Positions 1-33,655 of a DNA stretch of 33,655 bases are shown piece after piece. The notes below the pieces were generated by a model. It did no database searches. It had not been told where the DNA came from and worked only from the letters and a program-made list of their open reading frames with translations. The DNA is from Candidatus Kaiserbacteria bacterium (lineage in GTDB: Bacteria; Patescibacteriota; Minisyncoccia; Phycocordibacterales; Phycocordibacteraceae). A program made the translations under genes and the position numbers. The stretch lies in contig DRNP01000005.1 in NCBI GenBank assembly GCA_011322135.1, positions 1 through 33,655 on the forward strand, given 5' to 3'. The first letter of the stretch is position 1. Each line of letters starts with the position of its first letter.

Positions 1-2
1 AT

Positions 3-359
3 CAAACAGACTTCATTTTTGCGGCATACGCGGAAGAGTGGGGATTTTTCGGTGTCGCTCTCGCGCTTGCATTGTATGCAACATTACTTGCACGACTTTT
101 TGCAATTGCACGTAGGGCGAGCACAAATTTCGATGCGTTTTTTACGCTCGGTGTCGCGATTCTTTTTCTCGCGCACATTGTAATACATATTGGTATAAAC
201 GTAGGTCTTTTGCCCGTTACAGGCACAACAACACCGTTTATGAGTTATGGAGGTTCTCATATTGTAATGGAGTTTGCAGCGCTCGGAATTGTAACAGCAT
301 TGGCACGGTACGGACGGTCGGTGCCACGCCAGCAAGCGGTGCGGGAATATGAAGGGTGA
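3..359 (+). CDS. FtsW/RodA/SpoVE family protein, C-terminal part (gene starts upstream of window)
   Basis: Frame open from window start (QTDFIFAAYAEEWGFFGV...); motif NVGLLPVTGTTTPFMSYGGS typical of SEDS proteins. Confidence 0.9.
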   Translation, partial: QTDFIFAAYAEEWGFFGVALALALYATLLARLFAIARRASTNFDAFFTLGVAILFLAHIVIHIGINVGLLPVTGTTTPFMSYGGSHIVMEFAALGIVTALARYGRSVPRQQAVREYEG

Positions 360-362
360 ACG

Positions 363-427
363 ATTTCGATTAAGCGCGCGCAAGCGCGGAGCTATTAGCT
401 CCGCGCTTGCGCGCGCTTAATCGAAAT
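363..427. repeat. Perfect inverted repeat, 31-bp arms and 3-nt loop, between convergent genes (possible bidirectional terminator)
   Basis: ATTTCGATTAAGCGCGCGCAAGCGCGGAGCT-att-AGCTCCGCGCTTGCGCGCGCTTAATCGAAAT. Confidence 0.9.
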
Positions 428-443
428 ACTCTACACGTTGTTT

Positions 444-1436
444 TCAAACATAGAGTGCGTATGTTTTTTCGCGCATGTTCTCAAGAGAAAATTCGTGTAT
501 GTCCGCGGAGTTAATGATTTCATCAACACCGCCTACGTGGTTTGCAACAATAGGCAGTTTTGCAAGACGCGCCTCAATGAGAACATATGGCAGTCCTTCT
601 TTAAGAGACGGGAGTGCAAACACATCGAAGCCACGCAATACTTTTTGAAAAGGTATAAATCCGAAAAGTTTTACACGATTTTCGAGTTGATATTTTTGGA
701 TAGCTTTCTCCAGATTTTTTCTTTCCTCTCCTTCTCCAACAATTGCGACGTGCATGTTTTTATCAAGTCGTGCTTTTTCGATAAGCTCTATTTGATTTTT
801 ATTATGAGTTAGTTCGCCGATTGTTCCTGTGATACGTGCGTGTGGCGGAAATGCGTTGCGTATTTGTTCACCGGGTTCGAGTTTTGTGGAGAGATTAATT
901 CCGTTGTAAATAAGCCGTATTTTCCGCTTACACAAAGGCAAACGCCTCCCAATATGTTCGTCTCGCGCAGAAACGGTGATAATAATATCTGAAAATAAAG
1001 CAGTTACAAATGAACCGATGAAAGCAAAAGTTCGCCATGCGATTGAGCGTTTTTCTGAAAACGGCCACCCGTGCGCGGTGAATATAATTTTATGAATTTT
1101 TGTCAATCGTGATGCAACAGCTCCGAGGGCACCTGCTTTTGAAGAGTTTAGATGCACAATATCAGGTCGCTCTTTTTTGAAAAAACGTAACAACTCGATG
1201 AAGCTTTGGATATCGCGTGTTATCGACAAGTTTCGGTCGAGTGATTTTATCGTTACTGTTCGTATCCCCGCATCAGATAGTCGTCTTTTTAGTATCCCGT
1301 TTGTGCCGAATGCCACGACAACATCAAAATAATCTCTCGGAAGACCTGTCGCGAGGTCGAATACATACCGTTGAGCTCCACCCCAGTTCGATTTCGTAAT
1401 CACAAACACTATCTTTTTTTTGCGTTCAATGCTCAT
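444..1436 (-). CDS. Glycosyltransferase family 4 (GT-B)
   Basis: MSIERKKKIVFVITKSNWGGAQRYVFDLATGL...; C-terminal FALPSLKEGLPYVLIEA; start taken at internal MSIER rather than the ORF-track start. Confidence 0.85.
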   Translation of the reverse strand: MSIERKKKIVFVITKSNWGGAQRYVFDLATGLPRDYFDVVVAFGTNGILKRRLSDAGIRTVTIKSLDRNLSITRDIQSFIELLRFFKKERPDIVHLNSSKAGALGAVASRLTKIHKIIFTAHGWPFSEKRSIAWRTFAFIGSFVTALFSDIIITVSARDEHIGRRLPLCKRKIRLIYNGINLSTKLEPGEQIRNAFPPHARITGTIGELTHNKNQIELIEKARLDKNMHVAIVGEGEERKNLEKAIQKYQLENRVKLFGFIPFQKVLRGFDVFALPSLKEGLPYVLIEARLAKLPIVANHVGGVDEIINSADIHEFSLENMREKTYALYV

Positions 1437-1491
1437 AATAGTAACTGTACAGCAGGAATGGAAAGTATAAAATAGGTATACGTAATTATTT

Positions 1492-2826
1492 ATGGCATTT
1501 TCTAGACGCGAAACAGGTATATTGCTTGCAGGAGACTTCTTGTTTCTTGTCGGCGCTTTGTGGTTTTCGCTTGTAATACGAAACATTGCATTGCCACAAC
1601 CGGATTATTTTTTAAATAATGCCGTTCCGTTTATTCCGATTTTTTTCTTTTCGCTTGCTGTTTTTTATATAGCGGGTCTCTATGAAAAACCAACGCGCCC
1701 AAACCGGCATGTTATGGGCGAACGCATTATAGGTGCGCAAATTGCAAACACTATCTTAGCGGCGGTTTTCTTTTTCGTGCTACCTCTTTCAATAGCTCCG
1801 AAGACAATTCTCGCATTGTATCTTATCGTCTCGGTAGTGATTATTACTGCGTGGCGTTTTTATGCGTTATCACATTTTGCTCCTCGTGGAAAAATCGCAA
1901 CAGTGCTTGTCGGTACCGGTATCGCTGTGGAAGAAGTTGCGGAAGAGCTTTCAGAAAATGACAGATACACGGTACGCATGATATCAAAGATTGATACGGC
2001 AACTCATTCTTCGAAAGAAATCACCGAGGAGGTTTCAAAATATATTCGATTAGGGGCAGGTATCATAATAATCGATACACTCGACCGAGCTGTTACAGAT
2101 GCATTGCCGGCACTTTATGAAGAAATGCTTACGGGAACAATGTTTATTACATTCGAGGAGTTTTATGAAGAATTATTTGATCGCGTACCTCTTGCGCATG
2201 TTGATTATTCATGGTTGCTGGACTGTTTACCGCGTCAGCATCTTTTGGCGGATGCAACAAAAAGATTTATCGATATTATCGGAGCTCTCGTAGGTGGTGT
2301 TTTGGCGCTCGTGTTCGTAGCTCCGTCAGCAGTGATACTGGCAGTAACTGGTGGGCGACCTTTTATTTTTCATGAACGTATCGGGCGAAACGGAAAGACG
2401 TTTCGCATCATAAAAATGCGCACGATGCTTTTAGATGACCATGGCGATCCGAAACTTCAGGCAAAAAATCGCATAACTCGTATCGGTGGTTTTTTACGCA
2501 AGACCCGCATAGATGAACTGCCACAGCTTTGGAATGTTTTTGTCGGGGAGCTTTCCTTTATAGGACCGAGACCGGAGTTGCCACGCATCGCAACAACATA
2601 CGAAAAAGAAATACCATACTATCATGCAAGGCATCTTATTAAGCCGGGTCTCTCCGGATGGGCACAAATTCGTGACTATGATGCTCCGCGAGGTGGGGCA
2701 GATGTCGAAAAAACACGGCGCAAGCTTTCGTACGATTTGTATTATTTAAAGCATCGTTCTTTTGGACTCGACCTGGCAATTGCATTAAAGACATTGCGCG
2801 CACTAGCTTCATTTTCAGGATCATGA
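1492..2826 (+). CDS. Polyprenyl glycosylphosphotransferase (bacterial sugar transferase, WcaJ/WbaP-like)
   Basis: C-terminal RFIDIIGALVGGV...FRIIKMRTM...LRKTRIDELPQLWNVFVGELSFIGPRPELP...KPGLSGWAQI; N-terminal TM helices. Confidence 0.92.
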   Translation: MAFSRRETGILLAGDFLFLVGALWFSLVIRNIALPQPDYFLNNAVPFIPIFFFSLAVFYIAGLYEKPTRPNRHVMGERIIGAQIANTILAAVFFFVLPLSIAPKTILALYLIVSVVIITAWRFYALSHFAPRGKIATVLVGTGIAVEEVAEELSENDRYTVRMISKIDTATHSSKEITEEVSKYIRLGAGIIIIDTLDRAVTDALPALYEEMLTGTMFITFEEFYEELFDRVPLAHVDYSWLLDCLPRQHLLADATKRFIDIIGALVGGVLALVFVAPSAVILAVTGGRPFIFHERIGRNGKTFRIIKMRTMLLDDHGDPKLQAKNRITRIGGFLRKTRIDELPQLWNVFVGELSFIGPRPELPRIATTYEKEIPYYHARHLIKPGLSGWAQIRDYDAPRGGADVEKTRRKLSYDLYYLKHRSFGLDLAIALKTLRALASFSGS

Positions 2827-3650
2827 ATGCCATTATCGTAGACGGTAAAACTCTTGCGAATCGTATTCTCGCAGATGTGAAAGACAATGTCTCGAAGCTT
2901 CGGCGCGCTCCAAGATTAAGAATGATTGTAGCCGGAGAAAATCCGGCAATCGAGTCTTTTGTACGCATTAAAACGCTTCGTGCGGAGTCGGTCGGGATAC
3001 AGGTTTCGCTCGATAGATTTCCTGATGACGTGTCTACAAAGACACTTATTGAATCTTGCGAGCAAGGTGACGAGGATGCGCTTATTGTGCAATTACCTCT
3101 GCCTGCACACGTGGATACTGACACGGTGTTGTCCGCTATTCCTCTTGAAAAAGATGTTGATGTGTTATCTCCGATTGCATACGCACGTTTTGAATTCGGA
3201 GAGCCGGAAGCTCTTGTACCTCCTGTTGCTCTTGCTGTGGAAGCAATTCTTTCCGAATACAAAATATCCATTACAGGGAAGAGAGTTGTCGTCGTTGGAG
3301 AGGGAAGACTTGTCGGTAAACCTGTCGCAGAGTGGTTTTCTCACAGAAATGCACTTGTAGAAGTTGTAACTCTTGAGAGTGGTTCTCTTGAAAAGTCTTT
3401 GGCAAACGCTCAAATCGTTGTTTCAGGAGCGGGTGTTCCAAATCTAATTACACGCGAGATTATTCAAAGTGGTGCTGTACTCATTGATGCGGGAACTTCC
3501 GAGTCCGGAGGCGTACTTGTGGGTGATATTGACCCGGCGTGTTCTGAAAAAGCAACATTGCTAACACCCGTGCCGGGAGGTGTCGGACCTGTAACAGTCG
3601 CGTGTCTTATTAAGAACACATTATTTCTTACTCGGCAACGGTTTGCATAG
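2823..3650 (+). CDS. folD: Bifunctional methylenetetrahydrofolate dehydrogenase/cyclohydrolase
   Basis: VVGEGRLVGKPVAEWF, LTPVPGGVGPVTVACL; 4-nt overlap with upstream gene. Confidence 0.93.
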   Translation: MNAIIVDGKTLANRILADVKDNVSKLRRAPRLRMIVAGENPAIESFVRIKTLRAESVGIQVSLDRFPDDVSTKTLIESCEQGDEDALIVQLPLPAHVDTDTVLSAIPLEKDVDVLSPIAYARFEFGEPEALVPPVALAVEAILSEYKISITGKRVVVVGEGRLVGKPVAEWFSHRNALVEVVTLESGSLEKSLANAQIVVSGAGVPNLITREIIQSGAVLIDAGTSESGGVLVGDIDPACSEKATLLTPVPGGVGPVTVACLIKNTLFLTRQRFA

Positions 3651-3676
3651 TTTGAATATATGCATATACTGGCAAC

Positions 3677-5029
3677 ATGAATCGTTATCGAATAGTAGCG
3701 GCAGTGGTGCTGTCTGTAAGTATTGTGCTCGGTTGGTTTGTGTGGAGCACAAGGACACCTGATTCACCATACGCTTTCAAGCTTGGTCTTGATTTGGCGG
3801 GCGGAACAGAGCTTGTTTACAAAGCGGACATGAGTCATACCGCTCCAAATGAGCGCACTGATTCGCTTTCCGCTTTGCGTGGGGTTATTGATCGCAGAGT
3901 AAATCTATTTGGTGTTGCGGAGCCACTGGTTCAGACCGAGCATTCAAGTGCGGTTGCAAAAGAACAAGAATATCGACTTATTGTGGATCTTCCGGGAGTT
4001 ACCAATATTAAAGCCGCTGTAGACGCACTCGGGAAAACTCCGGTGCTTGATTTCCGTTTGGCAACAACGACACTGGTAACGGGAGCGACAGGTAGCACAA
4101 CCAGACAAGTAGGCTTTATTTCCACGGGGCTTACGGGGCGTTATTTGCAAAAAGCATCATTGCAATTTGGTTCGTCTGAGAGTAACGCCCTCGGTCAGCC
4201 GGTTGTTTTGTTGAAATTTAATAAGGCGGGAGCAAAACTTTTTGAGAAGATTACTAAAAATAATATCGGTCATACGCTTGCGATTTTTCTAGACGGTCAG
4301 CCGATATCGACTCCGACAATAAAAGAGGCGATTCCGGGCGGTACCGCCAGCATCTCCGGTAACTTTACAGTTAAGAAAGCGCGTGACCTTGTACAAAATC
4401 TAAACTTTGGAGCGCTACCTGTTCCTATCAAGCTTCAAAGTAGCAGTTCCGTTGGTCCGACACTTGGTGCCGCAGCTATACATGACGGACTTAAAGCTGG
4501 AATTATCGGGTTCGCGATTGTAGTGCTGTTTATGATTCTTTGGTATCGTTTGCCGGGACTGATAGCAAGTATTGCTCTTTCCGGGTACTTGGCACTCGTG
4601 CTTTCTGTCATGAAGATTATACCGATTACTCTCACTGTTTCCGGTATTGCGGGACTTATTCTTTCTGTTGGTATGGCTGTTGACGCAAACGTGCTGATTT
4701 TTGAAAGAATTAAAGAAGAGCTACGCAAGGGAGAAGGAGCAAGAGAAGCAACTCATATTGGTTTTGCGCGTGCGTGGCCTGCTATTCGAGACGGACATGT
4801 GACAATGCTTATTTCATCCATTGTGCTCTTTTGGATGGGTACATCTATCGTGCAAGGATTCGCACTTACGTTTGCTCTCGGTGTTTTGGCGTCACTCATT
4901 TCGGCGGTATCCGCATCGCGTGTGCTTTTGCTCGCGGTGTTGCCTGAGGGCAACAAAGGCGTGTGGAGTTTCCTAACAAACTGCGGACTTCATGGGCGCG
5001 TTTCTATTCCTGATTCTGAAAACAAATAA
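3677..5029 (+). CDS. secD: Protein translocase subunit SecD
   Basis: LGLDLAGGTELVYKAD, PGGTASISGNF, GMAVDANVLIFERIKEELRKG. Confidence 0.95.
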   Translation: MNRYRIVAAVVLSVSIVLGWFVWSTRTPDSPYAFKLGLDLAGGTELVYKADMSHTAPNERTDSLSALRGVIDRRVNLFGVAEPLVQTEHSSAVAKEQEYRLIVDLPGVTNIKAAVDALGKTPVLDFRLATTTLVTGATGSTTRQVGFISTGLTGRYLQKASLQFGSSESNALGQPVVLLKFNKAGAKLFEKITKNNIGHTLAIFLDGQPISTPTIKEAIPGGTASISGNFTVKKARDLVQNLNFGALPVPIKLQSSSSVGPTLGAAAIHDGLKAGIIGFAIVVLFMILWYRLPGLIASIALSGYLALVLSVMKIIPITLTVSGIAGLILSVGMAVDANVLIFERIKEELRKGEGAREATHIGFARAWPAIRDGHVTMLISSIVLFWMGTSIVQGFALTFALGVLASLISAVSASRVLLLAVLPEGNKGVWSFLTNCGLHGRVSIPDSENK

Positions 5030-5031
5030 AT

Positions 5032-5940
5032 ATGTATATAATCAATCACCGCAAGATATTTTTCATCATTACAGGCATTATTCTTGCCATAGCTATTGGA
5101 GCTATAACACACTACGGTTTACCGCTCGGGATTGACTTTACCGGCGGCTCACTCGTAGAAGTTTCATATTCAGGAGCGCGACCAAATCTTTCAACACTCA
5201 AAAAAAAGATATCGGCACTTCCTCTCGGAGAGACTCTTTTAAGTGATTCAGGAGCTCATAACGTGATAGTGCGTTCTCGCACTCTTACACCGACCGAACA
5301 TAATGCCGTGCTTGAGGCACTTTCAACTTCAGGATCAAAAGTAACAGAATTGCAATTTACATCAGTCGGTCCGTCGCTCGGGTCTGAGCTGGCGCGCAAG
5401 GCGCTTGTTGCACTGGCTATTGTTATTCTCACAATCGTTATTTATATTGCATGGGCGTTTCGCCGTGTATCACGACCGGTATCTTCATGGGTCTATGGAT
5501 CTATCGTTGTAGCTGTTCTTTTCCATGACATCATAGTGCCGGCAGGTTTTTATGCTATCTGGGCTCATTTTACGGGAGCTCCGGTAGATTCGTTGTTCGC
5601 GGTAGCGCTTCTTACCATTCTCGGGTATTCGGTAAACGATACAATCGTCATTTTCGATAGAGTTCGCGAGCACCTTACAATTGACAGAAAATCTGTTACA
5701 CACGAAGAGTTCAGCAAGCTTGTTGGAGAATCTATAACTCAGACAATGGGTCGTTCTATTAATACATCACTCACGGTTATCTTTGTGTTGATTGCACTTG
5801 CAATCTTTGGAAGTGCCGTTACTCTCAATTTTGCAATTATCCTTATTGCGGGAGTTATAGCCGGTACGTATTCTTCCATATTGCTTGCAGCTCCACTACT
5901 TGTCCCCGTTGCGCGATATTTCACAGAGAAGCGAAAATAA
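5032..5940 (+). CDS. secF: Protein translocase subunit SecF
   Basis: GIDFTGGSLVEV, LGYSVNDTIVIFDRVREHL, directly follows secD. Confidence 0.95.
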   Translation: MYIINHRKIFFIITGIILAIAIGAITHYGLPLGIDFTGGSLVEVSYSGARPNLSTLKKKISALPLGETLLSDSGAHNVIVRSRTLTPTEHNAVLEALSTSGSKVTELQFTSVGPSLGSELARKALVALAIVILTIVIYIAWAFRRVSRPVSSWVYGSIVVAVLFHDIIVPAGFYAIWAHFTGAPVDSLFAVALLTILGYSVNDTIVIFDRVREHLTIDRKSVTHEEFSKLVGESITQTMGRSINTSLTVIFVLIALAIFGSAVTLNFAIILIAGVIAGTYSSILLAAPLLVPVARYFTEKRK

Positions 5941-5952
5941 AAAGAAGAAAAT

Positions 5953-6501
5953 ATGATTATCGGTATTACAGGTACCAATGGAGCGGGAAAGGGAACCATT
6001 GTTAAATATCTATTACAAAAAGGTTTTGCGCATTATTCAGTCCGCGAGTTTATTATTGAAGAAATAAAACGACGGGGAATGCCAATTGACCGTTCGTCTA
6101 TGCGTGAAGTGGCAAACGATTTACGAAAAAAGAATACGCCAAGCTATGCTGTCGAGGAACTTTTCATACGAGCACAAAAAATCGGAGGAGATGCCGTTAT
6201 TGAATCGGTACGCGCAATAGGTGAAGCGGAGTTTTTAAAAGAGAACGGAGCCATTCTTCTTGCGATAGATGCAGACCGCTCTATACGATATAAACGAACT
6301 GTCGCTCGAGGTTCGGAGACCGACCATGTCGATTTTGATACGTGGGTTATGCAAGAAGAACGTGAGTGGAATAACACAGATGCACACGACATGAATGTCC
6401 CTGCTGTAATGAAAATGGCAGATGCCACAATTATAAATAGCGGCACTCTAGATGAGCTTGGTGAACAGATTGACTTAGCAATGAAAGATATTTCTAAATA
6501 A
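5953..6501 (+). CDS. P-loop nucleoside/nucleotide kinase-like (AAA_18 / dephospho-CoA kinase-like fold)
   Basis: IIGITGTNGAGKGTIVKYL Walker A; small size; R-rich LID-like region. Confidence 0.65.
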   Translation: MIIGITGTNGAGKGTIVKYLLQKGFAHYSVREFIIEEIKRRGMPIDRSSMREVANDLRKKNTPSYAVEELFIRAQKIGGDAVIESVRAIGEAEFLKENGAILLAIDADRSIRYKRTVARGSETDHVDFDTWVMQEEREWNNTDAHDMNVPAVMKMADATIINSGTLDELGEQIDLAMKDISK

Positions 6502-6543
6502 ACGTGGAGATAGTCTAACCCGAGAAGTTTTTATAATAAACTT

Positions 6544-7236
6544 TTATGAAATGACTGTTCCTGTAAACGGTTTGTCGGAGAGGTAATTTTCAAACTCTTC
6601 GAGATGTTCGCCATTCATAATCGCGACCTCCATTTTTAGCTCGTCTGCTTCTTTTGCGGCTATCGGGTCAAACGGAGCAGACATTCCGGGGTCCCACTTG
6701 CGTGGAATTAGTGCGCGGAACTCGCTCCAATTTATGCTGTCAATCGGTTTTGCATCTGCGTTTGTACGCGGATCCGCTGTGTACACATGGTCAATGTTCG
6801 ATAAGTTTACGAGTCGTTTAGCACCGAGTGTTTTTGCCGCAGTTACTGCACAGAAATCTGTGGATTGTCCGGGTCTCCAGCCGGCTCCAAGAAGCACTGG
6901 CTCTTTTGCTGTAACTTCTTCGCTTGGGTCTTTGATGATGCGAGGGTGTGCTTGCTCTTTAAATACTGTACGTAAAAGGTGTGCGTTTAGACGAGTTGCA
7001 TGAATACCAAGCCAATCAAGATCATCTCTCGGTAGATCACCGCGAGCATCGCGCGCAGCGTCTTGATAATGTCTTGCGGTTTTTCCACCTCCTGCAATTA
7101 TAAAAAATGATGACCCTTGTTTTACAGCGTGCAATATAAGTGCGCGAAATCTGGAGATGAAATCGCTATCAATAGCTTCCGGAACAATGAGTGAACCACC
7201 AACGGACACAATGATGCGCTCTGGTGATTGTTTCAT
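6544..7236 (-). CDS. pyrH: UMP kinase (amino acid kinase family, archaeal-like type)
   Basis: IIVSVGGSLIVPE, IIAGGGKTARHYQDAA, NLSNIDHVYTADPR; alternative start at 7248. Confidence 0.8.
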   Translation of the reverse strand: MKQSPERIIVSVGGSLIVPEAIDSDFISRFRALILHAVKQGSSFFIIAGGGKTARHYQDAARDARGDLPRDDLDWLGIHATRLNAHLLRTVFKEQAHPRIIKDPSEEVTAKEPVLLGAGWRPGQSTDFCAVTAAKTLGAKRLVNLSNIDHVYTADPRTNADAKPIDSINWSEFRALIPRKWDPGMSAPFDPIAAKEADELKMEVAIMNGEHLEEFENYLSDKPFTGTVIS

Positions 7237-7538
7237 AATATATAGCAAGGGTGACGGCTTTACATACTATACTCGACACGCGCATTTGCCACAATATTGA
7301 CAGCTAAAATGTGCGTGCCGTTAGTTTTTGTATTCTTTTATTATATATAAAAATACAAAATCATAAATAGGTAGTGGTGTATTGGGAGTATCTTTTTAAT
7401 TAAAATTATCTTATTAAGACAACATGCTTACATTTTATGTAACGGTGAGTGACTTTTTAAATTATCGTGTCGTGTATTTTTAGTGTACTTTCAGTACGAT
7501 TTATACTCCTTGCTATCATAAAAAACGTGATAGAAGTG

Positions 7539-7567
7539 TTGACGTATATAAGAGGTGGGGGTAGTAT
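7539..7567 (+). promoter_or_regulatory. Candidate 16S rRNA promoter (TTGACG - 17 nt - TAGTAT)
   Basis: -35 TTGACG 7539-7544, -10 TAGTAT 7562-7567, ~120 nt upstream of 16S 5' end. Confidence 0.6.
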
Positions 7568-7658
7568 AGGCAGTACCGCTTTTGGGCGGTTTTTGCTACT
7601 TGAAATCTGGGCTTGATGAGTGCGAGGAAAGTACGTCAAGACCCTATATAGCAATAGA

Positions 7659-7685
7659 ATGTGTTCTATTGCGTTCCGCCTATTC
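7659..7685 (+). other. 5' strand of 16S precursor processing stem
   Basis: ATGTGTTCTATTGCGTTCCGCCTATTC is the reverse complement of 10411-10437 with one mismatch. Confidence 0.88.
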
Positions 7686-8144
7686 TTAATGAGAGTTTGA
7701 TCCTAGCTCAGGGTGAACGCTGGCGGCGTGGATAAGGCATGCAAGTCGAACGGCCCTTCGGGGCAGTGGCAGACGAGGTAGTAACATGTAGGTACGCACC
7801 CCATGGTCGGGCATAGCCAGCCGAAAGGTTGGGTAATTCCCGATAGTCCCGCGAGGGTAAAGGTTTTTCGCCATGGGAGCGGCCTGCACAGTATCAGCTA
7901 GTTGGTAGGGTAAAAGCCTACCAAGGCTACGACGCTTAGGGGAGCTGAGAGGCTGACCCCCACCGATGGGACTGAGACACGGCCCATACTCCTACGGGAG
8001 GCCGCAGTCGAGAATCTTCCGCAATGGACGAAAGTCTGACGGAGCGACGCCGCGTGCTGGATGAAGTTCTTCGGGACGTAAACAGCTTTTATGTGGGACG
8101 AAATTTTTGACGGTACCATATGAATAAGGGGCTCCTAACTCTGT

Positions 8145-9265
8145 AAACATAATAACGGTTAGGAATATAAAGGAACTCTGTAAGCGAAAGCTTGCTTCAG
8201 TGGCGCTCGGTCGAAATGAGTACAGACACTCATTTCGACCCTCGCTTCTTGAAGTAATTACCTGGTGCAGCACTCGTGAGCAATTGCGAGTGGGAAAACT
8301 TGGCTATATGTTCCCGAATTGTCTTACATTGAATTTTTATTTGATGTGAGCCAACCGACCATGAGGTCGGTAGGTATACAAATCGGGGAACTCGTTGGAA
8401 GCAGCTTGGTCGAAAGACCAAAACTGCGTTTGACCAATGGGGCTGGAAATCTCTTGTGATCTGCATTGAGACATAAAATATGTTTCAAGCACAAGAGACA
8501 ATCAGCAGGGAAGTCGGGTATACTTAATAAATGGTTGGTAATCTTTCTAAACTGCAACACGATATACTTATCGGTCTTATACTTGGAGATGGATATCTCG
8601 AGTTTAATGGCTATAAGGGGACACGGTTGCAGGTAAAACAATCGGAGGAAAAGAAAGAGTATGTATTTTGGTTATATGATCATTTTGCAAAACTCACACG
8701 AACTCCTCCGCAACAACGGCGCGACACAATGCAGTGGTATTTTGGTACACAATTTTTTACGGATTTTGAGGAAATACGAAAGAATTTCTACGTAAATCGT
8801 ATAAAACATGTACCGGAAAATATTACTGAATTGTTTCAATCGCCACTAACACTTGCTGTATGGTTCATGGATGATGGACGACTTGACTATAGAGTAAAGT
8901 CACATTATGCCTACCATATCAGTACTGATTCTTTCACAGAGTCAGAGGTGCGACAGTTGCAAGTATTGTTACAAGAAAGATTCGGCATAACAGCAAAAAC
9001 TTATTTGTCGTTATGTCGAGGGAAGCGATATCCGAAGCTTTATATTGGAAAAGAAGGACGTGACATGTTTACAAAAACAGTTGCGCCATATATTCTCCCT
9101 TGCTTCAGTTACAAACTTCCACCAAATATGGAAAGTATATCTTGACCCCTCAGAGACTACACGCCGAGCTCCAATTCTAGTGTGAAAATTAGAATTGGAT
9201 GATGATATAGTCCGATCCTCATAGCGATGTGAGGGCATGTCCAAGCGACATGCCACAACAAGATG
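8145..9265 (+). other. Group I-like intron in 16S helix 18 (insertion after E. coli position ~516; boundary uncertain by about 4 nt)
   Basis: ~1.1 kb insertion splitting CTAACTCTGT / GCCAGCAG; P7-like GAGACTACA ... GATATAGTCC near 3' end; two 3' hairpins; internal LAGLIDADG ORF. Confidence 0.85.
8531..9145 (+). CDS. LAGLIDADG homing endonuclease (intron-encoded)
   Basis: Two LAGLIDADG-type motifs: LIGLILGDGYLE and LAVWFMDDGRLD. Confidence 0.92.
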   Translation: MVGNLSKLQHDILIGLILGDGYLEFNGYKGTRLQVKQSEEKKEYVFWLYDHFAKLTRTPPQQRRDTMQWYFGTQFFTDFEEIRKNFYVNRIKHVPENITELFQSPLTLAVWFMDDGRLDYRVKSHYAYHISTDSFTESEVRQLQVLLQERFGITAKTYLSLCRGKRYPKLYIGKEGRDMFTKTVAPYILPCFSYKLPPNMESIS

Positions 9266-9293
9266 GCCAGCAGGAGCGGTAATACAGAGGCCC

Positions 9294-9326
<33 letters not shown>

Positions 9327-10410
9327 TGTCTAGGCGGTCATATTAGTCTTTTGTAAAATCCGGGGGCTCAACCTCCGACCTGCAAGAGAAACGGTATGAC
9401 TAGAGGATATGAGAGGTACAGGGAACTCATGGTGTAGGGGTGAAATCCGTTGATATCATGGGGAACACCAAAGGCGAAGGCACTGTACTGGCATATTCCT
9501 GACGCTCACACACGAAAGCCAGGGTAGCGAAGAGGATTAGATACCCTCGTAGTCCTGGCCCTAAACGCTGCTCGCTCGCTTTACGGAGTATCGACCCTCT
9601 GTGAGGCTAAGCTAACGCGGTAAGCGAGCCGCCTGGGTAGTACGAGCGCAAGCTTAAAACTCAAAGGAATAGACGGGGACTCGCACAAGCGGTGGATCAT
9701 GTGGCTTAATTCGTAGCTAAACGAAGAACCTTACCAAGGCTAGAAACCCAACTGCACGCTTCCCGAAAGGGAAGAATCCTTCGAGGGTGTTGGGCAGGTG
9801 ATGCATGGTCGTCGTCAGTTCGTGGTTTGAACTGTTCCCTTCAGTGGGATAACGAACGCAACCCCCGTTGCCTGTTATATATGTCAGGCGAGACTGCTCC
9901 CTCACGGGAGAGGAAGGTGGGGATGACGCCAGATCAGCATGTCCCTTGATGCCTTGGGCTGCACACGTGATACAATGGTTGGTACAGAAAGATGCAATAC
10001 CGTAAGGTGGAGCAAATCTCGAAAACCAGCCTCAGTACGGATTGAGGTCTGCAACCGACCTCATGAAGATGGAATCGCTAGTAATCGTGGGTCAGCTATA
10101 CCACGGTGAATACGTTCTCGAGTCTTGTACTCACCGCCCGTCAAGTCAAGGGAGCTGGGGGTACCCGAAATTCCACCTTGCGTGGAACTACGGTAAATTC
10201 AGTAACAAGGACTAAGTCGTAACAAGGCACGGCTAGCGGAAGCTGGTCGTGGATCATATCCGAATGGAATTGATGACTTTGAAAAAAGCATCTTGTCGAT
10301 TATGTATCTTCGGATACATAGAGGAATGACACTCACCTCTAAATGGTGTCCGGAAGCCGGAATGCCGTTACCGGTGCTCCTCGGAGTGCTCATATGACAC
10401 TCCGAAGAGC

Positions 10411-10437
10411 GAATAGGCGGAACGCAAGAGAACACAT
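10411..10437 (+). other. 3' strand of 16S precursor processing stem
   Basis: GAATAGGCGGAACGCAAGAGAACACAT pairs with 7659-7685. Confidence 0.88.
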
Positions 10438-10439
10438 AC

Positions 10440-10470
10440 AAAAAGCGCGCGACTACGTCGCGTGTTTTTT
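10440..10470 (+). terminator. Rho-independent terminator of 16S transcription unit
   Basis: AAAAAGCGCGCGAC-tac-GTCGCGTGTTTTTT, ~14-bp stem with 2 G-U wobbles plus T run. Confidence 0.85.
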
Positions 10471-10520
10471 GGTGCAGTTGAAAAAAATATGACATGTTTC
10501 AATAGCTACATCTAAATGGG

Positions 10521-10550
10521 GGTTTTGTACCTATTCAGGGGTACAAGACC
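10521..10550. repeat. Hairpin in 16S-tRNA intergenic region
   Basis: GGTTTTGTACC-tattcagg-GGTACAAGACC, 11-bp stem with one G-U. Confidence 0.65.
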
Positions 10551-10616
10551 AGATAACTCAATTATTAAGAGTTTAGTATTACAACTATTTTGAACTGTGG
10601 CCTTGTGAGCGGAAAA

Positions 10617-10641
10617 GTGAGTGAGGTTAAACCTCACTCAC
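10617..10641. repeat. Perfect short-loop palindrome, intergenic
   Basis: GTGAGTGAGGTT-a-AACCTCACTCAC. Confidence 0.75.
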
Positions 10642-10813
10642 CTAATAAATAAGTAAGATTGATTTTATATAAAATATAACAAGCACAAGTGTGAAAGTTT
10701 AATATTTACTCTCTTGTGTGCTGAATAAACGATGTTATTTTCGTAGGGAAAATCATGTTGATACTCCTTAGAACTGGCATCACATCTAAATATTTGTTAG
10801 TATCGGCTGATAT

Positions 10814-10887
10814 GCGAGTGTAGCTCAGGTGGTTAGAGCACTCCCCTGATAAGGGAGAGGTCCCAGGTTCGAGTCCTGGCACTCGCA
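10814..10887 (+). tRNA. tRNA-Ile (anticodon GAT), CCA not encoded
   Basis: Acceptor GCGAGTG/CACTCGC, anticodon stem-loop CTCCC-CTGATAA-GGGAG, T-arm CCAGG-TTCGAGT-CCTGG. Confidence 0.95.
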
Positions 10888-11218
10888 CAAAAATAACGAG
10901 CACGATGCGGATGCATCGGGCGAATGTATTTTTGTAGCGTGTGACGGACTCGAACCGAGTCGTCGCGAAGCCAGGCGAGCAAAGCGAGCCTGTGACGACG
11001 AGTGGGGGTAGAGGGAGCGAGGTTTTTATGAACGCAAAGCGTGAAATAAAAACCCGCGAGAGTGACCGAGTCCTAAACAATGCAGGCACCAAAAATAAAA
11101 TAAAGAAAGCATGAAGGTGCGTTTGTGTCGCGCTCGCTTCGCTCGCGCGATTTGTGCATACAAAACTTTTCCACTGTACAAAGGTATGGACAACTCAGCA
11201 TTACTGTATACTAAAGAT

Positions 11219-11737
11219 ATGAAAAAAGATTTACTTATCCTTGCTGGAATATCAATTGGTGCTATTGCACTTGGTTCTGTTCTATTTATTTATGGGTACA
11301 ATTCAAGTGAGTCTCTTGCATCCGGTAACGCGTCATCTGAGCTTGCTGTTGTTACGAGAGGAGTAAATGCACCTGTAGTTGCCAGAAAAAACTTTGTCAT
11401 TAAAAATGAAAAGGACTTAAAAAAATTATGGGCTTTTTTGTATGGAGATACTCCCACCACCCCAAAGTTACCGTCAGTTGATTTTTCGCGTCAGGAAGTT
11501 ATTGCTGTGTTTGCCGGTGAAAAACCGACAGGAGGGTACGTCATCTCGGTATCCGGTATAAAGAATTCTTCAAGTCATCGTGTCGTTGTCGTAACGATAG
11601 ATGAACCTGATCCTGCCTGTAATGCAAAAAAAGAGCAGACAAGCCCGTACGAAATTGTAACGATACCATCTTCAACGTTACCGCTCACTCACAAGGATAC
11701 TGTCATGACAAAGACTTGTACGGGTTCGCAAAGCTAG
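11219..11737 (+). CDS. Membrane-anchored PrcB C-terminal-domain-like protein
   Basis: N-terminal TM, IAVFAGEKPTGGYVISVSGI motif resembling PrcB_C; start at MKKDLL. Confidence 0.65.
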   Translation: MKKDLLILAGISIGAIALGSVLFIYGYNSSESLASGNASSELAVVTRGVNAPVVARKNFVIKNEKDLKKLWAFLYGDTPTTPKLPSVDFSRQEVIAVFAGEKPTGGYVISVSGIKNSSSHRVVVVTIDEPDPACNAKKEQTSPYEIVTIPSSTLPLTHKDTVMTKTCTGSQS

Positions 11738-11836
11738 TACAAAGTTTTGTTTGGTGTAGAACCGGTCATTTTTTGTAGGTCTAATTTAAAGATATATAAT
11801 CAGTAATATCAGATATCTGATTTTCTGGTATTCTAT

Positions 11837-13159
11837 ATGTATATGGATGTATCTTCTTTTTTTCATGGTAAGCGCATAACAGTGATGGGTTTGGGGCTTC
11901 TCGGGCGTGGTGTGGGAGATGTGAAATATCTTGCGGAGAGTGGAGCAGAGCTTATAGTTACCGATTTAAAATCGAAAGAACAACTTGCCGAGTCACTGGA
12001 GCAGCTAAAGTCTTTCCCGGATATTACTTTTGTTCTCGGAGAGCATAAGCTCGAAGATTTTCGAGACCGCGACTTTATACTGAAAGCGGCGGGTGTCCCC
12101 ATTGATTCTCCTTATATTGATGAAGCGAGAAAAAATAATATTTCGGTTAGGATGAGCGCGGATCTTTTCATGGAACTTTCAGGAGTTACATCTATAGGCA
12201 TTACAGGCACGCGAGGTAAATCTACCGTTACGCACATGCTTTATGAGATACTTAAAGAAAGCGGTATAAAAGTATTGCTTGGTGGAAATGTACGCGGAGT
12301 TTCAACTCTATCGCTTTTATCAGAAGCAACTCCCGAACACATAGCTGTGCTTGAGCTCGATTCATGGCAATGTCAGGGTCTTGGTGAAGCTAATATTTCA
12401 GCAGAGACCGCAGTATTTACAACTTTTTATCCGGACCATACAAATTATTATAAAAATGATAAAGGTAAATATCTTGCAGATAAATCAAATATTTTTTTGT
12501 ACCAGAGTCCGGACGATATTTTTGTAATGGGAAGCCAGTGTGCCCCGATACTTATTGAGGCGTACGGCGAGCACATTGTTGGGAATACAGTTATTGCAGA
12601 TGAAAATACCCTGCCAAAGGATTGGAAGCTTGCAATTCCGGGGAAACACAATCGCTATGATGCCGGAATCGCGCTCGCTGTCGCTCGCGCGCAAAATGTC
12701 GATGATAGTGTCAGTAAAAGAGTGCTTGAAAATTTCAATGGCGTACCTGGTCGACTTGAGAAAATTGCGGAAAAAAATGGGGTTGTATTTTACAATGACA
12801 CAACAGCAACAACGCCGGAGGCAACTCTCTCTGCGCTATCGGCACTGAATCCGAAACACACTGTATTGATTATGGGCGGTTCTGATAAAGAGCTGGACAT
12901 GAGTATTCTTTCTGCAAAACTTCCGGAAGTAAAATATGTCGCATTTCTCGCAGGAAGTGGCACAAATTTAATGCACGTAGATTTTCCGAACACCAAAATA
13001 TTTGATTCTCTAAAAGAAGCTTTTGCAGACGCACTATCACATGCTTCTAGTGGAGATTCTGTTATTCTTTCGCCGGCTTTCGCATCTTTCGGAATGTTTG
13101 AAAATGAATTTGACCGCGGTGATAAGTTTGTGGAGATTGTAAAAGAATACACTGCATGA
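11837..13159 (+). CDS. murD: UDP-N-acetylmuramoylalanine--D-glutamate ligase
   Basis: VMGLGLLGRGVGDVKYLAESGA, GITGTRGKSTVTHML, PGRLEKIAEKNGVVFYNDTTATTPEAT. Confidence 0.9.
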   Translation: MYMDVSSFFHGKRITVMGLGLLGRGVGDVKYLAESGAELIVTDLKSKEQLAESLEQLKSFPDITFVLGEHKLEDFRDRDFILKAAGVPIDSPYIDEARKNNISVRMSADLFMELSGVTSIGITGTRGKSTVTHMLYEILKESGIKVLLGGNVRGVSTLSLLSEATPEHIAVLELDSWQCQGLGEANISAETAVFTTFYPDHTNYYKNDKGKYLADKSNIFLYQSPDDIFVMGSQCAPILIEAYGEHIVGNTVIADENTLPKDWKLAIPGKHNRYDAGIALAVARAQNVDDSVSKRVLENFNGVPGRLEKIAEKNGVVFYNDTTATTPEATLSALSALNPKHTVLIMGGSDKELDMSILSAKLPEVKYVAFLAGSGTNLMHVDFPNTKIFDSLKEAFADALSHASSGDSVILSPAFASFGMFENEFDRGDKFVEIVKEYTA

Positions 13160-13923
13160 TCGGTCTTTTTGATTCCGGATCAGGAGGATTGTCTGTATTG
13201 CGTGAAGTTCATAAGCATTTGCCGGAAGCGGACATACTTTATCTTGGTGACATAAAAAATGCTCCATATGGAGAAAAAGCACCTGAAAAATTGTTTACGC
13301 TTACAATAAACGCGATACGTTTTTTACAGAGCAGTGGTGCTTCGAGTATTATTTCAGCATGTAACAGTGTTTCGGCTTCTTTAGTTGTATCACTTTTTGA
13401 TACTTTAAATCTAGAGAATAATCATCTGATAGAGATGGTTGGTCCTACTGTAAGTTATTTTCGTAACAATGATGAAAGTGTTTTTGTATGTGCGACTCCG
13501 GCAACTGTTCGAGCAGGTCTTTATAGAAACGGTTTTAACATGATAGGAAAAACTTTTTCGGAAGTTGTTATCCCCGGGCTTGCAAGCGCCATTGAGTTTG
13601 GTGCAACAGATATGGAAATTGAAAGAATTATAAGGAACTCATTTAAGGGAGTGTCTTATAATTCTTTTGATACTCTTGTGCTCGGTTGCACACATTATCC
13701 GCTCGTAACACATATATTCGAAAGAGTGTTTGGAGATAGCATAAGAATATTCAATCCGGCGGAAGCTGTAGCGAATCGAGCAAAAGAGAGATTTTTAAAA
13801 ACCGAAAAAGGAAATGGTATTTTAAGGTTTGCAATTACAAAAGATTCGGAATTGTTTCGTACACGAGTAGCTGAATTTTTCCCGGAAAATGTAGGTACTG
13901 TGGAAGTGGTATCTATGAAATAG
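13156..13923 (+). CDS. murI: Glutamate racemase
   Basis: MIGLFDSGSGGLSVLREV, LGDIKNAPYGEK, VLGCTHYPLV; ATGA overlap with murD. Confidence 0.93.
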   Translation: MIGLFDSGSGGLSVLREVHKHLPEADILYLGDIKNAPYGEKAPEKLFTLTINAIRFLQSSGASSIISACNSVSASLVVSLFDTLNLENNHLIEMVGPTVSYFRNNDESVFVCATPATVRAGLYRNGFNMIGKTFSEVVIPGLASAIEFGATDMEIERIIRNSFKGVSYNSFDTLVLGCTHYPLVTHIFERVFGDSIRIFNPAEAVANRAKERFLKTEKGNGILRFAITKDSELFRTRVAEFFPENVGTVEVVSMK

Positions 13924-14038
13924 TATTGATTTCATAAAATATCTTTTAGTCGGTATTTTTATTATATTTTGTGTTTGGTGGTAGAGTAGTGTTAGTGGAT
14001 GTTGCCACGCGATGTAGTTTTTAATTGTATAAAAATAT

Positions 14039-15346
14039 ATGGATAAATTGATTTTCAATAAAATCAAAAAAGCTTATTTTATAGGTATTGGTGGCATCGG
14101 TATGAGTGCGTTGGCACAGCTGTTTAAACATAATGGCATTGTTGTTGCAGGTTCTGACCGAGAGAGTAGTCCCGTAACAAATCTACTGGAGCAAAAAGGA
14201 ATCGTTGTTACTTTTGGGCAGAGAATAGATAACGTACAAAAAGATGCGGACGTTATTGTTTACAGTGATGCGATAGAAGATGCGGAGCCGGATTTTATGA
14301 ATTCTGTTCGAGCGCTCGGTATCCCGACACGTTCTTATTTCCAGATGCTCGGTGCAGTGTCTGCGGAAAAGCGTACGTTTGCTGTCGCCGGAACGCATGG
14401 GAAAACAACCACCACTGGCATGCTGGCAAAAATACTTATTGACGCAGGCGTAGCTCCGACCGTTGTCGTCGGTAGTATTGTAAAAGATTTCGGGAGCAAC
14501 TACGTGGCGGGGAGCTCGAATAATTTTGTGGTAGAGGCGTGTGAGTACCACAATCATTTGTTGGAGTTTTCTCCGGAAGTTCTTGTAATAAATAATCTCG
14601 AGTGGGATCACACGGATTTTTTCCCGACACTTTCAGATTTACAAGAAACGTTCCGTAAAGCAATTTCAAAAGTACCTGCTAACGGTGTTATTGTAACCGA
14701 TATAAAAAATCCAAATATCGCTCCGCTTTTGGCATCTGTAGAAGCCGGTCGGGTTATAGATTACACAAAAGAGCCGGAGTACGCTCTTTTGTTACCGGGT
14801 GAGTTCAATCAGATGAATGCCAGAGCGGCTTCTGCAGCAGCACGTATCGCCATACCGAATATTACAGACGAAGCTATCGAGTCATCGCTTAAGACTTTTC
14901 ATGGTACGTGGCGCAGGTTTGAATACAAAGGGAAGACAATGCAAGGTGCAGATGTCTACGATGACTATGCGCATCACCCGACGGCAATTAAAAAGACAAT
15001 ACATGCACTTCGAGAAAAAACAACCGGAAAAGTTTTTGTTGCATTTCACCCGCATCTTTTTAGTCGCACGCGAGACCTTTTTGAAGATTTTGCAAATGCT
15101 TTTGGTGAAGCGGACAAAGTATTCATTGCTCCGATTTATTCCGCGCGCGAAAAAGATGACGGTACTGTTTCAAACGAAACACTCGCTTCTCGCATTTGTG
15201 AAAATGGAGTTGATGCGAAGGCGCTTGATTTTGACGAAATAAAAGCGGAGTTTTTAAAAGCAAAACAAGGAGATGTCGTTATGACAATGGGTGCAGGTGA
15301 TATTTATAAAGTGGCGGATAATATTGTTTCAAATAAATATGAATAA
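14039..15346 (+). CDS. murC: UDP-N-acetylmuramate--L-alanine ligase
   Basis: YFIGIGGIGMSALAQL, AGTHGKTTTTGML, YDDYAHHPTAIKKTIHALR. Confidence 0.92.
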   Translation: MDKLIFNKIKKAYFIGIGGIGMSALAQLFKHNGIVVAGSDRESSPVTNLLEQKGIVVTFGQRIDNVQKDADVIVYSDAIEDAEPDFMNSVRALGIPTRSYFQMLGAVSAEKRTFAVAGTHGKTTTTGMLAKILIDAGVAPTVVVGSIVKDFGSNYVAGSSNNFVVEACEYHNHLLEFSPEVLVINNLEWDHTDFFPTLSDLQETFRKAISKVPANGVIVTDIKNPNIAPLLASVEAGRVIDYTKEPEYALLLPGEFNQMNARAASAAARIAIPNITDEAIESSLKTFHGTWRRFEYKGKTMQGADVYDDYAHHPTAIKKTIHALREKTTGKVFVAFHPHLFSRTRDLFEDFANAFGEADKVFIAPIYSAREKDDGTVSNETLASRICENGVDAKALDFDEIKAEFLKAKQGDVVMTMGAGDIYKVADNIVSNKYE

Positions 15347-16016
15347 ACTTTCGATAGTTGCAACGCCGATAGGAAATCTGGGAGATATCACATTGCGCGC
15401 TCTCGATATTCTTCGAGAAACCGATGTGATTGCTTGCGAAGACACTCGTGTGACGGCAAAACTTCTCGCGCATTATAATATAAAAAAACCGTTGGTTATT
15501 TTTCATGCAAGGAATGCGCGTGTTGCTGGGGTGCGCATTTTAGAGCTTTTATCAGAAGGGAAAAATATCGCACTTGTTACAGACGCAGGAACCCCGGGGG
15601 TGTCCGACCCCGGTTCGGCGCTCGTCGGGCTAGTGCGCTCAAAGTTGCCCGATATTGTTATTGAAGCAATCCCCGGAGCTTCGGCTCTCGTTACCGCGCT
15701 TTCCGTTTCGGGAGTTCAGATTTCAGAGTTTACTTTTTTGGGATTTTTACCGCACAAAAAAGGACGGCAAACACTTTTTGCTGAAATAGCGGAAGCGTCG
15801 AGAGCATATGTATTTTACGAATCACCTCATCGAATAGAAAAGGCATTAGCTTCACTTGTCGACGTCCTTTCTGAAGAACGTCGTATTGTGGTTGCGCGAG
15901 AACTTACAAAAATATACGAGAGTGTGGTGTCTGGAAGCGCTTTGGAAGTTTCATCATATTTTAGCAGTCACCCAGACGAAGTACGTGGTGAGTTTGTAGT
16001 CATTGTTGCTCCGTAG
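15339..16016 (+). CDS. rsmI: 16S rRNA (cytidine1402-2'-O)-methyltransferase
   Basis: LSIVATPIGNLGDITLRALDIL, ACEDTRVTAKLL, TDAGTPGVSDPG, IPGASALVTALSVSG. Confidence 0.93.
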   Translation: MNKLSIVATPIGNLGDITLRALDILRETDVIACEDTRVTAKLLAHYNIKKPLVIFHARNARVAGVRILELLSEGKNIALVTDAGTPGVSDPGSALVGLVRSKLPDIVIEAIPGASALVTALSVSGVQISEFTFLGFLPHKKGRQTLFAEIAEASRAYVFYESPHRIEKALASLVDVLSEERRIVVARELTKIYESVVSGSALEVSSYFSSHPDEVRGEFVVIVAP

Positions 16017-16028
16017 TAAACTATTTTT

Positions 16029-16232
16029 ATGTCAGCAGAAAGCACACTTATTTTAGCGGGGGTTCTTGTGTTACTCACACGTTTCCTGGGACTTCCATCA
16101 GAATGGTACGTTTATATTTATTCGGCACTCGGTATCGTCATAATAAGTATTGGAATCATGTTGCACTTGCGTCGTTCAGAGCGTAAGGCAAAACGTTTTA
16201 CAGATGAACATACAAAAGAAAAAGACGCGTAA
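16029..16232 (+). CDS. Small membrane protein, two predicted hydrophobic segments
   Basis: 67 aa ORF, hydrophobic ESTLILAGVLVLLTRFLGL and YIYSALGIVIISIGIML, basic tail. Confidence 0.6.
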   Translation: MSAESTLILAGVLVLLTRFLGLPSEWYVYIYSALGIVIISIGIMLHLRRSERKAKRFTDEHTKEKDA

Positions 16233-16397
16233 CCCAAAGCTATAAGATGTATCTCGCATAGTGCGTCCAAATAATTGAGGAATACATACATAAGTGATGT
16301 GTGAAAATATCAAGTCTCCATATAGCGCAGTGACAATGATGTCTAAAAGTGTTATTTAAATATTTTTTGCACGCCTTTGTGCGTTATAATTAACATA

Positions 16398-18152
16398 ATG
16401 GAAAATCCGGAACGAGTTACATATTTTGCCGCCACTGATTCACGTGGGAAACGAATACCTTTTGGCATAAAACAAAAAGATAGGTCGCGACACATGTATG
16501 TCATTGGTAAAACAGGTATGGGGAAATCAACCATGCTCGAAAATATGGCGATTCAAGATATGCGAAACGGAGAAGGTCTGGCACTCATTGATCCTCACGG
16601 AGGAACGGCGGAGAAACTTCTGGAATATATTCCGGAGGATCGTATCGATGATGTTGTGTATTTCGCACCGTTTGATATGGAACAACCTATTGCTTTTAAT
16701 GTAATGGAAGATGTCGGGTACGACAAACGTCATTTGGTAGTTTCCGGTCTCATGGCGACTTTTAAAAAGATTTGGCAAGACGCGTGGAGTGCGCGCATGG
16801 AATACATTCTTTCAAATACACTTCTGGCACTTCTTGAATATCCCGATGCCACATTGTTGGGTGTAAATCGTATGTATACTGACAAGACTTATAGAAAGCG
16901 TGTTGTAGATAATATAAAAGACCCTCTCGTAAAAGATTTTTGGACAAAAGAATTTGCCGGTTTTACAGACAGATATGCACAAGAGGCAACTCCTGCAATT
17001 CAAAATAAAATAGGGCAATTTACGAGCAACCCGCTTATTCGTAATATTATCGGTCAGCCAAAATCATCTTTTGACATACGGCAGATGATGGACCAAAAAA
17101 AGATTCTTATCGTGAATCTATCAAAAGGACTTGTTGGTGAGACCAATATGCAACTTTTGGGCTCGATGCTCACGACACGCATCTTTTTGGCGGCAATGAG
17201 TCGTGCGGATACACAAGCGCAGAGTTTGGCAAAACTTCCAAACTTTTATTTTTACGTTGACGAATTTCAAAACTTTGCAAACGAGACCTTTGCGGAGATT
17301 CTTTCAGAAGCTCGCAAATATAAACTAAACCTTGTTATCGCTCATCAGTATATTGAGCAAATGGATGAACAGGTGCGCGCTGCCGTTTTTGGAAACGTCG
17401 GTACAACGGTCTCTTTTCGTGTCGGACCTTTTGACGCGGAAGTTCTGGAAACTGTTTTCATGCCTGAGTTTACAAAAGAAGATTTAGTAAATTTGGGGTT
17501 TGCGCAAATATACGTAACTTTAATGATAGATGGCGTTGGCTCGCGTCCGTTTTCCGCGATAACAATTCCTCCGATTGAAGCTCCTGCGCGTACTTTTGAA
17601 CACGAGGTAATCTCCGCATCACGCGCGCGTTTTGGGCATCCACGTTTGGAAATAGAAGAAGCCGTTTCAGCAGAGCTTGCAAAAACAGAAAAAGAAAAAC
17701 CTTCGAATCAAAAAAACAATAGACAGTTCAATGGTGTGTCGGCGCGCAAAGATTATAACTACAAAAATTCAGAGCAAGCACATCAACAACGAAGAAAAGA
17801 CAATACAAAAGAAAAAGATGAACAAACAAAAAATAGGAAGTTCGAATATGTTTCGAAACAGAAAAGCTCCGGAGATTTAAAAGGCATACTCCGCACGTTG
17901 TCGCAAGATTCCAAAGACGCAAAAGCAAGAAGTAAGACCACACAAAAAGAATCTCTGAAAAATACGCTCGCAGGAGTTTTGGCAAAATCAAAAAATAACA
18001 CACAAAACGAAAGACAAGATAAAAAAACTGGACAGATACGGCAAGAAAGGGAAACTCCATCTTCTGAGAAACAAACTACAAAAGCGGAGCAACAAAAGCC
18101 GTTTGAGGTGCCTGAAAATCAATTACGAAAAATCTTAAAAGGAGAAAAATGA
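16398..18152 (+). CDS. VirD4/TraD-like (type IV secretion coupling-type) ATPase with charged C-terminal tail
   Basis: HMYVIGKTGMGKSTMLENM Walker A, GLALIDPHGG Walker B-like, FYFYVDEFQNF; ~150 aa K/Q/E/N-rich tail. Confidence 0.85.
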   Translation: MENPERVTYFAATDSRGKRIPFGIKQKDRSRHMYVIGKTGMGKSTMLENMAIQDMRNGEGLALIDPHGGTAEKLLEYIPEDRIDDVVYFAPFDMEQPIAFNVMEDVGYDKRHLVVSGLMATFKKIWQDAWSARMEYILSNTLLALLEYPDATLLGVNRMYTDKTYRKRVVDNIKDPLVKDFWTKEFAGFTDRYAQEATPAIQNKIGQFTSNPLIRNIIGQPKSSFDIRQMMDQKKILIVNLSKGLVGETNMQLLGSMLTTRIFLAAMSRADTQAQSLAKLPNFYFYVDEFQNFANETFAEILSEARKYKLNLVIAHQYIEQMDEQVRAAVFGNVGTTVSFRVGPFDAEVLETVFMPEFTKEDLVNLGFAQIYVTLMIDGVGSRPFSAITIPPIEAPARTFEHEVISASRARFGHPRLEIEEAVSAELAKTEKEKPSNQKNNRQFNGVSARKDYNYKNSEQAHQQRRKDNTKEKDEQTKNRKFEYVSKQKSSGDLKGILRTLSQDSKDAKARSKTTQKESLKNTLAGVLAKSKNNTQNERQDKKTGQIRQERETPSSEKQTTKAEQQKPFEVPENQLRKILKGEK

Positions 18153-18171
18153 TATAGACATACATTGTTTT

Positions 18172-19431
18172 ATGCGACGACTGTTTTTGATTTTCAGTTT
18201 TACGATACTTGTATTTCCTTCATTTGTTTTTGCATCACTTGTAAATATAAATACAGCTAACGTATCCGCATTGCAGAAATTACATGGTATAGGAACTGTA
18301 AAAGCACAAAAAATTATTGATTATCGTAATACGCACGGTGCATTTATTTCGATTGATGATATTAAAAAAGTGAGCGGTATCGGTAATGATACCTACGCAC
18401 GAATTGCAGATAGCATTACCGTGAATGGTTCAAGTGCTTTAGCGAAAAATACAGATAAAAGTACAAATACAGATAAAAGCTCAGTAGCTACAGTGAATAA
18501 AAAACAATCAAACGTAGAGAATCAAAATTACTCATCACACACATCTGCGATACCCACACCATCAAAATTGTCTGTTACGATTGAATCAAAAACAACTGTA
18601 TTTTCGGATGTGCCTTTTGTGTTTATGGCAAAAGTAAAAACAGATGCCGGCATCATTGATACTTCGGCGCGCATATCGTGGAGTTTTGGAGACGGGTCTG
18701 CGAGCGAGGGTCGCATTGTATCTAAAAATTATCATTATTCGGGTAAATATCGTGTCGTTGCCATAGCGCGTGATGGGGAAGTGAGTGCTCGAGATGAAAT
18801 AACAATATCGGTTGTACCACCTGAAGTTAGTGTTGCTTCTGTTTCCGTAGACGGAGTTATTTTGGAAAATAATTCCGATATAGAAACAGATTTATCGGGC
18901 TGGAGCATAATCTCTAAAAAAGGTGTGTTTCGCATACCGGTCGGTACTACACTGTTGCCAAAATCTCGAGTGCTGTTTCCTTTTTCGATTATGAGATTAC
19001 CCGTTGCGTGGAATGTGAAGCTGGTATGTCCGGACAGCGTGATTGCTTCCGAGTACAAATCGAAAGAGAGCTCTTTAAAAATGCATTCGTTAGTATCTAA
19101 AAATGTACATATACAAAAAATGAAACCTTTGTCGGGAGCACATGGTTTTAATAAGGTGAGTGGCAAAAGTTTTACAAATACAAACAAAGTCGCCTCTCTA
19201 ATTGTACATAATACTATTGCTCATGACATTGAAGCAGTAAAAGCCCCCACGCGACTTACTAAAGTTAGTCGCGTGGGGGCACCTTTGGGAAGCTCGTCTA
19301 TTGCGAATGCGTCAGATACTAAAACAACAGCCCCGTTATCCGGTCAAAAGAAATACGATAATAAAATGACGTGGCTACTTAGCGTTGCCGGTATTTTTGC
19401 GCTCGCAGGTGGGGCGTTCGTTATTCTTTAG
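18172..19431 (+). CDS. Secreted/membrane protein: ComEA-like helix-hairpin-helix + PKD-like + lamin-tail-like domain, C-terminal TM
   Basis: VNINTANVSALQKLHGIGTVKAQKIIDYR; ISWSFGDGSASEG...YHYSGKYRV; LSGWSIISKKGVFRIPVGTTL; C-terminal hydrophobic WLLSVAGIFALAGGAFVIL. Confidence 0.75.
   Translation: MRRLFLIFSFTILVFPSFVFASLVNINTANVSALQKLHGIGTVKAQKIIDYRNTHGAFISIDDIKKVSGIGNDTYARIADSITVNGSSALAKNTDKSTNTDKSSVATVNKKQSNVENQNYSSHTSAIPTPSKLSVTIESKTTVFSDVPFVFMAKVKTDAGIIDTSARISWSFGDGSASEGRIVSKNYHYSGKYRVVAIARDGEVSARDEITISVVPPEVSVASVSVDGVILENNSDIETDLSGWSIISKKGVFRIPVGTTLLPKSRVLFPFSIMRLPVAWNVKLVCPDSVIASEYKSKESSLKMHSLVSKNVHIQKMKPLSGAHGFNKVSGKSFTNTNKVASLIVHNTIAHDIEAVKAPTRLTKVSRVGAPLGSSSIANASDTKTTAPLSGQKKYDNKMTWLLSVAGIFALAGGAFVIL
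19243..19280. repeat. Intragenic palindrome (17-bp arms, one mismatch)
   Basis: GCCCCCACGCGACTTAC-taaa-GTTAGTCGCGTGGGGGC. Confidence 0.88.
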
Positions 19432-19577
19432 AATGGTTTGTAAGTGCGAATTGTTCGCGCGAGCAAGTGAACGGTGTGAATGTTGACAGGTTGTATCCGC
19501 GTTTATGCCGGGCACTAAACAATGTTTATGATGTACGTGCTAGCTCAAATGTTTGTTTTGATATATGCTTGAATTAT

Positions 19578-20468
19578 ATGGATTCTAAAATTATTCTTGT
19601 TACCGGCGGGGCAGGTTTTATCGGGCACAATTTGTGCAAGCGTCTTGTACAAGACAAGAACAACCGAGTTATATCGTTGGATAATTACTTTACCGGAAGT
19701 CGTGAAAACCATGTAGATGGTGTGGAATACAGAGAAGGACATACAAAAGACATTGAAAAACATGTTCCGGAAACTCCGGATATCGTCTACCACCTCGGCG
19801 AGTACTCGCGCACGGCATCAAGCCTTGATGAGCCGGATGTCGTATTTGATTTAAATATTGTCGGTACGTTTGGCGTACTTGAGCATTGGCGCAAAAGAAA
19901 ATACAAATTAGTATATGCCGGCTCGTCAACAAAATTTGTCGGTGCACGAAAAGATGGCGTAGAAGGGCGTGATCTCGCTCCGTACAATTGGATGAAAGCT
20001 GCGAACACGGAACTACTGCATAATTATGGTCGTTGGTACAATCTCCCGTATGCGATTACGTATTTTTATAATGTTTATGGACAGGGAGAGAGAGCCGGAC
20101 AATTTGACGGGACATACGGGACAGTAGTGGAAACATTTAAACAGTGTTATTTAAATAACCAACCGTGTCTTATAAATGGTACCGGTGAACAGACACGTGC
20201 TTTTACACATGTAGACGACACGATAGATGCACTCATGCTTGTCGGAGAAAAAGGCGTTGCTGACGAATACGCTATAAGTGCAAAAGAAATATATTCGCTA
20301 CTAGAGCTTGCTGAAATGTTTGGAATTAAAACAGAGTTTAAATCGGCAACGCGCTCAACACGTTCGTCCGGAGCAGATGACACCACGAAGCTGGAAAAAC
20401 TCGGGTGGGAACAACGTCACACTCTTGAAGATTATATAGAACAAATTAAACGCGTTTCTAAAAAATAA
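19578..20468 (+). CDS. NAD-dependent epimerase/dehydratase (UDP-glucose 4-epimerase-like SDR)
   Basis: KIILVTGGAGFIGHNLCKRL, YNWMKAANTELL, FYNVYGQGERAG. Confidence 0.9.
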   Translation: MDSKIILVTGGAGFIGHNLCKRLVQDKNNRVISLDNYFTGSRENHVDGVEYREGHTKDIEKHVPETPDIVYHLGEYSRTASSLDEPDVVFDLNIVGTFGVLEHWRKRKYKLVYAGSSTKFVGARKDGVEGRDLAPYNWMKAANTELLHNYGRWYNLPYAITYFYNVYGQGERAGQFDGTYGTVVETFKQCYLNNQPCLINGTGEQTRAFTHVDDTIDALMLVGEKGVADEYAISAKEIYSLLELAEMFGIKTEFKSATRSTRSSGADDTTKLEKLGWEQRHTLEDYIEQIKRVSKK

Positions 20469-20471
20469 TAC

Positions 20472-21626
20472 ATGAAGCGCATTTTAATTTTTTCACTTGC
20501 ATATTATCCGGTTTTTGTTTCCGGAGCAGAGGCGGCAATAAAAGAGATTACAGACCGCATCACCCCGGAGGATATTGAGTTTCATATGATAACCATGCTT
20601 TTTGACCGCAGTTCTCCACGCGATGAGATTATCGGTAATGTGCATGTACACCGTGTCGGGTTTGGTGGTGCGTATATTTCAAAGATTTTATTTCCGGTCG
20701 TTTCGGCGCTCAAGGCGCGCAGTTTACACAAGAAGTATCATTTTGATGCTATGTGGGCAATGATGACATACATGCTATTGCCAACAATGCTTGCAAAAAG
20801 TTTTGGTGTTCGAGTACCGCACGTTTTGACACTTCAAGACGGCGACCCGTATAAAAAAGTTTTTGGTCGTATGCGTATTGTGCCTTTTATTTCAATTATC
20901 AATAAAGGATTTCGTACTGCCGGAGTTATACAAGTTATATCGCGCTATCTCGCGTCGTGGCCGGAGAAGCGCGGTTCCGATAGTTCCGTGGTGCTGGTAC
21001 GTAACGGTGCAAATCCACGAGACCTTAAAGAGGATTCTTCCAAAGAAGATATTATTGCGGTGCAGAAAAAGATTGGTAAGAAAGACGGAGACGTATGGAT
21101 TGTCAACACTTCTCGTATGGTGCATCAAAAAGGGATTGATACTACTATAGAGGCACTGACGCATCTACCTGCATATGTGAAATTTCTTGCAGTAGGTGAC
21201 GGGGTAGATGCTACAAAATTGAAAGAGCTCGCTACTCGTTTGGGTGTTGCCGATAGAGTTGTCTTTACCGGTCAAGTCGACCGCTCAGAGGTAACTTTAT
21301 ATCGTAAGGCATGCGATATTTTTGTCGCACCGTCACGCTCGGAAGGACTCGGAAATGCTTTTGTTTCTGCTCTTGCGTCGCGTCTCCCGCTTGTTACGTC
21401 CGGAGTTGGAGGTATCGCGGATTACGCAATAGACGGAGAGACCGCATGGATTGTTCATCCTGATGACCCGCAAGCGCTTGCCCAAAAGATTAAAGAGGTT
21501 ATGGATAATCCTGAAAAAGCACACAAAATCTCAGAACATGCGCGCTCTATTGTTGAAAATGAGTATGATTGGGACAAGATAGCTACACAGATGCGTGAGC
21601 GAGTGTTTAATCCTGTATTAAAATGA
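20472..21626 (+). CDS. Glycosyltransferase family 4
   Basis: WIVNTSRMVHQKGIDTTIEAL, FVAPSRSEGLGNAFVSALASRLPLV. Confidence 0.9.
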   Translation: MKRILIFSLAYYPVFVSGAEAAIKEITDRITPEDIEFHMITMLFDRSSPRDEIIGNVHVHRVGFGGAYISKILFPVVSALKARSLHKKYHFDAMWAMMTYMLLPTMLAKSFGVRVPHVLTLQDGDPYKKVFGRMRIVPFISIINKGFRTAGVIQVISRYLASWPEKRGSDSSVVLVRNGANPRDLKEDSSKEDIIAVQKKIGKKDGDVWIVNTSRMVHQKGIDTTIEALTHLPAYVKFLAVGDGVDATKLKELATRLGVADRVVFTGQVDRSEVTLYRKACDIFVAPSRSEGLGNAFVSALASRLPLVTSGVGGIADYAIDGETAWIVHPDDPQALAQKIKEVMDNPEKAHKISEHARSIVENEYDWDKIATQMRERVFNPVLK

Positions 21627-22168
21627 ACGGAGCACTTGTAGAGAAAGCAATGTTGATGGCACTTCGCGCACATGAAGGGCAAACGCGAAAAGAATCTTCA
21701 GCGCCATATATTGTGCATCCTGTTCGGGTGGCAATATTGTTGGCACGGTATGGTTTATCGGATACGGTAGTTGCAGCAGGACTCGTGCATGATGTTGTGG
21801 AGGATACGAATGTATCGCTTGATGATGTGCGAAACGAACTCGGTGATGAAGTGGCAGGTATGGTAGCTTCTGTAACACACGACAATGCACTTTCGTGGAT
21901 TGAAAAAAAGAAAGCATATATTGAAACGGTACGCACAGCTAGCGAAGAAGCAAAAGCTATCTCTGTAGCTGACAAGATTGCGAATGCAGAGAGTCTGATT
22001 TCGTCACACGCTCGGGAGGGAAGTGAAGTCTGGCGACATTTCAGTACCGGACGTGAGAAGAAATTATGGTTTGAGGAAGCGGTGCTCGCAATGCTTCAAG
22101 AGTCGTGGCATCATCCGCTCGTTGAAGAATACGCACGTTTTGTGAAGCGACTACAAGGATTGAAATAA
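21623..22168 (+). CDS. HD-domain phosphohydrolase (RelA/SpoT HD-like)
   Basis: RAHEGQTRKESSAPYIVHPVRVA, AAGLVHDVVEDTNV; ATGA overlap with upstream GT. Confidence 0.8.
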   Translation: MNGALVEKAMLMALRAHEGQTRKESSAPYIVHPVRVAILLARYGLSDTVVAAGLVHDVVEDTNVSLDDVRNELGDEVAGMVASVTHDNALSWIEKKKAYIETVRTASEEAKAISVADKIANAESLISSHAREGSEVWRHFSTGREKKLWFEEAVLAMLQESWHHPLVEEYARFVKRLQGLK

Positions 22169-22304
22169 TCTTGGTTAATTTTATCCGGATTGCAGGCATA
22201 GATACATAGGCGCGGATATTTGCCAAAGTACATAATATGTATTATTATGTTTAATAGGGTAGTTTCGTACATTTTTTAAAACTTGAACAAGGGAGGAACC
22301 TGTT

Positions 22305-22730
22305 ATGTCAGATAAGATAGTAATTCCAACGAAGGATTTCGACAAGTATGGAGTAAGCGTGCATGCCAAAATGATGAAAGGGACTTTTGAAAAACGCTTT
22401 GCACTGCGAAGTAAAGATGGAGCAAGTGTTACGATAACGCAGGCTCAATGTGCAGATTACTGGCAGACGGCTCATTCACACAAGGCAACGAGAGAGTTGT
22501 ATTTTGTGTGGAGCGGAGCACTTATTTACGCCAGTCTCTGTGAAGGTAAAATAGTCCTAAACACTTACAAAGCCGGCGAGTTTTTTTCTTGTGAGCCGGG
22601 TGTTGCTCACACGGTATTTGTTGATTTTGGTACAGTATTTGGTACCACAAAGTTTCAGCTCCCCGGGTTTGAATTTCCGGACTATAAATTGGAGCCGGAA
22701 ATGGACAAACTTCTTCACGACATTGTGTAA
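22305..22730 (+). CDS. Cupin-like protein
   Basis: HSHKATRELYFVWSGALIYASLCEGKIVLNTYKAGEFFSCEPGVAHTVF. Confidence 0.65.
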   Translation: MSDKIVIPTKDFDKYGVSVHAKMMKGTFEKRFALRSKDGASVTITQAQCADYWQTAHSHKATRELYFVWSGALIYASLCEGKIVLNTYKAGEFFSCEPGVAHTVFVDFGTVFGTTKFQLPGFEFPDYKLEPEMDKLLHDIV

Positions 22731-22762
22731 AAACAATCAATGCCAATGTCTGTATCTAAAAC

Positions 22763-22796
22763 AAAATTGCGCGACAATAGTTGCGCAATTTTTTAT
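22763..22796 (+). terminator. Rho-independent (possibly bidirectional) terminator between convergent genes
   Basis: AAAATTGCGC-gacaatagtt-GCGCAATTTT followed by TTATT. Confidence 0.8.
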
Positions 22797-23914
22797 TAGT
22801 GGAGTGTTTGCTGGCGCTTTTTTTCATCAGTGCTTCGTAGTGTGTCGCGTGTTTTTTTATATTCTTCAATGATTTCAGTTGGAATGTCTGTATCATTTAA
22901 CACATTTTCTAAGACGTTTATCCAAAATGTAATTCTTGCAATAGCAAGCAAGTGCAAGTTACCGTTTGTTTTTTGCAACCAATTAACATAGTAGCGAACA
23001 AGCTCAGTGAATCTGTAAATACGCATTAGTTTGAGAGACATAAGTTCTTCCGGAGCTCTGTTTAATTTTACGTAAGTAATGAGTGCCTCAGCAAGTGATG
23101 GATTATAAAGCACCATGAAATTGATAAATCTCGCCCATCCTTCATATTTATTTCCAAATCGAAATGAAGCATTGTCTAATATATATAAAGTATCGTCACG
23201 GATGCGAAAGTTTTGCGGTGTGAAGTCCCAATGGGTAAGGAAGTCGCAGTACTGCTCGATAGTTTTTTGATGTGTATTTATAAAATCTAATGCGTTGTCT
23301 AATGTGTTTGTGAAATGCTCCGCATGAGAATCTTTTTGAGAAAGTGCTTGTTTTATTTCGTTAACATATTGCTCTGCAGTATTTAAATACTTTTTTGCAT
23401 TCATTTCTTCAAACGTGCCGTGTATCAATTTGTGGTGTTCGTACGTGGAGGCGTTGATATTTTCCTGCGCTTTAAAAGCATCTAGAGCAACAGAGAATTG
23501 TTTTTTTAAAGGTTGTTTAATAAATGGAATTTCTTGTTCTATGTATTCTGTAATAGCAATAACGCCGTTTTGACTTTTTGTAAACAAAAGTTCTTTTGGC
23601 ATGCGGAAAACATCGTACGCAAATGGTAGGAGAGCGAGAGCGACACGTCGCTCTCGCTCTTGTTCTATTTCATGTATACCGCCCTCGTCGGTGCCTATTT
23701 TTATAATGACTTTTGTTTCTTTTGATTTTCTTTTTCCGAGCAATACAAGCTTACTCCCGCTTTTAATAGGACGCGTTAGAGAGCGCTCGCCGATTATATG
23801 TGGTTGTTCTGTATCAAGCTCATATCCGAGTTTTGCCAATAAAGGAGTAAACTCAGAGATTGTACGAGCGGTGTATTCTTCCCATTTTTTTTGTATATCA
23901 ATTGTCATATTCAA
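22796..23914 (-). CDS. Aminoglycoside/choline phosphotransferase-like kinase (APH fold)
   Basis: DFLTHWDFTPQNFRIRDDTLYILDNASF resembling HxDxxxxN...D catalytic motif. Confidence 0.65.
   Translation of the reverse strand: MNMTIDIQKKWEEYTARTISEFTPLLAKLGYELDTEQPHIIGERSLTRPIKSGSKLVLLGKRKSKETKVIIKIGTDEGGIHEIEQERERRVALALLPFAYDVFRMPKELLFTKSQNGVIAITEYIEQEIPFIKQPLKKQFSVALDAFKAQENINASTYEHHKLIHGTFEEMNAKKYLNTAEQYVNEIKQALSQKDSHAEHFTNTLDNALDFINTHQKTIEQYCDFLTHWDFTPQNFRIRDDTLYILDNASFRFGNKYEGWARFINFMVLYNPSLAEALITYVKLNRAPEELMSLKLMRIYRFTELVRYYVNWLQKTNGNLHLLAIARITFWINVLENVLNDTDIPTEIIEEYKKTRDTLRSTDEKKRQQTLH
23631..23660. repeat. Intragenic perfect palindrome (14-bp arms, 2-nt loop)
   Basis: AGAGCGAGAGCGAC-ac-GTCGCTCTCGCTCT. 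Confidence 0.88.
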
Positions 23915-24422
23915 GTGTGGTTTCTATTTTCTCCAGATGCTCATTCCATGATGCATTCCACGTATTGATTGCATCGACGGGTTTTGTTTCAAGGGGCAGT
24001 ATTTCCGGCTTTTGTTCAGGTGTGCTTTTTATAACCGCATCTGTACGTATTGTTGCCAGCCAATCTATTATTCCCAAACGAGAAGATGCTTTTTTGTCCG
24101 CGATACAGAATATCGTTTTTTTGTGAAGCGGTGTAAGAATAAGAGGTAATTCCGTTGATATGCCATTTATTACGATGATTGCATCTGTATCGCGTGCAGA
24201 TTGTATCAATGCTTTTCTAAACGCATGTAAGCGTACAAGTCGTGGCTTGTGTTTATCAACCACAGTGACATTTACGTTTTGCAATTGCTCAGGCAAATGT
24301 GTGTATGCCAATACGTTTATTTTATGACCCGCCAATGACAGTCGTCGTGCCAGTTCTTTTGCATACGTAGCAACAGGAGCTATTTCAGGTGGGTAAAGTG
24401 GGGTTGCAAGCACTATGCGCAT
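23898..24422 (-). CDS. Short GT4 N-terminal-domain-like protein (174 aa, apparently lacks the C-terminal donor-binding domain)
   Basis: MRIVLATPLYPPEIAPVATYAKELARRLSLAGHKINVL, similar to start of 25251 GT. Confidence 0.65.
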   Translation of the reverse strand: MRIVLATPLYPPEIAPVATYAKELARRLSLAGHKINVLAYTHLPEQLQNVNVTVVDKHKPRLVRLHAFRKALIQSARDTDAIIVINGISTELPLILTPLHKKTIFCIADKKASSRLGIIDWLATIRTDAVIKSTPEQKPEILPLETKPVDAINTWNASWNEHLEKIETTLEYDN

Positions 24423-24499
24423 GATTGCAATATATCATAAACGTGTTTAATCCTCATGAATAAAAGGGAACTCGAGGGCTTCTGGTGCACAGGGTGACA

Positions 24500-24535
24500 T
24501 TGACACGGTAGATAATGCCATTATAATGGCATTAT
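24500..24535 (+). promoter_or_regulatory. TA-module promoter with overlapping palindromic operator
   Basis: TTGACA 24500-24505, 16-nt spacer, TATAAT 24522-24527; inverted repeat ATAATGCCATT-at-AATGGCATTAT 24512-24535. Confidence 0.85.
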
Positions 24536-24556
24536 AATCACTAAACTAATATACGT

Positions 24557-24808
24557 ATGGCAACAATACAAAAACTCATCAAGGCTGGTAGCTCGGTGGC
24601 TGTGGTAATTCCAAAAAGTTTGCTCGGAAAGCATTCTGCCGGTGCGCCAATTAGTATTGAAAAAGATACTAGTCCAAATACTTTTCGAGTACGAGTGCTA
24701 CCTAAAAAAAAGAACACTCTTTCTGCGCGTGAGAAACACGTTCTTTCATTGACCGATTCGTTTGTTAAACGCTACCGTACCGATCTTAAACGTCTTAAAG
24801 ATGCTTAA
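24557..24808 (+). CDS. AbrB/SpoVT-like antitoxin
   Basis: IQKLIKAGSSVAVVIPKSLLGKH..., small basic ORF overlapping downstream Doc gene. Confidence 0.75.
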   Translation: MATIQKLIKAGSSVAVVIPKSLLGKHSAGAPISIEKDTSPNTFRVRVLPKKKNTLSAREKHVLSLTDSFVKRYRTDLKRLKDA

Positions 24809-25241
24809 ATACCTTAGTGAAGACGAGATTGTACTTATTCATCAGCGCATAGTAGATGAAACAGGCGGTTTACAGGGTATTCGCGAACCACATGCGATAC
24901 GAAGTGTTGAGGGGCAACCTCGTCAGGCAGTCTTTGGTAAAGAGCTATATTCAACGATGTATCTCAAGGCAGCTGTGTACGCACATAATATAATCGCACA
25001 CCATCCATTTTTGGATGGGAATAAGCGTACTGGCATCTCTGTGGCTATTGTGTTTCTGGAAGATAACGGACTTATCGCAAAAGCGAAAGAGGGGGATTTC
25101 TTTAATCTTGCACTGCATATAGCAGAAGACAAATGGGAATACGAAGTAATTGCCACATGGCTCAAGGAGCATACGAAGAAAGTGGCGAGTACAAAAAAGA
25201 CTGGCAAAAAGCATTCGCAAAAAAGTGATAAAAAGCGTTAG
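24801..25241 (+). CDS. doc: Fic/Doc-family toxin
   Basis: Fic motif HHPFLDGNKRTG; HQRIVDETGGLQGIREPHAIRSVEGQPRQ typical of Doc. Confidence 0.9.
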   Translation: MLKYLSEDEIVLIHQRIVDETGGLQGIREPHAIRSVEGQPRQAVFGKELYSTMYLKAAVYAHNIIAHHPFLDGNKRTGISVAIVFLEDNGLIAKAKEGDFFNLALHIAEDKWEYEVIATWLKEHTKKVASTKKTGKKHSQKSDKKR

Positions 25242-25250
25242 ACTATACGT

Positions 25251-26351
25251 ATGAAGATTGTCATTGCCACGCCACTGTATCCGCCGGAGCTTGGTGGTCC
25301 CGCCACGTACGCGAAGATTCTTTTTGAAGAGCTTCCGAAACGGGGAATTGAAGTAGAGCTTGTGAAGTTTAGCGATGTACGGCATTTGCCGAAAATTGTA
25401 CGACACGTGGCATATTTTTTTCGTGTGAGGCGCGCGCTTGCGCGCGCCGACTTAGTGCTCGCGCTTGATCCTGTTTCTGTTGGGCTACCGGCATGTATTG
25501 CTTCATGGATGCTTAAGAAGCCGTTAGTGGTTAAAATCGTCGGAGATTATGCATGGGAACAAGGACGTCAACGTTTCGGCATTAAAGATACTCTTGATGA
25601 TTTTGCCCACACGAAACGAGCTCCTTTTTTTGTGCGTCTTTTGCGTAGCGTGCAGACGAGAGTAGCTCGTCGTGCGCACACTATTATTGTTCCGGGGGGA
25701 TACTTAAAAAAAACAGTCTCCTCTTGGGGTGTTCCGAAAGAAAAAATTCGTGTTGTACATAATGCAATATCTCTTGAAAAGATAGGGTCTGTACCTAGTC
25801 AGGTCGAGAGACTTCATCGTCCTTTGGTTGTTTGTGCAGGACGTCTTGTCCCGTGGAAAAATATGGATAAAGTTATCGATGCGGTTGCATCCTTGCGTAA
25901 AAAAGGGATAAAAACTTCGCTTGTGGTTGTGGGTGATGGACCGGAGCGTGCGACGCTTGCGTCGCACGCTGAAAAAAAACTGGGAAGCGCATGCGTATTT
26001 ACAGGTGCACAGTCACATGCGGATATGCTTGCAATTTTAAAATACACAGATGTTTTTGTACTTAATTCTTCATATGAAGGGCTTTCGCATATGCTTATAG
26101 AGGCGCAAACGCTCGGAGTACCTACTGTTGCTACGAAAGTTGGTGGAAATACGGAAATTATAACCGATAACGAAAATGGTTTATTGGTGCCTTACGGAGA
26201 CGAAGGTGCTTTGCCATTTGCCATATCGCGCATTCTTTCCGATAAATCGTTGCAGGCGCACATAAGCACATCTGCAAAATATTCGTCATCGCGTTTTTCT
26301 ATAAATGCTATGCTTGACGGCACCATTTCTGTACTCGATGAGTTTAAATAA
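25251..26351 (+). CDS. Glycosyltransferase family 4
   Basis: MKIVIATPLYPPELGGPATYA, VCAGRLVPWKNMDKVIDAV, VVGDGPERATL, FVLNSSYEGLSHMLIEAQTLGVPTVAT. Confidence 0.92.
   Translation: MKIVIATPLYPPELGGPATYAKILFEELPKRGIEVELVKFSDVRHLPKIVRHVAYFFRVRRALARADLVLALDPVSVGLPACIASWMLKKPLVVKIVGDYAWEQGRQRFGIKDTLDDFAHTKRAPFFVRLLRSVQTRVARRAHTIIVPGGYLKKTVSSWGVPKEKIRVVHNAISLEKIGSVPSQVERLHRPLVVCAGRLVPWKNMDKVIDAVASLRKKGIKTSLVVVGDGPERATLASHAEKKLGSACVFTGAQSHADMLAILKYTDVFVLNSSYEGLSHMLIEAQTLGVPTVATKVGGNTEIITDNENGLLVPYGDEGALPFAISRILSDKSLQAHISTSAKYSSSRFSINAMLDGTISVLDEFK
25429..25448. repeat. Intragenic perfect palindrome (9-bp arms, 2-nt loop)
   Basis: GGCGCGCGC-tt-GCGCGCGCC. Confidence 0.8.
25945..25970. repeat. Intragenic perfect palindrome (12-bp arms, 2-nt loop)
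   Basis: AGCGTGCGACGC-tt-GCGTCGCACGCT. Confidence 0.88.
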
Positions 26352-26357
26352 TTTCAC

Positions 26358-27479
26358 ATGAAAATACTTTTTATATCAAATGATCCGACAATATTTGAAG
26401 AAAACAGTTCTGCGCGTTCTCGTATGCGTTCGTATGCAGAGGCGATAGGAGAATTGCATATCCTCTCGCAAGGAGCAAAGACATCGGACGAACAAGAAGG
26501 AGCACTTTTCTTACACAGTATTCGACCACTGCCAACGAAGCTCGGGAGGGTTTTCTTATTGTGGACTCTTTCAAGACGAGCTCATCGTTTGGTAAAGAAA
26601 TCGGGTATTGAAATTGTGTCTGCACAAGACCCTTTTGAACATGGAGCAATAGCAAAGAGCGCGGTACATCACACGAATGCAAAATTACACGTGCAGGTGC
26701 ACACTGATTTTTGCTCTCGATATTTTTCAGAAGAATCTATAAAAAATCGTTTACGTATGATTATTGCAGATAATGTGTTGCCACACGCAGACGGCATACG
26801 CGCAGTATCAAATCGAGTGAAAAATTCGCTGGTTGCACGATATGGTACGCGTATATCTTTGCCGGTTGTTATTCCGATAGCAATGGAAACAAAAGTTGCA
26901 AACAAATCAGTGGAGCCGTTTAGCATTAGCTCGAAATTTTCTTTTATGATAATGGCCGTCGGTCGTCTTGAAAAAGAAAAACGACTAGAGGACGCAATCC
27001 GTGTCGTTGCAATACTTGCTAAGAAAAAATATCCGGTCGCGCTTGTTATTGTTGGAGATGGAAGCGAAAAAGAAAAGTTGAACTCTCTTGCAAAAAAACT
27101 CGGTATAGAAAAACGCGTTATGTTTTTGGGTTGGCGGAATGATATACACGAGCTTTTGTCACATGCGCAAGCGTTTATCCAAACAAGTGCTTACGAGGGG
27201 TATGGACGAACATACATTGAAGCTGCGCTTGCGGACGTGCCTATGGTTGTAACAAACGTAGGTATCATTGGCGATGTATTTATAAACAAAGAGTCCGCTT
27301 TGGTGTGTGATGTGAGCGATATCAGATGTTTGGAGCGTTCTATGGAAACGCTTATAGAGGAAAACGATACGCGATATAAAATTACATATAATGCGCATAA
27401 TGTGGCGGATGCTCATATTAAAGCCGTCGGTGATACCGTTGCGCGCACAGTTGAGGATTTCGAAAGGTTACTGGCGTAG
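26358..27479 (+). CDS. Glycosyltransferase family 4
   Basis: MAVGRLEKEKRLEDAIRVV, IVGDGSEKEKL, FIQTSAYEGYGRTYIEAALADVPMVVT. Confidence 0.9.
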   Translation: MKILFISNDPTIFEENSSARSRMRSYAEAIGELHILSQGAKTSDEQEGALFLHSIRPLPTKLGRVFLLWTLSRRAHRLVKKSGIEIVSAQDPFEHGAIAKSAVHHTNAKLHVQVHTDFCSRYFSEESIKNRLRMIIADNVLPHADGIRAVSNRVKNSLVARYGTRISLPVVIPIAMETKVANKSVEPFSISSKFSFMIMAVGRLEKEKRLEDAIRVVAILAKKKYPVALVIVGDGSEKEKLNSLAKKLGIEKRVMFLGWRNDIHELLSHAQAFIQTSAYEGYGRTYIEAALADVPMVVTNVGIIGDVFINKESALVCDVSDIRCLERSMETLIEENDTRYKITYNAHNVADAHIKAVGDTVARTVEDFERLLA

Positions 27480-27504
27480 CAGAAGTTATAGATATTTTTC
27501 AAAA

Positions 27505-28647
27505 ATGACATCTTTACAAAACAAAAATAACGCGAAATTGTTGATAGTTACACAAACCATCGACGAGAATGACCCGGTTTTAGGTTTTTTTGTGCGTTGG
27601 GTTGAAGAGTTTGCAAAGCGTGCAGAGAGCGTGGAGGTCATTTGTCTCAATTTGGGAAAGTCGGACCTTCCCAAAAACGTGCATGTGCACTCGCTTGGTA
27701 AAGAGCGCGTAGCCGGTACGGATAACACAGGAAATATAAAGCAAGCGCAGAGCACAGCGCCGAGCTTCGCTCGGCGCTGTGCTCTGCGCGCCACTTACGC
27801 GATACGCTTCATACACCTGGTATGGAGTTTGCGCAAAAGATACGACGCAGTCTTTGTTCATATGAATCCCGAGTATTTCGTACTCGCCGGGAAACTATGG
27901 CGTTTGATGCGAAAACGCACAGCACTTTGGTACACGCACAAAAGTGTTGATTTAAAATTACGTATAGCGGTGCTTTTTGCAAACATTGTATTTACAGCGT
28001 CACCTGAAAGCTTTCGGCTTAAAAGCAGGAAAGTGCATGTTGTTGGACACGGTATCGACATGGAACTTTTTACAAAAAAAGCAGATGAACATACAAAAGA
28101 TAAAAATTATCCGAAAAAAACATTTCGGATTTTGACGACAGGACGCATATCGAAAACAAAACGAATAGCGGAAATGTTATCTGCGTTAGACGTGCTTTAT
28201 TCTCTGGGAGAAGATTTTATATTTATCGTCGCAGGCACACCGGCAACAAATGAAGACAAACTGTACGAACAAAAATTGCTTCGCTTTGTAAGCGCATCTC
28301 CGTATTCTGAAAGAGTACGTTTCATCGGAGCTGTATCACATAAAGATATTCCGAAAATGTTAAATGAGTGTGACGTATTTATTAATTTGAGCGAAACCGG
28401 AAGTATGGATAAAGCAATACTGGAAGCTCTCGCGGTTTGCGTTCCTGTTGTAACGACAAATGTAGCTTTTCGAGATATTCTCGCCCGCACACAAAATCTT
28501 TTTATCGAGAACGGTACGCCGGAGAAAATAGCGAACACGCTTATTTTTGCGCGCAATGCCGATATCAGTGCAATTTCAAAAGAAATACGACAGCGCTATG
28601 CGTTGCAACACACAATAAAATCAATTATGAAAATACTCACCGCATAG
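27505..28647 (+). CDS. Glycosyltransferase family 4
   Basis: FRILTTGRISKTKRIAEMLSAL, VFINLSETGSMDKAILEALAVCVPVVTT; start taken at MTSLQNKNN. Confidence 0.88.
   Translation: MTSLQNKNNAKLLIVTQTIDENDPVLGFFVRWVEEFAKRAESVEVICLNLGKSDLPKNVHVHSLGKERVAGTDNTGNIKQAQSTAPSFARRCALRATYAIRFIHLVWSLRKRYDAVFVHMNPEYFVLAGKLWRLMRKRTALWYTHKSVDLKLRIAVLFANIVFTASPESFRLKSRKVHVVGHGIDMELFTKKADEHTKDKNYPKKTFRILTTGRISKTKRIAEMLSALDVLYSLGEDFIFIVAGTPATNEDKLYEQKLLRFVSASPYSERVRFIGAVSHKDIPKMLNECDVFINLSETGSMDKAILEALAVCVPVVTTNVAFRDILARTQNLFIENGTPEKIANTLIFARNADISAISKEIRQRYALQHTIKSIMKILTA
27745..27789. repeat. Intragenic perfect palindrome (21-bp arms, 3-nt loop)
   Basis: GCGCAGAGCACAGCGCCGAGC-ttc-GCTCGGCGCTGTGCTCTGCGC. Confidence 0.95.
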
Positions 28648-28650
28648 TCT

Positions 28651-30021
28651 TTATTCAATGTTTTTCGGGTGTTGTTTGAAAATCTTTTCAAGGTCTTTAT
28701 CTATGTATTCAGAAATGTTTGTTTGTCGGACTTTGTAGTAAATGAAAGAAAAAATGGCAATGATTCCCATAACAAGGGCACTGCTTATCAGGTTGCTCGG
28801 GTTGTGAATAATATTGTATCCTATCAACACGACTGTAGATATTGTGCAGAGCAAAAAACCAATACCCGGAATTATACGGTTTGATTTGGTTTCTTTATAT
28901 AATTTGAAATTAGATAGATTAACAAGAGCGAATATAATCAAAAACCCCGCGCTTCCCGCTATTGAAATATTTTCCAGATTAAAAGTTGTCGCAAAGATAA
29001 TACTGAGTAGAGCGATTATAATGACTCCTTCATAGCCTTGTTTAATTTTTTCGTCAAACATCTTTGGTAGTTCACCGAGTTTTGCCACGAGGTAGCCTAC
29101 CCGGCTACCACCATACAATGTAGCGTTTATTGCTGAAGCGGTAGAAAGCATCGCGGCAACAGCGATGACGGCAAAACCTGTTTTACCAAAAAATGGTTTT
29201 GCCGCTACTGCCAAAACGTAATCTTTTGCAACCATTGCTTCGTGTATGCTCACGTTTCCGACAGCGACAATAGCTACACAAATATAAAGTAAGATAACGA
29301 AAATAACAGCACTGTAAAAAGCACGCGGTATATTCTTTTTCGGATTTACTATGTCCTTTGCTGTGTTTGCTATCAGCTCGAAACCTTCATATGCCAGGAA
29401 AATCATCAGTCCACCCGTTATGATTGATGTCGTGTTTGTCCATGATGCAGGATCCAGTCTGCTCACGTGTATTGTCAGGAATCCAACACCTGCAAAAATA
29501 ATCAAAATGGTTAATTTTATAAACACCATTATATCTTCCGCTTTTCCTATCATAAATGAACCCATAAGATTTAATGAAGCGAATAACACGATAACCCCGA
29601 CAGATAATATTTTTTGAAGCCACACGATATTGCTTCCTGTAAATAATGCCGAACCGTAGCTACCAAACGCATATGCATAAAGCGCAAGCATGATGACATA
29701 ACTTATAAGTAGCAGGTTATTTGCAATGGCTGAAAAAACACCATTTCCAATACCCTGAACAATAAACTCGATTGTACCGCCCTCGCTCGGGTATGTAAGC
29801 GAAAGTTTTACATACGAATAAACGGTTACGAGTGCTATCAATCCGGCTATTGCAAATGATATAGGTGCTGCGCCGTGTGAAAGCGAGATGGTTAGACCAA
29901 GCACTGCAAAAATACCACCGCCGACCATTCCGCCTACGCCGATACTAAACGCTTCTATAAAACCTATTTTTCTGTTTTTAAAATTTGTCTTCAAAATAAT
30001 ATCTTTAATTTTCCCGTGCAT
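28651..30021 (-). CDS. APC-superfamily amino acid permease
   Basis: IGFIEAFSIGVGGMVGGGIFAVLGL and ~12 hydrophobic segments; start taken at MHGKIK (ORF track extends to TTG at 30054). Confidence 0.88.
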   Translation of the reverse strand: MHGKIKDIILKTNFKNRKIGFIEAFSIGVGGMVGGGIFAVLGLTISLSHGAAPISFAIAGLIALVTVYSYVKLSLTYPSEGGTIEFIVQGIGNGVFSAIANNLLLISYVIMLALYAYAFGSYGSALFTGSNIVWLQKILSVGVIVLFASLNLMGSFMIGKAEDIMVFIKLTILIIFAGVGFLTIHVSRLDPASWTNTTSIITGGLMIFLAYEGFELIANTAKDIVNPKKNIPRAFYSAVIFVILLYICVAIVAVGNVSIHEAMVAKDYVLAVAAKPFFGKTGFAVIAVAAMLSTASAINATLYGGSRVGYLVAKLGELPKMFDEKIKQGYEGVIIIALLSIIFATTFNLENISIAGSAGFLIIFALVNLSNFKLYKETKSNRIIPGIGFLLCTISTVVLIGYNIIHNPSNLISSALVMGIIAIFSFIYYKVRQTNISEYIDKDLEKIFKQHPKNIE

Positions 30022-30186
30022 TCGTATGCAGTACTCTTTAGGTATCCCGAACAACGCCCGTCACTTTAAAATTGCCTTACAATATAAAGTATACTCTTTT
30101 TATCGCAAACTGATTATCGTGCTATAAACTAAAGAAGCGCGTTATCGCGATAGTGTCATGCGCAACTGCATTTAAATTGAGACGAT

Positions 30187-32265
30187 ATGCAAAACTCTAA
30201 AAAACCAAAAATAAAGAGAGTACTTTTCTTTGGTATCTTTGATCCTAAGTATTCACGCTCACGTGTTTTACGTGAGGGTTTTGAGGCGCTTGGATATGAA
30301 GTCGTAACTTGTCAAACAAATCCAAAAGAGAACCCTGGGCTACGTAAATATAATGTACTGTGGAAAAAAGGAAGAGCACTTCGTGCCGAACAATTTGACC
30401 ATGTCTTCGTGCTTTTCCCCGGACACACGGTTGTGTGGCTCGCCCGGATTCTTTTTGGTAACAGAATTATTTTTGATGCGTTTGTGTCGCTTTATGATTC
30501 AAACGTGTGCGACCGTGCGCTTTATACGTCGTTTTCTCCCCGTGCGATAAAAGATCGTTTTTTAGACAGCATATCTTGTACTCTTTCGCATTATGTACTT
30601 GTTGATACAAAAGAGAATAAATCTTATTTTGTAGAAAAAATAGGTGTCAGTGAAAATAAAATAATTGTTGTTCCGGTCGGTGCCGGAACAAAATGGTTTA
30701 CAGCTGGAGAAAATATAGAGTCACTTCATGGAGACCAGCTGATTGTAGGATTTTATGGGTCGTACATTCCGCTACACGGCATATCAACTATTGTCCGTGC
30801 AGCGCACTTGCTTGCAGAGGAGCGAATATTTTTTCGCATTATTGGCGGTGGGCAAGAATACGATAAAGTGAAAGCGCTCGTCAAAAAACTTGGTGGTGTA
30901 CCAAATATAGAGTTTATAAAATCTATGCCACGTGATGAACTAATTAAAAATATACGCGAGATGGATATATGTCTCGGCATTTTTGGGGAAACAGAAAAAG
31001 CATCACGTGTTATTCCAAACAAAGTATACGAGTGTGCAGCATTCGGTAAGCCAATCATCACGGCAGACACGCCGGCAATTCGTGAAGTATTTACGAATAA
31101 AGAAAATATTCTACTTACGGAAGCAGGTTCTGCGAATGAGCTCGCAAAAACAATCCGTGACTGTATCGCGGATTACGGGCGCGCGACGCGTACCGCGTCG
31201 CGCGCCCGTAATCTCATGCTTAAAAGCTATACTCCGGAAAAAATAGTACGCAATTTAGATGAAAAAATTTCTGCAAAAAAAGTGGCGTTTTTGTTTTCAA
31301 AGGCGCGAGGAGACAAGTCGGAGCCGGATACTTCGTTTCGAGGCGCAAACCATATACCGAATGCAGAGATTATTGTTGTTGAGCGCGGTGTGATTAAAAC
31401 GTTAAAGATTATATTTAAGTTAATCAGATATGACGTCGTCGTGGCTTCGGATTATTTTACTATAGGTTACATTGTCACTTTTTTATCGCGTCTCTTGCGC
31501 AAAAAGACATATTGGATTTTCATAGCGATGCATTCATCAACATTAATGCGCAAGCATTCAAAACATACGATACGTATCTATCTTTTAAAGATGTTTTGGA
31601 AAAGTTTCGCACGCATAATTTGTCTTTCGCGCGCGCAATATAAAGATTTTGAAGATTTTGGCGTATCGCCTGAAAAACTGGAATTCATACATTTTGGTAT
31701 TGATAAGGATTTTTACACAAACACAACAGATAAACATAAAAGAGAAAATATCGTAAGCGTGGGGCGTGATAGCGCCCGCGACTATAAAACGTTGTTTAAG
31801 GTTGCCGATAAAATTAAACACAAATTTGTTATTGTTTCCGCTCATAAAAATATTCCGGACAACATACAAATTCCGGAGAATGTATCGTTGAAATATAATT
31901 TGCCGGCGAGCGGTGTTCGTAAAATATACGAAACAGCAAGGATTGCTGTTGTTGCGGTAGAAGATGATAATTTTTTCTATGGTTCCGATTGTTCCGGACA
32001 GACAGTAATTCTGGACGCAATGTCAGCAGGAGTGCCGGTTATTGTAACGAAAAGAGCGTGGATTAGAGATTATTTTATTCCGAATAAAGATATCGTCGTT
32101 GTTTCTTGTGGCGATGCAGAAGTACTCGCAACGGAAATTAAAAAACTTTGGAATTCATCCGACGAGCGTGCTCATATTGCGTCCAGTGCCAAACATAAAG
32201 TTTTAGATATGTATACTACGGAGAAATTTGCGAATAAATTAAATAGCGTAATTACAACATTATGA
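30187..32265 (+). CDS. Two-domain fusion of GT-B/GT4-type glycosyltransferases (692 aa)
   Basis: First module ...MDICLGIFGETEKASRVIPNKVYECAAFGKPIIT; second module ...GSDCSGQTVILDAMSAGVPVIVTKRAWIRDYF. Confidence 0.85.
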   Translation: MQNSKKPKIKRVLFFGIFDPKYSRSRVLREGFEALGYEVVTCQTNPKENPGLRKYNVLWKKGRALRAEQFDHVFVLFPGHTVVWLARILFGNRIIFDAFVSLYDSNVCDRALYTSFSPRAIKDRFLDSISCTLSHYVLVDTKENKSYFVEKIGVSENKIIVVPVGAGTKWFTAGENIESLHGDQLIVGFYGSYIPLHGISTIVRAAHLLAEERIFFRIIGGGQEYDKVKALVKKLGGVPNIEFIKSMPRDELIKNIREMDICLGIFGETEKASRVIPNKVYECAAFGKPIITADTPAIREVFTNKENILLTEAGSANELAKTIRDCIADYGRATRTASRARNLMLKSYTPEKIVRNLDEKISAKKVAFLFSKARGDKSEPDTSFRGANHIPNAEIIVVERGVIKTLKIIFKLIRYDVVVASDYFTIGYIVTFLSRLLRKKTYWIFIAMHSSTLMRKHSKHTIRIYLLKMFWKSFARIICLSRAQYKDFEDFGVSPEKLEFIHFGIDKDFYTNTTDKHKRENIVSVGRDSARDYKTLFKVADKIKHKFVIVSAHKNIPDNIQIPENVSLKYNLPASGVRKIYETARIAVVAVEDDNFFYGSDCSGQTVILDAMSAGVPVIVTKRAWIRDYFIPNKDIVVVSCGDAEVLATEIKKLWNSSDERAHIASSAKHKVLDMYTTEKFANKLNSVITTL
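31171..31213. repeat. Intragenic perfect palindrome (20-bp arms, 3-nt loop)
   Basis: GATTACGGGCGCGCGACGCG-tac-CGCGTCGCGCGCCCGTAATC. Confidence 0.95.
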
Positions 32266-32403
32266 AAAATCCTCTACATATGCAAGCATACACTTAACTA
32301 CTAATTTGTTAGAATCATCAGTATGTGACCATATTTCAACGTGGAATAACAAACGAAGTCTTCAAATTATTGGATAAAAAGGGTATTCTTTGGTAAAACT
32401 CTG

Positions 32404-32454
32404 TTGACACCTACTTCCAATAATATACAATATATGTATATTATTGGAAGTAGG
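32404..32454 (+). promoter_or_regulatory. Promoter plus 19-bp-arm palindromic operator upstream of AbiEi-like gene
   Basis: TTGACA 32404-32409, 16-nt spacer, TACAAT 32426-32431; CCTACTTCCAATAATATAC-aatatat-GTATATTATTGGAAGTAGG 32410-32454. Confidence 0.88.
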
Positions 32455-32469
32455 TAATATCCATATATT

Positions 32470-33114
32470 ATGCCTGAAGAAAATAAAACAAAATCTATAC
32501 TAAACATTGTTCGCAAATTACCGCTATTTACGATAAATGACATTCCAGATGTTGGCGTAACAAGTGCTTCTGTCAGAGTAAAATTATATCGTCTGGCTAA
32601 GGCGGGGAAAATTATCAGAATTAAAAGAGGTTCGTATGTAAGTAGCGCGTACCTGGAGCATATACGTAGTACCGGAATGATAGATACTTATCTAGAATTT
32701 TTAGCTACGAGCATATATGAGCCGGCGTATCTCAGTGTGGAGTATGTGTTACAAAAACACGGAATATTATCTGAATCTGTGCAGGCGATAACGGTAATCA
32801 CAACAAACAAAAAGAACCGATTTATAAATACTCTCGGCATATTTACATATAGGCAGGTAGGTGAGAATTTATTTACCGGTTTTAATGTGGAAGAAAAAGA
32901 TGGTTTTGTCGTAAGTATGGCGACTGTTGCAAAGGCGTTGTTTGACTTCTTGTATTTAAGAAAAAATCTCATTAAAGACAAAAACGCTTTTGAAAATTTA
33001 CGACTTAACTTGGATCTATTGTCAGCAAATGATTTGAAAGAATTTACAAAGTATGTGAATAAAGAAAATTCAAAAAAAATGCGTTTATTGGAATCATTTA
33101 TTAGACAGAATTAA
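32470..33114 (+). CDS. AbiEi-like antitoxin/transcriptional regulator (type IV TA)
   Basis: N-terminal winged-helix SVRVKLYRLAKAGKIIRIKRGSYVSS; followed by AbiEii-like gene. Confidence 0.8.
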   Translation: MPEENKTKSILNIVRKLPLFTINDIPDVGVTSASVRVKLYRLAKAGKIIRIKRGSYVSSAYLEHIRSTGMIDTYLEFLATSIYEPAYLSVEYVLQKHGILSESVQAITVITTNKKNRFINTLGIFTYRQVGENLFTGFNVEEKDGFVVSMATVAKALFDFLYLRKNLIKDKNAFENLRLNLDLLSANDLKEFTKYVNKENSKKMRLLESFIRQN

Positions 33115-33121
33115 AAAAGAT

Positions 33122-33655
33122 ATGGCAAAAGACAAAGAGATAATGAAAAACATATTGCGAGAGCATTCCGGAGAGTCGGAATTGTATCGTAGAACTTTAT
33201 TAAAAGAATATATGCAGATACTAACGCTTGATTTTATTTATTCCAATAATAGGTATAAGTCATTGGTATTTTATGGAGGCGCTTGTCTTGCACATTGTTT
33301 TGGACTTCCTCGTTTGTCGGAGGATTTGGATTTTGTGGATACGGATGGCAGTGTAGACCTTGACTCGCTTGCGAATGATTTGAAAATCTTTTTCAAAAAG
33401 AAAACGAATTTGCCGGTTATTATTCGTCGGCAAAAATTTCGTATTGAGTTGAAATTTCCAATACTGCGCGAACTAGGACAGAGTGGCACGTCAGAAACAG
33501 ATATACTTATTTTAAAAATAGAAGTGTTTAGTGATTTTGACTTTTGCAAAAAGTATAAGACAGAGATAAATCCACTATTTAAATTTAATAAATCAATTCT
33601 TATGAAGACTTTTGATCTTCCAACACTCATGAGTACAAAGATTCGTGCGGTGTTG
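33122..33655 (+). CDS. AbiEii-like nucleotidyltransferase toxin, truncated by window end
   Basis: MAKDKEIMKNILREHSGE...LVFYGGACLAHCFGLPRLSEDLDFVD (GG...R.SEDLDF motif); frame open to window end, so absent from ORF track. Confidence 0.82.
   Translation, partial: MAKDKEIMKNILREHSGESELYRRTLLKEYMQILTLDFIYSNNRYKSLVFYGGACLAHCFGLPRLSEDLDFVDTDGSVDLDSLANDLKIFFKKKTNLPVIIRRQKFRIELKFPILRELGQSGTSETDILILKIEVFSDFDFCKKYKTEINPLFKFNKSILMKTFDLPTLMSTKIRAVL

Follow-up and report, generated by a model that had tools for sequence, protein, structure and literature searches.

Introduction

The CCUCC tail of 16S rRNA ranks among the best-conserved elements of the bacterial ribosome, and most bacteria use this anti-Shine-Dalgarno (anti-SD) sequence to find gene starts. 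Its loss had been recorded in scattered symbionts, mycoplasmas, and some Flavobacteria. The locus described here raises the question of how start codons are chosen in a lineage without this sequence. The window, which is the whole stretch of 33,655 nucleotides that was analysed, belongs to a Kaiserbacteria-type member of the CPR, from an order of tiny uncultured bacteria. Its genome (G000) is a draft of 656,807 bases in 46 contigs and is 95.2% complete.

The 16S rRNA gene and its 3' end

The 16S rRNA gene comprises two exons matching Rfam RF00177. These exons, the intron, the 3' element with its pseudoknot, both strands of the closing helix, and the terminator-like hairpin described below are on the + strand. 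The upstream exon is located at 7686-8172, with an approximate 3' border taken from the alignment, and the downstream exon at 9263-10256 (882 bits; approximate 5' border). The latter includes helix 45 (about 10230-10250) and GGATCA (10251-10256). Positions 10229-10266 read ACGGCTAGCGGAAGCTGGTCGTGGATCATATCCGAATG, in which the conserved helix 45 and GGATCA are followed by TATCC at 10257-10261, with no CCTCC after it. In the RNA, helix 45 and GGAUCA are thus kept and are followed by UAUCCGAAUGG, at the position where E. coli 16S exhibits CCUCCUUA. A sequence-only reading of this DNA had claimed that a conserved helix 45 precedes a tail devoid of the anti-SD; the first part is borne out at 10229-10266, and the second is confirmed both by the absence of CCUCC here and by its order-wide absence in relatives, described below. 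The same reading had asked for a second 16S copy, with CCUCC, to be sought. This search was run on the whole G000 genome (95.2% complete draft) and no second 16S was found. The 16S gene of the window has a good RF00177 score along its length and, judging from its sequence, looks functional.

The 16S and 23S rRNA genes are unlinked, the 23S being located on another contig (G000 C30:3892-7449). Downstream of the 16S, a hairpin followed by a T run (10444-10471) resembles a terminator at the end of the 16S transcript. This is a weak call, made by inspection of the sequence, and the pattern scan lists this stem on the opposite strand only. A lone tRNA-Ile(GAT) is found further downstream, at 10814-10888.

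The exons are separated by a group I-like intron (8173-9262, borders approximate), which carries a LAGLIDADG endonuclease ORF at 8531-9145 (Pfam LAGLIDADG_2, E 1.2e-33). The RF00028 match, at 9052-9234, reaches 36 bits (E 3e-7), which is under the gathering score of 50. Many relatives exhibit introns at other 16S sites, as seen from their split 16S matches. The 530 loop (~8150-8170 and 9263-9285) exhibits GGA where GCC is usual, which disrupts the usual 515F primer site. This change recurs in relatives, with GGA in 46 sequences (some of them repeat copies of one genome), GCA in 10, and GCC in 4. GGA is found in Kaiserbacteria, GCA in the other families of the order, and GCC further out. The opposite strand of the 530 pseudoknot, as read from the alignment, is also altered, from GGC to UCC, and this second change would apparently restore the pairing with GGA.

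Distribution of the loss among relatives

The alignment of 16S 3' ends with relatives, which the sequence-only reading had proposed as a check, was performed on a first set of relatives from the genus and the order; the 3' end could be read in about 45 of them, and none of these exhibits CCUCC. An exact pattern scan retrieved the identical UAUCC tail in 51 separately assembled named records, whose titles refer to Kaiserbacteria, Parcubacteria, Paceibacterota, Patescibacteria, Nomurabacteria (one case), or just to a bacterium. The presence of the same tail in dozens of separate assemblies rules out chance or misassembly, and with it the assembly error at the tail that would have refuted the original observation.

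In a larger sample of the order, comprising 297 genomes, the tail was readable by pattern in 164, and only two of these had CCTCC (G013 C6:260-305, L244, and G652 C30:2607-2652, L245). These two copies, together with the fragmented state of the window's genome (46 contigs, 95% complete), are what can be said in favour of an artefact, be it an assembly error, a pseudogene, or a missing second 16S copy. However, both copies exhibit a helix 45 unlike that of the order and match the order's 16S only over short stretches or at low identity; they are likely, although not proven, to be mis-binned contigs. In addition, the tail recurs in independent assemblies, the 16S of the window scores well throughout, and its 530-loop change is common to relatives. 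An artefact is, in our opinion, hardly conceivable.

In the class sample, CCTCC was present in 52 of 241 genomes, a readable tail being available in 119. The class tails without CCTCC include UCUCC, CUUCU, UUUCUU, AUUAAA, UUUCAA, and so on, and the class data suggest that the anti-SD has eroded repeatedly. In the phylum sample, GGATCACCTCC was found in 110 of 241 genomes. In a 16S tree of 42 sequences, 24 sequences with non-canonical tails form one group (94/99), which includes the window's order and is nested in a class having canonical members. On the basis of these sequences, the anti-SD of the window's clade was apparently lost once, deep in the clade. The tree requires at least one further loss, and one family (f31) is mixed, with CCTCC in G134 and G390 and TTTTT in G488; a further loss probably occurred elsewhere in the class. 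The class families beyond the window's clade exhibit UCUCC, CUUCU, UUUCUU, or UUUUU tails.

A conserved structured element follows the 16S rRNA gene

The tail constitutes the first arm of a conserved structured 3' element of ~180 nt (10257-10437), for which covariation and folding indicate six hairpins and one pseudoknot, inside a leader-trailer helix. The segment at the anti-SD position (10257-10268), delimited by sequence comparison, consists of UA and then a small hairpin, UCC (10259-10261)/GGA (10266-10268). This segment is invariant within the genus, and the hairpin is UUC/GAA and similar in the other families of the order. According to an alignment of 42 Kaiserbacteria genomes, from which the structure was derived, the UCC/GGA hairpin lies directly after GGAUCA and is accompanied by five more hairpins and the pseudoknot. 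Standard pairs occupy 97.4% of cells, versus 76.6% in shuffles and 35-44% after a shift of the structure by 1-3 columns. Changes on both sides are seen in 382 cells, versus 113 in shuffles. The element of the window folds with -65.5 kcal/mol (z -5.2). No Rfam family matches positions 10257-10437 at gathering score (Rfam 15).

The pseudoknot (10321-10339) is supported by covariation and pairs GAGG at 10321-10324 with CCUC at 10336-10339. Across the 42 genomes, the first strand is GAGA or GGGA, or GAGG as in the window, and its partner is UCUC, UCCC, or CCUC; columns 85 and 102 form A-U in 25 genomes and G-C in 17, without exception. Some other pairings were discarded. The RNAalifold pairs 9-11 with 192-194 never vary, and the pairs 50-51 with 86-87 clash with the better-supported pseudoknot; both were replaced. 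A GGAU-AUCC fold, which had been put forward as a means of hiding the tail, is not supported either: only 9 of the 80 distinct tails can form it, and it is the 3'-ward hairpin UCC..GGA (UUC..GAA in relatives) that is conserved.

The element ends in a long-range helix. Its 5' strand is in the leader (7659-7685) and is complementary to the 3' strand at 10411-10437, with a score of 24 over 27 nt. In the window, the leader strand stops 6 nt short of AGAGTTTGATC; more generally, the last strand of the element, GAATAGGCGGAAC..., pairs with a leader ending 5-6 nt before AGAGTTTGATC. This helix, mostly of 16-27 nt (about 19-27 bp), occupies the same position in nearly all Kaiserbacteria tested. As the leader-trailer pairing flanks the element, the whole element is inside the pre-16S processing stem.

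Conservation is higher at unpaired positions (0.84) than at paired positions (0.73) of the element. It is unbroken from the 16S to about +180 and falls to background level about 200 nt past GGA. The apical loop of the last hairpin (10385-10395 in the window) is a palindrome of 6-10 nt in 41 of the 42 genomes, with CAUAUG, CAAUUG, or CACGUG as its core. It looks as if it were selected for self-pairing (dimer) or as a special tetraloop, and remains unexplained.

Origin and fate of the element

Those relatives in the class that keep CCUCC likewise have an extended trailer containing GTCGAT and hairpins, and their leader-trailer stem is located 177-222 nt past GGA. Where the tail is near-canonical, the anti-SD segment forms the 5' side of the hairpin CUCCUU/AGGGAG; the hairpins of other tails are CUCUUU/AAAGAG, UUCUU/GAGAA, UUCA/UGAA, and UCCA/UGGA. 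The simplest reading is that a precursor hairpin was retained while the letters that pair with the SD were free to vary.

These trailers bear on the fate of the element. It is likely that the element is a trailer present in the precursor only, which guides 16S processing or assembly and is then removed, so that the mature rRNA ends soon after GGAUCA, with a non-SD tail. The homologous-looking trailers of CCUCC-keeping relatives and the position of the element within the leader-trailer helix both favour this interpretation, as trailers inside such helices get removed. Nevertheless, the loops of such trailers are not usually so conserved, and there is no direct evidence of removal.

Alternatively, the element could stay in the mature 16S and provide the small subunit with a new 3' domain, close to where the mRNA exits, which would take over part of the anti-SD work (mRNA docking or start-site accessibility). 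The purifying selection on the structure, stronger at unpaired positions, would fit such a domain, as would the continuity of conservation from the 16S to the end of the element, the drop thereafter, and the location inside the processing stem. The exonuclease content is a further point in its favour. The five order members tested encode an RNB-type exonuclease but are devoid of RNase PH/PNPase domains, whereas the two canonical class relatives tested exhibit an RNase PH/PNPase domain and no RNB exonuclease (G000 C40:20145-21125 and G390 C1:407039-408397, respectively). This is suggestive of an altered 3' maturation in the order, but the comparison covers only seven genomes and is confounded by relatedness. 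In contrast, the structured GTCGAT trailer and its stem are also found in CCUCC-keepers, and these presumably have a normal mature end. A structured trailer within a stem is therefore not sufficient to infer retention; moreover, RNase III, YbeY, and the RNB exonuclease are present. We therefore regard retention as rather unlikely. The corresponding view of the ribosome is just as tentative: the mature small subunit would carry a pseudoknotted 16S 3' extension of ~160-190 nt in place of the anti-SD tail, unseen in other bacteria, and would take part either in initiation without the SD or in the pairing of subunits, the latter idea being prompted by the palindromic apical loop.

Whether the element is removed or retained, the mature 16S is without CCUCC, although the mature 3' end is only inferred, in the absence of RNA data.

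Translation starts and Shine-Dalgarno use

Start regions were analysed over the whole G000 genome, on 226 ORFs with ATG as the first start and no second start within 12 codons. These were obtained by simple ORF calling with exclusion of ambiguous starts, and the true start codons are unmapped. SD-like 4-mers were present at -18 to -5 in 9.3% of the starts, versus 7.5% +- 1.5 in shuffled sequences (z 1.2), and in 15.5% further upstream. The same-genus genome G030 gave 21.7% versus 21.9%. When E. coli was treated in the same way as a positive control, with only 28 starts, 46% had an SD-like 4-mer, versus 28% +- 8 in shuffles and 3.6% upstream, and G reached 50-54% at -8/-9. The control thus works, and the lack of SD enrichment in G000 supports the earlier inference, drawn from the tail alone, that initiation does not use SD pairing.

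The leaders of G000 are instead poor in G (down to 6-14%) and rich in A (up to 35-49%) between -12 and -4. U is found at -1 in 63% of the starts and A at +4 in 44%, versus 29% and 26%, respectively, at internal in-frame ATGs. The U at -1 is weak in G030 (31% U, 38% C), and this bias may partly reflect composition. As the initiator-like tRNA of G000 exhibits A37, a U(-1):A37 pairing is possible.

In principle, the anti-SD function could reside in a different segment of the tail or element, CACCUCU at 10334-10340 being one example, with the mRNAs carrying a corresponding non-standard SD. The CCUC at 10336-10339 of the window is what makes this conceivable. However, this nearest CCUC is locked in the covarying pseudoknot and is not conserved, being UCUC or UCCC in relatives, and is thus not a displaced anti-SD. 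In addition, none of the 158 5-mers complementary to the tail or to the next 180 nt was convincingly enriched upstream of the starts, the best one occurring at 8 of 226 starts, and G is depleted there. An alternative anti-SD is consequently very improbable.

G000 encodes IF1, IF2, IF3, bS1, KsgA, YbeY, and RNase III. A basic protein of 85-97 aa, encoded next to a ybeY-like gene (G000 C29:8354-8644), gives a weak Ribosomal_S21 match (20 bits, cut-off 27) and is a possible diverged bS21. The presence of bS21 was rejected as a correlate of the tail, its weak matches being spread across 162 of 241 class genomes with no clear link. The best match for Era is a GTPase that matches MMR_HSR1 but for which no KH domain is reported, and it was not considered as Era; most CPR are without Era (PMC10582724).

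G390, the one CCUCC-keeping relative of the class sampled for start regions, shows no SD enrichment either (14.6% versus 14.3%). Since this genome has the anti-SD yet does not appear to use it, SD disuse probably predates the loss of the anti-SD, an inference based on this one genome. The loss in the rRNA may then be a consequence of SD disuse and not its cause.

Proposed mechanism

Taken together, these results make it very probable that the whole order has genuinely lost the anti-SD, that this loss is ancient and inherited, and that start codons are selected without pairing between mRNA and 16S. Ribosomes would most likely select starts via A/U-rich, G-poor 5' regions, bS1, and IF1-IF3, the role of bS1 being inferred. 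The pairing of the initiator tRNA with AUG may be extended by U(-1) against A37, which is likewise an inference. With selection for SD pairing gone, the segment after GGAUCA would have been free to change, although this order of events is deduced and not observed. The changed segment would have continued to form the 5' side of the hairpin that opens the ~180-nt trailer, within an RNase III-type helix.

Comparison with known systems

The loss of both the anti-SD and SD motifs was described in 15 organisms (Lim et al. 2012, PMC3522020) and later in 128 (Amin et al. 2018, PMC6107228). These organisms are mainly Flavobacteria, Mycoplasma, and Carsonella, and they resemble the present case in the lack of a CCUCC 16S copy, the lack of SD-like motifs before genes, and their reduced genomes. 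By the definition used there, the organism of the window qualifies, with a sole CCUCC-less 16S, no SD-like motifs, and no alternative SD. In contrast to those cases, which are scattered, the present one concerns an order comprising numerous families and extends to groups adjacent to it in the class. It also differs in that the 16S is directly followed by a structured and conserved RNA element.

In Bacteroidota, CCUCC is kept and is sequestered by bS21, bS18, and bS6; these bacteria share with the window's organism SD-independent initiation, A-rich 5' regions, and Kozak-like positional effects, but their reported determinant is A at -3, whereas the bias in G000 is U at -1 (PMC9976891, PMC6847099). 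Sequestration of this type does not apply to the window 16S, in which CCUCC is absent. To our knowledge, no long conserved 3' element of such a kind is known for mammalian mitochondrial SSU rRNA. The latter is similar in that helix 45 is kept and the anti-SD absent, but belongs to an organelle (PMC10582724).

The long leader-trailer helix around the 16S resembles the usual RNase III stem of bacterial pre-16S, and an RNase III gene is present, cleavage itself being inferred. Unlike in the usual stem, the stretch from helix 45 to the stem is ~160 nt long, strongly structured, conserved, and pseudoknotted. The E. coli 16S trailer is about 33 nt.

A literature search retrieved no paper on anti-SD loss in Patescibacteria or Parcubacteria, although earlier notice elsewhere is not excluded.

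Significance

While anti-SD loss is known elsewhere, what is new here is a very broad and ancient case tied to a new conserved RNA element. The anti-SD is missing from a multi-family order and from a large part of a CPR class. The natural series CCUCC, UCUCC, CUUCU, UUUCAA, and UAUCC raises the question of what holds the anti-SD in place, as well as that of how start codons are located in its absence. Existing metatranscriptomes allow a direct test of the structured element that has taken the place of the tail.
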